A stretch of 64,000 nucleotides of DNA from Candidatus Obscuribacterales bacterium (GTDB lineage: Bacteria; Cyanobacteriota; Vampirovibrionia; Obscuribacterales; Obscuribacteraceae), in contig JAGVKB010000049.1 of the NCBI GenBank assembly GCA_020050835.1, forward strand, positions 1-64,000, in the 5' to 3' direction. The notes beneath the pieces were generated by a model, which ran no database searches, was not told where the DNA came from, and saw only the letters and a list, made by a program, of their open reading frames with translations. How positions within the stretch are numbered: position 1 is the first letter of the stretch; every line of letters begins with the position of its first letter. Positions 1-64,000 of the stretch are shown one piece after another. The position numbers and the translations under genes are program-made.

Positions 1-334
1 CCGCTAGTACAAAGTCGGCATGCCATACATTCCGCCCGGCTGCCTGCAGACCTTTCAGCGCTTCTGCTCGTTGTGCCATGGACTGGGCATAGCCGCCTGC
101 GAGCCTTTCGTCCTGAACAGTCCAAGTACCGGTTGTCTCTTCCAGAGCGACAAGCAAGCCTTTTGCCTCTTCTTTAGCAAGCAGCAATGATTTCCTTCCG
201 TGCTGATTCTGCAGCTCTTTCCAGTAGTTCGAAACATCTACTTGCACCTGCGACAGCCAGCCGCTTTCATTCGCGCCAGCCTCTTGCCGGTTGGCCGCCG
301 ATCTGGAATTCATCAAAGATGCATCAATGCTCAC
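1..334 (-). CDS. Unrecognised protein, 5' part only (runs off left edge)
   Basis: An open minus-strand frame starts at GTG 334 and stays open to base 1, giving the first 111 residues of a longer protein. The start reads MSIDASLMNSRSAANRQEAG; an in-frame ATG at 310 is an alternative. An AGGA lies about 10 bases upstream of the GTG. The gene begins 25 bases after the stop of the upstream minus-strand gene, so it is probably the last visible member of the same transcription unit. The sequence is hydrophilic and predicted helical (runs such as LLLAKEEAKGLLVALEE), with no signal peptide and no family I recognise. Function unknown. Confidence 0.65.
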   Translation of the reverse strand, partial: MSIDASLMNSRSAANRQEAGANESGWLSQVQVDVSNYWKELQNQHGRKSLLLAKEEAKGLLVALEETTGTWTVQDERLAGGYAQSMAQRAEALKGLQAAGRNVWHADFVLA

Positions 335-359
335 TTATTTTTAGTCCTAGTTTGGAAGT

Positions 360-3300
360 CTACTTTACCCAGGGTGCAGAACCGACTTTGCCTGCAGCAG
401 GTGAATTTGGCGACTCGAACAGAAGTGGTGCCAATGGTGCCGCGAGCAAGGCCCAGGCACCGGCGCCACCGGGCCTTGCCTTCAATCGTGATTCCAGGTC
501 ACGGGTTTTGCCAATCTTGCTTACCTCTTCCCAAGCCTTCTTGCGAGCGCGCTCGTCCGGAGAAGTAAGGCGAGACTCCAGATCTTTGGCTGTCATCTCG
601 TCAACCTTGCAATCGACAAGGGCCTGATATATCGTTCCGCTCTTGGCTAATTCTGTTAGTTTGCGAGCAAATTCGTCGGCTGTGTTTGTTGACTCGCTTG
701 CTTGCTTGATTGACTCGGTCGAACCGGAATGCGGTTGAGTAGATTTGTCGCTTGTGTTGTCGCTCGCTGTCGCAGTCTTTAGCGCTTCTTTGTATAAGCT
801 GGAGATAATTGGAGACCGCGGGCCCTTGACCACAACTTCATCAATCTGAACCAAGAACTTGGCTGCCGGTGAGGCCTCTTCGCCGAATGTTCGCGCGACC
901 TCCACCACTTTGTAGATCTCGTCTGAATCCTTGCGGCGATAGAATTCCCCCTTTTCTCCCTCAATGGTCACCTTGTGAAACTTTGCATCATCGAGTGATT
1001 TCAAGGTCTTTCCCGTCACATCGATTGGCTTGCCGAGCTTAAGCACGATCACATGCCCGTCGACGGCATCTTGTCCTACGACTTTCCAGGCTGTATCGCT
1101 GACTGTTGCCTCCAATCCGACCTTTACTCGGAGTCCACGAATTTCTATCTCCCGTTGGGCGACTTGGGGTTTCTCCAAAATCTTTTCTGATTGGCTGAGC
1201 CGTTCATATGCAAGATGCGCTGGGTCTAAATTGGAGCCAATCTCCTTTCCGACCTGCTCTGAAATGCGGTAATATGCCGGGCGTCCGGTTAGTAAGGAGA
1301 TTGGCTCACCGGTGCGACTGTGGTAGAGCACTTTCTTGCAGGCATTGCTTTCATCGAGGTAGTACTTCTGTCCGCGCGGTCCTGAGTCATCGCCGTTTGT
1401 GACGAAGACAAGGCGAGGAGTTTGGTTCGCCGCTCCTTTAGTTTCATAGTCCAGGGTGCAACAACGACCGTCTACTTCGCATTCTTTCAGCAAGCGTTCA
1501 AGTGCTTTCTTGGTCAATCTGCCGTCTTGCTCTAAAACCGAGAAATCCCAACCTGGCGCCTTATCAGCTGAACGCTTTAGAACATATCGCTTCATTCCTT
1601 CGGCCAATTTATCTTCTAGAACAGCCCCTGTAACCGTGTGGTCTCCAATCTTGATGTCAGCCTTTTCAAAGTGATCGCGATCGATGCTGACGCGATTTGA
1701 AGCGGTGCGATCGCGAGTCTTGTCCCCAACGTTTCTCGTATCTCCATGTCCATCGAGCGTTAGGCCTCTTTCCTTTAGTTTCGCGCTTAACCAGTTGTAG
1801 ATCTCTTTTGCGGCTATCTCATCTTTTGCGTATAAGGTAAATCCTTTGGCGTTTTGGTCTCTGTGGCCGGGCGCAATCGCGAACCAGGAGATCGATTTCG
1901 GCGCGACTCCGTGCGTGACGTCAAGTGTTTTGAAGGTGCTGAGGTTTCCGTGAAGCGGGCCACCTGGCTGTGCAGCTTCGAACAGATCGGGAATCAGCGT
2001 TGCTTGAACTTTCGCCAGATCGCCTGCGCTAATCGTTGTGACGTGCAGTTTTACATCACTTTGCCCGGTGGTAAACAATGGTGCTTGAAGCCAGGAGCTG
2101 CCTTCGAGCATGTAGGGCTTCCCGTTGACCTCATAGACCACCTGTCTGATCTGCCTTCCTTCACTGTCGAGCTGTATTGTTCCATCAGCCCCGAGCTTGT
2201 CTTTGACTTTGACCGACACCTTTTTTCCATCAACCTCTGTATCGGCGCTGGCGATTAACTTGCTGTCCGGCTTTGAGGACGCGGATTCTGCAGCAGTCGC
2301 TGTTTTGGTTGGTTCGCTCAGCTCCTTGCCAGTTTTCTCCTGTCCAGCCGGCGTGTTATCGACTTTGTTTTCCTTCTTCGGTTGGCCTGTCGGCTTACCA
2401 TCCTGGCTCTTCTCCTTTCCGTTTTCCTGCTCGCTTTGTTCATCCCGGCCATTTACTGACTTTCGTTGAAAGAACCAGTTGGCACCCTTTTTGACGAGCA
2501 CCCCACCGGCAGCTGCCAGTGTTAATAAAGCGATCGGATTATCCATAAGCTTGTTTAGAAGAGTGGAATCGACATTGTCACCGTCCGGCGTGGTCGTTTG
2601 CCCCTTGGTGTCTCCTTCGGCGGCATCCGGTTTTTGCTCGGATTCATTTAGGAGTGGAGCCACTACCGGTGGTGTATCGCTCACCTTGTCCTGGGCCGGA
2701 GGATGTGCTGGTGTGGTTTCTCTCGGCACCGGAACAGAAAGGGGATTTGCCTTGGCGGATGGCGGATAGGTAAGCGAATCTACCACCGGGCCGGTGTCAG
2801 TGCTGCCAGGTAGTGGTGGTATTATTGCTGGCTTTCCGGACTTGCGCGCTAATTCCAGATATGCTTCGCGATAATGGCGCAAAAACTGTGGATCCGATTT
2901 GATTTCAGGACGAATCGCGCAGGCTTCGCGCAAAAGCGTTTCACCGATTTTGACGATTTCCGGTTTTCCGCTGTTAATGCAGGCGAAGGCGCAGTTGGCA
3001 CGCGACGTGGACGGTGCCAGCCAGATCTCAGTGAGCGCTTGCTTCTGGGCGGCAAGGTGTTGGTGCTGCTTCTGGATATCGGCTGCCAGCTGCGCCGGCG
3101 GATTGATTTTCTTAAATTCTCTGAGCTTGGACTCGGCTTCAACCAGCAGATTCTCCACCTGAACCTTGTGTCGTCTAACTGCATCATAGTCAATTGTTTC
3201 AGCGGCCTCGATAGCGCGAGCGTACTTGTCTAGAGCGGATTCAATGCCAGAAGTTTTGGCGAGCTGGTGCGCCTCATTCAGGTGCCTGTAGGGGTTGTCG

Positions 3301-3563
3301 TATGTACTCTGATTCCGGTAGTCGTTTACTTTGGCGACTTCCTTTGTTCGCGTCTGCTGGGTCTGGGCGATCAGTTCAAATGCCTGTCTCTGGAGAATGG
3401 TTTCGTACGGGGGGGGGCAGGCATCGGGCAGGCGGCCGTTCTGCGTCTGGTCCGGCGTGGTGTATGGAGCTTGCGACTTACGTGAGGGACGGTCGTCTCT
3501 GCCCCAATCAAGCGCTTGTGGAGCGTTGATTTGACTCCCGGTATTCTCTAGTAAATAGTCCAT
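360..3563 (-). CDS. Large unrecognised protein with central hydrophobic segment
   Basis: 1067 residues. I start at ATG 3563 because GGAG lies 6-7 bases before it; an in-frame TTG at 3575 would put that ribosome-binding site inside the gene. The N-terminal third is helical and TPR-like (about residues 80-240), followed by a Pro/Thr-rich linker and one hydrophobic stretch at about 342-358. After a Lys/Glu/Ser-rich linker comes a mixed alpha/beta C-terminal half of unknown type, ending in a small hydrophobic patch. There is no signal peptide. It sits between two other unrecognised minus-strand genes with a short downstream gap (25 bases). The coding strand has a run of nine C at codons 45-48, a possible slippage site. 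Function unknown; probably envelope-associated if the central segment crosses the membrane. Confidence 0.8.
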   Translation of the reverse strand: MDYLLENTGSQINAPQALDWGRDDRPSRKSQAPYTTPDQTQNGRLPDACPPPYETILQRQAFELIAQTQQTRTKEVAKVNDYRNQSTYDNPYRHLNEAHQLAKTSGIESALDKYARAIEAAETIDYDAVRRHKVQVENLLVEAESKLREFKKINPPAQLAADIQKQHQHLAAQKQALTEIWLAPSTSRANCAFACINSGKPEIVKIGETLLREACAIRPEIKSDPQFLRHYREAYLELARKSGKPAIIPPLPGSTDTGPVVDSLTYPPSAKANPLSVPVPRETTPAHPPAQDKVSDTPPVVAPLLNESEQKPDAAEGDTKGQTTTPDGDNVDSTLLNKLMDNPIALLTLAAAGGVLVKKGANWFFQRKSVNGRDEQSEQENGKEKSQDGKPTGQPKKENKVDNTPAGQEKTGKELSEPTKTATAAESASSKPDSKLIASADTEVDGKKVSVKVKDKLGADGTIQLDSEGRQIRQVVYEVNGKPYMLEGSSWLQAPLFTTGQSDVKLHVTTISAGDLAKVQATLIPDLFEAAQPGGPLHGNLSTFKTLDVTHGVAPKSISWFAIAPGHRDQNAKGFTLYAKDEIAAKEIYNWLSAKLKERGLTLDGHGDTRNVGDKTRDRTASNRVSIDRDHFEKADIKIGDHTVTGAVLEDKLAEGMKRYVLKRSADKAPGWDFSVLEQDGRLTKKALERLLKECEVDGRCCTLDYETKGAANQTPRLVFVTNGDDSGPRGQKYYLDESNACKKVLYHSRTGEPISLLTGRPAYYRISEQVGKEIGSNLDPAHLAYERLSQSEKILEKPQVAQREIEIRGLRVKVGLEATVSDTAWKVVGQDAVDGHVIVLKLGKPIDVTGKTLKSLDDAKFHKVTIEGEKGEFYRRKDSDEIYKVVEVARTFGEEASPAAKFLVQIDEVVVKGPRSPIISSLYKEALKTATASDNTSDKSTQPHSGSTESIKQASESTNTADEFARKLTELAKSGTIYQALVDCKVDEMTAKDLESRLTSPDERARKKAWEEVSKIGKTRDLESRLKARPGGAGAWALLAAPLAPLLFESPNSPAAGKVGSAPWVK
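3409..3417. repeat. Nine-base homopolymer tract inside a coding region
   Basis: Nine consecutive G on the plus strand (C9 on the coding strand) encode the Pro-Pro-Pro near residue 47 of the 1067-aa protein. Tracts of this length near the start of a gene can slip during replication and switch the frame, and they are also prone to sequencing error. Confidence 0.85.
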
Positions 3564-3787
3564 TCTTAGCTCCAAAAAACAATTCGTTTAGTCGCCGGCC
3601 GCAGCCGAGTTCGAATTGCGAAGAGTCTATGGACCGCTTGTTACGAAAGTGCAAAGGATACAGGCAAGCTCAAGAGCCTGCGACTTGATACTGCCGGTGC
3701 TTCGCTTGGCGCTCATGCAACAGTGCTCCGCGCAGCCTCGACCACTCAAGCCGCCCTAAAGAGTGGTCATCGAGCCACCGAGACTCC

Positions 3788-5902
3788 TTACCGTTTTGGC
3801 GCGGTGAGAGTCCATAGCTCATCGATATTCATGCGTCGGCGGTCATCTTTCTTGCCGAATTGGTCGTCTGTGACTATTCTTGCCGGTTCGATTACCTTGC
3901 CGTCCGGGCCATTCTTTGCCGGGATGTAATCTCGGATAGTAATGGAATGGTTGCCCTCGTTGCTTTCGACCTTGACTGGTTTGTCTGATTCCGGAGCGGG
4001 ACGCTCGTCCCGAGTGGCTATAATCAGCGGGAAGCTGCCTTTCAGTTTGGCATTCTTGAGCATGCTCTCAAGACCATCTTTATCATCAAACAGTCTTATT
4101 TTGCCCTGGCTGTGGTCTTGCTCGAAAAGCTGCTCTCTTACGTAGAGCGTCAAGTCTTTATGCGCAATTACAACCCCGTCATGCTTGCCCGGGTCCAGCG
4201 CGTCGAGAATTCTTTGCGCCTGGTAGGCCTGCAGGAGTATCTGATTGGTGCCGTCACTCTCCTTGTTCCATTTCGTCAGGCATAGCTCTCTGTTTCCCAG
4301 GCTCGCATAGACCTGCAACCCGTTCTTCCGTTTCTTCAGGGTGCCATCTGCTTCGCGCTCTTCGGCTCCTTGCTCGAACCGTAGCGAAGGTACTAGCGGT
4401 GCGTTCAACGGTTGCTCCAAGTAAAAATGGTGCTCGCGGCAGACGATCGGATCCTTTCCGAGAAAGTTCATCACTGTCAGTTGAAAAAGTTGGCTTGCAT
4501 AGGAGCGTTCGTTCTCCGCGCAGGGAACCTTTAGACATTGGCTAGAAGCCGGTCGCAGTGAACGCTGATCCAGATCGATCTTTTGAGCGGGATTGCCAAT
4601 CACGGCTGTTCCCGTTAGAGCAACACTTGCCACCAACTCCGATACTAGAGAGGGACGCCGCACCGAAAGACGGCATTCGACTGCAGACATCCTGCAGGCG
4701 TCGCTGGCTTGTCCCTGGTCTATATCCTGGGTGTCGGCGAGCTGGTGCGCGAGCTGTCGTGCGATTGTCAATCTTTTCTCTGCCGGCAGTCCGGCTGGAG
4801 TCTCAATTAGTTGGCGCAGGTGCTTGTAAGTATTTGCCAGCTCCGACCGGACGTCTTTTAGAACTACTCCCATTTCGCCGCATCTGGCCCTGTGCTCTAA
4901 ATGCATCATGTCCTTGTAAAACTCGACTCTTTCGGTGTCATTGAGATTGGAGTTTTCGATTGCTGCCACCAGCGCTCGACGGTATTCTTTGAGGTCAGCC
5001 TTATCGTCAACCATTGGATCTACGTGTTTAATCGGGCTGACTTCAACTACCCTTCCCTGGTGCTTGGTGACGCTCCATGACTCAATCGGTTTGCCATTTA
5101 GATGGCAGCTGACAATTGCGCAATCTGATTTACCGGCTATTCGAGTTATCGATGATTGCCAGATTTCCGGTTCTCGCCTCTCCAGCTTCTCCTGTTCTTT
5201 ATCCAGTTGCCCACCATTTGCGTACATGCCTGCGGCATCATAATGGTGGCTTGCGGTCACGGGGCTTTCTTTCTGAAGCAGTCGTAGCATAAGATCGATG
5301 CTGCAGTTCTGGTGGTCCTTTAGAACATCTAGTGCGTGATTGTAGGTGGCAGAAACATGAGCACGAACCCAAGGGAGTTGGCTGCCGAGTTGCCCATCGC
5401 GGGCAGCTTGCTCTAGCTGTTGCATTGCCTGGGCAATCTGCAGCCTGTCCAGCGGATTAGAATACTTCTGTTCGATCAGTTTGAAGAGATCTTTGCGAGA
5501 CTCGGAAAGTCCATGCGGATCCGGCCTGGGATCCGATGCAAGCATCGGGCTTAGTCCTAGAATCTCAGCTCTATCTGATCTGGTAATCTGCCACTGCTCG
5601 ACGATGGTGCCATTTTTGTCATGAACGATGATCTCCTTGCCTGCATCTTTTGAGATGGTTGTTTTCCAGTTCGCTTGATCGCATGTGGACGTAAATTCTG
5701 TTGTAGTTGAACTAATCGCGCTCTCAGTAGAATCGGGAAGTCTCACTCCCTTTGTCTTTCCCGGTTGGCCACGGTGAGCGAAAAGCAGGTCTGCCACATG
5801 CTGCGCCAAGAAATTCTCCGCCTCATCGCCTTGATTGCATCGGTCCTGCTCCGACCGGGACGGCGTATCTTCTGGTTTGTTCCTTTCAAAGTTTGAATCC
5901 AT
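3788..5902 (-). CDS. Unrecognised protein with internal duplication
   Basis: 704 residues, ATG start, weak ribosome-binding site. Residues about 79-195 and 248-365 are two diverged copies of one module. Both contain a strand-rich part with NGT/NGK followed by VEQWQITR or IESWSVTK, then an E-x-x-x-SP motif and a DP pair. Both then continue into a helical part with LE-x-x-AR-x-G, VR and Y-x-H. The C-terminal half includes a Cys-bearing stretch and a lysine-rich end with YIPAKNGPDGKVIEPARI. No signal peptide or membrane segment is evident. The gene lies between a membrane protein and the 1067-aa protein on the same strand (gaps of 94 and 224 bases). Not a family I can name; function unknown. Confidence 0.75.
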   Translation of the reverse strand: MDSNFERNKPEDTPSRSEQDRCNQGDEAENFLAQHVADLLFAHRGQPGKTKGVRLPDSTESAISSTTTEFTSTCDQANWKTTISKDAGKEIIVHDKNGTIVEQWQITRSDRAEILGLSPMLASDPRPDPHGLSESRKDLFKLIEQKYSNPLDRLQIAQAMQQLEQAARDGQLGSQLPWVRAHVSATYNHALDVLKDHQNCSIDLMLRLLQKESPVTASHHYDAAGMYANGGQLDKEQEKLERREPEIWQSSITRIAGKSDCAIVSCHLNGKPIESWSVTKHQGRVVEVSPIKHVDPMVDDKADLKEYRRALVAAIENSNLNDTERVEFYKDMMHLEHRARCGEMGVVLKDVRSELANTYKHLRQLIETPAGLPAEKRLTIARQLAHQLADTQDIDQGQASDACRMSAVECRLSVRRPSLVSELVASVALTGTAVIGNPAQKIDLDQRSLRPASSQCLKVPCAENERSYASQLFQLTVMNFLGKDPIVCREHHFYLEQPLNAPLVPSLRFEQGAEEREADGTLKKRKNGLQVYASLGNRELCLTKWNKESDGTNQILLQAYQAQRILDALDPGKHDGVVIAHKDLTLYVREQLFEQDHSQGKIRLFDDKDGLESMLKNAKLKGSFPLIIATRDERPAPESDKPVKVESNEGNHSITIRDYIPAKNGPDGKVIEPARIVTDDQFGKKDDRRRMNIDELWTLTAPKR

Positions 5903-5996
5903 AAAATAATTACTCGGTCAGCTAATTGAGATAGTTTGCCTTTAAGGTCCTGCTGCAAGTGCGGTCAAGTTATTCAGTTGGCTGTGTCAATGCCGA

Positions 5997-6857
5997 TCAG
6001 TCAAGTTGGAGTTTATCCTTGGGAAGATACTGCTTCAACGCAGTCGAGAGTTTTTGCAAGTCCTGAGATTTCATCTCGGACGGAGTGAGGACCAGGGGAG
6101 CACGGTGGAGGAACTCGATCAAGATGCATCGTGTTGAATCATCCTTGCCCTTGCCGTTCCTGGTCGGCTTTGAGGCGTTGAACTGGACGGCGCGAACTTG
6201 ATTCCATTCCAGAAATGTATAAAGCGGCTTTGGCAGGCTTGGAAGGATGTAAATGCCGCGTTCTGAGATCGCTATCGTTCTCCCGCTAATACAGCTACAT
6301 ATGCCATACAGCCCAGCTATAGTCACTATGGTGAAAGTCAGAGTCAAAGCTAATGAGGAGATGGTGGAGAAAGCATTGATACTTACGCGCCCGTTCCATG
6401 CCAGGGGTAAACCTGTCAATGCCGAGAGCGCTACGTCATGTGCGGGCGTCAGTAGTAGGTCCGCGCCTATGTAGGGTATGGCAAGCGACATGACTGTTAA
6501 GACTAACAGAGCAATCAGGCGTAAGCACCTCACCAGTGCGCGAATCCAGGTGGTTCTCAGGAAGGGCGGCTCGAGCGCAATTACAATCCGCTCCTCTTGG
6601 AGCGGTTCTAAGTGAAATGCCAGTACTAGGCAGCAGAGGAAAAATACTGGCAATGCCAGGAGGTAAAACTGATCGATTGCAAAATGCAAAAGCGACTGCC
6701 GAGCCGGGCTGTGTGACAGATATAGTTGCAGGAAACGTTGGGTCTCAGAAGTTAAGCGCCAAAAGCGATGGTCTAATGCGCAATATACTAATTCGAGGAA
6801 GAAGAACCACAAAATGAGATTGAGCCCCTTCCTCTGCCGTTCAAAGCAACTAGTCAT
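5997..6857 (-). CDS. Multi-pass membrane protein with cytosolic PH-like tail
   Basis: 286 residues, ATG preceded by a strong GGGAGGGAG. Four hydrophobic segments are visible at about residues 12-30, 58-80, 110-132 and 165-190. After the last one, a roughly 95-residue beta-rich tail starts GRTIAISERGIYILP and includes FLEWNQVRAVQF, then ends in a helix (LQKLSTALKQYLP). This layout resembles small bacterial proteins with a PH-like (bPH) domain after membrane helices; that is an inference from pattern only. It is the first gene of the minus-strand group running to the left edge, and its promoter should lie in 6858-7130. Specific function unknown. Confidence 0.8.
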   Translation of the reverse strand: MTSCFERQRKGLNLILWFFFLELVYCALDHRFWRLTSETQRFLQLYLSHSPARQSLLHFAIDQFYLLALPVFFLCCLVLAFHLEPLQEERIVIALEPPFLRTTWIRALVRCLRLIALLVLTVMSLAIPYIGADLLLTPAHDVALSALTGLPLAWNGRVSINAFSTISSLALTLTFTIVTIAGLYGICSCISGRTIAISERGIYILPSLPKPLYTFLEWNQVRAVQFNASKPTRNGKGKDDSTRCILIEFLHRAPLVLTPSEMKSQDLQKLSTALKQYLPKDKLQLD

Positions 6858-7135
6858 AGTAACTCCCTCCCAGCCGAAGCGTTGTCGTTTCTTCAGGCAT
6901 CCTAATCGCTTCGGGTTACAAAGTCGTTAAGCGGCGGCTAGGTTCTCATCTAACAACTTACCCAATGGACTGAACTTGCCTACTTCTCTTGCGTTTGTAA
7001 GCATCAGCAACAGCTACAACCTTTACGAGACCCTTAACGTCATCGTTGCAAATCGCCAGTAATTTCAGCGCAGTCCCAGTCGGGTCTGTGTGTCTACTTC
7101 AGAAACGGCAAGCGCGCAAGGGACTTTATGGACTC
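6858..7135. other. Intergenic region between divergent genes
   Basis: This gap separates the minus-strand membrane-protein operon from the HigBA module. It should hold the promoter of the minus-strand operon, but I cannot pick convincing -35/-10 boxes. No gene is seen. Confidence 0.5.
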
Positions 7136-7163
7136 TTGACGTGATATACCGTAGTGGTATATT
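7136..7163 (+). promoter_or_regulatory. higBA promoter with embedded operator
   Basis: TTGACG (7136-7141) and TATATT (7158-7163) are separated by 16 bases and form a credible sigma-70-type promoter. A perfect inverted repeat, ATATACC-GTAGT-GGTATAT, occupies 7144-7162, so it covers the spacer and the -10 box. This is the usual position for autorepression by a toxin-antitoxin pair, so it is the likely HigA or HigA-HigB binding site. Confidence 0.7.
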
Positions 7164-7215
7164 TGTATTTGTGGAGGGCGACTGAAGCGGTTGTAGTCGT
7201 TATAGTTTGAATCAC

Positions 7216-7500
7216 ATGAAAGTTGTTAATCGTCCTCCTGTTGAAGCTTTTGCCAAGAGGCATGCTTGGTCGAAGAGTTCGCTTACTACGTGGCATGTTA
7301 ATGCGAAGGCTGGTGTTTGGAGTAGTTTGGTTGATTTGAGGAAGACTTTTCCGTCTGCTGATTATTTAGCTAGTGGGTTGATAGTTTTTGATGTGATGCA
7401 TAACAAGGTTCGTTTGGTGGCGAGAGTAGATTTTGCGAAGCAACTGGTGATTGTAGTTTTTGTTTTTACACATGATGAGTATGTGAAGTGGTGTAAGTGA
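7216..7500 (+). CDS. higB: HigB-family mRNA interferase toxin
   Basis: 94 residues from ATG 7216; a TTG at 7207 is also in frame, and neither has a clear ribosome-binding site. The sequence follows the HigB_toxin branch of the RelE superfamily: an N-terminal helix with FAKRHAWSKSSL, W-x-SL-x-DLRKTFPSADYL, then the strand core LIVFDVMHNKVRLVARVDF and VIVVFVFTHDEY. HigB toxins cleave mRNA on translating ribosomes. Its stop overlaps the antitoxin ATG by one base (TGATG), and toxin-first order is typical of higBA. Codon use is markedly T-rich (GTT, TTG, CCT) compared with the GC-rich neighbours, suggesting horizontal acquisition. Confidence 0.88.
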   Translation: MKVVNRPPVEAFAKRHAWSKSSLTTWHVNAKAGVWSSLVDLRKTFPSADYLASGLIVFDVMHNKVRLVARVDFAKQLVIVVFVFTHDEYVKWCK

Positions 7501-7925
7501 TGAAGGCTAAGAGAAAGATTGATCCGAGTTATTTTGGTCAGGTGCAGAAGTTTCCTTTGGTGCCTGTTGATTCTGAGAAGCTTTACGAGCAGGCTTCCGA
7601 CGAGCTTGGTTGGCTCGCTGCGAAGGGTAGTGAGTTGTCTGAGGGTGAGCAGACCTACATGGAAGTTTTGGCTATGTTGGTGGCTGCTTATGAGGAGCAG
7701 GTGCCTTCGTTTTTGGATGAGCCTGTGTCGCCTGTTGAGGCTTTGAAGTATTTGATGGAGCAGCAGCAATTGACGCAGTTGGCTTTGTCGCAGGTTATTG
7801 GTTACCCACAAAGTCATATTTCTGATTTTCTGACTGGTAAGCGCGGGGCTAGTAATGAGTTGGCTTTTAAGCTGGGTGATTATTTTGCTGTGTTGCCGAC
7901 ATTGTTTATGTCACGGGGTAAGTAG
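7500..7925 (+). CDS. higA: HigA-family antitoxin, XRE-type HTH
   Basis: 141 residues. ATG 7500 overlaps the toxin stop by one base; a GTG at 7497 is also in frame. The N-terminal two thirds is an acidic helical region likely to wrap the toxin. The C-terminal part (about 82-135) is an XRE-like helix-turn-helix: LTQLALSQVIGYPQSHISDF followed by LTGKRGASNELAFKLGDYF, as in HigA antitoxins that carry an N-terminal extension. It neutralises HigB and probably represses the operon through the inverted repeat at 7144-7162. It shares the toxin's low-GC codon use. The gene is followed by the bidirectional terminator at 8081-8127. Confidence 0.88.
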   Translation: MKAKRKIDPSYFGQVQKFPLVPVDSEKLYEQASDELGWLAAKGSELSEGEQTYMEVLAMLVAAYEEQVPSFLDEPVSPVEALKYLMEQQQLTQLALSQVIGYPQSHISDFLTGKRGASNELAFKLGDYFAVLPTLFMSRGK

Positions 7926-8080
7926 TCTTTGCAACTTTGTAACAATTGCCCGCTAAAGTATCCAGTGTGGAAGGCGGAATGAAGGGGATGGCGCTTCACT
8001 GTTAAAGTCGGAAGATTCGAGAAATCTGGCTTATGAATGCAGTGGAGCAAGGCAGTAAGATTTTTGGGGTTTGTTAGGGG

Positions 8081-8127
8081 CAAAGAGAGAGGGAAGTCAG
8101 TCCGAGCCTGGCTTCCCTCTCTCTTTG
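8081..8127. terminator. Bidirectional hairpin terminator between higA and fbaB
   Basis: A perfect 16-base inverted repeat (CAAAGAGAGAGGGAAG at 8081-8096, complement at 8112-8127) has a 15-base loop. It sits between convergent genes and has purine-rich and T-containing flanks in both directions. Confidence 0.75.
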
Positions 8128-8163
8128 GTAGAGCATTGCTGCTCCGCCCCGTGCTGAGGTCCT

Positions 8164-9231
8164 CTATGCGATGGTGACGTCTTTGCAGAGATAGACGTCC
8201 TGAATGGCATTGAGCAGTGCGATGCCATCTTTCATCGGCTTTTGGAAGGCCTTACGACCGGAGATCAATCCCATACCGCCAGCTCGTTTGTTGATGACGG
8301 CAGTTGTGATCGCTTCTGCTAGATCGTTCGAACCGGAAGCACCGCCGGAGTTGATCAGTCCGGCGCGGCCCATGTAGCAGTTTGCTACTTGATAGCGGGT
8401 GAGATCGATCGGGTGATCGCTGGTCAACTCGGAGTAGACACGGGAGTCGGTCTTTCCGAATTTCAAGGCGTTATATCCGCCATTGTTCTCCGGCAGCTTC
8501 TGTTTGATGATGTCCGCTTCAATCGTGACACCAAGGTGATTGGCTTGGCCGGTTAGGTCGGCGGAAACATGATAGTCCGTATCAGCTTGCTTGAAGGCGG
8601 AATTTCTCAGGTAGCACCAGAGGATGGTCGCCATTCCCAGCTCGTGCGCTTCATGGAATGCATGGCTGATCTCTTGAATCTGCCGGTCGGATTCGTCCGA
8701 GCCGAAGTAAATGGTGGCGCCCACCGCGACCGCTCCCATTTCAAATGCCTGATGAACATTGGCGAACAGTATCTGATCGTATTTGTTCGGGTAGCTCAGG
8801 AATTCATTGTGGTTGATCTTTGCGATGAAGGGAATCTTGTGGGCATAGCGGCGAGCAACTGAGCCAAGCACTCCCAGCGTCGAAGCTACGGCGTTACAGC
8901 CGCCTTCAATTGCCAGTTTGACGATGTTTTCGCCGTCGAAATAAATCGGGTTTTTGGCAAATGATGCTCCAGCTGAATGCTCGATCCCCTGATCCACCGG
9001 GAGAATCGATACATAGCCGGTGCCGGCTAGCCGGCCGTGATTGAGCAAAGTGTGCAGACTTTGCAATACGCGCGTCGGTCTGTCGCTGATCGAAACGATG
9101 CGATCCACGAAGTCTGGACCGGGTAGGTGCAGGGTCTCTTGTGGGATCGTCGTCGATTTGTGATTGAGGAAAAAGCCGGCTTTGTTGCCAAGGGCCTTTT
9201 CGATTGCGGAAAGTTCAGTGGCTACTGGCAT
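8164..9231 (-). CDS. fbaB: Class I fructose-bisphosphate aldolase, FbaB/DhnA type
   Basis: 355 residues, close to E. coli FbaB in length and sequence throughout. Matching blocks include the start of the barrel ([20 protein letters not shown]), [60 protein letters not shown] and the C-terminal [17 protein letters not shown]. It cleaves fructose-1,6-bisphosphate to glyceraldehyde-3-phosphate and dihydroxyacetone phosphate through a Schiff-base lysine, independent of metal, in glycolysis/gluconeogenesis. It is last in a minus-strand series after the epimerase gene (113-base gap) and ends at a shared bidirectional terminator. Confidence 0.95.
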
Positions 9232-9344
9232 ACTGGTGTCTTCTGCCCTCCGTGTGTTTGAAAGCCAAGTTTACTCAGGCTATCAGCTGAATCAGGCTGA
9301 GCCGGTTAAAAGACAGAAAACCTCAATTATTTAATGGACTGGCG

Positions 9345-9794
9345 CTAGTGCTCGCCGGCTCGCGGTTGCGAAAGCTCGAGCAGGACTCCGCCAGTGCTCT
9401 TGGGGTGAACAAAGGCAATTTGTGCACCGCCTGCTCCCACTTTCGGACTCTGATCGATTAGCCGTGCGCCTCTTTCCTTGAGGTTTGTCAGTTCGGAGCC
9501 GATGTCGCTTACTCCGATACAGATGTGATGAATTCCCGGTCCGCGCTGGCTCAGGAATTTGCCCACCGGGCTGTCAGGAGATAGCGGTTCGAGCAGCTCG
9601 ATATGTGTATTGCCGACATCCAGCTTGGCAACGCGGACGCCCTGCTCGGCCACCACCTCGATTGTGATGCACTCTAGACCGAACTGCTCTTGATAGAACT
9701 TGAGCGAATCTTCCAGATTCACCACGGCGATCGCCACATGATCCATCCGCAAGCGGCCGCCGCCGCAATTCTCGTGCCCTTTAGGCTCAGGCAA
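9345..9794 (-). CDS. mce: Methylmalonyl-CoA epimerase
   Basis: 149 residues of the VOC (glyoxalase-like) fold. TTG 9794 is the likely start, with GGGAGAG just upstream; ATG 9746 would drop an atypical 16-residue leader. Family hallmarks are RMDHVAIAVVNLEDSLKFYQ, the metal ligand His in HVAIAV, Q in the EQGVRVA strand, HIELLEP, GPGIHHICIGV with the second His, and GGVLLELSQP with the final Glu. It interconverts (2R)- and (2S)-methylmalonyl-CoA, linking propionyl-CoA metabolism to succinyl-CoA. The mutase and carboxylase genes are not in this window. It starts 21 bases after the upstream exported-protein gene, so the two are probably cotranscribed. Confidence 0.93.
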   Translation of the reverse strand: MPEPKGHENCGGGRLRMDHVAIAVVNLEDSLKFYQEQFGLECITIEVVAEQGVRVAKLDVGNTHIELLEPLSPDSPVGKFLSQRGPGIHHICIGVSDIGSELTNLKERGARLIDQSPKVGAGGAQIAFVHPKSTGGVLLELSQPRAGEH

Positions 9795-9815
9795 TTGCTC
9801 TCTCCCGACCGTTCA

Positions 9816-10403
9816 CTACGGACCAAATCCGGATACTTTCTCAATCCAGCGAGCGATGCCGTTGCCGACCCGATAGATGTTTTGCTGATCGTACTCCTGC
9901 CAGGTTGCCATCAGTCTGGTGGCTTTTTCCGGATAGGTCAGCGGGTCGGCTGGAACCCACAACTCGCCCCGCCATTTTGGGTCGTAATAGAAGCGGTTAA
10001 TTGACTCGGTCATGTTAATAGTCTTGTCAAGTATCAGCATGTACGGTTGACCGTCGCTTCTGATCGGATAGTACTGATTCTCACCACCGGGCGGGACGAT
10101 ATTGTCCTTGCTTGGCGCCGGGGCCGGCGGGTAGTTGAGCTGTTGAGCGACCTTGCGCGGTACCTCATTCGGTACCTGAGGTCCTTCGAACAGGCGGTTG
10201 GGAATACTCTCTTTGGCCTGAGACGGTCCGGAGTTTGCGAGCAGCAATGCCGCAACAACGAATATGAATGTGGCGGATCTCCGGAAGGTTGTCAGCGGCT
10301 TGAGTCCGCACTGGGATTGGTTTCGATCGGGGTGAAGAGCCGGATGCACAGGAGCCCTCGTTTCTAGAGTAAATATTCGCTCATTAATCGTGCTGGCAAA
10401 CAC
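9816..10403 (-). CDS. Exported protein of unknown function
   Basis: 195 residues from GTG 10403. A signal-like hydrophobic stretch (FIFVVAALLLANSGPSQA) lies about 45 residues in, so translation may start further inside, perhaps at a non-ATG codon near 10310; the start is unsure. The mature part is Pro-rich, then has QYYPIRSDGQPYMLILDK, INRFYYDPKWRGELWVPADP and a helical C-terminus with ATWQEYDQQNIYRVGNGI. I do not recognise the family. It is first in a co-oriented set with mce and fbaB but has no obvious metabolic link to them. Confidence 0.65.
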   Translation of the reverse strand: MFASTINERIFTLETRAPVHPALHPDRNQSQCGLKPLTTFRRSATFIFVVAALLLANSGPSQAKESIPNRLFEGPQVPNEVPRKVAQQLNYPPAPAPSKDNIVPPGGENQYYPIRSDGQPYMLILDKTINMTESINRFYYDPKWRGELWVPADPLTYPEKATRLMATWQEYDQQNIYRVGNGIARWIEKVSGFGP

Positions 10404-10634
10404 AGCGTTGCTGACCCACTCTCATAATACGCCCCTTCCGGCTATTTCGCTCAATCAATAGATCCGCCAATCTTAAAATGTTTCCGTTTGAAGGTTGCCA
10501 GAAGTAAAGTAAACTGTTGCGCTTGGGAAAGCCTCATCTGCTGGTATCCCAGAGCATATGCGCCGGTGATGCGTTCGGAGATTCTGGCGCAGTGAAATTA
10601 GTATCGAAGCGACCTTACATGGAGTGAATCAAGC

Positions 10635-12281
10635 ATGAGTTGGCAACATCTTCGGGGATACCTGGGAGTAGCGGGACTTGCGTCTATCTTGACCGCCCAG
10701 TTCGCGTTGGCTGAAGATGGTTCAGCGCTGCCAATCAAAAAGATCTGGGTTGATGGATCCAAGCAAGTCGTTGTCGAGTTCGGCGACAAAGGGCTTCCAC
10801 AAGCGCCTCGCGTGCTCGACCTGCCAGGACCGAATCATCGAGTCGTGATCGACTTCGCTGGCGCCACGCTCGACCAATCCAGCTTGCCGGCTGCCGATCA
10901 GGTCTCTGCTCAGGTGACGCAGGCTCTGCCGTACGTCAAATCAATTCGTTTTGCGGACCTTTCTAATACTGCCAAGCCAACGGCGAGGATAGTGCTGGAT
11001 CTGCCGGAGGCGGTCAAGGTTAAACCGCAGGTGGTAAAAGTCGAAGATGGGGTAGTCGCGGTCAGCCTCGGAGAAGATGCTCAGACGGTAGCCGACGCTG
11101 GTGCGACCGCTCAACCGGCAGCCGCTCAGCCAGCGCAAGCACCGGCTGAAGGCTCCGAAAATGGCGGGCAGAGCTGGGATTGGCTGACTACTGGTCAAGC
11201 GGCTGCCGGGCAACAAGCAACTCAGCCGGCTGGCGTGCCAGTCACCGATACTGCTCCACCGGCGACTGAGGCCGCTGCCGCCCCGGTCGATAACTCAGCT
11301 CCAGCAGCGGTACCGGCGGTGGCAACCGCTCCTGAGGTTGAAGCTCAACCGGCAGTACAAGAACAGCCGGCTGCCGCTATTCCGACTCTTGCTGAAGCAG
11401 CAGCTCCGGCGGCTGTTGACAGCCCTGTTCCGGATCTGAAGCCGCCCATTCAAGTAGATCAAACTAACACTGTCGCTGCACAGCCGCAGGACGTGCCGGC
11501 TCCTCAAGTGACGCCGGCGGCCGAAGCACCGGTTTCGGAGGCTCCGGCCACTGAAGCGATTGCCGCTGCTCAGTCTGTACCCGAAGCTGTTGCCCCGGCG
11601 GCTCCTCAAGCTGCTCCCCCGACTCCGGCGCAGGAGGTTGCAGCCCAGCCCGCGGCTCCGGCTGAAACCAGACCGGCGGCGGACAGCAAGAGTAGTGCGC
11701 TCGATGCTGTCAAGCGCTACAATGCTGCTGTCCAGGCGCATCTTTCCGGCAAGTTGAGCGAGGCGATTGCCGAGTACCAGGCTGCTTTGCAAGCCAATCC
11801 CAATCTTTCTGAAGCCCACAGCAATCTGGGGCTAATCTACAACCAGCAACACAACTATTCACAAGCTCTTTCCGAGTTCCGCAAGGCGCTGGCAATTAAT
11901 CCCAAAGATGCCATCACCTATAATGGCATCGGCGCAGCATTACGCGCGCAGAAGGACCTGATCGGTGCAATCAAGAACTGGCAGACCGCTGTCGCTCTCG
12001 ATTCGCATCTGGCTACTGCCTATTACAATTTAGGCACCGCTTATGAGATTCAAAAGGAGTACGATCGTTCGGTCGAGGCCTATCAACAAGCCGTGAAGAA
12101 CGATTATCGGCTCGGCGAAGCTTATTACCGGATGGGGCTGATCATGGAGCGCAAGCATAGGCTGACCGAAGCGGCCGATCAATTCAGTCAGTCCTTGAAG
12201 GTCTCGGGCAATTCGGAATACAGTGAAGACGCTCGCCAACGGTTGGCATTCTTGAGCCAAAGCAAGAAGAGCAAGAAGTAA
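10635..12281 (+). CDS. AMIN-domain / TPR periplasmic protein
   Basis: 548 residues, ATG with GGAG about 10 bases upstream. Order of parts: signal peptide (1-26, ending TAQFALA), an AMIN-like beta domain (about 32-150; motifs KKIWVDGSKQVVVEF, NHRVVIDFAGATL and ARIVLDLP), a roughly 200-residue Ala/Pro/Glu-rich linker, and four TPRs (about 355-530; SEAHSNLGLIYNQQHNYSQA and ATAYYNLGTAYEIQKEYDRS). AMIN domains target proteins to peptidoglycan or the outer envelope, as in AmiC amidases and PilQ. A TPR tail suggests a scaffold in the periplasm. It stands alone as a plus-strand unit. Confidence 0.8.
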   Translation: MSWQHLRGYLGVAGLASILTAQFALAEDGSALPIKKIWVDGSKQVVVEFGDKGLPQAPRVLDLPGPNHRVVIDFAGATLDQSSLPAADQVSAQVTQALPYVKSIRFADLSNTAKPTARIVLDLPEAVKVKPQVVKVEDGVVAVSLGEDAQTVADAGATAQPAAAQPAQAPAEGSENGGQSWDWLTTGQAAAGQQATQPAGVPVTDTAPPATEAAAAPVDNSAPAAVPAVATAPEVEAQPAVQEQPAAAIPTLAEAAAPAAVDSPVPDLKPPIQVDQTNTVAAQPQDVPAPQVTPAAEAPVSEAPATEAIAAAQSVPEAVAPAAPQAAPPTPAQEVAAQPAAPAETRPAADSKSSALDAVKRYNAAVQAHLSGKLSEAIAEYQAALQANPNLSEAHSNLGLIYNQQHNYSQALSEFRKALAINPKDAITYNGIGAALRAQKDLIGAIKNWQTAVALDSHLATAYYNLGTAYEIQKEYDRSVEAYQQAVKNDYRLGEAYYRMGLIMERKHRLTEAADQFSQSLKVSGNSEYSEDARQRLAFLSQSKKSKK

Positions 12282-12308
12282 TCGGCTATCTCTTCAATAG
12301 CACGATCG

Positions 12309-12335
12309 ACGGGGCGGGAGTTTCTTCCGCCTCGT
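12309..12335. terminator. Probable bidirectional terminator hairpin
   Basis: GACGGGGCGG and CCGCCTCGTC pair over about 10 bases with one G-T wobble, between the convergent AMIN-TPR and pentapeptide-repeat genes. The T-tract is poor. Confidence 0.45.
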
Positions 12336-12358
12336 CCGGTCTTTAATCGGTTGGCTGT

Positions 12359-12829
12359 TTAGTTGAAGTTCGTGAAGTCAGCCGACGGGCGCAACCAGGC
12401 AGTCGCCACTCGCTTGGTATTGGCGCTGTTCAAATTGACCCCGTCAAGCTTTGCGCCACGCAGGTCGGCTTTATACAAGTTCGCACCGGTCAGGTCGGCG
12501 CCGCGCAGGTCGGCCATGCGCAAGTCTGCGCCGCTCAGGTCGGCGCAATGCAAATTGGCGTTGACGAAATCAGTGTTGCGCAGGTCGGCCTTGCTGAGAT
12601 TCGCTTCCATCAAGTTAGCCCAGCGCAGATTGGAGCCGGACAGATTGGCCGCGCGCAGATTGGCGGCGCTGAGCTGCGCCCGCTCGAGATCGACGGCGGA
12701 GAGATCGAAACCGCAAAGACGCTGCCCGGTCAGACAGACGTGGCTGGCTACCAGTCGAGAGACTACCTCTTTGATTGACTTTGCTCCGATAATTGCCGGC
12801 CAGGGCCGATAAGAGTTGTTGTCGCTCAT
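12359..12829 (-). CDS. Pentapeptide-repeat protein
   Basis: 156 residues from ATG 12829, with GAGGA about 12 bases upstream; a TTG at 12862 is also in frame. From about residue 45 to 140 the sequence is a run of A(D/N)LxxA-type pentapeptides (ANLRAANLSGSNLRWANL, then ADLSGADLRMADLRGADL), about 19 units. Such repeats form a right-handed quadrilateral beta-helix. The N-terminal 40 residues are non-repetitive and include KEVVSRLVASHVCLTGQRL. No signal peptide, so cytosolic. Some family members protect DNA gyrase (Qnr, MfpA), but most, especially in cyanobacteria-related genomes, have no known role, and nothing here argues for a gyrase link. Confidence 0.88.
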   Translation of the reverse strand: MSDNNSYRPWPAIIGAKSIKEVVSRLVASHVCLTGQRLCGFDLSAVDLERAQLSAANLRAANLSGSNLRWANLMEANLSKADLRNTDFVNANLHCADLSGADLRMADLRGADLTGANLYKADLRGAKLDGVNLNSANTKRVATAWLRPSADFTNFN

Positions 12830-12980
12830 GGGAGATTGGTATCCTCGAATTGGAATGCGCAAATTGGTTGAGCCACCGGCTAGGTTAGCCGGTTGTAAAA
12901 GGTTAGTCGATGGTGGAATTACTACTTAGACTGTGCAAAAGGCGCGTCAGTCGGGGTTTTGCGAACTTTACTCGGTCAAT

Positions 12981-13454
12981 CTACTGATCGCCGCTCAAGC
13001 GCTCCACTATCTGGGTGGTGCTTCGTCCGGGAACCAGCGCAAGAATTCTCACCTCGCCGCCAAAGCTCTCAACGATCGGCGTCTCGGAAAGGTGCTCCGG
13101 TTTGTAGTCGGCGCCTTTGACGTGAATGTCAGGCTTGACGTGTTTGAGAAACTCGTCTGGTGTATCTTCGGGGAAAATTGTCACATAGTCCACTGCCCAA
13201 AGGCTCGAGAGTATCTCCGCTCGATCGTTTTCAACCGTGATTGGCCTGGACGGACCTTTCAATTTGCGTACTGATGCGTCGCTGTTCAGCCCGAGAATAA
13301 GCACGTCTCCCAATTCTCGTGCTGCTTTCAATATCCGCACGTGCCCGACATGCAAAAGGTCGAAGCAACCATTGGTGGTGACGATCCGTTTGCCTTCGGA
13401 TTTGAGTTTTCTTGCGAGCTCTTCTAGCTCAGATCTGGCGATAATGCTTCCCAT
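12981..13454 (-). CDS. rfaE2: RfaE2-type heptose-1-phosphate adenylyltransferase
   Basis: 157 residues, a free-standing version of the C-terminal domain of HldE/RfaE. Cytidylyltransferase-fold motifs are intact: TTNGCFDLLHVGHVRIL (HxGH nucleotide-binding), LGLNSDASVRKLKGPSRPI, and a C-terminal GRSTTQIVERL. Family members transfer AMP from ATP to D-glycero-beta-D-manno-heptose 1-phosphate, giving the ADP-heptose precursor for LPS core or other heptose-containing glycans. The kinase, isomerase and epimerase partners are not in this window. No operon partner on the same strand other than the pentapeptide gene 151 bases downstream. Confidence 0.88.
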   Translation of the reverse strand: MGSIIARSELEELARKLKSEGKRIVTTNGCFDLLHVGHVRILKAARELGDVLILGLNSDASVRKLKGPSRPITVENDRAEILSSLWAVDYVTIFPEDTPDEFLKHVKPDIHVKGADYKPEHLSETPIVESFGGEVRILALVPGRSTTQIVERLSGDQ

Positions 13455-13600
13455 CGTTCAAATTCAAAGAAGAGAATCCAGGCTCGCTGTTGACTGAATG
13501 CAACCATGCGAGCATGTGGCATGAACTGCCTGGGTAGTATAACATCTACACTGTCTCGAATTCATTTGGACTGACCAGGTGAATCTCTTGTACTGTGCGG

Positions 13601-13623
13601 CTCTTGGTCGCATCGACCAAGAG
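13601..13623 (+). other. Leader hairpin upstream of exported unknown gene
   Basis: CTCTTGGTCG-CAT-CGACCAAGAG is a perfect 10-base stem with a three-base loop. It ends 53 bases before the ATG at 13677, so it could be a 5' UTR structure of that gene. It could instead be a terminator for a transcript from upstream, but no plus-strand gene lies near. Confidence 0.4.
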
Positions 13624-13676
13624 GGTGGGCGGAGATTTCATACTACGAGCAGACACATGAAATGGGAGGGGGACTA

Positions 13677-14951
13677 ATGGCGAAATTGAAGAGTCGAGGG
13701 ATTTGGCATACCATTCTGTCCCTCGTTCTTGCCTGTGGCTGTGTCACGAGTAGCTGTGAGGCCAAGACCGCATCTCAATCAAGTGAGCGAAAGCACCGCA
13801 AGGTCGGCTCGCAGCCGCACGCTTTCCTCCGCATCGTAAATCTGCCGGGGGTCTCGCAGGGGGACTTCGCTGAGCAGACGGTCGGTCACGGCGCCACCGT
13901 GGCGTCCATCGGAGTCTTTCCGGCTCGAGGGCTGCATGTAAGTGAATATGCGAATCATCAGTTGCTTCTGTCGCGTACCAATGGGCTCGGACCTCCGGAG
14001 CTGCAGGCGAGTGATTGGGTCCAGCCAACTAAACCCTTGGTATTCGGAGGTAGAACAAGTCCGCACATTTATTCTCAATTGCCACCAAATATAGTGCCAA
14101 CTTACGGCGGGTCTATGATGACCACTCGTCATGAAGGTAAGCGGATTAGTTTCTTTACCGGGATGATGAAGCTCCCTGCGGAGCGAACTGGACAAGGCGG
14201 AAATGCACCGCCCAACCCGGTTCTGTTTGCAACTGATGGCGCTCTATCTGATTTCTTGAATTTTGATCGACCGGATCTCGCCCTGGCAGCAAAAGCGATG
14301 CTTGCCTCGATCAAAATTGACCGGCTCTTGTATCGCATTCTTCAGATTAAGCCTGATTTCAATCCCGCCTCTCTCGAGGCATTGCTGTCTGAAGCTGTGA
14401 TTCCGATGGGAAGCACGGCCCTGATCTTTCTGGGAAATGACAATCACATGCATTGCCTGCTCGAAACCGATGCAAGAGTTGACAGTCTAGCGCCCTGGCT
14501 TAGAGCTGTAGCTGCTGCGCCGGTTGATGTGCAGCCTCTGTCTGTGTATCTCGCAGAAAATCCGCTCGAGCAAAGCACCAACTCCGTCGCCTTCGTGGGC
14601 CCGCGTGGAATGCTCGACCCGAAAGGACCGCTCTTCGCTAATGGAGACTGGGGCTTTAATCCGATCTGGACCAATAACTCGACAGGCGAGATGACATTGG
14701 TCAATGTTCCGGTCTGGGACATGCTTACCTTTATGCCAGGCAGCGGTAGTAATGGACTTTTAGGTGAGCTTCAATTGCGATCCTTCATCAATGCCGGCTG
14801 TACTTGGACTGTCAACTCTCGCCCGACAGACTGTCCGTGCACATGCACCCAACCGGAATGGATGAAATCGGGTAGTGCGGATCTCCAGCAATCTGAGTTT
14901 GACGCGGTCTATCAGTTAATGTCCAACTGTGGCAACTACGGACCGAACTGA
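13677..14951 (+). CDS. Exported or lipid-anchored protein of unknown function
   Basis: 424 residues from ATG 13677, directly behind GGGAGGGGG; an ATG at 13662 would put this site inside the gene. The N-terminus is a signal peptide (KLKSRGIWHTILSLVLAC). The Cys after VLA could be a lipoprotein +1 residue, although Leu at -2 is not ideal. The mature region is a single unrecognised domain with several TPRs-like helices absent; notable parts are FNFDRPDLALAAKAMLA, ALIFLGNDNHMHCLLE and a Cys-rich C-terminus (CPCTCTQPEW and a late CG). Isolated plus-strand gene facing the FtsH-like gene. Function unknown. Confidence 0.75.
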   Translation: MAKLKSRGIWHTILSLVLACGCVTSSCEAKTASQSSERKHRKVGSQPHAFLRIVNLPGVSQGDFAEQTVGHGATVASIGVFPARGLHVSEYANHQLLLSRTNGLGPPELQASDWVQPTKPLVFGGRTSPHIYSQLPPNIVPTYGGSMMTTRHEGKRISFFTGMMKLPAERTGQGGNAPPNPVLFATDGALSDFLNFDRPDLALAAKAMLASIKIDRLLYRILQIKPDFNPASLEALLSEAVIPMGSTALIFLGNDNHMHCLLETDARVDSLAPWLRAVAAAPVDVQPLSVYLAENPLEQSTNSVAFVGPRGMLDPKGPLFANGDWGFNPIWTNNSTGEMTLVNVPVWDMLTFMPGSGSNGLLGELQLRSFINAGCTWTVNSRPTDCPCTCTQPEWMKSGSADLQQSEFDAVYQLMSNCGNYGPN

Positions 14952-14998
14952 AAACGGCAGCGCTGCTGCTCGCTTCTGATGCAAGCGATGCTGCTTTT
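14952..14998. terminator. Imperfect hairpin after exported unknown gene
   Basis: GGCAGC with GCTGC and TCGCTT with AAGCGA pair around an internal loop, flanked by AAAA on the left and TTTT on the right. It begins at the base after the stop codon. Confidence 0.4.
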
Positions 14999-15182
14999 AA
15001 GGCGATTCTATTGCTCACCGACTGCCTACCGCTTTTCGCCCATAACTAAAAAGCATAGTAGTTCTGGCGTTTGAGGAAAGTCAACCGTTCCAGCCCGGCG
15101 GGGCATTTATCAATCGACCGGGGTGACGCCAGCCCGTTGCCGGACTGTGTCGCCCCGGTCGATGAGAGGGAGCAGGACGTTG

Positions 15183-17852
15183 TTACTGCTGTGCGGTCGT
15201 CCCTTCGCTCCAGAGCTCGCGGAAGCGATCGCCGGTGAGCGTCTCTTCCTCGAGCAGAACTGCGGCCACGCGTGTGATTTTTTCGCCGTTTTCCTTGACG
15301 ATGCGAATCGTCTCGTCATTGCAGTCGGAGATGATCTTGCGCCAGGCCGCGTTGAACTCGGCTTCCAGACCGCCGCCGATCAAGGTTCGGGGGAAGCCGT
15401 GCTGATCGAGCGGCAGCGAGATCGGCCCGAGTTCTGACATGCCGTAGGCGCCGACCATCATGCGAGCCAGCTGGCTGGCGCGCTCGAAGTCGTTGCTGGC
15501 GCCGGTCGAAACCTCGCCGCCGAGCTCGCTTTCGGCTGCACGTCCGGCCAGCATCGTCTTGATGCGCAGCAGGAATTGCTCCTTCGACCAGCCGTAGCGA
15601 TCCTCTTCCGGATAGCTCTCCATCAGACCGAGCGACTTGGTCGTCATCACGATCGTGATCCGGCTGACCGGGTCTCCGTTTAGCACCGTCGGAATGGCGG
15701 CGTGGCCGATCTCGTGAATCGCCGTCGCTTTGCGCTCCTTATCGGTGCGAACCTTCGACTTGATCAGCTCGCCGTAGAGCACTGCGTCTACGCCGGCATC
15801 GAAGTCTTCGACCAGGACGATCTTAGGCATGGCGGCAATTTCCTCGTCGGATTTGCCGACGAAGCTGGGCGCATTGCGCTCGGCGGCGCGGGTGACGGCG
15901 TGGTTGACGGCCAGCTCGATGTCGGCGCCGGAAAAGTCGTGAGCACGCCGGGCGAGCTTGTCATAGAGCGCGTCGCGGCAGACGCCGGGCGCCAGTTCAA
16001 CGTTGCGAGCATGCACGCCGAAGATCGCTTTGCGACCCTTGCGGTCGGGTTTGCTCACTTCGATCTTGTAGTCGAAGCGGCCGGAACGAGTAAGGGCTGA
16101 ATCGAGCGTTTCAGGGCGGTTGGTGGCGGCGATCACCAGCGTACCGTTGTTGGGGTCGAAGCCCTGAATGCAGGTGAGCAGCTGATTGAGCGTCTGATCG
16201 CGCTCGCCGTCGCCCGATGTGCCGGTTTCGCTGCGAGGCTTGCCGACTGCGTCGATTTCGTCGATGAAAACGATCGAGGGCCGGCCGGTACGGCGGTAGG
16301 CTGCTTTGGCTTTGCCAAACAGATCGCGTACGCGGCTGGCGCCGACACCGACGTACATTTCGATGAATTCCGACGCGGAGGCCTGGAAGTAGTTGCCGCC
16401 GACTTCGCCGGCCAGTGCGCGCGCCAGAAGGGTCTTACCGGTTCCGGGCGGGCCGGAAAGCAGAACGCCCTTGGGCAGTTTTGCGTTGAAGTGGTTGTAC
16501 GCCTTGGCGTTGCGCAGCCATTCGGCCACCAGGCGAAACTTCTTGACCGCCTCTTCACAGCCGGCTACGTCATCGAGCGTTTTGACGTCCTCCTTCTTTA
16601 CCTTCGTGTTGCCGAGAGTGGTGGTGGCAACGCCGCCGCCGACGGTGGCACCGCGAGCCGCCTTCTTCGGTGCTTCCTGCTCCTCCCAGTGTTTCCACTG
16701 TTCGCAGATCGCAAACAAGCTGAAGAGAAGCACGCCGGTGGCGATCACATGCGCGAGCGCCAGCATAAGCGGCATCGTATCGACCCAGCTGTCCTTGACG
16801 ACAGACTCCACTCTCTTGGTCGGAATCTTGGCCGATTTGAGCGTTGCGACGAAATTCGTGAACGATTCCTGCTCCGGCCGTTCGGGACCGAACACCACCA
16901 AGCGCGCGACCTTGCCGCCGGCGTCGTTGACCGGTTCTTTCACCGCGGCCGGTGGCTGCACTTCTCCGGCCGGCCTTTTGACCGGTGGTTGCTCCACCGG
17001 CTGTTTGGGTGCCGGCGCCGCTGCGGGAGTGGCCGGATCGGCAAGCTCACTTGCCGGCACCTGGATGATCAGATAGACGGCATTGGCACCGTCGATCACT
17101 ACGGCGCGGTCGATGTCGCGCGGTGACTTGGCGACCAGTCGTTCCCCCTGCCAGCCGGGCATGCGCGTGCTGTCGTATTCGGTCGGCACCAGTTGCGTGG
17201 GCGCATAGTGGAAGAGGCGTGAGGCGCTGAGTAAAACGACGACCGCCAGGGCGATGAACCAAACGGTCAGGTAAAAAGGCCCTTTGCGCCATTTTTTTCG
17301 TTCGACCAGGTTGTCGACGTAAGCCTGGCTGAATTGCCATGTCGCCACCGCCCGGCTGGGAATGAACTCCTCGCGTTTGAGAAAGAGGAAGAGCACCAAC
17401 CAGACGAAAAGCGCGATCGCCATGGGGTACCAGTAGCCATGCACATTGTCGAAGAAGCTGCCTTTGACTTTGCTCGGCAGGGTCGAGACCGGCACGGAGG
17501 CTTTGTTGGACAGGTCCTTCATCTCTTCCAGGTCGGCATCGAGCACTATCCGGTCTTTCTCGAAACCTTTGCGCATGACCGCTACGGTCTTGGTGCGATC
17601 GAAGAAGACCAGTCCGACGATGTCCGGCGGAGTGGACTTGAGCTGGTTCTCTAGTTCGACGGAGCTCAATTCTTTCAGGCGCGAGTACTCTGGTGGCGGC
17701 ACGTAGGTCGGGGCGCGGCTGAAATAGCCGTCCTTGCTCAGCCAGACGAAGACCAGTGTCACCGTCGTCAGCAGGAAGAAGTGCGCCAGCGATTGAGCCA
17801 TCAGGTTGTTCCTGAAGAGACTGGCGATTCTCGTGGTGATTCGCTTGAACAT
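15183..17852 (-). CDS. FtsH-like AAA+ zinc protease with duplicated membrane module
   Basis: 889 residues, well above the usual 600-700 for FtsH. ATG start with AAGGA upstream. The C-terminal half is a complete FtsH engine: Walker A GPPGTGKT (467-474), pore loop EMYVGVGASR (Tyr where E. coli has Phe), Walker B IVFIDE (527-532), SRH with AATNRP and SGRFD, zinc motif HEIGH (713-717), and the third ligand Asp788 in SNDFE. The N-terminal half has four hydrophobic segments (about 21-38, 143-160, 193-212 and 359-381) enclosing two periplasmic stretches instead of one; the second carries a Pro-rich insert. It should degrade membrane and unfolded proteins from the inner membrane. The next gene, a TPR protein on the same strand, lies 94 bases upstream. 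Confidence 0.9.
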   Translation of the reverse strand: MFKRITTRIASLFRNNLMAQSLAHFFLLTTVTLVFVWLSKDGYFSRAPTYVPPPEYSRLKELSSVELENQLKSTPPDIVGLVFFDRTKTVAVMRKGFEKDRIVLDADLEEMKDLSNKASVPVSTLPSKVKGSFFDNVHGYWYPMAIALFVWLVLFLFLKREEFIPSRAVATWQFSQAYVDNLVERKKWRKGPFYLTVWFIALAVVVLLSASRLFHYAPTQLVPTEYDSTRMPGWQGERLVAKSPRDIDRAVVIDGANAVYLIIQVPASELADPATPAAAPAPKQPVEQPPVKRPAGEVQPPAAVKEPVNDAGGKVARLVVFGPERPEQESFTNFVATLKSAKIPTKRVESVVKDSWVDTMPLMLALAHVIATGVLLFSLFAICEQWKHWEEQEAPKKAARGATVGGGVATTTLGNTKVKKEDVKTLDDVAGCEEAVKKFRLVAEWLRNAKAYNHFNAKLPKGVLLSGPPGTGKTLLARALAGEVGGNYFQASASEFIEMYVGVGASRVRDLFGKAKAAYRRTGRPSIVFIDEIDAVGKPRSETGTSGDGERDQTLNQLLTCIQGFDPNNGTLVIAATNRPETLDSALTRSGRFDYKIEVSKPDRKGRKAIFGVHARNVELAPGVCRDALYDKLARRAHDFSGADIELAVNHAVTRAAERNAPSFVGKSDEEIAAMPKIVLVEDFDAGVDAVLYGELIKSKVRTDKERKATAIHEIGHAAIPTVLNGDPVSRITIVMTTKSLGLMESYPEEDRYGWSKEQFLLRIKTMLAGRAAESELGGEVSTGASNDFERASQLARMMVGAYGMSELGPISLPLDQHGFPRTLIGGGLEAEFNAAWRKIISDCNDETIRIVKENGEKITRVAAVLLEEETLTGDRFRELWSEGTTAQQ

Positions 17853-17946
17853 TTTGGTGTCCTTCAGACAAATTGGTTGATGGATTCAGATAGAAGCAAT
17901 GGCAGCCGCCCTCGGCGGCTCGTCGTTCGAGGTTGGAACGCTTGCG

Positions 17947-18492
17947 TCAGCTGAACACGGGCATCCCGTCTGCCCAGATCGCTTTGGCGCGTTGCTTTGC
18001 ACTGGCGCCTTCCGAGCAGCGTCCGGCTTGTTCATAGCAGTGAGCGAGCAGCTCCAGGGTATTGGCGGCATTCGGCGTAGCGCCGGGGTGGTTCGAATCT
18101 TCAAGCGATAGCAGGAGCTCCAAGAGCGGCCGCGCCCTGTCGAACTGGCGCTTGTCGTAGTAGAGCTGAGCCAGGTATCTGAGCGAGCTTTCGACCCGGC
18201 TGCCCTCGAAGAGCAGAGATTGGCGCACAATCCCTTGCGACAACCGTTCGGCTGTGCAGAGGACACGGCAAGCCGGCGCCTTGGCCGCGCGCAGCGTTGT
18301 CTGAATTTCGCTTACGAGCGGATGCTTCGCTCCGAACACACACTCGAAGATGCCGATGGCGGCTTTGTAGCAGAGGTGTGATTCGGAAGTAGAGCCCTGC
18401 AGGGCATAACGCTCGGCGTCGCAACAGAGGCTGAAAGCGTAGCCGATCAGCGATTGACCGGGTAGGCCGGATTGCAGCGATTTGAATGCCAT
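17947..18492 (-). CDS. TPR-like helical protein
   Basis: 181 residues, ATG, weak GAGAG upstream. The sequence is helical with TPR-like phrases: CYKAAIGIFECVFGAKHPLV, SSLRYLAQLYYDKRQFDRAR and TLELLAHCYEQAGRCSEGAS. The pattern of long TPRs with KHPLV and NHPGA turns resembles kinesin-light-chain-type repeats common in this genome. No signal peptide. It precedes the FtsH-like gene on the same strand, so it may be an adaptor for it, which is only a neighbourhood inference. Confidence 0.7.
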   Translation of the reverse strand: MAFKSLQSGLPGQSLIGYAFSLCCDAERYALQGSTSESHLCYKAAIGIFECVFGAKHPLVSEIQTTLRAAKAPACRVLCTAERLSQGIVRQSLLFEGSRVESSLRYLAQLYYDKRQFDRARPLLELLLSLEDSNHPGATPNAANTLELLAHCYEQAGRCSEGASAKQRAKAIWADGMPVFS

Positions 18493-18660
18493 TGGATCGA
18501 ACTCTCTTGCCTGGCCAGCTGCATTAGCTTAAATGCCGTGTGCCGGACAGGTCCCTGATTGGGATTGGTCTGCTGCCTGCCGGCAGCGGAGTGCAAAGGT
18601 GAAACAGTCGACCGCCGAGCGTTTCACCGCTAATTGCAAGCGATAGATGCCCGCGGGCGC

Positions 18661-19398
18661 CTATCGTTTGCGACCGCTGACACCGGTGGCGCAACCGAAA
18701 AAGTAGCTCTCGAAGCGAGCCTCGAGCCCGGCTTCGTGCAGGTACTGGCAGGTAGTCGCCGAGTTGCCGAAGCGCTCGGTGTACACGCCGAGCATTCGGT
18801 AATTGTCCGGGTTGCCCATGAAGAGGCGCCCGACCAGAGGAATTACCGAGTTGACGTAGAACATGTACGGCAGTCTTAGCAGCGTACTTTTGGGCAATGA
18901 GATCTCGATCAGAGAGAACTGCCCGTCGGGTTTGAGCACTCGGGCGATTTCGCGAGCCAGCTGTTGCTTTTGGGCCGGACAGAATGTCTTCAACCCGAAA
19001 GCCGAGACGACTGCGTCAACAGAGCCGTCGGCGATCGGCAAGGCCAGCGCATCGGCCTGCAGAACGCTGACCTGATAACGGTGCGTATTTTGAGTAGAGC
19101 GTTTGCACATTTCGTGCGAAAGCTCTACCGCTGCAACTTTGATGTTGCCGTTCTTTCTCTTGAAGAGTGACGGCCACAGCTCGCCCATGCCGGACATCAG
19201 GTCGAGTACGAAGGCGCCCGCCGGTAACTTGAGCTTGCTTGCGCACTGCCGGCGCCACCGCTCCGCAAAACCGAAGGAGGCGACGTAGTTAACGATGCCG
19301 TAACTGCGAGACATCTCATCGAACAGGCGCATTACGAAGGCCGGCTGATAGATATCCGGAACGGTCGTGCTTGACGGCTCGAGTCCAGAGGAATTCAT
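18661..19398 (-). CDS. UbiE/Coq5-like SAM-dependent methyltransferase
   Basis: 245 residues from ATG 19398, set by AAGGAG six bases upstream; longer in-frame starts to 19485 lack one. Class I methyltransferase fold: AFVLDLMSGMGELWPSLF is motif I (Asp-Leu-Met-Ser-Gly-Met-Gly variant), VAAVELSHEMC gives the acidic ribose-binding residue, LQADALALPIADGSVDAVVS is motif II, and AREIARVLKPDGQFSLIEIS is motif III. The N-terminal RLFDEMSRSYGIVNYVASFG resembles UbiE/MenG quinone methyltransferases, but the substrate is not determined. Upstream of the TPR and FtsH-like genes on the same strand (168-base gap). Confidence 0.82.
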   Translation of the reverse strand: MNSSGLEPSSTTVPDIYQPAFVMRLFDEMSRSYGIVNYVASFGFAERWRRQCASKLKLPAGAFVLDLMSGMGELWPSLFKRKNGNIKVAAVELSHEMCKRSTQNTHRYQVSVLQADALALPIADGSVDAVVSAFGLKTFCPAQKQQLAREIARVLKPDGQFSLIEISLPKSTLLRLPYMFYVNSVIPLVGRLFMGNPDNYRMLGVYTERFGNSATTCQYLHEAGLEARFESYFFGCATGVSGRKR

Positions 19399-20355
19399 GA
19401 CTAACTCCTTGAGGCACATACGAGGGAGGCAAGGGGAAGATTGGAGCCCGCTGTCTTCGATCAACTGCACCGGAGCGGCAGACAATACCTGAAAGTGACT
19501 GCTGCCACCGCCCTAATTGGTGTACGGTGGCGGCGGTAGCGATTGATGGTGCTGGATGATTACTGGATGGTGTTTCTAGTACCGGAATCGAGGTGGAGAA
19601 TTGGTTGTCAGTCACTAGACTAAGAACAAGTGGTCTCTCTTTACAAGCGAAAAATCAAGTTTTGACAATACAGCTTTGGGAACGGCAACCGGCTCACCAG
19701 GTTTCTAAAGCGGCAATAAATGGCTATTACTAACTGATTGCGTCACTGATTCGAACCTGAAAACTTGTGTTGCATTAGCGTGAGATAAGCTCGCGTCTGT
19801 TGCGTGAGCACCAAATTTCACAAGTTCAGGAGCTCTTTATCTAGCTCCGCTAATTACTTATTAGAAGTTGTCGGATGCTTGACAATGGTGATGGTTTTTG
19901 TTTTGCTGCGCCAAAATGCCTGCTGCGCCCATTATCCCGGCGACGCGGTCTCTTGGCAACGATTCGCTTAAAACCTCATGGAGCGCTGTTTTGCGAGTTA
20001 GAACAACTTTTCAAGTTTCCTTGATTGCTTTCAAAGAGCTGAAACCAGTAGCTTCTAGGTGTTCACTAAGCATTTTTACTTGAGCGGAATCGCAACCCTA
20101 TCCCTTCAAAAGCCAGATACGTTCCTATCTAATTTCGAGCCTAAACCAGAGCTTTCTGGTCGAGGTTTGTTGGTGCGATATCTGGCACTGCTGATAGTGG
20201 CTACCGCTCGTTTCAATTCGCGCCTGGCGCTCTTCTGCCCGCTCAATCACGCGGCGCTGGAGTGCACTGACTGCGCGTGTCGAACGGCCCCGGGGTCGGC
20301 GACGAACCTCATGCAATCTTTCGCAGTTCAAGCCTGCGAGTCAAGGAGATTGACC
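19399..20355. other. Long intergenic region between divergent genes
   Basis: 957 bases without a convincing gene. It must hold the promoters of the methyltransferase (minus) and HtpX-like (plus) genes. TTGACA hexamers occur on the plus strand at 19662-19667 and 19879-19884, but neither has a good -10 at 16-18 bases. An open frame runs into the HtpX-like gene from 20059, but its extra N-terminal part looks non-coding. Confidence 0.5.
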
Positions 20356-21387
20356 ATGGCCCGTCAACGTGTCATCGGTCCTGATGATCCCAAGTACCCG
20401 GCGATTCGCCGGCGGCTCTTCTGGACGTCAATCAAAACGATTCTCGGCTACCTCGCCATGGGCGGTCTGGTAGCTCTCGCTCTCAATTTCTTCAAGCTGT
20501 CGCTCAGCGCCATCTATGGCTTTGGGCTGATCTGGGTGTTTCTACCGGTAGTGATGTGGTGGTTCAGCGACAAGATTGCTCTGGCGATGTCCAAAGCGCT
20601 ACCGGCTGACCCCAGCAATCCGGAGCACAAGCGAGTGATCGATCTTGTGCACGAAGTTTGGAAGGACAGCGGTCTGAAGTCCGAACCGCCGGTCTATGCC
20701 TCGCCGGACGAGCGCCCCAACGCTTTCGCCACCGGCGCCATACACCGCAAGGCCGTCGTCGCCTTCACGGTCGGTCTACTCAAGATCGGCCTGACAGACG
20801 ATGAGATCAAAGCGATCTTTGCCCACGAGCTCAGCCACGTCAAACATTACGACGTCGCAATCAACTCGCTGTTGCAAGTCATCTCTTCGGTTCTCTTCAT
20901 GGTGGTGCAGACCGGCGTCAATGCCTGGTTGGCTACCATCAAAATCTTCCTGCCCAAGGAGAAGCGTGAGAACTTCGTGCCAGGCATCGTGACCTCGCTC
21001 ATCTTCTACGCCATTTTCTGGCTGGTTGGTCAGGTCACGCAGATCATCCAGTACTTTGTTGTTCGTTCGCGCGAATCCGGTGCTGATGCCGGTGGTGCTT
21101 TGATGACCGGCAAGCCTTGCGATCTGGTGACGGCGCTCGAGACGCTCGTCAAGCGCAATCGCGAGAATCCGCCCAAAGCGGGCCGTGAGGATGCTTATTG
21201 GCGCGTGATGCGCACCATCTCGACGATCGACCCGCTTTACGACTCGCTGGAAGTGCAGCCGGAGCCGAAGGGCGTCCGGGAGTGGGTGAAGCGCATCTGG
21301 CGCGACCTGCATCTGACGCACCCGCCGGTGGCGGACCGAGTCACTCAGCTGGAGAAGATGAACGGCGGCGCCTGCGAGCGGAAGTAA
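20356..21387 (+). CDS. M48-family (HtpX-like) membrane metalloprotease
   Basis: 343 residues from ATG 20356, behind AAGGAG with 7-base spacing. Two N-terminal membrane segments (about 27-45 and 50-70), then the M48 domain with PNAFATG (122-127), the zinc motif HELSH (157-161) and the third ligand Glu240 in SRESGAD. Further hydrophobic segments lie at about 172-195 and 210-228, on either side of the HtpX-type insertion. HtpX proteases clear misfolded membrane proteins alongside FtsH, and an FtsH-like gene lies divergently about 2.5 kb away. The C-terminus ends with THPPVADRVTQLEKM, the usual M48 closing motif. Confidence 0.9.
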   Translation: MARQRVIGPDDPKYPAIRRRLFWTSIKTILGYLAMGGLVALALNFFKLSLSAIYGFGLIWVFLPVVMWWFSDKIALAMSKALPADPSNPEHKRVIDLVHEVWKDSGLKSEPPVYASPDERPNAFATGAIHRKAVVAFTVGLLKIGLTDDEIKAIFAHELSHVKHYDVAINSLLQVISSVLFMVVQTGVNAWLATIKIFLPKEKRENFVPGIVTSLIFYAIFWLVGQVTQIIQYFVVRSRESGADAGGALMTGKPCDLVTALETLVKRNRENPPKAGREDAYWRVMRTISTIDPLYDSLEVQPEPKGVREWVKRIWRDLHLTHPPVADRVTQLEKMNGGACERK

Positions 21388-21450
21388 CATCGCGCTTGCG
21401 GCAAGTTTTTGCCGACCGCAGGTTTTGGCTGCCGAGCTAGGCGGTAAGCT

Positions 21451-21506
21451 GCGGGGGCGTGGGCACCCAGTCCGGATCAGAGCGGACTTGGCGCCCATGC
21501 CCCCGC
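21451..21506. terminator. Long GC-rich hairpin after the M48 gene
   Basis: CGGGGGCGTGGGC pairs with GCCCATGCCCCCG with one G-T wobble, and an inner AGTCCG/CGGACT adds a second stem. No T-tract follows, so termination is uncertain. Confidence 0.5.
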
Positions 21507-21755
21507 GGTGCATCGCTTATCAAAGCGCAGCTCGCCTGCGGGTGGACTAGCGTGAGTCATCCTGTCGTCAAGCCAGGATATCGCCTGTTCGTATCGGTAA
21601 TGGGCTGAGCAAATCTGCTCGGCTCGCCGTTAGTCAGCTGTCGGTTGCAACGGCAATCGGTCGCTGCTTCCAGTAGAAACCAGGCTGCTGCCGGCGAACT
21701 GCCGAACTCCGGTGCTCGCAACAAGCCGCCTGGGCAATCGAGGAGCTATTGTCAC

Positions 21756-23285
21756 ATGACAAAGAAGAAGCAAGGTCCCAAGTCGCATTTCACCAACACC
21801 CCCGCCCCGGCTCAGCGCGAGCTGACCGTCTACAGCAACGGGTTTGCCGTGGTTCAGGAATGGCGCAAGCTCGACTTGAGCAAGGGTTTGAACCAGGTGC
21901 TGATCGACGGCATGCCTCACACGTACTTCGCCAACAGCTTGATGCTGTTCGAGTACACCGGTGAGGGCGATTTGACGGTCGTGCAGCGCAGCCTTCGCCC
22001 GGCCAACCTCACGCCCGACGCGCTGCTGTCCAAGTCGGTCGGGCAGGACATCACCATCCGGCTGCATTCCGGCGGCGGCAAGCAGTCGACTATCAAAGGC
22101 GAGCTGCTGGCTTATTCGGGCAACAAGCTGATCGTCAAGCTGGCGAACGGCCGCACCTGGATGGGCAACGCCACCGACGACATGGAGCTCGGCGAGCTGC
22201 CGCAGGGGCTGACCAACAACTCCGCGCTTGACGTCGAGGTTGACGCCACCACCACCGGTGTCTACCAGGCCAAGCTGCTCTACTTCGCCGGCGGTCTCCA
22301 GTGGAACGCTTTCCACCAGGCGGTCTATGACGAGAAGGCCGGACTGCTCCGCCGCTTCAACTGCGAAGTCGGCGTGCTCAACAACTCCGGCACCGTTTTC
22401 GGGCAGGCGCAGCTCAAGCTGCTGGCCGGCGACATCGGGATGCAGGACGCCCATCGCGAAGTGATGTTCATGGCCGCCTCGGCTCCGGCCGGCGGTCGCG
22501 CCGCCAAGTCTCGCCAGCAGTCGTTCGAAAGCGTCGGCGAGCACAAGCTCTACCCGGTCGACGGCAAGGTCAGCTTGACCCATGGCGAGAACAAGGAGAT
22601 TCCGCTGTTCGCCGCTACCGACGTGCCGGTCGAGCAGGAGTATTACCTGCCTTACGGTGTGGCCCGCCAGCATGGTTCGGAGGATGAAGCGCTCGAGCCC
22701 GTCTCGGTCAAGCTGAAGCTGGTCAACAACGCCGAATCCCGGCTCGGCAAGCCGCTGCCCGCCGGTCGGGTCAGCATCTTCCAGCTGGACTCCAGCGGCA
22801 GCCCGCAGTTTACCGGAGCTGCCCAGCTCGGACACATCGCCGACGGTGAGCGGTTCGAGCTTTCGCTCGGCACCTCCGGCGACATCAAGGCGGAGCGCTG
22901 TCTGTTGAGCTTCGAGGAGGACCAGCCCGAGCAGAAGCGACCCGAGCCGCCCCGCCCGCTTCGCCCGCTTGGTGGCCCCGACGTCGGTAAGCCGCGCAAT
23001 CCGCACGACCTGCTCCGTCACGATGTGATCTCCGGCGAGGAATCTGAAGAGGAGGAGAAGCCGCTCTACCGCACTGAAGTGCGGGCGGTGAACATCCACA
23101 ACTTCAAGTCCGACCGCGAGGTCTCGGTGACCGTTCACGACGAGTTCCCGGCCCAGGCGGAGGTGAAGGTCGAAGGCGAGCACAAGTTCGAGGGCAAGAG
23201 CCAGACTGCCCAGTTCGCTCGCGTGACCGTTCCGTCCAAGGGCAAGGTGACTCTGAAGTACACCGTGCGCTATCGGGTTCGCTAA
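21756..23285 (+). CDS. DUF4139-type protein
   Basis: 509 residues from ATG 21756, with AGGAG ten bases upstream. No signal peptide; the start is basic (MTKKKQGPKSHF). The pattern fits DUF4139 proteins: an N-terminal strand domain (ELTVYSNGFAVVQEWRKLDL, then a G-x-x-x-A-Y-SGNKLIVK strand pair), a central RFNCEVGVLNNSGTVFGQAQ and QLKLLAGDI block, LPYGVARQHGS, VSIFQLDSSG, HIADGERFELSLG, and a C-terminal VHDEFPAQAEVKVEGEHKF followed by SKGKVTLKYTVRYRV. Role in bacteria not established; eukaryotic relatives were first described as mucoidy-inhibitor-like proteins. Strong codon bias (GC-rich third positions) hints at good expression. Confidence 0.75.
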   Translation: MTKKKQGPKSHFTNTPAPAQRELTVYSNGFAVVQEWRKLDLSKGLNQVLIDGMPHTYFANSLMLFEYTGEGDLTVVQRSLRPANLTPDALLSKSVGQDITIRLHSGGGKQSTIKGELLAYSGNKLIVKLANGRTWMGNATDDMELGELPQGLTNNSALDVEVDATTTGVYQAKLLYFAGGLQWNAFHQAVYDEKAGLLRRFNCEVGVLNNSGTVFGQAQLKLLAGDIGMQDAHREVMFMAASAPAGGRAAKSRQQSFESVGEHKLYPVDGKVSLTHGENKEIPLFAATDVPVEQEYYLPYGVARQHGSEDEALEPVSVKLKLVNNAESRLGKPLPAGRVSIFQLDSSGSPQFTGAAQLGHIADGERFELSLGTSGDIKAERCLLSFEEDQPEQKRPEPPRPLRPLGGPDVGKPRNPHDLLRHDVISGEESEEEEKPLYRTEVRAVNIHNFKSDREVSVTVHDEFPAQAEVKVEGEHKFEGKSQTAQFARVTVPSKGKVTLKYTVRYRVR

Positions 23286-23354
23286 ACGCCGAAACACCCA
23301 CCGCCCGTGACGGAGGTGCTGCCACCGTGGTCTCTTATCCGCACATGGGCAAAG

Positions 23355-23385
23355 CGCACCGAATTCCAGCCTGGAATTCGGTGCG
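23355..23385. terminator. Perfect hairpin after the DUF4139 gene
   Basis: A 15-base inverted repeat (CGCACCGAATTCCAG and its complement) with one central C lies 70 bases after the stop and before the lipoprotein gene. There is no T-tract; it could be a terminator, mRNA-stabilising hairpin or operator. Confidence 0.5.
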
Positions 23386-23527
23386 TCCTCCTGTCCGGAT
23401 TGAAGCCGCGCTTGCGGTGGATTTCGCGCCAGCGAATCAGCTCGTTACTTGCATTGAATCGCACCGGGAGCCGGCATAACGCCGGCCCCCGGCCTTTCGG
23501 AAGGAAAGTAGTTGAGGGCTAATTCTC

Positions 23528-24727
23528 ATGAACATGAGTAATCTACTTCGTGCTTTGTTAATTGTTCCGCTGTTGGCTCTCGTGCTGCTGCTCAGCGGCT
23601 GCAGCAACTCCAACAAAGCGGAGATCGATCCCGCCGACGCACCGGGAGGCAATGCCGGCAAGACCAGGGTCAAGGTGACCTTCGGCAAGCCCGGCAGCGG
23701 TATCCGCCAGGTGCGCCACTTCATCGCCGCCGACGGCGTCACGGTTGAGGCGCGTGAAACCGAGTTCAGCGACGAGCACACTTTGATGGAAGTGTTGTTC
23801 ACAAGCGGTCCTGCCAAAGGCAAGGTCAAGGAAGCGACCGAGACCCATGCCCGCAGCAAGGTTGTTCGAACCCACACCGTCTACAGCGAGCAACAGGAGA
23901 TTGTCTCCCAGGAGGAGTATCGCTCGGACGCCAAGCTGGCGAGCACGCGCCTGAAGCTGCCCGACGGTACGGTCGAGAGCAGGCTTTACCAACGGGACGG
24001 CAAGACTCTGGAGAGCATCGTGCTCAGGCGCCCGGACAGAACCCAGGAGACGAGGCGCTTCCAGCAGGACGGGACGACTCTCTACAGTATCGAGGTCTTA
24101 AACCCCGATTCGAGCCGCGAAACTACCAACTTTCGCAAAGATGGCAAACGGCTCTTCAGCGTGGAGAAGTCTACGTCCTACCAGAATAAGGACTCCACTT
24201 ACTATCGTCAGGACGGCAAGACCGTCTGGGCGAAGATCAATACTCGCAACGGTGACCAGCGCGAAGTCGAGGCTTACAATCCCGACGGCACGCTGGCCCA
24301 GAAGCGGCAGCTCAGTTGGGATGGTTCTACCCTGGACGTCACCATTTACGGTGGCGCACCGGCGTCGGCTAAATTTCACCAGAAGTGGCGCCATGAAGGC
24401 GGTTACTGGTGGAAGACCTACTCGCTGGATTCTGTCGAAGCGTTTGGAGCTGACGGCAAGACTGTCGAGAAGTTGTACGAATACTTCAGCGACGGCAGGA
24501 CCCTGAAGCAGCTTACCACCAACAACGCCGATGGCACAAAGTCGGTCAAGTACTTCCGGCTCAGCGGCGGGACGCTGGAGAAGGAAGAGACTTACGACGC
24601 CGCCGGCAAGGTGGTCAAGACGGAAGACTTCGAAGACGCCAAGGGAATTCACGAGCAAGTTGGTGCCGAACTCTCTCAGCTGCCGGACTTCGATGACCCG
24701 TCCGGCTGGGGCGTTTTGCGCGACTGA
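23528..24727 (+). CDS. Lipoprotein with YD/wing-like strand repeats
   Basis: 399 residues from ATG 23528, GAGGG about 9 bases upstream. A signal peptide ends in the lipobox LLLSGC, so the protein should be lipid-anchored at Cys25. The mature part is a series of short repeats of about 20-25 residues built on R/Y-x-DGKT-x-x-(S/W)(I/V) plus NPDG, for example YQRDGKTLESIVLR, FQQDGTTLYSIEVL, FRKDGKRLFSVEKS and YRQDGKTVWAKINT. These resemble YD-type or MORN-like beta-hairpin repeats. Role unknown; the arrangement suggests an elongated surface or periplasmic beta structure. Lies between the DUF4139 and sedolisin genes, each with its own hairpin in between. Confidence 0.78.
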   Translation: MNMSNLLRALLIVPLLALVLLLSGCSNSNKAEIDPADAPGGNAGKTRVKVTFGKPGSGIRQVRHFIAADGVTVEARETEFSDEHTLMEVLFTSGPAKGKVKEATETHARSKVVRTHTVYSEQQEIVSQEEYRSDAKLASTRLKLPDGTVESRLYQRDGKTLESIVLRRPDRTQETRRFQQDGTTLYSIEVLNPDSSRETTNFRKDGKRLFSVEKSTSYQNKDSTYYRQDGKTVWAKINTRNGDQREVEAYNPDGTLAQKRQLSWDGSTLDVTIYGGAPASAKFHQKWRHEGGYWWKTYSLDSVEAFGADGKTVEKLYEYFSDGRTLKQLTTNNADGTKSVKYFRLSGGTLEKEETYDAAGKVVKTEDFEDAKGIHEQVGAELSQLPDFDDPSGWGVLRD

Positions 24728-24739
24728 GCGGATCTCGAG

Positions 24740-24775
24740 CGGGCGATTGGGAATGGATTCCCGATCGCCCGATTT
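24740..24775 (+). terminator. Terminator after the lipoprotein gene
   Basis: CGGGCGAT-T-GGGAA pairs with TTCCC-G-ATCGCCCG around a four-base loop, followed by ATTTCTCTC. It begins 12 bases after the stop. Confidence 0.65.
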
Positions 24776-24847
24776 CTCTCGCATTGCGAGCAAAGCAGGC
24801 ACCGGCGTCCACTGACGCTGGTGACCACGGTGAGGAAGGACACTCCC

Positions 24848-26641
24848 ATGAGAAAACGAACAAGAGCTGAGGTCATAGCTCTAACTTTTTTTGGCGTATT
24901 GGTTTTATTTCTATTCTTCTGGCTGCTTGGGCCGCGAAGCTCCAGCAGTTCGGAGCTTGCTGGACGCAGATTCGTCTTGACCGGCAATACGCCTTTGACG
25001 GTCAAGAGCGCCCAACTGGTTGGACACAGCGACCCCGGCCAACTGGTCAAGATCGTCGTCGGGCTCAAACTGCGCGACGAAGCTCAACTGGATGCGCTGC
25101 TTGCGCGTCAGGCTGATCCCGCCTCGGCCGACTTTCGCAAGTACCTGACACCCGACGAGTTCACCAAGCTCTATGCTCCGACGCAGGCTGACTACGATCA
25201 AGTGGTAGCTTACTTGCAGAGTCAGGGCTTGAAGGTGACGATCGTTGTTCCCAATCGGTTGATTATCGGTGCCGAGGGCACGGTCGAGCAGCTCGAAAAG
25301 GCCTTCGGCGTAACGATCAACCAGTACCGCTGGCGCGGCATGAAGCATCTGAGCAATGCGAGCGATCCCCAGATTCCGACCAGTCTTCAGGGCATCGTTC
25401 AGTCGGTGATCGGGCTTAACAGCTTCGCGCAGTTTCGCGCCAAGAACATGCCTGGACCCCGTGTGCCGGGTGTAGCAAAGCAGTTGGGACCGTTCGGGTT
25501 GACACCGGCCAAAGTGGCAACCGCCTACAACTTCCCCAATGCCAGCAACACTCGCGCTGTAAACAACTACAGCGGTAAGGGTGTCACAATTGCGATTGCC
25601 ACCGCCTACAGCTATAATCGATCCGATGTCGACACGTTCTGGAGCGTCTGTGGTATCACACGCACCGGGCAGCTGACGAACATTCATGTCGGTGGAGTGG
25701 CGACGCAGGCCAATGGCGAAACGACGCTCGATCTCGAACAAGCCGGAGCGCACGCCCCCGGGGCGGACATCCTGATGTATATGGGGGCCGACCCCGAATT
25801 CTCCACCTTCGCGCTTGTCTTCAATCAGATCGTCACCGACAACAAGGCCGACGTGGTCTCTGTCAGTTGGGGACTCTGCGAGCGCGACACGGGTGTCGCG
25901 CAGATGAACACCGAGCATGTCATCTTCAAGCAAGCGGCGGCCCAGGGCATTCCGATCTTCGCTGCCAGCGGAGACGACGGTGCTTATGATTGCAAGGAGC
26001 CGGAGCCCGATGGCGAGCATCACCACGGCGACCCGGTCCAAACTCCTGGCAAGGGGCAGCCGCCGGCTAAAGTCATGCCTGCCGTTGACTACCCCGGATC
26101 GGACCCCTGTGTGGTTGCTGTCGGTGGTACCAACCTCTTCTTGAAGAGCAACTTCACCCGCTCGAACGAGGGTGCCTGGACCGGCTCCGGAGGTGGAGCC
26201 TCCGATCAGTGGCCGCGTCCGGTCTGGCAAACTGGAAAAGGTCTACCAAAGAACGATCGCCGCAACAGCGCCGACGTCTCTCTTGCTGCCGATCCCTGGA
26301 CTGGTTACGCGGTGTACTTCGAAGGCGTCTGGGACACCGGTGGTGGTACCAGCTTCGGGGCACCGGCCTGGGCTGGGCTCTGGGCGCTGGTAGATGAGGC
26401 AGCCGGTGGCCGAGTCGGTCACGTTCATGAGATAGTCTACGAAATAGGCCGCTCTTCAAAGTACAACAAGGTCTTCTTCGACGTCACTCAAGGCGACAAC
26501 GGAGACGGTCGCGGCGCCGGTTTTTCGGCTGGGCTGCATTGGGATCATCCAACCGGCTGGGGCTCTCCTGATGGAGAGGCGCTTGCCGAATGGGTGAAGA
26601 ACCAGCAAACAAAACCTGCCGCCGGCCTCCCTGCGGAGTAA
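24848..26641 (+). CDS. Membrane-anchored sedolisin (peptidase S53) with pro-domain
   Basis: 597 residues from ATG 24848, after AGGAAGGA; an upstream ATG at 24821 is less well placed. An N-terminal signal anchor (LTFFGVLVLFLFFWLLG) precedes a pro-kumamolisin activation domain (about 50-200; FRKYLTPDEFTKLYAPTQAD, IVVPNRLIIGAEGTVEQLEKAFG). The S53 catalytic domain follows, with Glu291 and Asp295 in GETTLDLEQAGA, oxyanion Asp376 in AASGDDG, and Ser502 in GGGTSFGAPAWAG. A C-terminal calcium site has FFDVTQGDNGDG and DHPTGWGSPDG. Sedolisins are acid-active endopeptidases that mature by removing the pro-domain. The anchor would leave the pro-form attached to the outside of the membrane until cleavage. 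Confidence 0.92.
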   Translation: MRKRTRAEVIALTFFGVLVLFLFFWLLGPRSSSSSELAGRRFVLTGNTPLTVKSAQLVGHSDPGQLVKIVVGLKLRDEAQLDALLARQADPASADFRKYLTPDEFTKLYAPTQADYDQVVAYLQSQGLKVTIVVPNRLIIGAEGTVEQLEKAFGVTINQYRWRGMKHLSNASDPQIPTSLQGIVQSVIGLNSFAQFRAKNMPGPRVPGVAKQLGPFGLTPAKVATAYNFPNASNTRAVNNYSGKGVTIAIATAYSYNRSDVDTFWSVCGITRTGQLTNIHVGGVATQANGETTLDLEQAGAHAPGADILMYMGADPEFSTFALVFNQIVTDNKADVVSVSWGLCERDTGVAQMNTEHVIFKQAAAQGIPIFAASGDDGAYDCKEPEPDGEHHHGDPVQTPGKGQPPAKVMPAVDYPGSDPCVVAVGGTNLFLKSNFTRSNEGAWTGSGGGASDQWPRPVWQTGKGLPKNDRRNSADVSLAADPWTGYAVYFEGVWDTGGGTSFGAPAWAGLWALVDEAAGGRVGHVHEIVYEIGRSSKYNKVFFDVTQGDNGDGRGAGFSAGLHWDHPTGWGSPDGEALAEWVKNQQTKPAAGLPAE

Positions 26642-26687
26642 TGCGCAGAGGGCGCGGATGGCAAGGTTAAAAATCCCCTGGTAAGAA

Positions 26688-26738
26688 GATCGCGGGCTGT
26701 CTGAAACTGGCATTCGGCGCCCGCGGTCTTTTCTTCTT
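26688..26738 (+). terminator. Rho-independent terminator after the sedolisin gene
   Basis: GATCGCGGGC pairs with GCCCGCGGTC (one wobble) and the flanks AAGAA/TTCTT extend the stem. It is followed by a TTTTCTTCTT tract. The stop codon lies 47 bases before it. Confidence 0.78.
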
Positions 26739-26989
26739 CGTTGCTAATGCTAGAGGAAGTAGTAGAAAATGGTCCTTAAGTGGCTGACATGTTCGTCAAG
26801 CGGTATTCGTTTTGCAGGCTGCCACAGGCTTGGCGAATGTTTACGTTACGTCCAAGCGAAAAGACGAAAGGATTTTCTTGATCTATAGCAGAATAGGAGT
26901 TGATTCACTGCCGACCGGTTGCCAGCCGACAGCTTTCGGTTTGCAGTTCAGGAGCCGGGTCAACCCGGGCAGCTATGGGCGGGTATTTG

Positions 26990-29620
26990 ATGGGAAGTAA
27001 AGGGGAGTGCTGCGGAGCAGCTTCCGGAAACGAGGGAGCCTACGAAGATCCGGTCTGTCTGATGAAGGTAGACCCGCAGAGAGCTGCCGGCAGTTGCGAC
27101 TTCAACGGAGTCAAGTATTACTTTTGCTGCAGCGGGTGTCTGCGCAAGTTTGAAAAGAATCCGGAGGGATATCTGAATCGTTCCGAGCCTGAACCACAAG
27201 TAGTGGCAGTTTCAATCTCGTCGCCGCGCCGTCAGGCACCGTTTGCCGTCCTTCAGGCTGAATCCTCCGAAGAGGAGAGCTGTTGTACAACTGCAGCTGC
27301 CGTTGCAATAGAAGGTCGGTTTATCGATCCGGTTTGCCACATGACGGTCAATCCAGAGACGGCGGCCGGAAGTTTCGACTTAAACGGTGTCGTCTACTAC
27401 TTTTGTAATCTCCGTTGTCTGGAGCGCTTTAAACTGGACTCCCGGCGCTATGTCTCGGCAGATGGCCAGATACTGCAGAGGCAGCCGGTCTCGATTGCTT
27501 CTGCGCCGGCTGCGCAAGGGACGGTTTATATCTGCCCGATGGATCCGGAAGTACGATCCGATCGGCCGATCCCCTGTCCAATCTGCGGAATGGCGCTCGA
27601 GCCGGAAGAGATGGATTTGAGCGCGGCCGAGGAATCAAACCCAGAGCTGGAAGATATGACGAGGCGCTTTTGGATAGCGCTCATCTTCACTGCTCCGCTG
27701 TTTCTGCTTTCGATGTTCGAGATGAGTCCGGCGGTGCAACAGGTGATTTCGCTTTCGTGGTCGAGCTGGATTCAACTTCTGTTAGCGACGCCGGTGGTTG
27801 TCTGGTGCGGAAAGCCGTTCTTTGAGCGCGGTTGGGCATCGCTTGTCAATCGCAGCATGAACATGTTTACGCTCATCTCGGCGGGCACCGGCGTATCCTA
27901 TCTGTATAGTGTGGCGGCGACGGTGTTTTTCACTGAACGAAACGCGCATGCAGGCATGACCGGTGTCTATTTTGAAACAGCGGCTGTAATCACGACGCTG
28001 GTGCTGCTTGGGCAAATGCTCGAGTTGAAAGCGCGTGGGCAGACCGGAAAGGCGATCAGGGCTTTGCTCGGGCTCGCTCCCAAGACGGCGCGCAAAGTGA
28101 CCGCAAGCTCTGAGACGGACATCGCTCTAGACTCGGTTCAAGTCGGCGATGTGCTGAGAGTAAGACCAGGCGAAAGAGTGCCGGTGGATGGAATCGTTTT
28201 GGAGGGCTCCAGCAACGTCGATGAATCAATGATGACTGGTGAACCGACTCCGGTCGAGAAAAGAAGCGGAGACAGAGCGATCGCTGGCACTATCTGTGGT
28301 ACCGGGACTTTTCTGATGAAAGCAGAGAAGGTCGGCAAGGAGACGATGCTGGCTCAGATCGTTCGGCTGGTAGCGGAAGCACAGCGAAGCAGAGCGCCGA
28401 TTCAACGGGTGGCTGATACCGTGTCGGCATTTTTTGTACCGACCGTGTTGCTCATCTCGCTTCTCACATTTGCAGTCTGGCTAGGATTCGGACCACCGCC
28501 GGCATTAGCCTTTGCCCTTTCTAATGCAGTGTCAGTCTTGATTATTGCTTGCCCATGCGCGCTCGGACTGGCTACTCCTATGTCAATCAAGGTTGCGGCT
28601 GGACGGGGTGCTGAATCAGGTGTGCTGATCAAAGACGCCGAGGCGCTGGAATGTTTGGAGAAGATCGACACGCTGGTGCTGGACAAGACTGGCACTCTCA
28701 CAGAAGGAAGACCGCGGCTCGTATCGACAGTCAGCCTGGCAGGGGTTGCCGAGTCGGAAGTGCTGAGCCTGGCTGCCAGTCTGGAGCGTGCTAGCGAACA
28801 CCCGCTTGCGGCCGCCACCATTGCCGGTGCGGTCGAACGCAATCTTGAGCTGGAGCCGGCCAGCGACTTTCGATCTATTACTGGCAAGGGTGTTGCGGGA
28901 ACGGTCGCAGGTAAGAATGTGACAGTAGGCAACAAGGCGTTGTTTGACGAGCTGTCGATCGAACTTTCTCAACTCACCGATGCCGCAGAAACTGCTCGCT
29001 CCGAGGGGCAAACGGTAGTTTTCGTTGCCGCCGGCGGCAAGGCCATGGGTATGTTGATAATCGCCGATCAAATCAAGGAATCAACTGGTGAAGCGATCGC
29101 CAAGCTCAAAGCCGACCATTTGCGAATCGTGATGCTTACTGGCGATAGCCGCACCACAGCGTTAGCGGTGGCGAAGCGTTTGGGAATCGAGCAGGTGGAA
29201 GCCGAGTTGCTGCCTGAGCAAAAGGCGAAAGTAATTGAAGGATTGAAACAGCAGGGTCACATTGTGGCTATGGCTGGCGACGGGATAAATGATGCGGTCG
29301 CGTTGTCCGTAGCAAACGTCGGAATAGCGATGGGAACTGGGGCCGACGTGGCAATCGCCAGCGCCGGAATTACGTTGGTCAAGGGCGATTTAAGAGGAAT
29401 CGTTCGAGCCATTAGTCTAAGCCGTTGCACAATGGGCAATATTCGGCAGAATCTCTTTCTTGCTTTCGTCTACAACTCAATCGGTATTCTGGTTGCGGCC
29501 GGAGTGCTCTATCCATTCGTTGGGCTGCTTCTGAATCCGATGATCGCCAGCGCCGCCATGACTATGAGTTCGATCTCGGTTATCGCCAACTCGCTCCGGC
29601 TGCGCGCTATGAAAATTTAG
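26990..29620 (+). CDS. copA: Cu(I)-type P1B ATPase with tandem YHS domains
   Basis: 876 residues from ATG 26990; ATG 26975 is equally possible and neither has a strong ribosome-binding site. Instead of CxxC HMA domains, the N-terminus has two YHS-type domains ([13 protein letters not shown] with YYFCCSGC, and [13 protein letters not shown] with YYFCNLRC). A heavy-metal-binding domain follows (YICPMDPEV and CPICGMAL). The ATPase core is complete: [20 protein letters not shown] in the transport helix, DKTGTLTEG (phosphorylated Asp), [17 protein letters not shown] and GDGINDA. YNSIG in helix 7 and MTMSS in helix 8 mark the Cu(I)-exporting P1B-1 class. It should pump copper out of the cytosol. 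No regulator or chaperone lies beside it. Confidence 0.92.
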
Positions 29621-30325
29621 ATTCGCTTCTTGCTACGAGCCCTTAGTGTTCGTCTAAGTCGCTTTCTCGAGCGCTTTTGCTTCTGTGTGACAATGACAAC
29701 TTGGCCTAGCTGAGCCAGTTTTTGTTGCTTGCTTCCATAGATTTGATCTGACTAATCTAAATCGTGTGGGCTTGAATCTTGGGTCGTGAGTGGCTAAATC
29801 CACTGCGAACTCCGCAGGAATAAAAAGCCTGCGCTAACTGGCTTTCGGTTTGGCACCTTGTTTTGATCGCTCATATCGGACGGTGTAAAACACAAAAAAA
29901 CATGCTCTAATTGGGCTCTATGATGGTTTGGTAATAATTCTAATTAGTGCTTGTTTCTTAAGTCCGGAAGTGATTAGCGTTGTTTGTGTTTTTATTCAAA
30001 AAACCTCAGGAGACTGCAACTAACCAGCCAGCACACCATGAATTCAGCTTCCTCTTCTCGTGCAAGCGCGCTGAGTTGATAGCCAGCACTCGAATTGCAA
30101 TTAGTGTGGCAGGGAGCTGGGAGAGAAAGGGGCATTTCGTTCTTTTAGACAGGCGCCGGAGGAACTCCTCTCGAGAGCTCTGTCTCAGTTGGTTAACTGT
30201 TCATGAGAGTCGCACTGCGCGGCTCAATTGGTTTACGCTCCTCAGAAGTTGAAACAATCATTGACCTGTGTAGGTTGGCGACTGTTTCATTCTTCCAAAG
30301 AACTCTAACAAGTGAGAGGTGCATC
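29621..30325. other. Intergenic region
   Basis: 705 bases, AT-richer than the flanks, with no credible gene. It should hold the promoter of the DUF2339 gene; no clear boxes were identified and no terminator was seen directly after copA. Confidence 0.5.
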
Positions 30326-33300
30326 GTGGAGAAATCTACTCCCGCTGACCTGGAATCGCTGGCGCGTTCCGTCAGCTCGATGGAGCAGCGGTTGAACGCT
30401 GTCGAAGCGAGGCTGGGTATTAAGTCGCCTGCTGAAGAAAGCACCGCAAGCGGTGCGGTGCTCGGCTCTGCCGGTTCTGGCTCTCAAGCTACTAACCCGC
30501 TGAGCGAACGTCCGGCCGAAGTGAAGCCGCCCGAGCCGGTGGTGAAGCCGCCTGAGCCGGTAGTGAAGCCGTCCGAGTCGGTGGTGAAGCTGCCCGAGCC
30601 GGTGGTGAAGCAACCCGAGTCGGTGGTGAAGCCGCCTGAGCCGGTGGTGAAGCCGCCTGAGCCGGTAGTGAAGCCGTCCGAGCCGGTGGTGAAGCTGCCC
30701 GAGCCGGTGGTGAAGCAACCAGCGCCCGTGCTCAGACAACCGATCGGAGGCTCGTTCGAGTTGAAGTTCGGCACGGTCGGAGCGCTTTACGTCGGGCTCC
30801 TGCTGCTTTTGATCGGTATCGGCTCGCTGATCGCCATGAGCTGGACGGAGCTTGGTCCCATCTTCAAGATCGGCGCCGGAATGTTTACCGGGCTGGCGAT
30901 GGTCGGTGGCGGTGAATTCGTCGCGCGACGCCGCCCGGGCATGAAGTGGTGGGGAATGGGTTTGATCGGGGGTGGTTATGCCCTCGGTTACTTTGTTCTC
31001 TACGCCATGCAAAATGTTTTGAGCGTCAAGATTCTGGACAGTGTTTTGATCGACTCCAGCTTGCTGCTCGGATGGGCAGGAGTCTGTATGGCGCACTCGC
31101 TGGTGCGCAAGTCCGAGGAGATCGCGCTGTTGTCGACGCTGCTTGCCTTCGTCACCATCTCGCTCAGCCCGTTGGGATTCTTCTCGGTGGCTGCATCGGC
31201 GATTTTGTGTCTGGCGCTGGCTTTGGTGGTGGTGCGCATGAACTGGCTCAAGGTTTACGCATTGGGTGCCGCCGGCTCCTATGCAACCTATGTCATGTTC
31301 ACGCAGCCGCAAATTGATGCGGTGCAGGGTGGTACCGCCAACGGCTTCTGGCTATCGGGGGCGTTCCTCGGTTTGTACTGGCTGGTGTTCAACGCGGTGG
31401 CTTTCCTGCTCAAACCGTCCAAGGAGTGTTCGGCTAAGCGTCGCTACACTATCCTCGGCGTGATTGCGCTCAATGCCATCGGGTTCGTTGCTCCGAGCCT
31501 GTATTCGATGGGAACGTTCTATCCGGAGCTGCGCTGGGCGTTCCTGGCGTTGACAGGCGTAGCCTATTTCGGTATGACCATGCTGGCAACGGTGCGCGGG
31601 CTACGCGAGGTGTCCACGCTGGCGCTTCTGCTCGGACTGCAGCTGGTCACGGCCGCAATTCCGCTCAAACTCGACGCGCATGCTGTCTCCGTCGTCTGGT
31701 TGCTGGAGGTGGCCTTGCTGGTCGTGGCCGGAATGCGCTCCAACCTGTTGCCGTTCCGCTGGTTCGCCGGCGCCCTTGCCGTCTTCACCGCCGGTCGGCT
31801 TGCGCTTTTCGACTTGACAGGCCTGGTGAATCAGCATGATTTCCAGCTGCTTGGCCAGGCTATCGACTGGCGGTGGCTGCTCGGTGCGGTCGCCGCTGTT
31901 TGCTACGCAGTGTCCGCCTGGTGTTACAAGTCGGCCCGCTGCGCCCAGTCCCAGAGCCAGTTCGAGAAAGCGTATGCCTATCGGGTGTACCTCATCTTGA
32001 CCGCTGCGGTCGTCTGGTTCGTGCCGTTTATGTTGGCTCCGGTTGGATTGAAGGCGCTGTTCTGGGCGGTCGAAGCGATGGTGCTGGTTGCGCTGGCGGC
32101 ACGCACCAAGGATTCGCTCGCCGATGAGTTGGCCGCATTGACTTTCCTGACTTCGGCGGCGTCGCTCGTGCTCAACTACAACGTGGTTGAGCCGCTCGTC
32201 AGCTGCCTTGTAATCGGGCTGTTCTACCTGGCCAGCTTCACCTACAAATGGGCTGCCAGAGAGCTTGATGAAGGTCAACGGCGCAACCGGCATCACATTT
32301 ACGTGACCGGCTCGGTCGTCCTGACTCTGATCATGACGGCGCTCTCCACGGTAGCTTACGACAGCCGGCACGACACGTTCCTCAACGTTGCGCCGCTTGC
32401 ATTGCGTTGGGCGATTGAAGGTGGCTTGATCGTCATGCTCGGCTTCCTGCTCAAAGACAGTGCAATCAGGCGGCTGGGCACGCTCGTTTTCTTGCCGACG
32501 GCATTCGCCTTGTGGATGTCGCACGGGCAATGGGCTTGGCCCACCGTGCTGCCGATCGTCGGCATTCTGTTCGGGTTGCACGTTCGATACCGCTTCGGCT
32601 GTCCGGCCGACGACAAACAATCCGACACGTTCCTGGACTCTCTCAACATCGGCGGTGATGAAAACGAGCTGCTCAAGCGCTCGTACGCCATTCTGTTCTC
32701 GCTGCTGCTGGCCGCGAGCTTCGGTGTTCTGCTTGAGGCGAAGTGGCTGGCGCTCGTGTGGAGTTGCCAGTTTTCGGCCTCCGTTGGCGCTGGTTTCCTG
32801 CTTCGTGAGCGCTATATGCGAGTCTTGGGCACGGCTGGATTCGTTGCGGTTGGTTGTGCTCTGCTCGGCATGACTGCTCTCTGGAGCTGGTCGGCGCTTC
32901 TACCGATTGTGGCCATTCTCGTGGCGTTGAGTGCACGCTACCGTTTGGGTTGTCCGCCCGACGCAGCGGCGGCTGTCCAGCTGGATCGGTATGCTGACGA
33001 ATTGACTGTCGAGCGCGAATCCGAAGTCTTCGCCACCGCATACATGGCTGCCGCGTCGGTGGTGCTCGGTTGCGGCTTCGGCGTGCTGCTCGCTTCCAAG
33101 TGGGTAGCGCTGGCCTGGGCCTGCCAGGCGCTTTTGACTGTTGCTTGCGGCTTTGCGCTCAAGGATAAGGCGCAGCGCCTTGTGGGCACCGGTGGCATGC
33201 TCCTGTCCACGGTGGCTTCCCTGCTGACTCTGTCTAGCTGGAGCTGGGGGAGCGTCTTGCCGGTCGTCGGAATGCAGTTGGCGCTCTATCTCTGGTATGT

Positions 33301-33781
33301 GCGTGTTCAGAGCGCCAAACCGGAAGATAGCCAGGGCTGGCTAAATCAGCAGCTTCTGTCCATGCGCAGCGACCTGGTCCCGGCGGCCGAGACAGTTCGA
33401 CAGTGCTACGCGGTATCGGCTAGCTTCTTGCTGGCTGCATGCTTTGCGCAGTTGTTAGAATCGCAGATGCTGGCGTTGGCGTGGTCGGTCCAGGGCTTGG
33501 GCCTGGTTGCGCTCGGCTTTGCCGTTCGCGACCGAATGCTTCGTCGCGGCGGTATGGCGCTGCTCAGCATCTTGACGCTCAAGTTGCTGTTCATCGACTT
33601 GGCAGGTGTTGAGCGCTTCCAGCGGGTTCTCTCTTTCATCGCCGCCGGCATTGCCTGGCTGGTCGTTTCGTTCGTGAACGGCTGGCTGAGCAAGAAGCTC
33701 GACGACACCGATGGTGCGGAGAATGCTGCCGGCAAGCAGAAGGCTCAGCCGGAAGACCCGGGTAATCTCTTCGCTCCGTGA
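30326..33781 (+). CDS. DUF2339-type multi-pass membrane protein
   Basis: 1151 residues. GTG 30326 follows GAGAGG by 6 bases and is preferred over a longer in-frame start at 30203. Parts in order: an N-terminal coiled coil (LESLARSVSSMEQRLNAVEARLG), a Pro/Val/Lys repeat linker (residues 66-135), then the membrane domain beginning FELKFGTVGALYVGLLLLLIG, a typical DUF2339 opening, with about 25-30 hydrophobic segments to the end. The C-terminal half repeats a LLAASFGVLLEAKWLALVWS-like pattern several times (again near residues 915 and 1040), indicating internal duplication. A short Lys/Glu tail closes it. DUF2339 proteins are large predicted envelope proteins of unknown function. Transcribed alone, ending at a good terminator. 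Confidence 0.85.
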   Translation: MEKSTPADLESLARSVSSMEQRLNAVEARLGIKSPAEESTASGAVLGSAGSGSQATNPLSERPAEVKPPEPVVKPPEPVVKPSESVVKLPEPVVKQPESVVKPPEPVVKPPEPVVKPSEPVVKLPEPVVKQPAPVLRQPIGGSFELKFGTVGALYVGLLLLLIGIGSLIAMSWTELGPIFKIGAGMFTGLAMVGGGEFVARRRPGMKWWGMGLIGGGYALGYFVLYAMQNVLSVKILDSVLIDSSLLLGWAGVCMAHSLVRKSEEIALLSTLLAFVTISLSPLGFFSVAASAILCLALALVVVRMNWLKVYALGAAGSYATYVMFTQPQIDAVQGGTANGFWLSGAFLGLYWLVFNAVAFLLKPSKECSAKRRYTILGVIALNAIGFVAPSLYSMGTFYPELRWAFLALTGVAYFGMTMLATVRGLREVSTLALLLGLQLVTAAIPLKLDAHAVSVVWLLEVALLVVAGMRSNLLPFRWFAGALAVFTAGRLALFDLTGLVNQHDFQLLGQAIDWRWLLGAVAAVCYAVSAWCYKSARCAQSQSQFEKAYAYRVYLILTAAVVWFVPFMLAPVGLKALFWAVEAMVLVALAARTKDSLADELAALTFLTSAASLVLNYNVVEPLVSCLVIGLFYLASFTYKWAARELDEGQRRNRHHIYVTGSVVLTLIMTALSTVAYDSRHDTFLNVAPLALRWAIEGGLIVMLGFLLKDSAIRRLGTLVFLPTAFALWMSHGQWAWPTVLPIVGILFGLHVRYRFGCPADDKQSDTFLDSLNIGGDENELLKRSYAILFSLLLAASFGVLLEAKWLALVWSCQFSASVGAGFLLRERYMRVLGTAGFVAVGCALLGMTALWSWSALLPIVAILVALSARYRLGCPPDAAAAVQLDRYADELTVERESEVFATAYMAAASVVLGCGFGVLLASKWVALAWACQALLTVACGFALKDKAQRLVGTGGMLLSTVASLLTLSSWSWGSVLPVVGMQLALYLWYVRVQSAKPEDSQGWLNQQLLSMRSDLVPAAETVRQCYAVSASFLLAACFAQLLESQMLALAWSVQGLGLVALGFAVRDRMLRRGGMALLSILTLKLLFIDLAGVERFQRVLSFIAAGIAWLVVSFVNGWLSKKLDDTDGAENAAGKQKAQPEDPGNLFAP
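30521..30730 (+). repeat. Nested 21-base / 105-base tandem repeat in the DUF2339 gene
   Basis: Ten copies of a 21-base unit encode (K/R)-x-P-x-(P/S)-V-(V/L)-type heptapeptides. They are arranged as two copies of a 105-base block whose five units read KPP, KPP, KPS, KLP and KQP in the same order. The second block starts exactly 105 bases after the first (30626), showing a recent block duplication. Confidence 0.9.
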
Positions 33782-33825
33782 TCGCCGGCTGGGAAATTAG
33801 CCTGGCAACCAATTGTCTAAGTCTG

Positions 33826-33870
33826 CCCGGAGGCAAAGCGAACTTCAACTCGCCTTGTCTCCGGGTTTTT
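33826..33870 (+). terminator. Rho-independent terminator after the DUF2339 gene
   Basis: CCCGGAG...CTCCGGG with inner CAA/TTG and GCGA/TCGC pairing forms a long stem, followed at once by five T. It ends 89 bases after the stop. Confidence 0.8.
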
Positions 33871-33947
33871 CTGTTTGTAAAAAATAACTATAGAACATAG
33901 TGAAAATTCAAATTTGAAAAATTTCTTGTTGGCAGCAGAGGAGAAAC

Positions 33948-33977
33948 CGAGAGGGAGCGCAATTGCGCTCCCTCTCG
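33948..33977. terminator. 30-base perfect palindrome, probable terminator of the exonuclease gene
   Basis: CGAGAGGGAGCGCAA is followed directly by its reverse complement. On the minus strand it lies about 100 bases after the exonuclease stop and is followed by GGTTTCTCC. It could also be a protein-binding site, since the arms have no spacer. Confidence 0.55.
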
Positions 33978-34079
33978 ATCAGCCGGGCGGATGACCTGAG
34001 TCGGTCCGAAACGGCTTCCAGGTGCGTCGAATGATGCACCACGGGCGTACAAGAGTGTGCCGACAGCTCGTGAGAGATG

Positions 34080-34886
34080 CTAGCCGAGACGCTTCAAGTC
34101 CGGTGCCTGCTCAGGCTCTTCAGCTTGCGTAGACGGCTTCTGGTGGCGCATGAACACCGTCGGATCGGTGGACATGTACTTTACCAGCTCTCGTAAACGC
34201 TCCTGCAGTCTTTCTGGTGGCAAAACGATTGAGTCGGTCGGCAACTCGCGATTAGCATCGAGAGTTGCAACTACCGCTTCCAGCTCGCCCGGGCTGTAGA
34301 GCCAGAGCATGCGAAAGATGTGGTAAGTAGCGCGTGAATCTTCCAGTGCGTCGTGCTTGCGACGCCGCGGGATCTTCAGCATGTCGGCGACGGTTTGGAG
34401 AGCCGGCCGGTAGGGCAGGTTCAAGCGATCCTGGGCCCATTCCTGGACGTCCAGGTAAGCGAGCGGTTCCGGTGGTGGCATGCCTTCGCGCTGGCATTGT
34501 GCGTAGATGAACTTCAAGTCCTGGCTGGGATCCCAGAAAGCGGCGATGGCGTGCGCCATGTTGTGGCGGAGAATCTTGAGCGCCCGAAAGATTGGGATCG
34601 CATTGCGCCAGCGCTTCCAGCTGAAGTGGGCGATTCTCAAGGCCCGCCATTGGCAGCCCTCGAGCGTTCTCGGTTTCACTTTCTGTTCGAACCAGCTTGA
34701 GGATTGTAGAGAAGGAAAACGCGCAAGCACGCCGCCTTCCTGGATAATCGAGTGTAGCTCCGGATTGCCGCCGCTCATCTCCAAGTCGACGAAGGAGATG
34801 ATTCTGGCGCTTTTCAATATCCGGAGTAGCTTAGAGATGCGCACCGAATTCAGTGCGCTGAATGAGTCGATAGACTGATCGCTCAT
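34080..34886 (-). CDS. DEDDh-family 3'-5' exonuclease-like protein
   Basis: 268 residues, ATG with GGAG about 9 bases upstream. Exonuclease (RNase T/DnaQ-like) motifs: Exo I is SFVDLEMSGGNPELHSIIQEGG (Asp34 and Glu36), Exo II is near AAFWDPSQDLKFIYAQ, and Exo III is KHDALEDSRATYHIFRML (His and Asp in the HxxxxD spacing). These supply the metal ligands for hydrolysis of nucleotides from a 3' end. About 65 residues after the domain are charged and helical (RLQERLRELVKYMSTDP) and end in a Glu/Pro-rich tail. It is not adjacent to replication or RNA-processing genes, so the substrate is open. Single-gene unit. Confidence 0.78.
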   Translation of the reverse strand: MSDQSIDSFSALNSVRISKLLRILKSARIISFVDLEMSGGNPELHSIIQEGGVLARFPSLQSSSWFEQKVKPRTLEGCQWRALRIAHFSWKRWRNAIPIFRALKILRHNMAHAIAAFWDPSQDLKFIYAQCQREGMPPPEPLAYLDVQEWAQDRLNLPYRPALQTVADMLKIPRRRKHDALEDSRATYHIFRMLWLYSPGELEAVVATLDANRELPTDSIVLPPERLQERLRELVKYMSTDPTVFMRHQKPSTQAEEPEQAPDLKRLG

Positions 34887-35385
34887 GTCTGTTACTCCAG
34901 TGTTTTGGTGCAGTCGTTCTCGTTGGCAGAAGTCTGAATCAGCGGCCCAGGACTCCGCCGGCTAGACAGACCGACGGTAGAATAGAATCGGCAACATGGT
35001 TCAACGCGTTTTCTGCGCCCTGGTGAAGCGATGAAAAAGCCTTAAATCGGTGTTGCCGTAAGTTTTCTGGGAGTGTTCGAGTTCTGCCGAGCGAGAATAT
35101 TCAGTGATATAAAAAACAAACTAGCGAATAGCTCTTGAGTATTACAAGAGATCAGAGGCTTAGAAATATCTGCTTTCTCTCTGCAGCTGAGCAGTTAAGG
35201 GCTCACCGGGCTGTCATAGTGCTTGAATTTACAGGGATCAGCAGATTTGCAGGCATTAAGTTGGCGCTGCGTGGTTGTCCCACTGCGCTCGGTAAAACTG
35301 GCTACGTGAGCTAGCGGCAACTATCTCAACTTAACCGCAACTCAGCTGGCTCAATCTACTCTCGCCCGACACTAAGAGCCGATTG
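34887..35385. other. Intergenic region
   Basis: 499 bases between the exonuclease start (minus) and the glycogen debranching stop (minus). It should contain the exonuclease promoter and the end of the debranching transcript. I see no gene, repeat or clear terminator. Confidence 0.45.
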
Positions 35386-37446
35386 TTAGCTTCTAAGAAC
35401 GCGGGAAAGAGTTCGCATAACCTCTGCTACTGCCATCGAGTGTGCAAAGCAACCATGTGGCATATGTGGCGCGTTGCCGTCGAAAATCTCCGAGATGGAG
35501 CCAACACAGGACTCTTCAACCAGATCGTTCAGGAGCGGTTGCAACAAGATGCGGATCTTAGCATTGGTCTCGGGCAGCGTTCCGTGCACGTTGATCAGAG
35601 CATCGCAATACGCTCCAATCAACCAGGGCCAAACAGTACCCTGGTGATATGAGAGATCTCGATGATACTGATCGGCTCGACTGAATCCACAGCCATACCG
35701 GCTCTGGTACGAAGGATCGGTTGGAGAAAGCGAGCGCAGTCCGACCGGTGTAAGCAGCTCGGAGTCGATCAAAGTGAGAATGGATTTCTCTTGCAGCTTG
35801 GTAAACGCTCGGAAGGGCAGCGAAACGGCGAGCAGTTGGTTTACGCGCACGGTGTCGTCCGGTTTGTCGGATGATTTATAGGGCGGTTCCAGTACGTCGT
35901 AGAGGCATTGTCTCGAGTCATTCCAGAACTTTTGCATGGACTTTTCCGAGAGAGCATAGAGTGCTTTGAATTGATCGGCGTCGGACTCCAACTCTTCCGA
36001 TAGAAAGCAGACCGTGCCCAATAGATTGTGCCAGAGTGCTGCGATATCAACAGGCTTGCCGGACCGCGGCGTAATCGGAATGTCGGCGACCTGGGCGTCC
36101 ATCCAGGTTAATTCCAGGTCGGCAGTTCCGCAACGAACGAGTCCATCGTCCGGATCGACTTTGATACCATTGGTAGTGCCCTCTACGTAATGCCACACCG
36201 CTTGCTTGAGCGCCGCTAATTGAGAGCGAGTAAACTCTTTGTCCTTGGTGGCCCGGTAATAGTGATAGAGCGCCCAGGCCCACCAGAGGGTTGGGTCTAC
36301 GGCTAGATGTTCCGGTTTGTCCGACTCATCTAAAAACCGGTTGGCCATTACCCCGGCTTCGACCAAGTCGCAATAGAGTGCCAGCGTTTTCTTCGCTTCA
36401 TCAAACCGGCGCGTCGACACTGCCAGTCCCGGCAGCGAGATCATTGCTGCCCGGCCGGCATCATTGAGCCAGGGGTAACCGGCTATGACGCTTGTTCCTT
36501 CTGAATTTAAGTTGTGCCGGTTGACAAGAAATTGATCGCAGGCCAAGATCAGGAGGTTGGTTTCCTGAGAGCGTGGCAAAGCCGCTGTTTGAATCAACTT
36601 GTTCTGGCGCAGCAGATTTGCTTCGACCACCGGTTGGCAGGATGGCGAATTTACGGTGCGGTCCAGGCTGGCGCAGATGTTCAATTCTTTACCGGGTAGC
36701 AACTCGGCGGTCAACTGCCCGACCAGGAACAAATCTTCTCTATCTGGCATGTCACGCGAGGCTTCCTCCGGCCAGTGGTACTCCCACCACCATTGCGACT
36801 GCGGCTCATACACGCCGTCGTCCCACGTCAGTTGCAGTGTGTGCGCTGATTCTTCCAGCTGGATTTCGGTTCGTTTGCCGGCGATCGATTGAGGGTAAGA
36901 TTTGTCGGCTGACCCGCCTACTTCTTTGTGAAAGTCCCGAAAGCCGGTAAGAAATCTCACTATAAAGGTGGCTTCACCTGACGAGCGGTCTCTGTCCGGG
37001 AGCCAGTAATAGCCGATATAGAGCTCGTTGACATCGTGCTTAAGGACGATCTGCTTGATGAGATAGCTGCCGTTGATGTTGTAAATCCAGGTCGGAGCTG
37101 GAAAGGTCGTAAAAGATTCGATGTAGCGGTAGCCGGTGGGTGCCACCACTCCTGATGCCCAGTGATTAGTGGAAAGGTCATACTCGACGCCATCAAGTGA
37201 CAATTGCTCCTGTACGCGCGACAGGATTATGTGCCGCGCAACCGGCTCTTTGAGTGCCGAAACAAGCAGTCCGTGATATCGCCTGGTGTGCGCGTTCGAG
37301 ATAGTGCTACTGGAGTAGCCGCCCAGCCCGTTGGTGATCAGCCACTCGCGATTGTCCGGCTGGTCGCGAGTGGGATACCAGACCGGTACCTCGGAGCTGA
37401 GGTCTTTGTATCTGGATTTAAGCCAGCTTGGCAACCCGAAGGTCAT
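35386..37446 (-). CDS. Glycogen debranching enzyme (amylo-alpha-1,6-glucosidase type)
   Basis: 686 residues from ATG 37446, with GGGAG five bases upstream; a TTG at 37464 is also in frame. The N-terminal domain matches archaeal/bacterial-type GDE_N: WLITNGLGGYSSST and TRRYHGLLVSAL, then a beta-sandwich. The C-terminal (alpha/alpha)6 barrel has the family's WLNDAGRAAMISLPGL, DPTLWWAWALYHYY, DLELTWMDAQV and YHQGTVWPWLIGAYCDALI. It hydrolyses alpha-1,6 branch points in glycogen or limit dextrins in the cytosol. In the isolated WLND stretch other members have Arg/Asp-Thr patterns, so its activity is inferred from overall match. Divergent from the TPR gene at 37696. Confidence 0.9.
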   Translation of the reverse strand: MTFGLPSWLKSRYKDLSSEVPVWYPTRDQPDNREWLITNGLGGYSSSTISNAHTRRYHGLLVSALKEPVARHIILSRVQEQLSLDGVEYDLSTNHWASGVVAPTGYRYIESFTTFPAPTWIYNINGSYLIKQIVLKHDVNELYIGYYWLPDRDRSSGEATFIVRFLTGFRDFHKEVGGSADKSYPQSIAGKRTEIQLEESAHTLQLTWDDGVYEPQSQWWWEYHWPEEASRDMPDREDLFLVGQLTAELLPGKELNICASLDRTVNSPSCQPVVEANLLRQNKLIQTAALPRSQETNLLILACDQFLVNRHNLNSEGTSVIAGYPWLNDAGRAAMISLPGLAVSTRRFDEAKKTLALYCDLVEAGVMANRFLDESDKPEHLAVDPTLWWAWALYHYYRATKDKEFTRSQLAALKQAVWHYVEGTTNGIKVDPDDGLVRCGTADLELTWMDAQVADIPITPRSGKPVDIAALWHNLLGTVCFLSEELESDADQFKALYALSEKSMQKFWNDSRQCLYDVLEPPYKSSDKPDDTVRVNQLLAVSLPFRAFTKLQEKSILTLIDSELLTPVGLRSLSPTDPSYQSRYGCGFSRADQYHRDLSYHQGTVWPWLIGAYCDALINVHGTLPETNAKIRILLQPLLNDLVEESCVGSISEIFDGNAPHMPHGCFAHSMAVAEVMRTLSRVLRS

Positions 37447-37695
37447 CAGCGCTCCCGTTTCCAACAGTTGTTGTGTACCAATACTATCGTAATTTTAGAT
37501 GCAACGGTGATCCCTGGCTTCCGGTCGATCGGCTGAGTTGGAATCCGGCTTTCTGCGTTGGAGTTTGGGACTCCTTTGAGTAGTTGTCCTTGCCGATTAA
37601 TCGAGCGGTGTTTCTGCCGCAAGTTTTGCTTCGATCGACCAGCGCTGTTAAGATGCTGAGGCTTACTAAACCGGTCGGTAGTCGAGGTCGAGAAA

Positions 37696-39204
37696 TTGAG
37701 TTCGGAAGAGAAGCAGAGCGAGCAGGCGTTCTGGGAGACTTATCTGCAAGCTGCCGACGAAGCAGCGACCGTTGAAAAGTATGCCGATGCCGAACTCCTA
37801 TATAACTCAGCGGTGAAGGAATTAGAGAAATCAGATCAGCCGCCGGATCGCTTGATGGCCGGTCTAGAAGGGCTTTCCTTTGTCTTGGAGAAGCAGGGCA
37901 AGAGCGCTCAAGCGCTGGAGCAAGTCGGACGGCTGCTTCAATTGAAGGAGGGTCCACATGGTCACCGGAAGCCTGAGTTGACACCCACGCTGGTAGTGCA
38001 GGGACGACTGTATGAGTCCTTGGGAATGACTACCGAAGCGATGCTTACTTATAAACGTATCTTGAAATTGTGCGAGGATTCCGTAAATTCGCCTGCCGAT
38101 CAGGAGTTGGTGGCGTTGTGCCGTTTGTCCTCGCTATATCGCGCGCAAAGCAAACTACCCGAGATGGTACTCATGATCCAGCGCGCATTGAAACTGTGCG
38201 AGCGAAATGATGTAACCGGCTATCCGCTTAAATCCGGAGTGTTAAACGAAATCGGACGGCTGCATGAATTGGACAAAAGTTATGCGGCAGCGGCTTCGTT
38301 GTACAAGTTGGCCTTGAAAGTGATTGAGCAGTCGCTCTCGGTCGAGCATCCGGAGATGGCTGAGCAAATTGCCCGAATTGCCAGATGCTATGTCAATCAG
38401 GACAACCCGGTCGATGCCGAAAGCTTGTATATGCGTGCGGTTGCTTTACGAGAGAAAGCCGCCGGCATCTATGCACCCACTCTGGCGCCGCTTTTGTCGG
38501 AACTTGCGGCTGTCTATGCCACGCACGGCAAACTGGCTGAATCCGAAGCGGTCTATCGGCGAGCTTTGGATATTGTCGGAAAGATTTCTGGTGAAGACAG
38601 CTTTGAGTCAGCTGCTCTGCTTGCGGATATTGCCGATATCTGCGTGCGTGATGGACGATCTTCGGAAGCAGAGCACTTGCTCAAGCGGTCTCTGGAGGGT
38701 ATGGAGAAGCATCTCGGTCTTACCCATGCCAATCTTTGCCCGATTTTGTCGCAACTCGGTAGTCTCTATTTCAAAGAAGGCCAACTCTTTTTTGCTGAAA
38801 CCTATTGCCGGCGAGAACTGGAGATAACCGAAGACAGTCTCGGTCCGGAAAACAGCGCTCTGCTGCCTGCCCTGAACAATCTGTGGGCGATTTATTATCG
38901 GCAACAGCGGTACATGGAAGCGGAGCCGGTTGCGCTTAGACGTGTGTCGATTCACTATTCTGATAAAGGACCTGAGCATCCGGAGGTGGGCAGAACCTTG
39001 GCTGACTTAGCTTTGCTCTACCGCTTGCTGAACAAGCATCACGAGGCAGAGCCGCTTTATTTGCGGGCGATGGGCATCCTTGAGGAATCCCTGGGAGACA
39101 GCTCGCCCGAATTGTCCGAATTGTACAGGCAGAATGAAGAGTTGCAGCGCGAGCTTAAGGAGCTGGACAAGAAAAAGAGCTGGAAGCGATTTCTGCCCTG
39201 GTAG
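37696..39204 (+). CDS. Kinesin-light-chain-like TPR protein
   Basis: 502 residues from TTG 37696 (LSSEEKQSEQ...); the ribosome-binding site is weak. It is made almost entirely of 42-residue TPRs of the kinesin-light-chain type, about ten units, with repeated phrases such as EHPEMAEQIARIARCYVNQ, YAPTLAPLLSELAAVYATHG, ENSALLPALNNLWAIYYRQQ and EHPEVGRTLADLALLYRLLN. It ends in a charged coiled coil (LYRQNEELQRELKELDKKKSW). No signal peptide or membrane segment, so a cytosolic interaction scaffold. Transcribed alone and convergent with the TadE-like gene 75 bases away. Confidence 0.83.
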   Translation: MSSEEKQSEQAFWETYLQAADEAATVEKYADAELLYNSAVKELEKSDQPPDRLMAGLEGLSFVLEKQGKSAQALEQVGRLLQLKEGPHGHRKPELTPTLVVQGRLYESLGMTTEAMLTYKRILKLCEDSVNSPADQELVALCRLSSLYRAQSKLPEMVLMIQRALKLCERNDVTGYPLKSGVLNEIGRLHELDKSYAAAASLYKLALKVIEQSLSVEHPEMAEQIARIARCYVNQDNPVDAESLYMRAVALREKAAGIYAPTLAPLLSELAAVYATHGKLAESEAVYRRALDIVGKISGEDSFESAALLADIADICVRDGRSSEAEHLLKRSLEGMEKHLGLTHANLCPILSQLGSLYFKEGQLFFAETYCRRELEITEDSLGPENSALLPALNNLWAIYYRQQRYMEAEPVALRRVSIHYSDKGPEHPEVGRTLADLALLYRLLNKHHEAEPLYLRAMGILEESLGDSSPELSELYRQNEELQRELKELDKKKSWKRFLPW

Positions 39205-39279
39205 ACGGCTGCGATAGCGCTGCTTCTAAAACATTCGGACAGCGAACGGCTGAGCGGGGAGACTTGAATCTGAATCAAG

Positions 39280-40065
39280 TTACCAGGAACCGTCTGAAAC
39301 CTGCCTCGCCGGATGGTCCGGCCCCTCTACGGTGAAGTCATGCTGTCTACAATTTGGTCCAGCCGGTGACGCTGGGTCTTTGACCAGTGCATTAAGAATG
39401 CCCATATAGGCCACCCACACCGGACCTCCCGGAAACCTGCCAGATTCGATGTTGGAATTACATTGGTGCCCCGCATTATTTTGATTTGCCGTAATGGTGT
39501 AAATCGGAAAGCGGACTGATCGTTGGCTGGTTGGAAGAGAAGTATCTGTTTGTTGAAAATTGATAATGCCCATTGCATAGGGCGGAGTGGCTGACTCTGT
39601 CGCTACTCCGCTTGCCTTGATGGTAAGAAACGGCGGGAAGAACGAGCCTGATACTGTCCGCAGACCGCTTACGTCAAAACTCACGGTGATCACACTCGCT
39701 TCACCTTCTTCTCCTATTTTGATTGTACGAGTATCGCACTTCCAATTTGATAAGGAAGGCATTCCCATGAACGCAAGAGTAGCATTAGCTAATCCCTTAG
39801 CTTCCTTTTCGAGTTTGCCTCTATTTTTTTCAAAGTCGGGTCTCTCCATTCCCAACCAATACTGACCTTGGTTGATGTGTCTTGCAGCTTCGTTAGCGGC
39901 ACGGTTGGCTTTGTCTTGATATAGGAAGAGAAACCCAACGTTGATCAACAACAAGAGAATCATGATACCAACTGTGACTATCATCCAAGTGCCAACCACG
40001 CCTTCCACGATTCCCTGTCCGCGAAAGTCTCTGCTCATTGAACGACTAAAAACTCTTAGCTTCAT
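39280..40065 (-). CDS. TadE-like pilus/secretion-associated protein
   Basis: 261 residues from ATG 40065, with GGGGGAG three bases upstream; ATG 40128 lacks a site. The N-terminus is SRDFRGQGIVEGVVGTWMIV followed by a long hydrophobic helix (VGIMILLLLINVGFLFLY) and DKANRAANEAARHI. That is the TadE/TadG pattern (R-G-Q-x-x-V-E-x, one helix, then AARxxA) of minor pseudopilins from Tad systems. The C-terminal domain is beta-rich and unassigned. No other Tad genes are in the window, so pilus membership is an inference from the N-terminal motif. HD-domain gene upstream on the same strand is separated by hairpins. Confidence 0.65.
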   Translation of the reverse strand: MKLRVFSRSMSRDFRGQGIVEGVVGTWMIVTVGIMILLLLINVGFLFLYQDKANRAANEAARHINQGQYWLGMERPDFEKNRGKLEKEAKGLANATLAFMGMPSLSNWKCDTRTIKIGEEGEASVITVSFDVSGLRTVSGSFFPPFLTIKASGVATESATPPYAMGIINFQQTDTSLPTSQRSVRFPIYTITANQNNAGHQCNSNIESGRFPGGPVWVAYMGILNALVKDPASPAGPNCRQHDFTVEGPDHPARQVSDGSW

Positions 40066-40194
40066 GATCTCCCCCTGAGTCACCTTATTAAATAGCTCTT
40101 CCACTAAGCGTTTGGCAAAATTACACAATCGCTTTTGGGAGCGCCGTCGGCGCCTTAATAAGGTCGCTGATATCGAATGTACCCACCTTCCTCA

Positions 40195-40227
40195 GATTAA
40201 ACCGCCCCATCGAAGGGTGGTTTAATC
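40195..40227. other. Hairpin upstream of the TadE-like gene
   Basis: GATTAAACCGCCC and GGGTGGTTTAATC form a 13-base stem with one G-T wobble and a seven-base loop. It sits between the HD gene terminator and the TadE start and could be an operator or a leader element. Confidence 0.5.
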
Positions 40228-40348
40228 GGCTATCGGCAACAACTCTAGGCGGCAATTGCTACAAAAATGCAAAGCCGATTGCTTTCCGATGTTGGAGTTA
40301 CTATAACAGGAAGTAAAGACGGGCAAAACCAAAAGCGTTTCGAGCTGT

Positions 40349-40394
40349 GGCGGAGCAGCTGGGCGCGATTGTTCGCGCTTGTAGCTGCTCCGCC
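40349..40394 (-). terminator. Probable terminator of the HD-domain gene
   Basis: GGCGGAGCAGCT pairs perfectly with AGCTGCTCCGCC (12 bases), with an inner GCGCGA/TCGCGC pairing. It starts 21 bases after the HD stop; the T-tract is weak. Confidence 0.55.
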
Positions 40395-40414
40395 CCTGCC
40401 ATTCTCGGAACGCT

Positions 40415-41260
40415 CTAGTGAGTCTTTCCGGAAACCGGAATGGTAGTTACCGGCGTCCATTCCTGCAACTCCTTGGAGAAGGCGTAGCGAACGCCGTTGA
40501 ACTCCAGGCGGAAAAGGAAGCCGAGATACTGTGCGGCCTTCCCGCAGGCATGGAGCCGATCCCGATAGAGGCTGTAGATGTCGACCGGCTGGCAAACCAG
40601 CTTGTCGATTCTGAGCTTCAATACGATCGCTCCGGGGTCCGACGGGCTTCTTTCTCGCCCGTCTACGACTAGGGCAGAGCCCTTGATCGCGTAGTTAACC
40701 AGATCGTGAACGCTGCCGGCAAACTCGCGGATACGACGCTTCTTGCGAAGCATCTTGAGCTCCTTGAGTGGCTCGGGGCGGACACGATCTTCATCACCGA
40801 CCGCCTTATCTGCAATCACCACGATCGCCCAGGCCGCGTCCTTGTAGTTGGCGGCGCGGAAGGAGCTCGGCTTGAGCACCTGTGCAGAGCGATGGCAGGC
40901 GATGATTTTGCAGATTCGGTTGACGGTTGTCTTGTCAAAGCCAAGCTTTGTCAGATATCCCTTGGCCCATAGTGCGCCGGCGCTGGCGTGGTTGTCCACG
41001 TCAATCGCTCGTCCGACATCATGCAGGAACAGTGCAAGCGGGATGATGATCTCTCGCGTGTACCGGTCGAAGATGTGCGGAGCGCGTCGGTGAATTTCGG
41101 CAGTCAGTGCTGTGCCGACCTCGAGTACTTGAAAGGCGTGCCCTTCATCGTGCTTGGTCTGGCTGGCGCTGAGCTCGTCACCTTGCGCATAGAGTTGGCG
41201 TACTACTGGGTCCTTGAAGACAAAGTTGCGACGCCGCTTGGCAGTTCGCAAACCCAGCAT
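40415..41260 (-). CDS. HD-domain phosphohydrolase
   Basis: 281 residues from ATG 41260, which has GAGG five bases upstream; in-frame starts at 41368 and 41407 would add 36-49 residues without a good site. HD-domain features: KHDEGHAFQV (first His region), LFLHDVGRAIDVDNHASAGA (HD doublet), KIIACHRSAQV (later His) and VVIADKAVGDEDRVRP (final Asp). The C-terminal 100 residues are beta-rich and end with the RLEFNGVRYAFSKELQEW region, of unknown type. HD enzymes hydrolyse phosphate esters of nucleotides or second messengers; the exact substrate is not evident. Single-gene unit between hairpins. Confidence 0.78.
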   Translation of the reverse strand: MLGLRTAKRRRNFVFKDPVVRQLYAQGDELSASQTKHDEGHAFQVLEVGTALTAEIHRRAPHIFDRYTREIIIPLALFLHDVGRAIDVDNHASAGALWAKGYLTKLGFDKTTVNRICKIIACHRSAQVLKPSSFRAANYKDAAWAIVVIADKAVGDEDRVRPEPLKELKMLRKKRRIREFAGSVHDLVNYAIKGSALVVDGRERSPSDPGAIVLKLRIDKLVCQPVDIYSLYRDRLHACGKAAQYLGFLFRLEFNGVRYAFSKELQEWTPVTTIPVSGKTH

Positions 41261-41996
41261 GATTACCTCATTCTTTTGCAGGTGTGTTAAAGCGGATTCA
41301 GCCCCTGCAAAGTTGGCTGAACCGCTGGTTGAAAGGAGACCGGTGAAGGTCTCAGAAACATTTATCATCACTTCTTCGCGCGAAGAGTCAGAATTCTTGC
41401 TATTCAAGCTGGCTAGCGCGTTTGAGAGTGGTGCGTTTAGCGAATTCTGTTAAAGGTGGGAAGAAACGATCTGATTTGACCCTAACAAAAGCATCTTTCC
41501 AACTGCAATAGCCGCCGATATGAGCAAGCGATTATCAGCATGACTGGAAGTATTGGTTGTGGCGATCGCTGGAAGCCATTGCTGTCAAAGGCTTTGTGGT
41601 TTCACTCGCGACGTTCGAGCTTGCGCACCGTTTCTGGTACTGATTTCAGCTCGCCCAAAATGAATTGTTCGCCACGGTTTTTTGGGGTGCAAAGACGATG
41701 AGGCTGCGACAAGCGTCAGGTTGCCTTTACATTTGCGCGACATTGCGGTGCTCGCTAGCGAAAGGTAACATCGAGCAGCTTTTGATTGGATTCATTGCTC
41801 AGTTCGCCGGATGGAAGTTCCGGTTAAAGAGCAAAAGCGGCACCAGTGGTGCCGCTTTTAAATTGGTCGCAGGTCCGGTGCTGCCCGCGGAAGAAACCAT
41901 CCCTGGTCTCTCTCACTTGAGTTCCTGCGATATCTGCTGAACTGTATGAGCTAAGACGTACTTTACACCAGAAAGTTTCCATTGTCAGTGTGGAAA
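41261..41996. other. Intergenic region with MerR-gene terminator
   Basis: 736 bases between the HD-domain start and the MerR-like stop. It contains the terminator at 41833-41859 and the HD promoter, which I could not define. The first 147 bases are open in the HD frame and may be coding if a longer start is used. Confidence 0.5.
41833..41859 (-). terminator. Terminator after the MerR-like gene
   Basis: AAAAGCGGCACC and GGTGCCGCTTTT form a 12-base stem with a three-base loop (AGT). On the minus strand it is followed by GCTCTTTAACC. It lies about 140 bases beyond the stop of the MerR-like gene. Confidence 0.7.
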
Positions 41997-42770
41997 TTAC
42001 GTAGTTGCATCCTCTGGTTCGCTTTCGGATTGTTCGGCTTCTGGGGGTGGCAGCTGTCGTAGGTGCTCTACAAGCTTTTCGGCCTGACTTCGTCCGAGCA
42101 CGTCCCAATGAGGGATGCCAAAGCTTTTCACGCAAAACTGATCGGCTAGCTCGTCGCTCCAGCCCACTAAATCAAGCGCTCTTCCTAAGACCGTAATGTA
42201 GTTTTGATCCGTAATATCGGGCAGATCCAGTCCCTCTTCCGGAAGCTTGGCTGCCGGTTCTGGTGCTGACCCACCGACCGGTCCGATTGAAATCTCCTGG
42301 GCCGGCGTCGGCTTGCTAGGCGGAATCAGCTCTTCGCGCAGAGGCTGCCAGGGCACCGGGCGATCGATTTGAAGATCTTGTTTAAAGCTCATTGAGATCA
42401 AAAGGTGCCGAAGCTCGTCGATCTGCTTCGATAGATCGATGAATCTTCTTTCGCAGAAGTTTCTAAATCCGATCATCGACTCCATCAACACCTCGGGATT
42501 GCCTGGTGGTGTCGGCAGCCCAATCAGCTTTGGTGTAATCAGACCTTCAGCTTCCAGCTGCGGGCGGATCTGGGAGGTCGGCCAGCCCTGCTCAACCAGC
42601 TCTTTGATGCGCTCTAGCACGGTGAGATCTTCCGGCCGGTACTGTCGTTGTTGACCCCGGCCTCGTTTTATCTCTAAACCAAACATCAGCTCCCAGCGGC
42701 GCAACTGGTGAACTGAGAGCCCCAACCTGGCGGCCACGCTGTTTATAGACATCAGATCTGCATGCGTCAT
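41997..42770 (-). CDS. MerR-like transcriptional regulator
   Basis: 257 residues from ATG 42770, with GGGAG eight bases upstream. The N-terminal 75 residues form a winged MerR-type HTH: SINSVAARLGLSVHQLRRWE, then GQQRQYRPEDLTVLERIKEL and a GWPTSQIRPQLEAEG wing. A helical stretch (FRNFCERRFIDLSKQIDELR) is probably for dimerisation. The C-terminal half is Pro/Glu-rich, then has a small helical domain (TVLGRALDLVGWSDELADQF, HWDVLGRSQAEKLVEHL). No metal-binding Cys cluster is present, so it is not a metal sensor. Target unknown; the acidic protein gene 191 bases upstream is the nearest same-strand neighbour. Confidence 0.82.
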   Translation of the reverse strand: MTHADLMSINSVAARLGLSVHQLRRWELMFGLEIKRGRGQQRQYRPEDLTVLERIKELVEQGWPTSQIRPQLEAEGLITPKLIGLPTPPGNPEVLMESMIGFRNFCERRFIDLSKQIDELRHLLISMSFKQDLQIDRPVPWQPLREELIPPSKPTPAQEISIGPVGGSAPEPAAKLPEEGLDLPDITDQNYITVLGRALDLVGWSDELADQFCVKSFGIPHWDVLGRSQAEKLVEHLRQLPPPEAEQSESEPEDATT

Positions 42771-42961
42771 TGATATCTCCCGGAGCAGTAATCTCTAACA
42801 CTAGTTTAGAGCAAAAATCTAGCGCAGCTCAGCGAGTCTCTAAAGTAATTGGGGAAACCCGCATCGAAATCCCGAAAGGCTCACTGCGCGGCACCTTCTT
42901 CTAAGGTCAAGCGGCTGGCTAGCTGTTGGAAGGCTATTACCGTCGCCAGACTCTCGCCCAG

Positions 42962-43945
42962 TTAGGCCGTCTTCAAATATTCCGGCTTCGAGCGGTTGAT
43001 CGCAGACTGAGCGGAGTCTCCTGCCGATATTCCAGCAAGGATTTGCGTAAGCTCGCTGGTTTGAACGCCGGCGGCGGTTGTGTTGGCTGATATTTGGTTG
43101 GCATGATCCTTCTTGGCGATCGCGTCGGTAACATAGCTCTGGGCATAGGATAGGTCGGCCGCCGCCGCGCCGTTGCCGTTGGCAAACGCTTCGGACTTTT
43201 CACCTTCCAGCTGCGAGTAGACGGCATTGAGGTTGATGCCGTTGGCGGTGTTCAAGTCTCCGGACATCGCCGCTTGAGCGGCCATTGCCGCACTGTTCAA
43301 AGCATTACTCTTGACCTGTTCGGTGTCGCCGTCTTCATTGTTGTTGCCGAACTCGTCTTCCAGGTGGCAGGTGTCGCTCTCCTCCTCCTCTCCGAAACCA
43401 TCCAGGTCAAACCCTTCTGCAAGCCCGAGCCCCAGTGTGTCTAAAGCATCAAGACCACTGGCATCCTTGTCGTCCTTGTCCTTACCATCCTTCTCTTTGC
43501 CGTCCTCGTCTTTTCCCTCGTCTCCCAGGAGGCTAGCCGCGGCCATGGCGTAGAGCTCATTTAGACCGTTTAGGTCAAGCGAGTCTTGATCGCTTTCCGG
43601 CTTTCCATCTGAATTTTCCTTGGACTGATCGCCATTTTTCTCAGTGTCACCATCTTTGCCGCCGGCTTTGAAGGTATCTCCGAAATTGAATCCGTCGCCA
43701 AAGTTTATGCTAAAGCCGTCTGCCCCATTGGCGCCTTTGCCTTCACCTGCTTGCGATGATTTCCCGTCGCCGCCATTCTTATCATTGCCATTGTTGCGAG
43801 CTTCGGTGACAGTGCTGTTGGAGAAGTACGCGTCGGCTGCCAGCGAGCTCCAGGCGCTGCCATCACCATTTGCTGTGCTGAGCGTTCCGGCGGAGTTATC
43901 TCCACCGTTGCCCTGATTCGGATTCTCGTAGGCGTTGCTTGCCAT
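42962..43945 (-). CDS. Acidic Gly/Asp/Asn-rich low-complexity protein
   Basis: 327 residues from ATG 43945; weak ribosome-binding site. The N-terminal 115 residues are rich in Gly, Asn, Asp and Ser (NGGDGKSSQAGEGKGANG and FGDGFNFGDTFKAGGKDGD). A Lys/Asp run then follows (GKEKDGKDKDDKDASG), then FDLDGFGEEEESDTCHLEDE. The last 110 residues are Ala-rich and helical with recurring NANGxN phrases (ANGINLNAVYSQLEGEKSEA, ANGNGAAAADLSYAQSYVTD). No signal peptide or known domain. High Asp content could bind cations; this is a guess from composition. Function unknown. Confidence 0.72.
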   Translation of the reverse strand: MASNAYENPNQGNGGDNSAGTLSTANGDGSAWSSLAADAYFSNSTVTEARNNGNDKNGGDGKSSQAGEGKGANGADGFSINFGDGFNFGDTFKAGGKDGDTEKNGDQSKENSDGKPESDQDSLDLNGLNELYAMAAASLLGDEGKDEDGKEKDGKDKDDKDASGLDALDTLGLGLAEGFDLDGFGEEEESDTCHLEDEFGNNNEDGDTEQVKSNALNSAAMAAQAAMSGDLNTANGINLNAVYSQLEGEKSEAFANGNGAAAADLSYAQSYVTDAIAKKDHANQISANTTAAGVQTSELTQILAGISAGDSAQSAINRSKPEYLKTA

Positions 43946-44564
43946 TCGGATCTGTTATTTGGATTGGCTAGTAAGGTGAGGCTGGGAGATCCCAACTTCG
44001 TTTGAAGTCCGTATTTTGCCGAAGATTTGTGAAATTGTCGTGCAATGAGCGCTTGGTTCGAGAATCTCCCGCTTGCGCTTCTTGCCCCACTGCTTTTTTG
44101 AATGTTCAGGCTAAACGCTTTGCTTAGCTAACGCGATAGCCCTAGGTGTGTATCACAGGCAAAAACGGTCTTGGAATCAATCAGCGCCAACCGCGATAAG
44201 AGCGCGCCTGGTTACCGGCTGTTGTCCAATCAGTGATTCCGGAAACTTGTCGAAATTCGGGAATTACGACACTCAGATTCGCGAGTGTTAGAAATCTAGA
44301 GAATCAGCTGTGCTGGTTGATTTTGCAGCTTCAAACCTGCAGTGTAAGAATACATGCATCAGCAGTTTACACCGGAGTACAGGTACTCGCTCGGTAGCCA
44401 GCACGGCAGGCAATTCGAATACACTACAGTCGCCTCGTCGAGCACCACATGTGGTGCCATGCGATCCGGCTGTGTGCTGTCTGGGCCGACCGCCCACAAG
44501 TGTCTGAACAAGCCTGCCAGTCATACTCAGGTGTTTCTCTCACCTACAGATCTGGGGAGTCAAT
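43946..44564. other. Upstream region of the small-protein operon
   Basis: 619 bases between the acidic-protein start (minus) and the first small membrane gene (plus). An open frame from 44354 overlaps the small gene but reads as a shadow. A 16-base palindrome sits at 44443-44458. No clear -35/-10 found. Confidence 0.5.
44443..44458. promoter_or_regulatory. 16-base palindrome, candidate operator
   Basis: GCACCACATGTGGTGC is a perfect palindrome 107 bases upstream of the first gene of the small-protein operon. This is a plausible binding site for a dimeric regulator; no partner is identified. Confidence 0.4.
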
Positions 44565-44852
44565 ATGGAAGCAGCGATCTTCTGCAAACTGGCCGTTATC
44601 TTTGTTGGTTCAGTCTTGCTTGGTGTGATTCTGATCAAAAAGAATTTCTGGAACGTGTGGCTGTTCGCCTTCTACATGGGCTTTGTATTCTTGCCTCTCA
44701 CAGCCTTGGCGGAGGCATCGGGTTTCCCGGTTGTACCTCGAACCCTGCTCTTTTGCGTACTGGCATTCTGGTGCGGTCAATTGACCGGCGGCTCTCTGGC
44801 CCTCTGGTTGTTTGGCGAGTACATGGGTGGACCGCCAAAATTTCGTCCGTAA
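44565..44852 (+). CDS. Small membrane protein, copy 1
   Basis: 95 residues, ATG with GGGGAG seven bases upstream. Three hydrophobic segments: KLAVIFVGSVLLGVILI, WNVWLFAFYMGFVFLPLTAL and FCVLAFWCGQLTGGSLALWL. It is a diverged paralogue of the next gene: both begin ME, then share LA-x-(I/L)F(V/I), G-x-ILI, W-x-x-x-(F/L)-x-FY-x-G and a third helix with G near the C-terminus. No family recognised. First of five closely spaced small genes ending with the EAD1-like gene. Confidence 0.8.
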   Translation: MEAAIFCKLAVIFVGSVLLGVILIKKNFWNVWLFAFYMGFVFLPLTALAEASGFPVVPRTLLFCVLAFWCGQLTGGSLALWLFGEYMGGPPKFRP

Positions 44853-44886
44853 ACCTCCCAATTTCTCCTTTAAGTAAGGATGATCA

Positions 44887-45156
44887 ATGGAAATCTCCAC
44901 GTTGTTGCTGCTCGCGGCGCTGTTCATTGTCGCCGCGGAAGTGGGTGCGATTCTGATCTGGGACGAGGCAATTTTCTTCTGGGTGCTCGTCTTTTACCCG
45001 GGAGTTACCGTCCTTGGGTTTGGTCTGTTTGATGTGCTTAGCGGAGATCCGATTTACATGTTCGGCGGACTTCTGCGAGAAGTAGTGGTGATGTGGCTTG
45101 GTTTTTGCGTCGGCTCAGCCTACGCAGCCTGGCGAATCAGCAGAAACCAGTCCTAA
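44887..45156 (+). CDS. Small membrane protein, copy 2
   Basis: 89 residues, ATG with TAAGGA seven bases upstream, 34 bases after the previous stop. Three hydrophobic segments: LLLLAALFIVAAEVGAILIW, FFWVLVFYPGVTVLGFGLF and LREVVVMWLGFCVGSAYAAW. It resembles the preceding gene in length, spacing of helices and the G-x-ILI / FY-x-G pattern, so the pair probably arose by tandem duplication. Acidic residues (E18, D26, E27) lie at the membrane edges. Function unknown; it could be a pore-like or sensor subunit of the operon. Confidence 0.8.
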   Translation: MEISTLLLLAALFIVAAEVGAILIWDEAIFFWVLVFYPGVTVLGFGLFDVLSGDPIYMFGGLLREVVVMWLGFCVGSAYAAWRISRNQS

Positions 45157-45191
45157 AAAGAGCATGAGTGTCACCAGTCTTGGTGATATTC

Positions 45192-45368
45192 ATGTTCGAG
45201 TCGACGCTTGTTCGAAAGGTAAGTCCGATCGAAAACCGCCGAGCTGAACACCGCTTCCAGTCCCTCGCCGAGGACCTTACGCGTCTCAAGCTGCCGGCAC
45301 CGGCAGAAGCCCTGGTTGCGGCCGACACCGCCATCTACAATGCACAAAAGAAAGCGGGTGATGCATGA
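45192..45368 (+). CDS. Small soluble helical protein
   Basis: 58 residues from ATG 45192; GTG 45168 in the same frame would give 66. The sequence (FESTLVRKVSPIENRRAEHR, then FQSLAEDLTRLKLPAPAEAL) is charged and helical. A perfect TCACCA-GTCT-TGGTGA hairpin (45171-45186) covers the region just before the ATG, which could affect translation. The last four bases overlap the next start (ATGA). Unrecognised; coding status is supported mainly by the overlap and operon position. Confidence 0.55.
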   Translation: MFESTLVRKVSPIENRRAEHRFQSLAEDLTRLKLPAPAEALVAADTAIYNAQKKAGDA

Positions 45369-45562
45369 AATCGCTTCGTCTTGCAATCGCGTTGATTACT
45401 GCAGCAGTCATCGCCGGATGCGCTCTCGGACTTTTGAGTGGTTGGCAGTGGAAGCTCTACTTACCTCTCTCCGCCGGAGCCGGCGTGCTCATCTCCGTCT
45501 ATGCCATCGCCATCCGCGGCCACGCCCGCTGGCTGGATTCACACTGCAAGTGCAACCACTAG
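45365..45562 (+). CDS. Small membrane protein or lipoprotein
   Basis: 65 residues; its ATG overlaps the previous stop by four bases (ATGA), a sign of translational coupling. The N-terminal helix ends in IAGC, a lipobox-like motif (LITAAVIAGC), then LGLLSGWQWKLYLPLSAGAG and a second hydrophobic stretch (VLISVYAIAI). It finishes with a Cys/His-bearing tail, HARWLDSHCKCNH. The tail could bind metal. Either a lipoprotein or a two-helix hairpin; not a known family. Confidence 0.65.
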   Translation: MKSLRLAIALITAAVIAGCALGLLSGWQWKLYLPLSAGAGVLISVYAIAIRGHARWLDSHCKCNH

Positions 45563-45597
45563 CAGCTTTCCCGCCACGGCTCTGCGCGTCGATATTA

Positions 45598-45622
45598 CAC
45601 CCAAGCCACGTCGGCTTGGGTG
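45598..45622 (+). other. Hairpin between small membrane gene and EAD1-like gene
   Basis: CACCCAAGCC-ACGTC-GGCTTGGGTG is a perfect 10-base stem with a five-base loop. No T-tract follows, so it may be an attenuator or RNA-processing site within the operon rather than a full terminator. Confidence 0.5.
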
Positions 45623-45674
45623 TTGCACGGTAAATAGATCTTCACAGGCTTCTTAAGTCGAAAGGACATTCATC

Positions 45675-46016
45675 ATGCCAACCGGACCGCAAAAACTCCG
45701 CGTGCTTCGTTCAGTCAACGTCTTGTCCCCTGGGTACATCAGGGAGCTGGTCGATCTGATGCTCCACGCCTTTTCTCTGCATGAGCTGGATACTTTCTCG
45801 CACTACATGCTCGACGTCCAGCTCAACGAGATCACCACTACCGCTCTAGCCCCGCTGCCAACAGTTCGCGAGCATCTTGTTCGCTGGTGTCACGACCATG
45901 ACGACAAGCTCGTCCAGCTCCTCAACGCCATTTTGGAAGAGCGTCCATCCCGCCGCGACATCAAACTGCTCATCGAGAAGTTCGCTGCCGAAGGACTGAT
46001 CGAGATCGAGAGTTGA
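45675..46016 (+). CDS. Free-standing effector-associated domain (EAD1-like) protein
   Basis: 113 residues, ATG with AAAGGA nine bases upstream. Nearly the whole protein follows the EAD1 pattern: helix 1 with RELVDLMLHAF, then LHELDTFSHYML, LNEI, a loop, V-x-x-HLVRWCHDHDDKLVQLLNAI and finally ERPSRRDIKLLIEKF. EAD1 domains usually read L-x-x-x-(L/F)-x-x-AF...L-x-x-I...V-x-x-L-(V/I)-x-WA-x-x-x-G-x-x-x-(E/Q)L-x-x-A...NP-x-N, matching in order and spacing. In known conflict systems EADs are adaptors that pair with other EADs fused to effectors such as proteases, NTPases or TIR domains. Here it is alone, last in a run of small membrane genes. The assignment is by eye; the operon link is inferred from strand and spacing (112 bases after the previous gene). 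Confidence 0.7.
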   Translation: MPTGPQKLRVLRSVNVLSPGYIRELVDLMLHAFSLHELDTFSHYMLDVQLNEITTTALAPLPTVREHLVRWCHDHDDKLVQLLNAILEERPSRRDIKLLIEKFAAEGLIEIES

Positions 46017-46062
46017 CCAACCAAACGGAGGGCGTTACTGCTGCTTTCTCCAGGGAGGCGGA

Positions 46063-46092
46063 CAAAACTCAGGGTTGGGTTCCTGAGTTTTG
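46063..46092 (+). terminator. Hairpin after the EAD1-like gene
   Basis: CAAAACTCAGG pairs with CCTGAGTTTTG (11 bases) around an eight-base loop, 47 bases after the stop. The stem's own TTTT is the only T-run. Confidence 0.5.
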
Positions 46093-46243
46093 CAGTAGGG
46101 TTGGCAATAACTTCAGATGCTGCCACCTATCTGGTTAAGGGTGCTGCGAGATACCGGCGATAGTGAAACTGACCCATATTCTTTGTCAGGCACGACAAAT
46201 CAATCCGAAGAGAGCAAAGATTCTCGTTTTAAGCGGTGCGGTC

Positions 46244-46642
46244 TCACGACTTGCGCTTTGTCACAGAGCGACTGGCTCGATTCGATTGTATTTGCGCTCT
46301 GCGCCGGTATTGCATCGCTCCTTTGGGTCTCGATAAACGGCCGGCAAGCTCAGCCAGCTCTAGTAGCACCGCCACCGACAGCGAGTTGCAGGAAGGAATA
46401 TTGGCATAAATCTGATAAGCCTTCTGCAAAAGGCTAAGCGACTTTTCGAAGCGCTCACTGCGAGTGTAAATTCTTGCCAATTGCCTGGCTGTTTCGGCGA
46501 CGTGGCTAGGCGTCGCCGGCAAGCGCTCAGCCTCGCGCAAAGCCTCCTTCAGGAACCGGTCTGCCAGTGCGTCCTGGGCCAGAGACAGAGCCTGCGTGCC
46601 CAGCTCAACATATATCTCGGTAATTTGTTTGGAAATGTTCAT
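46244..46642 (-). CDS. Small TPR-like protein
   Basis: 132 residues from ATG 46642; longer starts to 46735 give an unlikely leader. The body is two to three TPRs: ELGTQALSLAQDALADRFLK, HVAETARQLARIYTRSERFE and LSVAVLLELAELAGRLSRPK, again with the kinesin-light-chain-like long period. Basic C-terminal tail (SNRASRSVTKRKS). No signal peptide. Convergent with the EAD1-like gene. Cytosolic adaptor of unknown role. Confidence 0.65.
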   Translation of the reverse strand: MNISKQITEIYVELGTQALSLAQDALADRFLKEALREAERLPATPSHVAETARQLARIYTRSERFEKSLSLLQKAYQIYANIPSCNSLSVAVLLELAELAGRLSRPKGAMQYRRRAQIQSNRASRSVTKRKS

Positions 46643-46917
46643 TTTCGATGCTGCATGACTGCTGTTGATTTGCCGGCGCCCTGACCAGAAGCAGCCAACA
46701 GCAGGTACAGTGATACGCAAGCAGGCTGGCAGCATAGCTACGAAGCGTTACGAATCTGCAAAGGTCCGGATGTGTTTTTGTCTCTGATTTTGTACTATGT
46801 GGCATAGGAGAATCGGCGAAACGAAAAAACTCCAGGTTGAGATCGGGCGAGGATAGGAGAGCCGTAAGGCGCTGGCATCCTCGCCCGGTGAAATCAGTCG
46901 GCAATCAAATCAGCTGT

Positions 46918-47442
46918 TTAATACACTCGGATGAATGTTCCGTAGTAGCTGATGTAGCCGTAGCACTGGTACTGGGGAAACCAGGTGACTTTGTGTTTGA
47001 TCACTTGCCACCTGCTATCGACTTTAACCGCTACATATTGTCCGCTGACAGGGTCGAAAACCCAGCCGTACACAGGGATGGCCACGCGCTCGCGTACCAC
47101 CCTGATTCTCGGTCGCGGAGGGCAGTTGTAGCCGTATGCGTAGCCATAGCCGTAGCCGTAGTTAGACCAGGGTGCGCGGCTGAAAAATGGCAGCCTGCCG
47201 TAGAAAGGCAGGTAGGCATATGAACGTGGACGGCTGTAGTAGCGCGGCCGGCCTAAGTAGCGAAGTGGAGCGTAATAGCGCGGGCGACTGTAGTATCGTT
47301 GCCGGCCATAATAGCCGGAGTAGCGCGCGCGCATCTGCTGACCGAAGTAGCCGCGATGTCCGCGGGCTTCAGCGGTAGTCGGAGTCAAAACGAGGAACAG
47401 CGCGGCAAGAAGCAGCGCCAATATGAACGTCAGCTTTTTCAT
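46918..47442 (-). CDS. Secreted Tyr/Arg/Gly-rich protein
   Basis: 174 residues, ATG with AAGGATGG upstream. A clean signal peptide (KKLTFILALLLAALFLVLTP, then TTAEA) is followed by a basic, Tyr-rich stretch (about 30-100) with repeated RYYSRPR / RYYAPLRYLGRP phrases and YGYGYGYAYGYN. The C-terminal 65 residues are an ordered beta-rich domain (IRVVRERVAIPVYGWVFDPV, QYVAVKVDSRWQVIKHKV). Exported, possibly cell-wall or surface associated because of its basic, Tyr-rich character; not a family I know. Confidence 0.75.
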   Translation of the reverse strand: MKKLTFILALLLAALFLVLTPTTAEARGHRGYFGQQMRARYSGYYGRQRYYSRPRYYAPLRYLGRPRYYSRPRSYAYLPFYGRLPFFSRAPWSNYGYGYGYAYGYNCPPRPRIRVVRERVAIPVYGWVFDPVSGQYVAVKVDSRWQVIKHKVTWFPQYQCYGYISYYGTFIRVY

Positions 47443-47953
47443 GGCTTACCATCCTTAGTTGAGCCAAATGCTTTGTAATATGGGTGCGCATCCAGGCAAG
47501 CGGTGGCTAGGCTGGATGGCTGGTGCAACAAACAATCGATGCCCGGGAGCTGTTCGACATTCGTTGCCGAGAAAGCGACTTAAGCGACCGGTGGAAAGTC
47601 GAACTCTTTTGCCTGCCTAAGAGCGGATGTGACGCTGGTTTGAACTAAGTCGCGCGTCCTTTAAAGCCTTTTCCAATTTACACTTGCCCGCTGAATCGAT
47701 GGGCAAAAGCATTCTTGAGGCTGGAAGGGACTGATTTTGGGCTCGACTGAGGTTCTCTTGGGTGAAAGGATTGAAAGGGATCGTTTTACGCTAGCAAAAA
47801 CCAACTGAAGATCTCAACTGGCCGTTCTTGCTGCGCGCTGGTGATTGGTTCGGTGATAGCATTCTAATCCGCGCCAAGATCTCGATCGTTTAGTTTCGCT
47901 AGAATAGGCGACTGTAGTTCCCTTCGCCGGGCGAGTTTCGCCAGGAGGCAGTC
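47443..47953. other. Intergenic region between divergent genes
   Basis: 511 bases holding the promoters of the Tyr/Arg-rich gene (minus) and of deoB (plus). No clear boxes, operator or gene seen. AGGAGG at 47942-47947 is the deoB ribosome-binding site. Confidence 0.5.
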
Positions 47954-49219
47954 GTGTCCGAGCAGAAGATCAAAGGACAGAAGCGCCGGACGATCGTTTT
48001 AGTGATTGACGGGTGTGGAATCGGTGCCGCTCCAGATGCGGAAGAATTCGGTGACAGCACGGATTGCAACACGCTGGCCAACACTGCCAGGAGCGTCAAC
48101 GGCTTGCATCTGCCCAATCTAGCTCGTCTCGGACTGGGCAATATCCACCCGATTCAAGGCGTTCAACCGGCGGAAAGTCCTGTCGGCTTCTACGGAAAGC
48201 TCAAGGAGCGCTCGAACGGAAAGGACACTCAGACCGGGCATTGGGAGATGATGGGGCTGATCAGCAGGACCGCCTTTCCGATGTTTCCGGACGGATTTCC
48301 AGATGACCTGGTTCAGAAATTCATCGCTAAGACCGGTTGCAGGCAGATCCTCTGCAACAAGCCAGCTTCCGGCACGAAGGTACTGGAGGAGCTCGGTCAG
48401 AAGCATCAAGAAACCGGCTATCCGATTGTCTACACCAGCGGTGACAGCGTTTTTCAATTGGCCTGTCATACCGATACTGTCCCGTTGTCGACTCAATATA
48501 AATGGTGCGAGATCGCTCGAGAGATTTTAGATGGACCGTACCGAGTCGGGCGCGTAATCGCCAGACCGTTTGCCGGAGAGCCAGGCAGTTATTACCGGCT
48601 GGGAGGAGACCGTCGCGACTATGCAGTTCCGCCGCCGGAACCTACTTTTCTCGATCGCGCGACCGCTGCTGGTCTCGGCGTGCTCGGCATCGGCAAGATC
48701 GAGGACATTTTCGCCAAGCACGGTGTCACACATGCCAAACATACCGGGCTCAATCGAGAAGGGTTGGAGCTGACACTAGCTGCGGTGCGCAACCGGTTGG
48801 AGCTCGAGCCGTTGAAGGTGAGCGATGCTGCACCAAATGCGGTGCAAATTATATTCACCAACCTGGTGGACACCGATATGGTTTTCGGGCATCGCCGCAA
48901 TGTTGAAGGCTATGCGGGGGCGCTGGTGGAGATTGACGAGTGGTTGGGCCGGATCATGGACGCGATGGGCAGCGAGGATGTCCTGGTGATTTCGTCCGAT
49001 CACGGCAACGACCCGACCGCGCCCGGCACCGATCATACTCGAGAGTTCGTGCCGCTTCTGACTTACTCGCCGGCGTTTGGGCAGGATGTTGCCGTCTGCA
49101 GGCAGTTGGGAATCAGAGAAGGATTTGTAGACATAGCCGCTAGTTTGGCGGCATGGTTTGGACTCGACTGGCATGGTCCAGGTGTTTCGTTTATCCCCGA
49201 GCTGTCAAAGGTGAGCTGA
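47954..49219 (+). CDS. deoB: Phosphopentomutase
   Basis: 421 residues from GTG 47954, behind AGGAGG. Alkaline-phosphatase-superfamily metal motifs: VLVIDGCGIGAAPDA (first Asp), DSTDCNTLANTA (nucleophile Thr region), KERSNGKDTQTGHWEMMG, IVYTSGDSVFQLACH, FTNLVDTDMVFGHRRN, and VLVISSDHGNDPTAPGTDHTRE (Asp-His). All are as in DeoB. It interconverts (deoxy)ribose-1-phosphate and -5-phosphate, using sugar-1-phosphate released by nucleoside phosphorylases. It leads an operon with the two PNP-like genes; the next ATG starts one base after its stop. Confidence 0.95.
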   Translation: MSEQKIKGQKRRTIVLVIDGCGIGAAPDAEEFGDSTDCNTLANTARSVNGLHLPNLARLGLGNIHPIQGVQPAESPVGFYGKLKERSNGKDTQTGHWEMMGLISRTAFPMFPDGFPDDLVQKFIAKTGCRQILCNKPASGTKVLEELGQKHQETGYPIVYTSGDSVFQLACHTDTVPLSTQYKWCEIAREILDGPYRVGRVIARPFAGEPGSYYRLGGDRRDYAVPPPEPTFLDRATAAGLGVLGIGKIEDIFAKHGVTHAKHTGLNREGLELTLAAVRNRLELEPLKVSDAAPNAVQIIFTNLVDTDMVFGHRRNVEGYAGALVEIDEWLGRIMDAMGSEDVLVISSDHGNDPTAPGTDHTREFVPLLTYSPAFGQDVAVCRQLGIREGFVDIAASLAAWFGLDWHGPGVSFIPELSKVS

Positions 49220-49220
49220 A

Positions 49221-49745
49221 ATGGTTTTAGCGAAAACAAAATTAAAAGGAGCGCTGCGCATAGATTTCACGAAGTCCGTCGCCGGCTTCGAGCCGATTGA
49301 CTCCTTTGGGGACGCGGTTGTGTCCTTAATTCGGAACAACAATGGACCGAAGGTATTGATCCTGATCGACAGGGCTTATGGGTTGCCCAGTGCGACCGCG
49401 CATCTGGTGTCCGATCATCTGAATTTGACCGGCGGAAATCCGCTGACCGGTCCCAACGATCCTTGCGGCGAACGCTTTCCCTCGGTCAACGACATTTACG
49501 TCACCGATGTGCCGGTCGGCTTGCCGAGCGGCATCGCGGCCGGGCTAAAGTCTGGACTTTCACCTTCAGATGATGCTGTCAAGCTAATCCGCTCATTGGG
49601 GGCCGACTTCTATTGCTATAACCTGGTGCCGGCTATGATTGTGGCGGCGCATGCTCGCTATCGGGTTCTGGCAATTGTTGTTCCAGAAGGTGCCCAGCTC
49701 GATTCAACTCTCTTGAGTGCTCTTGATAATGGCGGAGGAAATTGA
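49221..49745 (+). CDS. Truncated PNP-like protein, probable companion subunit
   Basis: 174 residues from ATG 49221, one base after the deoB stop. It aligns with the second half of family-1 purine nucleoside phosphorylases: SDHLNLTGGNPLTGPND and GERFPSVNDIY match the typical DHINL-x-G-x-NPL-x-GPND...G-x-RFP-x-x-(S/N)-D-x-Y. RSLGADFYCYNLVPAMIVAA then takes the place of LGAD-AVGMSTVPE-VIVA. The phosphate loop (GSG), the His of RGRFH and the Glu of YETxAE are absent, and the GMSTVPE and TN motifs are degraded. It therefore cannot be a complete enzyme. It probably pairs with the PNP encoded next, whose start lies within 3 bases of its stop. It could also be a decaying paralogue, but the frame is intact. 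Confidence 0.72.
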   Translation: MVLAKTKLKGALRIDFTKSVAGFEPIDSFGDAVVSLIRNNNGPKVLILIDRAYGLPSATAHLVSDHLNLTGGNPLTGPNDPCGERFPSVNDIYVTDVPVGLPSGIAAGLKSGLSPSDDAVKLIRSLGADFYCYNLVPAMIVAAHARYRVLAIVVPEGAQLDSTLLSALDNGGGN

Positions 49746-49747
49746 TC

Positions 49748-50566
49748 TTGATAGAAACTACGACCAAATCCATCTCCCAGTCCGTCGAATTTCTTCGGAA
49801 AGTCTCTAAGGACGTACCGGAAGCCGCGGTGGTTCTTGGCTCCGGCGTCAAGGTGCTGGAAGCGCTCTCGGACGAGCAATCATTCTCATACGATCAAGTG
49901 TTCGGCATCTCGCCGACAATTGTTGGTCATGCCGGATCGCTCACGCTGGGGCGAGTGCAGGGCAAGCTGGTGGCAGTCATGCGTGGGCGCTTTCACCTCT
50001 ATGAAGGTCATGATTGGGAGGTTGTGACGCTGCCGACTCGCGTGATGATCGAATGGGGTGTGCGCCATCTGTACCTGACCAATGCCGCCGGCGGGCTCAA
50101 TCAGGAGTTCGCCGTAGGGGACCTGATGTTGCTAACCGGCTATCGAGATCATCTCAATCCGAAGTGGAAAGAGACCGGTCTCATTCCGGCTTTGATGAGC
50201 GCTCCGACCGCTTGCGCAAATGAGTTGACGAATCACATCTGGGCTGTAGGAGAGAAGCTAGCTAAGAGCGATCAGCGGTTTCGTCCGCTCAAGAGCGGTA
50301 CTTATGCTGGTCTGCTTGGACCTACCTACGAGACGCTGGCCGAGATCGAGATGTTAAGACGTTTGAAGTCCGATGCGGTCGGAATGTCAACCGTTCCGGA
50401 GCTGCAAACGGCGCTCGGCACAAAAACAGTAGCTGCTGCAATCTCTGTTGTAACAAATGTTTGGAGCGACGATGCTGCAATTGACGGGCATGAAGAGGTC
50501 TTGAAGGCAGCTAAAGCAGCCTCGGAGCGATTGGACAAGCTCTTCAGGGCGGCGATCGCTCCCTAA
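49748..50566 (+). CDS. Purine nucleoside phosphorylase lacking the usual NPLxGPND loop
   Basis: 272 residues. TTG 49748 is the likely start with GGAGG nine bases before; TTG 49742 overlaps the upstream stop. Catalytic features of trimeric PNP are present: VLGSGVKVLE (phosphate), VGHAGSLTLGRV (His64 equivalent), MRGRFHLYEGHDW (His86 equivalent), TNAAGGLNQEFAVGDLMLL, GLLGPTYETLAEIEML (Glu201), VGMSTVPEL (Met219), VVTN (Asn243) and GHEEVLKAAKAA. Where other PNPs have DHINL-x-G-x-NPL-x-GPND and RFP-x-MSDAY, it has a shorter YRDHLNPKWKETGLIPAL. It cleaves purine nucleosides with phosphate to base plus sugar-1-phosphate, feeding DeoB. Confidence 0.88.
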   Translation: MIETTTKSISQSVEFLRKVSKDVPEAAVVLGSGVKVLEALSDEQSFSYDQVFGISPTIVGHAGSLTLGRVQGKLVAVMRGRFHLYEGHDWEVVTLPTRVMIEWGVRHLYLTNAAGGLNQEFAVGDLMLLTGYRDHLNPKWKETGLIPALMSAPTACANELTNHIWAVGEKLAKSDQRFRPLKSGTYAGLLGPTYETLAEIEMLRRLKSDAVGMSTVPELQTALGTKTVAAAISVVTNVWSDDAAIDGHEEVLKAAKAASERLDKLFRAAIAP

Positions 50567-50688
50567 GCGCAGACCTTTGCGTGAAATTTAAATCTCGAAA
50601 TGCGGGTCAATCATTGCCATGTTCGTATTACTCGGTCTCAGATTTGGCCGAGCGAATTAGGTTATGCCACTGCCACCCTTTGGAATGA

Positions 50689-51681
50689 TTATCGGTAGCG
50701 GTTGAATTGATTGTTGTACCCGTGATGACCTTGATTTCCGCTGCGACCGATCATGTAAGGCAGTTGTCTTAGAAGAGAGCTGGCGCCGCCGCGCAGTAGA
50801 TTGCCGCCGAAGCTACCCTGGTTGTATCCACCGCAACCGTCGTTGTTGTTGCCAACCATATAAGGCAAGGATCCCAGAAGATTGCTTGCTTGATTGCGCA
50901 GCATGTTCTCCATTCCGTAGCCGCCACGACCATAGCCGCCGTAGCCACCAAAAGGCTGATTGAAGCCACCGTAGCCGCCATAGCCACCGAAGGGCTGGTT
51001 GTAGCCGCCCTGGAATTGTTGGTTGTAGCGGCCGAAGTTCTGGTTGTAGCCCTGCTGATCGTAGCCGCCGTAGGGCTGATTGCAGCCGCCCTGGAATTGT
51101 TGGTTGTAGCGGCCGAAGTTTTGATTGTAGCCCTGCTGATCATAGCCGCCATAGGGCTGGTTGAAGCCGCGCTGGAATTGCTGGTTGTAGCGGCCGAAAT
51201 TCTGGTTGTAGCCTTGCTGATCGTAACCGCCGTAGGGTTGATTGAAGTTCTGTTGGTTGTAGCCGCCCCGGAAAGCTTGATTGTAACCGCCGAAATAGGG
51301 TTGAGTGTAACCGGTGTACGGTTGTTGGAACGTGCCTGACTGACAGTTGCTGTCCATGTATTGTTGTGCATAACCCCGATAGGCTGGGTTATGCATGTAG
51401 TTACCGTGTCCAGACGGTTGGAATTGATTGTATGGGCGAGCGTACCTGCTCAGATACTGGGCGGGATCGCCATAGTTGTCCTTTGAGCCGCCGTAATTGT
51501 TGCAGGCCTTGTCTTGCCGCTGTTCGGTCCCGGGCTTGGGTGCGTAAGCCGATTCATAAAGTTGAGCTGCTGCTTGCTTATCTCTCAACTGTGGATTGAC
51601 TGAATCGTCAAGCTTCTCCGTTGCCAACGGTCGCCTGTTTTTGGTTGGACTTTCTGTTTCCAACAAATTGATACTGGCCAT
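50689..51681 (-). CDS. Gly/Tyr/Gln/Asn-rich repeat protein
   Basis: 330 residues from ATG 51681, GGAGGG about 10 bases upstream; an ATG at 51717 is also in frame. The first 60 residues are ordinary and charged. The remainder is low complexity, dominated by Gly, Tyr, Gln and Asn. At its centre are three 27-residue repeats containing NQPYGGYDQQGYNQNFGRYN, followed by GGYGGYGRGGYG. Two copies of (S)LL-x-(S/Q)LPYM(V/I)G lie in the C-terminal part. No signal peptide. Composition is prion-like / phase-separation-like; a surface or storage role cannot be excluded. The first half of the following minus-strand genes is unrelated. Confidence 0.8.
   Translation of the reverse strand: MASINLLETESPTKNRRPLATEKLDDSVNPQLRDKQAAAQLYESAYAPKPGTEQRQDKACNNYGGSKDNYGDPAQYLSRYARPYNQFQPSGHGNYMHNPAYRGYAQQYMDSNCQSGTFQQPYTGYTQPYFGGYNQAFRGGYNQQNFNQPYGGYDQQGYNQNFGRYNQQFQRGFNQPYGGYDQQGYNQNFGRYNQQFQGGCNQPYGGYDQQGYNQNFGRYNQQFQGGYNQPFGGYGGYGGFNQPFGGYGGYGRGGYGMENMLRNQASNLLGSLPYMVGNNNDGCGGYNQGSFGGNLLRGGASSLLRQLPYMIGRSGNQGHHGYNNQFNRYR
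51010..51252. repeat. 81-base tandem repeat, three units
   Basis: The plus-strand sequence starting CTGGAATTGTTGG recurs at 51010, 51091 and 51172, exactly 81 bases apart, with few mismatches. It encodes the 27-residue repeats of the Gly/Tyr/Asn-rich protein. Confidence 0.92.
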
Positions 51682-51946
51682 CTCTAGAAAACCCTCCAGG
51701 GGAGTTGTCGACCGCATCGCTTTGTGGGCAGCAACTGCAGCGTTTCCTCATTTTTCGAGTCCAGCCTAGCTATGAAGATTAGATCCCGAGCTTCATGCGG
51801 TCAATCGTAAAAGTACGCATTAATCTAGCGGGATTGCTCCGGGTGGGCATGGCGGTGAAATTTCAGGGTACTAGCGGGCGTAATAGAATCGCTTTGAAGA
51901 AATAGCAACCAGCATTTAGATCTCCAAGCGGTTTGAAAGATTCCAA

Positions 51947-51987
51947 AGCGGCACGTGTGCAGGTTATTGTTCCTGCCACGTGCCGCT
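51947..51987 (-). terminator. Terminator after the zinc-ribbon gene
   Basis: AGCGGCACGTG pairs with CACGTGCCGCT and an inner GCAGG with CCTGC, around an eight-base loop. On the minus strand it is followed by TTGGAATCTTTC and lies 31 bases beyond the stop of the zinc-ribbon gene. Confidence 0.68.
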
Positions 51988-52018
51988 CCGGAGTCAATTC
52001 ATGGGGAGCCGCCGCCGA

Positions 52019-52591
52019 CTATGGTTGGGCGCTTCCCTCCTTGTCCTGCTCAGAACCGCAGCGTGTGCACTGATTGGCGTGCTCAGCGATGTTTTCCCGG
52101 CAGTTCCAACACTGCTTCTGACCGGGCACGTCCCAGTCGACGACGAAGCGATGCGGATAGACGGATGACGGCGAGCTGGTCGGGCAGTTGGCGAGGTATC
52201 TGGCGTAGGCCAGTTTGTACTCGGCGGGCGACAGCAGCTGGAAGTCGAAAGTCGCTGCCACCATCGACGATGGTCCACGGCCGCGTGCGACGGTCACCTT
52301 GAAGTCTCGAATCTTCTTCGGACGCGTTCCGAACGACCTCCGAAAGAGGGATGCAGGCGGCTGGGAAGGGGTGAGAATCTCCTTGAGATCGATCCGGTGA
52401 TCTTTGGGTTCGATCTCGCGTTTGAAGATCTCTTCTCCATCCGACTCGATGGTCAACTCCCCGGCGTCCCGCACCTGGAAGTAAAGGCTGCGATCGCAGC
52501 CTTCGGGGACGCAGACGAAGGTCGTCGTGTTCTCGACGAAGCTTTCGAATGGCTGTTCGGCTGTCGGGTTGCAAACGGTGACGATGTTCAT
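52019..52591 (-). CDS. Unrecognised protein with C-terminal zinc ribbon
   Basis: 190 residues from ATG 52591, GAGGAAAG upstream. The N-terminal about 130 residues look like a beta-rich domain (VENTTTFVCVPEGCDRSLYF, AGELTIESDGEEIFKREI, DFKVTVARGRGPSSMVAATF). The C-terminus is a zinc ribbon, CWNCRENIAEHANQCTRCG (four Cys as CxxC...CxxC). No signal peptide. It follows the Nudix gene on the same strand with a 116-base gap; both carry zinc ribbons. Unknown function; the ribbon suggests nucleic-acid or protein binding. Confidence 0.75.
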   Translation of the reverse strand: MNIVTVCNPTAEQPFESFVENTTTFVCVPEGCDRSLYFQVRDAGELTIESDGEEIFKREIEPKDHRIDLKEILTPSQPPASLFRRSFGTRPKKIRDFKVTVARGRGPSSMVAATFDFQLLSPAEYKLAYARYLANCPTSSPSSVYPHRFVVDWDVPGQKQCWNCRENIAEHANQCTRCGSEQDKEGSAQP

Positions 52592-52707
52592 TTCTTTCCT
52601 CGATACTGACTTTGTGCTACCGCCAGCAGTTGGTGGACTTACCATTTGCCGGTGGTAAGCGGTAAACAGATTGGTGCTGGTACGCGATGGTGAGCCAGTT
52701 CACCGGG

Positions 52708-53301
52708 CTATTTGGGAAGACCGGCGAAATGGCTGTCGATTACGAATTGATGTAACTTGAAGACGATCGGCTCTGGTAGCTTGTCTTGCGTAAAAATCCC
52801 GGCTTCCTTGGCGTCATCGCCGGCGACCGGGTTTTCGCTGACCGGTTTGGCAAGGTAAATCAAGATGATTTCGTTGGCGCCGCTGGGTGGAACGAAAGCC
52901 CCGATCAGCCTGTCAATCTGCACCTTCAGTCCGACCTCTTCGAAAACTTCGCGGATAGCTCCTTGCTCCGGGCTCTCATGAGCTTCGACGTAGCCGCCTG
53001 GTAAAGCCCAGGAGTCAGCGGCCGGTTCGTTTTTGCGGCGCACCATTACAATCCCCTTTCCAGACGGAATGAGGGTGATGGTGACCGGCTTGGGATTGTT
53101 CCAATGCACGAAGGAGCAGCGCTTGCAGGCAATTCGCCGTCGATCCCCGATCGTCCGCCATTCGACCACCCTGCCGCAATTTGGGCAGAATTTGACCGGC
53201 GAGTCGGACATGCGGGCCAGCTGGCGGTGCCTGACTGTGAGACGAATTCCCCAGGCGGCAAGCGCCAGTAAGAGAGCGCATAGCAAGATCGGATTCAGCA
53301 T
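52708..53301 (-). CDS. Membrane-anchored zinc-ribbon Nudix hydrolase
   Basis: 197 residues from ATG 53301, with GGAGG six bases upstream; an upstream start at 53409 is less likely. Parts: one N-terminal membrane helix (NPILLCALLLALAAWGIRLT), a zinc ribbon (FCPNCGRVVEW and ACKRCSFVHWNN), and a Nudix domain with a full box: GGYVEAHESPEQGAIREVFE followed by EVG (GX5EX7REUXEEXGU). The soluble region resembles zinc-ribbon Nudix enzymes such as NudC-like NADH pyrophosphatases, but the substrate is not certain. It lies 129 bases downstream of a coiled-coil membrane protein gene on the same strand. Confidence 0.88.
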   Translation of the reverse strand: MLNPILLCALLLALAAWGIRLTVRHRQLARMSDSPVKFCPNCGRVVEWRTIGDRRRIACKRCSFVHWNNPKPVTITLIPSGKGIVMVRRKNEPAADSWALPGGYVEAHESPEQGAIREVFEEVGLKVQIDRLIGAFVPPSGANEIILIYLAKPVSENPVAGDDAKEAGIFTQDKLPEPIVFKLHQFVIDSHFAGLPK

Positions 53302-53430
53302 GTTTGCCTCCTGCCCCAGAGTCTTGAGGGTAATCGAGAAACGGCAGGCAGCCGCCCGGTTTGAATCGGGCGGCTGCCACCGCAGGTAATGCTTGTCGAT
53401 GGTTCGCAAGCGATCTCGGCAGCAGTCGAA

Positions 53431-54234
53431 CTACTTGCCGAGGTCGCCGGTGAGGTCACGCAGCGCGGCTTCCGCATCGAGCCGGTCGGCGGCGTCGTCG
53501 ATCTCGCGAGAGAGTTTGTCGCCCTTGGTCATGTCGTTCAGGCGGCGGTTCTCGTCGAGCTTGCGCTTGATGTTGGAGCGCGCTTCGCCGATCGTCGAGA
53601 AGCTGTCCTTCAGCGAGTTCATGTCCTGCCGAAACTTGGCGGTATTTTCGAGCAGAGTGGCCAGTTCGGCCTGACCCTTGTCGGACTTGAGGTCGCGCTT
53701 GGCGGACTCGATCTGCTGCTCGAACTTGGCGAGCTCCTTTTCGGCCTCGGCCAGGTCGGCATGCGCTTCGGTCAGCCTCTTCTCGAGGTCGGCCACGTTC
53801 TTCTTGCTTTCGGCATAGTCGGTGGCGAGCTTGAGCAGGGCATCCGGGCTGACGCGAGCCTTCGGGAACGCCTTGGTGAGCGCCTCACCGGTGAGCGGCG
53901 ACGTGAGCGGGACCGCCGGGTCCTTCGGACCGGCCATCGTGTCGAACTTTTGCTTGACCGCATCGCGACTGGTGCCGGCGCTTTCGTAGTCGTGCTGAAA
54001 CTCGTCGACAGTGGCGCCGATCTTAGCCACGAGCCGCTGCTGCTCGGGCAGCTTGGCGGCCAATTGCTTGATGGCGTCGGTCTCGCGTTCGAGGTCGGTA
54101 GCCAGGCTGTTGGCGGCCTTGTCCGCATTGATGCGGGCGCCGGCGCCGAGTTTGGCCCGGATGTCGGGATTTTGCCAGAGGAAGTAGCCGATGGCGCCGA
54201 GCGCGATCAAAACGAGCAAAAGAGTGATACTCAT
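53431..54234 (-). CDS. Membrane-anchored coiled-coil protein
   Basis: 267 residues, ATG behind AAGGAGAAG. One N-terminal membrane helix (TLLLVLIALGAIGYFLW), then about 240 mostly helical residues with strong heptad character (NVADLEKRLTEAHADLAEAE, LAKFEQQIESAKRDLKSDKG, IKRKLDENRRLNDMTKGDKL). The sequence is not PspA despite a similar look. It is transcribed after the 1206-aa TPM/coiled-coil protein (189-base gap), with a shared coiled-coil architecture, so they may form one membrane-linked complex. That is an inference. Confidence 0.78.
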   Translation of the reverse strand: MSITLLLVLIALGAIGYFLWQNPDIRAKLGAGARINADKAANSLATDLERETDAIKQLAAKLPEQQRLVAKIGATVDEFQHDYESAGTSRDAVKQKFDTMAGPKDPAVPLTSPLTGEALTKAFPKARVSPDALLKLATDYAESKKNVADLEKRLTEAHADLAEAEKELAKFEQQIESAKRDLKSDKGQAELATLLENTAKFRQDMNSLKDSFSTIGEARSNIKRKLDENRRLNDMTKGDKLSREIDDAADRLDAEAALRDLTGDLGK

Positions 54235-54423
54235 GATTCTTCTCCTTGATTCGGTCTAGCCGAATTGAATTTTGGCGAAGGTTCTGTGCGAACCACCGGC
54301 CCGCAGTCACCTGCGAGCCGGTAGACATCAGAACTTGTCGGGAGCATCCTTGCTCCCGTTATCGAGAAAACTGACTGTTGCCAGCTTGGGAGCTGGCGAG
54401 AGAGGAGTTGAGTTGGCGATGAG

Positions 54424-57400
54424 CTAGAAGTCGCCCACGCCTTTTCCGCTGCGGCCGCTGTTGCCGTCGACTCCGGGACCGCTTCGACCGGAACTGCTGT
54501 CGTCGCGGTTTGGAGCAGGCGTCTCCGGAGCAGCGTTGTCCGGCTGGCGCTCCGGCTGCGATACCGAGCGGCTGCGGGTGGCCTGTTCGGCTGCGTCTTG
54601 CAGCATCCGCTCACGGGCAGCCTGTTCACGGACGGCCTGGTCACGAGCAGCCTGTTCTCGGGCAGCTTGCTCTCGGGCAATAATCTGAGCGACCGCATCG
54701 GCAGCAGCTGCCAGCGCGACCGTAACGAGATTGCCCACGGATTGAGCGTGAGTAGCCGCGTCCTCATAATTACCGGCATCGAGAGCGGTGCGAGCCGAGC
54801 GCAGTTTGCCGTTGGCCTGACCGAGGTCCGCCGTGACACCACTGCCGAACTGAGTCCTCGACTGACGGACAGTCTGCGACGCTCCGTTAATCGCTGCCAC
54901 CGCGCGGTCGTATGAGAGACGATCCGACTGAGCAAGCATGTCGGCTTCGTTTGCGGTTGTGAGCGCCGTTTTTGCCAGGCTCGCAATCTGCTTCCAGTCG
55001 GAGCGCGGTTGCCGAATCTTGTCCTGGACATCTCTCAGCGTGCTGCGGGCAGCGCTGAGCTTGTTGATGGACGGCTGGCGGGTAGTGCTGTCGTCGACCG
55101 AAATTTGCGCGCTGTTGAGAGCTGTTGTCAGCGACCGGATTTCAGACACCGCTTGGTCGTAGTCGAGCCGATCTTGCTTTGCCAGGTTTTCGGCGTCGAC
55201 GGCGGCCGTCTTTCCGTCCTTGGCGCGGCGAGCGATTGCCGCCCAATCGGACTTGGGCCGGTCCAGCTGCGTCTTCGCTTCGCGGAAGGCGGACTCGGCC
55301 AGATTCAGCTTGTCGAGCGCCGGTTGGCGAGCAGCTAGGTTTCTGGTGTAGACGGTTGCACTATCGATTGCCAATTCGAGCGCCTTAACGCTCGTGGAGG
55401 CATCATCGTAGTTGCGCCGGTCGGTCTTGGCCAGTTGCTCGGCCTTGTTGGCGACTGTGTTCGCTTCATTAGCCCGCCGAGCGAGCGCAGCCCAGTCGGA
55501 TTTTTTCTGTCCGATCTTCGTCTGAAGATCGGACAGAGTCCGCTTGGCCGAGCTCAACTGATCGAGCGACGGCTGGAGCGCGGCCGGATCTTTGACGAAA
55601 CCGGCTGCGCTGTTGACAGACGAAACGAGCGTTTCCAACGCCTTCTCGGCATTGGCGTGCAAGCTCTTCTGTTCGTCGACCGCACGGTCGATCTGCTGAT
55701 AGGAAGCCAGGAGCTGATCGGCTGCGGTAGACGCTGCTGGCCAATCCGCGATGTCCTTTTGCACCTCGGCTTGCTGGTTTTCGAGCGATGGGTTGAGTCG
55801 TGTGTAGGCGCTGTCGGTTTCAGCCGCGGTCGTGAAGCTGTTCAACTTCAGCTTGTCGGCAAGCGTAACGGCCAGCTTAATGGCAGCATCCACAGTGGTG
55901 CGGCTGTGCTCTTTCAGTCGCCGCAGCTCCTTGAGTCGGTGATGGATGTCCTTGAGCTGTTCGGTGGATTCGGAGATGGAGCTGTTGAGCTTCTCGAGCA
56001 AGTCGCGGGCAGCCAGATAGCGCTGCTCGTCGTAGGCTCGCTTCAGCTTGTTCAACTCCGCGCCGGTGGTGTTGGCGACCGACACGGCGGTGTCCAGTTT
56101 TTCCGGTTCGCCCCTGTAGTTCATCGGCAAGAACTCCGCCTTCAGCTCGGTCACTGCCGTCGACGCACCCGGCAACGCGGCCGCCAGCGTATCGTAGTCC
56201 TTGCGAACCGGAGGCAACTGCTTCTCCACGAGCGCCTTGGTCTCCAGCACCTTGTCCACGACTTCGGCCGCCTCGCGAGCGCTGTGCTCTGCTGCGGCTT
56301 TCTTGGCGGCTGCGGTCTCCAGGTCGGCAGACCGCAAGGCGGTGAGCGCATCGGCCAGATGCCGGCCCGCATCGGACAAAGGATGGTCGGGATTGCCGCC
56401 CTCCTCCGCCAGCAGGCTGGCGGCACCGCGCAGGCTCTCCGGCGCGCTTTCGCCGGTTGCCAGCGGATAGAGGTACTGCACCGGTTGACTGCGGGCAGCC
56501 TTGACTCGACTTTCGCTCTGAGCGATCGCCGGCTCGGTTTCCGTGGTCAGCCTGTGGCGGAATTCAATTGCGCTCTTGAGCGACTGGTCGAGCGCCTGGA
56601 TGTTGTTTTCGACCTCCTGGGTGCTTTCGACGGCGGCCAAGGGGTCGGCGTCGATCGTATCGAGAACGCGGGACTGGGCTGCCTTCAGCTCGTCGTAACG
56701 AGTCTTGTACGGGTCGAAGACGAGGTCATTGCCCTGAAGCAAGTCCCTGGTCTGCTCCAGTTTGTTGAACAGCCGCTCGATGTCGAGCTTGTTCTGGTCC
56801 GACTCCTTGAACGAAGTGAAGATCTTCTCCAAGCCGGTGTTGGCAGTATCGAACAGCTCCTTCATGGAGTCGAACAGCGAGGACGGCTGGTAGGTCGTGG
56901 TGCGAAATTTGCCGCCGTAAATGTCTTTCACGTCTTTCAGCCGGATCTCTTCTCCACTGACGACAATCGGCGTTGTCTCCAACATGGCGATCGCCTGTTT
57001 GTACCCGCCGAACGACCAGAACGGGCAGGCTTTGATTGCCGCTTCGGCATCGTCCGCCAGCTTGTTGGCGATCTCGTTGCGAACGGTAAATTCGGAGTAT
57101 GCGTCGACCGCCTTCTCGTACTGGGGATACGTCAGACCAGCGGGGGTGAACATGTCCCGCCAGTTCTTTCGATCCATCAGCAACTCATGGTAGTCCCTGC
57201 GCAGCTGCGCGTAGAAGTCGTTCGAGCTCTTGAGCTTCTTGCGGCGGTCGGCAACCAACCCCAGCGCTTTGGACTTGAGCAGCTGGCGATAGACCGCGAA
57301 CAGAAGCAACAGCAGGGTCAGCAGCCCACCCAGGATGTAGAACGGCAGCACCCGCATGAAGGCGGCATGAGCCTCGGCTTCGGCCGCGGCGCGCTGGGCT

Positions 57401-58044
57401 TCCTGAGCCTCTTTCTCCTGCTTCAGCCGGGCGGCCTCGGCTTCCTTCTGCTTGCGCAGCTCTTCGGCTTGCCTGGCCGCCAGCAGGTCGCTGGTCGCCT
57501 TGTTGACGTCGCCTGCGACTGCCAGCATGAACCCCTTTGGATTCGTCGGCAGGTAGGTCGTCTTGTTTTTGACCAGAGTTCCGTTGGCGGCGTTGAACCA
57601 GCTTGCGTTGAAGCCGTCCTTCTGCAGCTGATCGCCGCCCTGCGCTGCGAGCGAATGAGCGTTCGGATTCTTGCGAGAACGCACTACAAGCACGATCACG
57701 TAATTCTTGGCGGGCAAATTCTTGGCCACCTTCAGCACGTATTGATCGAGCTTCCAAGCGGCGAAGTTCTGACCGTTGGTGCTGCCGTTTGGTTCGGCAT
57801 CCAGCTCGGTCATGATGAAGTAGAACTCATAGCCGTGGACCTTACCCGCATCTTTGAGCTCCTGGTCGCAGTTCGAGAGATCCACCGAGTCCGAAAGCTT
57901 CGGGTCGAGGTAGCTGTGGACCGCCGGGTCGAAATTCTCCGGCATCCACGTTTGAGTGCTCTGAGCGATCGCCGGTGTCGAGATCAGCATCGAGAGCACC
58001 ACCAGCAATGGCATCAAGAACGCCATCGGCCGTTGTTTGAACAT
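54424..58044 (-). CDS. Large TPM-domain/coiled-coil membrane protein
   Basis: 1206 residues from ATG 58044, GGAGG seven bases upstream. Parts: signal peptide (1-27, ending TPAIA), an extracytoplasmic domain resembling TPM (YgcG/Psb32-like; about 38-185: DPKLSDSVDLSNCDQELKDA, NYVIVLVVRSRKNP), a charged helix (190-228), a membrane helix (about 233-253, LPFYILGGLLTLLLLLFAVY), then about 950 cytosolic residues of long helices. Four similar units carry a KSDWAALARRAN / KSDWAAIARRAK / RSDWKQIASLAK motif. A Gln/Arg/Ala repeat (REQAAREQAARDQAVREQAA) precedes a Ser/Gly tail ending GRSGKGVGDF, nearly the same as the tail of the HEAT protein at 60831. TPM assignment is tentative; function unknown. Confidence 0.78.
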   Translation of the reverse strand: MFKQRPMAFLMPLLVVLSMLISTPAIAQSTQTWMPENFDPAVHSYLDPKLSDSVDLSNCDQELKDAGKVHGYEFYFIMTELDAEPNGSTNGQNFAAWKLDQYVLKVAKNLPAKNYVIVLVVRSRKNPNAHSLAAQGGDQLQKDGFNASWFNAANGTLVKNKTTYLPTNPKGFMLAVAGDVNKATSDLLAARQAEELRKQKEAEAARLKQEKEAQEAQRAAAEAEAHAAFMRVLPFYILGGLLTLLLLLFAVYRQLLKSKALGLVADRRKKLKSSNDFYAQLRRDYHELLMDRKNWRDMFTPAGLTYPQYEKAVDAYSEFTVRNEIANKLADDAEAAIKACPFWSFGGYKQAIAMLETTPIVVSGEEIRLKDVKDIYGGKFRTTTYQPSSLFDSMKELFDTANTGLEKIFTSFKESDQNKLDIERLFNKLEQTRDLLQGNDLVFDPYKTRYDELKAAQSRVLDTIDADPLAAVESTQEVENNIQALDQSLKSAIEFRHRLTTETEPAIAQSESRVKAARSQPVQYLYPLATGESAPESLRGAASLLAEEGGNPDHPLSDAGRHLADALTALRSADLETAAAKKAAAEHSAREAAEVVDKVLETKALVEKQLPPVRKDYDTLAAALPGASTAVTELKAEFLPMNYRGEPEKLDTAVSVANTTGAELNKLKRAYDEQRYLAARDLLEKLNSSISESTEQLKDIHHRLKELRRLKEHSRTTVDAAIKLAVTLADKLKLNSFTTAAETDSAYTRLNPSLENQQAEVQKDIADWPAASTAADQLLASYQQIDRAVDEQKSLHANAEKALETLVSSVNSAAGFVKDPAALQPSLDQLSSAKRTLSDLQTKIGQKKSDWAALARRANEANTVANKAEQLAKTDRRNYDDASTSVKALELAIDSATVYTRNLAARQPALDKLNLAESAFREAKTQLDRPKSDWAAIARRAKDGKTAAVDAENLAKQDRLDYDQAVSEIRSLTTALNSAQISVDDSTTRQPSINKLSAARSTLRDVQDKIRQPRSDWKQIASLAKTALTTANEADMLAQSDRLSYDRAVAAINGASQTVRQSRTQFGSGVTADLGQANGKLRSARTALDAGNYEDAATHAQSVGNLVTVALAAAADAVAQIIAREQAAREQAARDQAVREQAARERMLQDAAEQATRSRSVSQPERQPDNAAPETPAPNRDDSSSGRSGPGVDGNSGRSGKGVGDF

Positions 58045-58606
58045 GTGATTGCCTCCAGTTAAGACTGTTCTGCCCATTGGGCGGTTGAAAGGACAATACA
58101 ACCCGCGAGATTCACAATCTCCGGGTCTGACGTTGTAGAGCGTGGCGTATTGAGCGGTTAAGAGATAGTAGCGGGATCGCTAGAGGGTGTGTAACTGATT
58201 GGACGTAGCGAAACTATCAAAGCTTCAAGCTCGAAGCCAGCAATGTGTAGAGAGTTTTGAGTTCATGCACTTTAGCAATTACTCAGATCCTACGCCTACC
58301 TGCCCGAAATTTACCTGAAGTAAAGTGATCGCGAGCGGCGACAAATGCGGCGATCGCCGCTTCTATTTTTGGTGCTTCTTGGTAACCGCCGGGCGGCAGA
58401 GATTGTCGGACATTAATGCGCGCTTGACTAGTGGCGCTAGCGGAGCCTTGCTTCACAATCGTTACTAGCCACTACCGGTGATGCCCAGAGAAAGGCATAC
58501 CGTTTGTTGCCTCGCTGGCCGCACCGTCTATTAGCCGGCCAGCTGTTTCAACAAGAGGGGCCGGTTCAGGGAGTGGATGTCAAGAGTGGGTTTTTTTGCA
58601 AAGGCA
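58045..58606. other. Intergenic region with promoter of the coiled-coil gene
   Basis: 562 bases before the hairpin at 58607. It should include the promoter for the 1206-aa gene. No gene, tRNA or strong repeat is seen. Confidence 0.45.
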
Positions 58607-58640
58607 GAGGCGAGGATAGTAAGCCCACTATCCTCGCCTC
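58607..58640 (-). terminator. Hairpin terminator after the 356-aa gene
   Basis: GAGGCGAGGATAGT and ACTATCCTCGCCTC form a perfect 14-base stem with a six-base loop (AAGCCC), about 80 bases beyond the stop of the minus-strand gene. The T-tract is poor. Confidence 0.6.
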
Positions 58641-58718
58641 GCCGAAGAGACCATTGTTAGCGGGACAGATCCGGTCGCTTGGATCTGTCCTATTGAGCTG
58701 GCTGCGAATTCGCCTTTG

Positions 58719-59789
58719 TCATTTGGGCTCGGGCGGCGTCGTCAAAGGTCCGGTGGCGGACGGTCCGGTTGCAGCCGGAGATGATGCGCCCAGTGTGCTG
58801 GTGCAGGGACAATTGGACGCGGTATGCAAGATCTGCTGCTCGGCCTCGTGCCGGCAGACTTTCATCTCGGCGATCTTGGCCAGCAGTTTGCTGTCCGGAG
58901 CTACTGCCGGACACGGATTGAGGTCGATGTGCATGCGCACCCAGTACATGTTGGTATGGGTGACCGGCCAGCGCGCGGGCAGCTTCAGCGCCGGCGGAAT
59001 GTCGCTTTCCGGCAGGTTCTGCAGGGCAACCAGCCACGACTGCTGAGCATGGTCGCAGGTCGGAAACCGTTTCAGCCCGCGCGCAATCGCTTCGAAAACC
59101 TGCTCGTGCTCGCCGTAGGTGAACGCGAAGCCGATCTTCTTGAGAAAGCGAGCGACGTTGTACCAACTGGGTACGGCATCGATCCGATGATAACCGAGCT
59201 CCTTGAGCAGTGCTGCTGATTGTTTGACGAAGTAAGTTGCCACTCCCGACATCGGTCGCGCCGTCTGCCACGGTGCTCTTCCCAGGAAGAAAACCTGTTG
59301 CCAGAGGTCCAGGAACGTTTTTCCGTCATAGCTCTTCCAGATGTAGTGATCGGGATCGGCGATAAAGTGCCCGAGCGTTCCTTCGACATCAAGTCCAGAC
59401 AGATAGGTGTTGGGATCCCAGGAGTAGATGGACAGCTCGGCTGCCAGAAACCCTTTTGCCGGTAGGCGGTTGCAGGCCTTGTCGGTGTTCGGAAAGAAGG
59501 TCAGAGCTGAGCCGAGTTCGCTCCCGTCCAATTGCCGATCGCGCAAGGCACAGCGCAAGATCGGTCTGTCTTCGTAGAACGCTTCGATCAAGACACGGAT
59601 GCCGTCGCAGCGGAAGAGCAAATGCCCCTTTGCGCCGCGATAGTTAAGTGTCAGAACCGCTTCGGTTTCCTGGCGCTCTGCCAGCGAAAGCGGTAAATTG
59701 AGCTCGATCAGGTCGAAGACGGAGCGGTGGATCAGTCGGCTGAGCAGTTGTGCTGGCTCGGCCTGGCAAAGTTTGCTTGCGTATTGCAT
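58719..59789 (-). CDS. Unrecognised cytosolic protein
   Basis: 356 residues from ATG 59789, which has GGAG six bases before it; a longer start at 59861 is less likely. A helical N-terminal part (QAEPAQLLSRLIHRSVFDLI) leads into mixed alpha/beta sequence (LTLNYRGAKGHLLFRCDGIR, ILRCALRDRQLDGSELGSAL) and then a helical half with HYIWKSYDGKTFLDLWQQVF and KQSAALLKELGYHRIDAVPS. The C-terminus is Cys-bearing (ILHTASNCPCTS) and then Ser/Thr/Pro-rich. No known domain, signal peptide or membrane helix. Upstream of the 1206-aa gene on the same strand, but 674 bases and a terminator away. Confidence 0.72.
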   Translation of the reverse strand: MQYASKLCQAEPAQLLSRLIHRSVFDLIELNLPLSLAERQETEAVLTLNYRGAKGHLLFRCDGIRVLIEAFYEDRPILRCALRDRQLDGSELGSALTFFPNTDKACNRLPAKGFLAAELSIYSWDPNTYLSGLDVEGTLGHFIADPDHYIWKSYDGKTFLDLWQQVFFLGRAPWQTARPMSGVATYFVKQSAALLKELGYHRIDAVPSWYNVARFLKKIGFAFTYGEHEQVFEAIARGLKRFPTCDHAQQSWLVALQNLPESDIPPALKLPARWPVTHTNMYWVRMHIDLNPCPAVAPDSKLLAKIAEMKVCRHEAEQQILHTASNCPCTSTLGASSPAATGPSATGPLTTPPEPK

Positions 59790-60471
59790 TTGAAACTCCA
59801 AAAGAAGACCGGCCATAGCCGGTTTCAATGCTTTTGCTGGTGCTGGCGGTCCAAGGACCACACCAGCGACGAAACTAATTCAATTGGCGCTCAGACTGGC
59901 GAGCCAACGACGAAGAGCTTTGTAGGTGAAGCTTTGCTTGCAGGTGAAGGGTGGTCGTGACCGGTGTGAGCGTCGAGTCTAAGAATCAGATCTCTACCTA
60001 GCAAAATCGAGCGCTGATTCGCAAGAAGAATTAGTCTGACACCGGATAGTCAAGAGACTCTTTGCCCGTATGACTGCTTCACAACCGCTGTGTCACGGCC
60101 AATTTTGATGGACGCAGCTGCATTCAGTATGTGCCAACTGCGCTAGCTAATTGTCGTTTGGCGCCTGACTCCAAAGTCGTTGTGCGGCCTGCTTTTAGCT
60201 GCCCCAAAAACAACCGGTCGAGTTGAGCGCGGCGATCGCTTGACTTGGCGAAAATGCTCATCAAGAGGGAATCTGAGCGAGATCTAAAGCGCTTTCGATT
60301 GCGATAAAGAGCTCTCATTTTCTATGTTGATTGAGCATTACTTAAAACACTTGCTTCAAGGCAAAGCCAAGACTTCATTCCAACTCCAAACGAATTCGCA
60401 CCACTTTTGAAATCTTTCGGTTCGTGCCCACTCAATTGCCGGCGCGTTGAAAGGTATCGATTGGAGGGACT
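59790..60471. other. Intergenic region between divergent genes
   Basis: 682 bases between the 356-aa gene (minus) and the HEAT gene (plus), presumably carrying both promoters. No convincing boxes, gene or repeat seen. GGAGGG at 60464-60469 is the HEAT ribosome-binding site. Confidence 0.45.
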
Positions 60472-60831
60472 ATGACCGAATCGCAGGGAAGAGCGCTTTT
60501 ACCAGACCTCAACAACCCGAGCGCTAAAATCCGTCTCAATGCAGCGCTGCAGCTTACCGTCACCGGCTGGACCTTCGCCATTCCAGACCTGATGCGGTTG
60601 GCCAAGAACGATCCCGACCATGCCGTCCGCAAGGCGTCGATCTACGCGCTCGGTGAAATCGGTGACTATGCACCGTATTCGCTTCTGCAGTCCATCTGGC
60701 AAAGCAATTTCGAGCCTGCTGACGTCGTGCAGGAGGCTCTCGATGCTTGCGACAAGATTGACGGCTTGATCAGTCCAGACCCCGACGATGTCGACGGGGG
60801 GTCGGGCCGTTCAGGTCGTCCGGATTTTTGA
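60472..60831 (+). CDS. HEAT-repeat protein
   Basis: 119 residues, ATG behind GGAGGG. Two to three HEAT-like repeats: NNPSAKIRLNAALQLTVTGW, DPDHAVRKASIYALGEIGDY and VVQEALDACDKI, as in small phycocyanin-lyase-like/HEAT scaffolds. It ends in an Asp-rich linker and then VDGGSGRSGRPDF, which is almost the same as the tail VDGNSGRSGKGVGDF of the 1206-aa coiled-coil protein. Followed 84 bases later by the M17-type N-terminal-domain gene, probably in one operon. Cytosolic interaction protein; role unknown. Confidence 0.8.
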   Translation: MTESQGRALLPDLNNPSAKIRLNAALQLTVTGWTFAIPDLMRLAKNDPDHAVRKASIYALGEIGDYAPYSLLQSIWQSNFEPADVVQEALDACDKIDGLISPDPDDVDGGSGRSGRPDF

Positions 60832-60915
60832 TGAGCGGTCCTACCGGTGGTGTCCGCTCGACTGTCAGTATTTCGGCCAGGCAGGTCAAACTGCCATGGC
60901 TCAAGGAGTAATCAC

Positions 60916-61503
60916 ATGACACCAAAATTCACGATACTCGCCAAAATGGGCGTGGCCGGCGGCCCCGCTGTTGCCGAGCTCCCGACTGACTTGCTCTTGT
61001 TGACGAAAGTGGCTGGCATGGCTCTCGGGCCCGGCCCGCAGTCGGTCGACGAATCACTCAAAGGGCTGATCAGTCGGAAAGTCGATCAGCGCAAGTTCCG
61101 TGGCGAGCTCGCCAAGTCGATCTGTTTCGACCTCGACTCTGAGCCGGCGGACCGCAAGCAAAAACATGTTCTGCTGGTTGGAATCGGCTCCAGCCAGTCG
61201 TTCGATCGCGAAGCGGCCTGCAAGGTTTTCGGCGAGCTGATCGACCAGGCTTTGCGGCTGGGGGTCGAACACGTGACCGTTCCCTTCCCGGCCAACCGCA
61301 CGACCGGACCAACCCTCAACTTGAAAGGGACAGCTCACATCCTGAAGGAAGTGACCGAGGAGAAATGCCGCAAGCTCGAAGAGCCGCCGGTGTTGAAGGA
61401 GATCGTCATCTTCTGCACGCCGCAGGCCAAGTCACACATTCAAGCCGGACTTCGAGCCCCGCTTCGAAGCAAGGGAAGCTGCTGCTGCCCGACTGAACAG
61501 TGA
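60916..61503 (+). CDS. Stand-alone M17 leucyl-aminopeptidase N-terminal-type domain
   Basis: 195 residues from ATG 60916, AAGGAG seven bases upstream. The alpha/beta (macro-like) N-terminal domain of family M17 fits: LPTDLLLLTKVAG, LKGLISRKVDQRKFRGELAK, a central KHVLLVGIGSSQSFDREAAC strand-turn-helix, VFGELIDQALRLGVEHVTVP and VLKEIVIFC. The catalytic C-terminal domain (KSDMGGAAA and NTDAEGR regions) is absent, so it is not a peptidase. A Cys-rich end (GSCCCPTEQ) could be metal- or lipid-modified. Family match by eye. Second gene of a HEAT-led operon ending at a strong terminator. Confidence 0.72.
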   Translation: MTPKFTILAKMGVAGGPAVAELPTDLLLLTKVAGMALGPGPQSVDESLKGLISRKVDQRKFRGELAKSICFDLDSEPADRKQKHVLLVGIGSSQSFDREAACKVFGELIDQALRLGVEHVTVPFPANRTTGPTLNLKGTAHILKEVTEEKCRKLEEPPVLKEIVIFCTPQAKSHIQAGLRAPLRSKGSCCCPTEQ

Positions 61504-61511
61504 TGTCCATT

Positions 61512-61558
61512 GAGGACGGATCTCTCCTAACCGGGAGATCCGTCCTCGAGTTTTTTTT
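61512..61558 (+). terminator. Strong rho-independent terminator
   Basis: GAGGACGGATCTC and GAGATCCGTCCTC form a 13-base perfect stem with a ten-base loop, followed by GAG and eight T. It begins 9 bases after the stop. Confidence 0.92.
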
Positions 61559-61800
61559 GCCATCGGAATGTACTATGAAAAGTAGTATAAACCGACAGCC
61601 GGCCAGTAGTCGCCAGCACAAGTACTGGCATGAAAGCATGTGTAGGGGCTGCTCTCGTAGCTGCCCCTTGTAATCTCCTGTTTTAACTGACCGAATTTTG
61701 ACCGTCGCCGAGCAAATTCTGTCTACCGGCTCCCGAGCAGTATCAGCCCGGTGGGTGGACGGGCATAATTAGTCTTGACGGAGTGTTGCGAGAGGACCCT

Positions 61801-64000
61801 TTGGTTACGCTTTTCCCGGGCGCGATTATCGACGGACGTTATGCGGTGCTCGCTTTGCTCGGCGAAGGAGCCACCGGCGTCGTCTACAAGGCTAAACATC
61901 AGTTGATGAACCGGATTGTGGTAGTTCGGATGCTACCGGCCGAGCTGGCGGCCGACCAAGACACCCTGGAGATTTTCAGGCAGGAGGCGAAATCGGTAAG
62001 CGGACTGACGCATCCCAATATCGTCGGTATTCACGATTTCGGCGTGACGACCGGTGGAGAGGCGTATCTGGTTACTGATTTCTTAAGCGGCAGCAGCCTT
62101 TCAGATCGGCTCAATGAGAGCGGTGCCTTTCCCTGGCAGCAAGCGCTATCCGTCTTCAAGCAGATGTGCTCAGTGCTTGCTTACGCCCACAAGAATGGTG
62201 TCATTCACCGCGATCTCAGACCGAAGAACATTGTGCTGGTCGAATCTGACAGCGGCTTTCCGGTTGTAAAAGTAACCGACTTCGCTGTCGGAAAGAGCGC
62301 CCGGCCATCACCGGCCGAAGCGGAGCAGCTCCTGCCGGCTGCTGAGGCAAGCCAATCGTTGCCGTATATGAGTCCCGAACAAATTCTCGGGCGTAATGTC
62401 GACCAGCGCTCGGATATCTATGCCCTCGGCTGTGTGATTTACGAATGTCTCGCCGGCAGACCACCATTCCTCGGTGATAGCGCTGCCGAGACTATCTCTA
62501 AGCAACTCTCTCAAAAACCACCCGCGCTCGGTCTATTGCCGGCGGAGTCGAAAGCACCGGAATGGCTGGAGCAGCTAGTGTCAAAGTGTCTAGCGAAGGA
62601 TCCGGCCAAACGATGGCAGTCGATGGCGGACTTGAGTGAAGAGCTGTCCAAGCGGTCTGGAGCGGGCGGCAGTGACGGACAAGGAGCGATCTTTAATGAG
62701 CAGGCCAGCATCGGCCAGCAAAACGATGCTGCGGGCAAGGCGAGGCCGAGCCGGCGTTCAGGCGCAGCCGCTGCGATAGCAGTAAGTGGTGCCTTTGTGG
62801 TGCTTTTGATCGGTCTTTTGGCTTGGGCGGGAGAATTGCCGATCGTTTGTGCCTGGACTAAGTTGAAGTTAGCTGAGCAGAGCGGCGGAGCGCAGTCGTC
62901 CAGGCTACTTGCTGCCATGCTCGAATTGGAAAGACTCGATGAGGGCAAGCAGCGTTACTCTGAGGCGGCAGATTTGTGCCGGCGCCTGCTCGCCGCTGCT
63001 GAAAGCAGCTCAGGACCGACCTCCCTGGCTGCAGCTGAAGCGATGATTAGACTGGCAAATGTGTATAACTGCCAAGGACGCTCAGCTGATGCCGCCGAGT
63101 ACTGCGGCAAGGCATTCCAGATTTGTCAGAAGAACGCCGGCAGGAAAGCGACTGATCAGCAGAGGCAAACTGTGTCGACTTTGTTGCAACAGTTGTTGCC
63201 GGTTGCCCGGGCTGGTTCGGCAAGTAGGGCGAGAGACGACCTGCTGGCGAGGGCATTGGGGCTGGCTGGAGAATTCGCAAGCCGGGCTAAGGACTTTGAG
63301 CAGGCAAGAGTCTTTCTTGAAGAAGCATTAGTACTTCACAAACGCGTCGGCGCTTCGAGGCGCGAGGACAAGTACTGGTCTGCTCTGAATCTAGCTGATG
63401 TTTACCGGGAAACCAATCGATTGCAGGCTGCTGAAAGTCTTTACAAGGAGGTCAGCAATCAGTTCTTGGAGCGGTTCGGTCCTACCAGTGCTTACACAGC
63501 TCAAACTTTTCACAACTTCGCCTTTTGCTATGCGAAACAAAATAAGTATGCAGAGGCGGTTGAGATGATGAGCAAGGTGGTGGAAATTAACAAGAATGCA
63601 GATCTCAGAACGCAATTCGAACAGCTGCTTCCGACATTGGAGCAGATGCTAAACATGATGGAACAGGGTGGTGTGACGGACAACCGGGAGAAGATTTGCA
63701 AGCAAATGATTGAGCTCGAAAGAAAGAAGAGCGGCCGGGCCAGGGATGTCTCGCTCATAAGGTTGGTCGAGATTTATCATGATGAGAAGAAGTTTGCGGA
63801 GTGCGAGCGCCAGCTCAAGGATGTCTTGACAAGAGTGAATCAACCGGATGTCACACCGGAAGTGCTGAATCGGCTCGGAATTTATTACGCACACAAAAAT
63901 CAACCGGAGCTGGCAATCGATACCTTCAAGCGAGCAGCATCAATACTTAGACAAGATCAGAATTGCAACAAGCTCTTCCGGGCTCAGGTACTCTATGCGC
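61801..64000 (+). CDS. Ser/Thr kinase-like TPR receptor, altered catalytic residues (runs off right edge)
   Basis: The frame is open from TTG 61801 to the window end (733 residues so far). AGAGG lies five bases before it; TTG 61786 and GTG 61783 are also in frame. N-terminal Hanks-type kinase domain: GEGATGVVY (Gly loop), HPNIVGIHDFG, HRDLRPKN (catalytic Asp present), DFA where DFG is usual, MSPEQ (activation-loop end), SDIYALGCVIYECLAGRPPF, and DPAKRW. The beta-3 Lys is Arg (VVVRML). One membrane helix at about residues 321-343, then an extracytoplasmic region with TPRs to the edge (ESLYKEVSNQFLERFGPTSA, ELAIDTFKRAASILRQD). Kinase activity may be lost or weak because of the Arg. Single-pass receptor layout fits a signalling protein. 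Confidence 0.85.
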   Translation, partial: MVTLFPGAIIDGRYAVLALLGEGATGVVYKAKHQLMNRIVVVRMLPAELAADQDTLEIFRQEAKSVSGLTHPNIVGIHDFGVTTGGEAYLVTDFLSGSSLSDRLNESGAFPWQQALSVFKQMCSVLAYAHKNGVIHRDLRPKNIVLVESDSGFPVVKVTDFAVGKSARPSPAEAEQLLPAAEASQSLPYMSPEQILGRNVDQRSDIYALGCVIYECLAGRPPFLGDSAAETISKQLSQKPPALGLLPAESKAPEWLEQLVSKCLAKDPAKRWQSMADLSEELSKRSGAGGSDGQGAIFNEQASIGQQNDAAGKARPSRRSGAAAAIAVSGAFVVLLIGLLAWAGELPIVCAWTKLKLAEQSGGAQSSRLLAAMLELERLDEGKQRYSEAADLCRRLLAAAESSSGPTSLAAAEAMIRLANVYNCQGRSADAAEYCGKAFQICQKNAGRKATDQQRQTVSTLLQQLLPVARAGSASRARDDLLARALGLAGEFASRAKDFEQARVFLEEALVLHKRVGASRREDKYWSALNLADVYRETNRLQAAESLYKEVSNQFLERFGPTSAYTAQTFHNFAFCYAKQNKYAEAVEMMSKVVEINKNADLRTQFEQLLPTLEQMLNMMEQGGVTDNREKICKQMIELERKKSGRARDVSLIRLVEIYHDEKKFAECERQLKDVLTRVNQPDVTPEVLNRLGIYYAHKNQPELAIDTFKRAASILRQDQNCNKLFRAQVLYA

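Follow-up and report, generated by a model that had tools for sequence, protein, structure and literature searches.

A gene neighbourhood in an Obscuribacterales bacterium that resembles the PspA-TPM-zinc-ribbon theme

PspA is used by bacteria to mend the cell membrane, and PspA/Vipp1 (IM30) proteins form part of the bacterial ESCRT-III superfamily. PspA/IM30 is a peripheral membrane protein which possesses an amphipathic helix but no transmembrane (TM) helix. Neighbourhoods that combine PspA, a TPM-coil protein and a zinc-ribbon protein have already been described (PMC11237479); YdjH is named there as a TPM protein, and a chaperone-like role is argued for TPM proteins beside PspA. The pspA-ydjGHI operon of B. 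subtilis (PMC8581546) encodes PspA, the zinc-ribbon membrane protein YdjG, the TPM protein YdjH and the SPFH protein YdjI. In that study, YdjG and YdjH are required for the formation of PspA and YdjI foci, and YdjH interacts with PspA in a two-hybrid assay.

The PspA-TPM-zinc-ribbon theme, as found in B. subtilis pspA-ydjGHI, is the closest described system to the locus analyzed here, which lies in the window (the whole stretch of 64,000 nucleotides from contig JAGVKB010000049.1 of Candidatus Obscuribacterales bacterium, an uncultured organism related to cyanobacteria). Both encode a predicted TM-anchored TPM protein, a PspA-related partner and a zinc-ribbon protein. In the window cluster, however, a TM helix is part of the PspA-like protein itself, the coil is much longer and there is an additional solo M17-N gene. 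Unlike YdjG, the 208-aa ribbon protein has no TM segment detectable by hydropathy, and no SPFH/band-7 match was found with Pfam among the seven proteins, whereas the pspA-ydjGHI operon has one. The statement in a preliminary description that the parts match no described operon was thus too strong, and the gene set resembles a known membrane-repair arrangement in variant form, which makes it moderately, not wholly, new.

Gene content and linkage

The seven neighbouring genes listed in the preliminary description were all recovered as open reading frames between positions 52019 and 61503 (Table 1).

Table 1. Positions of genes and protein features within the window
Feature	Position	Strand	Evidence or remark
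208-aa soluble protein, C-terminal CxxC/CxxC ribbon	52019..52645	-	ribbon below Pfam cut-off
Zn-ribbon Nudix protein	52708..53409	-	Pfam NUDIX 65.4 bits, Zn_ribbon_Nudix 26.6 bits
267-aa membrane-anchored PspA-like gene ('SCC')	53431..54234	-	TM segment, helical model, profile comparison
PspA/Vipp1-like region of 267-aa protein	53440..54165	-	about residues 24-265; hhalign, structural register
N-terminal TM helix of 267-aa protein	54178..54234	-	residues 1-19, hydropathy 2.38; model helix 2-21
TPM-coil gene ('TPMCC')	54424..58101	-	1206 aa from ATG 58044; 1225 aa from TTG 58101
TM helix of TPM-coil protein	57295..57351	-	residues 251-269 of 1225; hydropathy 2.42
Extracytoplasmic TPM-like domain (predicted)	57481..57957	-	model residues 10-168; AF2, Foldseek, VIA
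380-aa protein of unknown family	58719..59861	-	beside M17-N in 5/6 genomes with both
119-aa HEAT-repeat protein	60472..60831	+	Pfam HEAT
Solo M17-N (macro-like) domain protein	60847..61503	+	Pfam M17_N; probable ATG 60916

The 29 genome stretches that were read had been chosen for containing matches and form a non-random sample. In the counts of linkage between genes of one genome, 22 of 45 rows were used for the TPM-coil protein, second pieces and weaker paralogues being excluded, and for the 380-aa protein the 7 strong rows of 55; M17-N contributed 38 of 43 rows, Nudix 51 of 55, and the 267-aa and 208-aa proteins 12 of 12 each. Expected values assume scatter over a 5.5-Mb genome.

Relatives of the TPM-coil protein occur in 20 of 60 genomes, its own genome counted. 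The 267-aa gene lay directly downstream of the TPM-coil gene in 13 of the 16 loci whose downstream sequence was at least 1 kb long, so that, provided the distant PspA relationship is accepted, a PspA-related gene adjoins the TPM gene there as in pspA-ydjGHI. Two of the three misses are short paralogues; the third is a full-length locus (G023:C146), downstream of which no 267-aa relative was found. TPM-coil and M17-N genes were located on opposite strands within 20 kb of each other in 13/16 genomes with both (approximately 0.28 expected if scattered), and in 12/16 they stood head to head within 3 kb. A distance of at most 20 kb was likewise found between the 208-aa and M17-N genes in 10/12 genomes (approximately 0.14 expected). 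Both linkages are above chance, and the 380-aa gene also accompanies M17-N (Table 1). Several of the seven genes therefore travel together: the core pairs (13/16 loci, 13/16 and 10/12 genomes) are not separated in most relatives, a separation that would have counted against the earlier reading. As a membrane-linked scaffold, that reading is supported.

The Nudix gene was found within 20 kb of the TPM-coil gene in 4/16 genomes, of the 208-aa gene in 3/11 and of M17-N in 6/20, a loose linkage that does not support it as a core member. None of the seven matches to the HEAT protein in other genomes was on a contig with a TPM-coil or M17-N gene. The HEAT protein was hence ruled out as a member of the set and is probably a local addition; the proposed HEAT scaffold is 119 aa long. 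At the locus itself, one promoter-like site was detected, on the other strand (3.1 in shuffles), and 24 terminator-like sites (12.7 in shuffles).

Both Pfam matches of the Nudix protein exceed their cut-offs. A start at ATG 53301 keeps a TM helix (53233-53289, residues 41-59, hydropathy 2.26) ahead of the ribbon, making this protein single-pass as well; therefore three proteins are membrane-anchored, not only the 267- and 1206-aa proteins recognized before. The second of the two proposed zinc ribbons, in the 208-aa protein, remained below the Pfam cut-off, and its four cysteines are kept in 6/11 aligned relatives. For the M17-N protein, the Pfam match (31.0 against a cut-off of 23.4 bits) and PDB profile matches to aminopeptidase N-domains (best E 1.1e-6) point to the N-terminal domain of M17 leucyl aminopeptidase. 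Unlike that enzyme it has no metallopeptidase C-terminal domain among its Pfam matches, in agreement with its earlier description as a macro-like domain without peptidase. The 380-aa protein matched no Pfam or NCBIfam model (E up to 1 in each), and a PDB profile search for its fold returned only E 0.87-0.97. PADLOC reported coil-type partial matches to LmuB, JetC and PbeC, a Nudix-domain match to PDC-S07 (3.6e-11) and one HEAT match; these were read as shared domains only, and a defence system was rejected.

Predicted fold and topology of the TPM-coil protein

The TPM-coil protein consists of a hydrophobic, signal-peptide-like N-terminus, a TPM-like domain, a TM helix, a long coil and a Gly/Ser-rich tail ending in SGRSGKGVGDF. 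This layout bears out its preliminary description as a single-pass coiled coil with a TPM-like exterior. A third hydrophobic stretch (residues 1124-1142) is weak (mean 1.71), lies inside the Ala-rich coil and was not accepted as a TM helix.

The AF2 model of the outer domain, built from 14 sequences, had pLDDT values mostly of 87-97 with a single dip to 70. In Foldseek the top eight ranks were all TPM domains, but with E 0.01-0.13, and VIA aligned 137 residues with 5anp_A (Z 13.0, rmsd 3.2). Psb32, TLP18.3 and a mycobacterial respiratory supercomplex subunit were among the VIA matches; with 10-14% identity to the TPM structures listed, the likeness is one of fold only. Sequence-level proof of TPM identity failed: Pfam TPM (PF04536) gave no match reaching the cut-off for the window protein or in its own genome and found 1/14 relatives at E 0.05, and hhalign against two sets of TPM proteins yielded E 0.4 and 0.023. 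Because of these failed tests the assignment rests on the fold, and the outer domain is predicted to adopt a TPM fold. That fold and the Gly-rich tail would be shared with the TPM domain proteins Psb32, TLP18.3, BA41 and cg2496, from which the window protein differs by lying below PF04536 detection and by its fusion to a coil of about 900 residues.

Relationship of the 267-aa protein to PspA

Behind its N-terminal TM segment the 267-aa protein is predicted to be helical throughout, as expected from its earlier description as a single-pass coiled coil. When its family was aligned with 39 PspA sequences in hhalign, a score of 55.2 over 208 columns in one register was obtained. PspA alignments scrambled by block shuffling never reached this value: 150 of them averaged 19.3 (sd 3.6, max 31.5), which places 55.2 roughly ten standard deviations higher. 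When the 267-aa alignment was block-shuffled 150 times instead, the highest score was 36.0, and reversed PspA scored 17.5. The signal comes mainly from distant rows: the last seven rows of the 267-aa alignment scored 60.5, while the first six, the window protein included, scored 26.8, a value that shuffles also attained. A smaller PspA set of 20 sequences gave 28.5.

In a VIA comparison of the AF2 model, residues 24..203 corresponded to Vipp1 residues 2..157 (Z 12.6). Among the structures listed by VIA, Vipp1 was the best row (Z 12.7), with unrelated helical hairpins reaching up to Z 11.9, and a PDB profile search gave a full-length but weak match to Vipp1 chains (E 0.41). The hhalign register differs by no more than two residues from those of the AF2/Vipp1 and Vipp1-chain profile alignments. 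By Pfam PspA_IM30 (PF04012) the window protein scored 17.6 against a cut-off of 33.9 bits; no family member reached the cut-off, and 1/13 was found at E up to 0.1. Searching with HMMER and a profile built from the 39 PspA sequences recovered 1/13 members (E 1.2), and the reverse search had a best E of 3.1e-5. The genome also encodes an ordinary PspA at another place (C55, 163.8 bits). These comparisons suggest that the 267-aa protein is a distant PspA/Vipp1 relative far below the Pfam cut-off, perhaps with a similar helical order and register, which differs from PspA/Vipp1 by a TM helix of its own in front.

A putative envelope-maintenance complex and its alternatives

The reading we favour, at a probability of roughly 0.55, is that of a membrane-bound complex for envelope maintenance, whose TPM-coil protein organizes a permanently anchored PspA-like protein. 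The TPM-coil protein would span the membrane a single time, placing its TPM domain on the outer side and a long spectrin-like coil in the cytoplasm, and this coil may organize the PspA/Vipp1-like 267-aa protein. The latter would stay at the membrane through the TM helix that it carries, whereas PspA is recruited from the cytoplasm. Such an assembly could stabilize the inner leaflet or aid the assembly or repair of membrane complexes; the 208-aa ribbon protein would probably be a soluble adaptor, and accessory or regulatory roles are possible for the divergent M17-N protein and for the Nudix enzyme with its TM anchor. The PspA-like protein gives better grounds for the earlier guess of a stress-related role than the Nudix and HEAT parts on which it had been based.

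The strongest alternative, although we regard it as doubtful, is a factor that assembles or repairs membrane proteins, in which the TPM domain does the work and the coils merely tether it near a large membrane complex. The structural matches to Psb32, TLP18.3 and the mycobacterial supercomplex subunit fit this idea, as does the chaperone-like TPM role beside PspA that is argued in PMC11237479; against it, those proteins are related to the TPM-like domain at fold level only, and no part that looks respiratory or photosynthetic is present among the seven genes. Alternatively, the 267-aa protein could be an ordinary coiled coil that is not PspA-related, and the set a structural membrane skeleton. 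Coils look alike: many weak coil matches came from Pfam, NCBIfam and PADLOC, and SMC and tropomyosin coils top the PDB profile search of this protein. It also matches the tail of the TPM-coil protein in hhalign, with a score of 43.6 for one slice against a shuffle mean of 27.3; with overlapping slices at 33-38 and shuffles up to 35.6, homology to that tail is not claimed. The long single-register match to PspA, far above its block shuffles, speaks against an ordinary coil, as does the comparison of the 39-row PspA alignment with TPM-coil slices, which scored at most 19.8, and we consider this explanation unlikely.

Clearly less probable is a neighbourhood kept by descent only, with the 208-aa, 380-aa and M17-N genes standing beside purine-nucleoside genes and unconnected in function with the TPM-coil pair. 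The window cluster does have a phosphorylase (PNP) gene and a metalloenzyme gene at its flanks, look-alike genes flank other loci as judged by eye, and two genomes (G022 and G032) have the zinc-ribbon, 380-aa and M17-N genes with no TPM-coil gene between them. However, the head-to-head TPM-coil/M17-N arrangement is retained in most genomes with both genes, and several such loci have no purine genes in the stretch read.

A more far-reaching version of the envelope-maintenance reading is speculative and unlikely to hold in full: a bitopic PspA/ESCRT-III-like protein with recurrent tandem copies would reside permanently in the membrane, held by the TPM-spectrin protein, and M17-N and the anchored Nudix enzyme would provide a link to a nucleotide signal. 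If true, membranes would here be remodelled by a machine that stays in them throughout, with no cycle of binding and release.

Should the envelope-maintenance reading be correct, the PspA-TPM theme would reach into the Obscuribacterales with a PspA-like protein that has its own membrane anchor. A self-anchored protein of this kind would offer a natural way to test whether what the TPM and SPFH partners supply in B. subtilis is membrane recruitment. The cluster would moreover place the TPM domain, long a puzzle, and solo M17-N proteins in a cellular setting.

Layout and conservation of the locus

In the window, positions 1-64000 of contig C114 in genome G000 (7.0 Mb, 154 contigs), the minus strand is transcribed in the order 380-aa gene, TPM-coil gene (1206 aa), 267-aa gene, Nudix gene and 208-aa gene, with intergenic gaps of 189, 21 and 62 bases from the TPM-coil gene downward, and the plus strand carries the HEAT and M17-N genes. 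A strong terminator-like hairpin lies directly 3' of M17-N. For the repetitive 342-aa protein adjoining the cluster, no Pfam match was obtained at E up to 0.001. The C-terminal tails of the HEAT protein (GGSGRSGRPDF) and the TPM-coil protein (GNSGRSGKGVGDF) are similar; their genes are unrelated and lie on opposite strands.

Genes and elements at the locus and in fetched stretches (L) of this and related genomes
Feature	Location	Strand	Remark
342-aa protein	window 50689-51717	-	rich in Gly/Gln/Asn/Tyr
208-aa protein	window 52019-52645	-	C-terminal CxxC/CxxC ribbon
Nudix protein	window 52708-53409	-	Zn-ribbon
267-aa protein	window 53431-54234	-	membrane-anchored, PspA-like
TPM-coil protein	window 54424-58101	-	1206 aa
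380-aa protein	window 58719-59861	-	
HEAT protein	window 60472-60831	+	119 aa
M17-N	window 60847-61503	+	solo macro-like domain
Hairpin	window 61510-61549	+	17 pairs and T run
380-aa paralogue	G000:C114:70890-71648 (L125:8741-9895)		~11 kb from first copy
Ordinary PspA	L122:10388-11146 (G000:C55)		
TPM-coil-like paralogue	L123:3639-6269 (G000:C54)		
TPM-coil-like paralogue	L132:4567-6393 (G006)		
267-aa gene, three copies	L130:3664-6866 (G108)		tandem
Small ORF	L133:1289-1777 (G034)		between TPM-coil and M17-N
Small ORF	L037:7711-8220 (G026)		between TPM-coil and M17-N
PLD-like/helix-turn-helix protein	L045:1863-2723 (G011)		close to M17-N
PLD-like/helix-turn-helix protein	L130:12351-13295 (G108)		close to M17-N

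TPM-coil relatives were detected in 20 of 60 genomes (G000 counted), all within the 36 genomes of the same family, and in a class-wide draw every one of the 29 matching genomes (of 382) was same-family. Adjacency was counted in 29 fetched stretches holding 22 TPM-coil genes or pieces, 16 of which had at least 1 kb of downstream sequence. At 13 of these 16 loci a 267-aa relative lay immediately 3' on the same strand, in two or three copies at six of the 13; the frames of all copies in G108 read as broken, through either decay or assembly error, and the relative in G027 was weak (E 1e-6). Of the three TPM-coil genes lacking a downstream 267-aa relative, that at G023:C146 was full-length and the other two were short paralogues (480 and 496 aa).

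TPM-coil and M17-N were less than 20 kb apart on opposite strands in 13 of the 16 genomes having both, 12 of those within 3 kb. Within 20 kb, the 208-aa gene accompanied M17-N in 10/12 and TPM-coil in 7/9 genomes with both partners, 380-aa accompanied M17-N in 5/6 and Nudix accompanied TPM-coil in 4/16; none of seven HEAT matches in other genomes was at this locus. G022 and G032 have 208-aa, 380-aa and M17-N genes with no TPM-coil gene between them, and in the window TPM-coil, 267-aa and Nudix lie between 208-aa and 380-aa. The small ORF of G034 resembled the Resolvase N-terminal domain at a score below the cut-off (20.5 bits); that of G026 gave no match. In the PLD-like proteins of G011 and G108, HTH_3 scored above and PLDc_2 below the cut-off.

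By eye, the Nudix box GX5EX7REXXEEXG is retained in the Nudix protein, whose ribbon is preceded by a TM helix. Of six Nudix proteins read at or near such loci, four have a hydrophobic N-terminus: those of the window, G019 and G023 according to the hydropathy score, and that of G030 as judged by eye. The proteins of G004 and G029 lack it. M17-N is grouped with macro-like folds, and given the nearby Nudix enzyme a nucleotide ligand is conceivable. The 380-aa family, which carries no name in Pfam or NCBIfam, often occurs as tandem paralogue pairs in other genomes.

Relationship of the 267-aa protein to PspA

The 267-aa protein has a TM helix at residues 1-19 followed by helices, and did not reach the cut-off of Pfam PspA. 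Comparison of its family by hhalign with 39 PspA sequences drawn from the window's lineage gave a 208-column match with a score of 55.2 and a single-comparison E of 2.3e-7. Block shuffles of PspA (n = 150) averaged 19.3 (sd 3.6, maximum 31.5), reversed PspA scored 17.5, and shuffles of the 267-aa side (n = 150) reached at most 36.0. The score was 43.6 with the first 45 columns taken out and 55.5 with the window row taken out; the last seven rows alone gave 60.5, the first six, window among them, only 26.8. Against 20 PspA sequences, one row being a misread fragment, it was 28.5, and 28.3 minus that row. Judged from these profiles, the link between the family and PspA is good, but the window's own sequence falls on its far side.

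In the predicted structure (mean pLDDT 73, poor beyond residue 205), residues 24..203 aligned to Vipp1 2..157 (Z 12.6, rmsd 6.9) in a register agreeing with the profile match. YscO, IpaB and colicin hairpins reached Z 11.8-11.9, and therefore structure alone does not decide on PspA likeness.

An ordinary PspA occurs in 38 of 60 genomes, G000 counted. In G000 its gene lies away from this cluster, and by eye the ORFs on either side resemble those for an SMC protein and for subunits of ATP synthase. According to section 14 of PMC11237479, over 98% of PspA homologues have the PspA domain alone, the remainder showing repeats or fusions, e.g. with NlpC/P60 or PspAA; that section does not mention a TM-anchored form. 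Searches of the open-licence literature for this form, or for PSP in Obscuribacter, listed no paper whose title or abstract opening describes the arrangement seen here.

The TPM-coil protein and its B. subtilis parallel

After its signal peptide the TPM-coil protein has an outer domain, a single TM helix and a long coil of helices, and it ends in a tail rich in Gly and Ser. Its outer domain was modeled with pLDDT mostly 87-97 (AlphaFold2, 14 sequences). All eight best PDB matches by Foldseek were TPM domains, at E of only 0.01-0.13, and VIA gave Z 13.0 to 5anp_A and 12.6 to TLP18.3 and Psb32, with the best unrelated fold over this domain at Z <=7.7. PF04536 (TPM) had no match in G000 and matched one of 14 TPM-coil relatives (E 0.05), and hhalign against two sets of TPM proteins gave E 0.4 and 0.023. 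The predicted TPM identity thus escapes sequence methods and is seen in the models at fold level. By eye in the alignment, the window's protein contains additional copies of a ~90-residue coil repeat (KSDW/RSDW units) that are absent from the other 13 rows. Further TPM-coil-like paralogues, some short, have Cys/Gly-rich tails.

In B. subtilis, YdjG and YdjH are required for PspA and YdjI foci, two-hybrid assays show an interaction of YdjH with both PspA and YdjI, and deletion of ydjG or ydjH leads to misshapen cells in alkali shock (PMC8581546). YdjH is a TPM protein continuing into low complexity or a long coil, and TPM domains were proposed to be chaperone-like in the assembly of membrane-linked complexes (PMC11237479). 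By analogy, the TPM-coil protein would be a membrane platform and the 267-aa protein its PspA-like effector, whose own TM helix may make an SPFH recruiter unnecessary; the two would form an envelope-maintenance complex in which the TPM-coil protein organizes the 267-aa protein.
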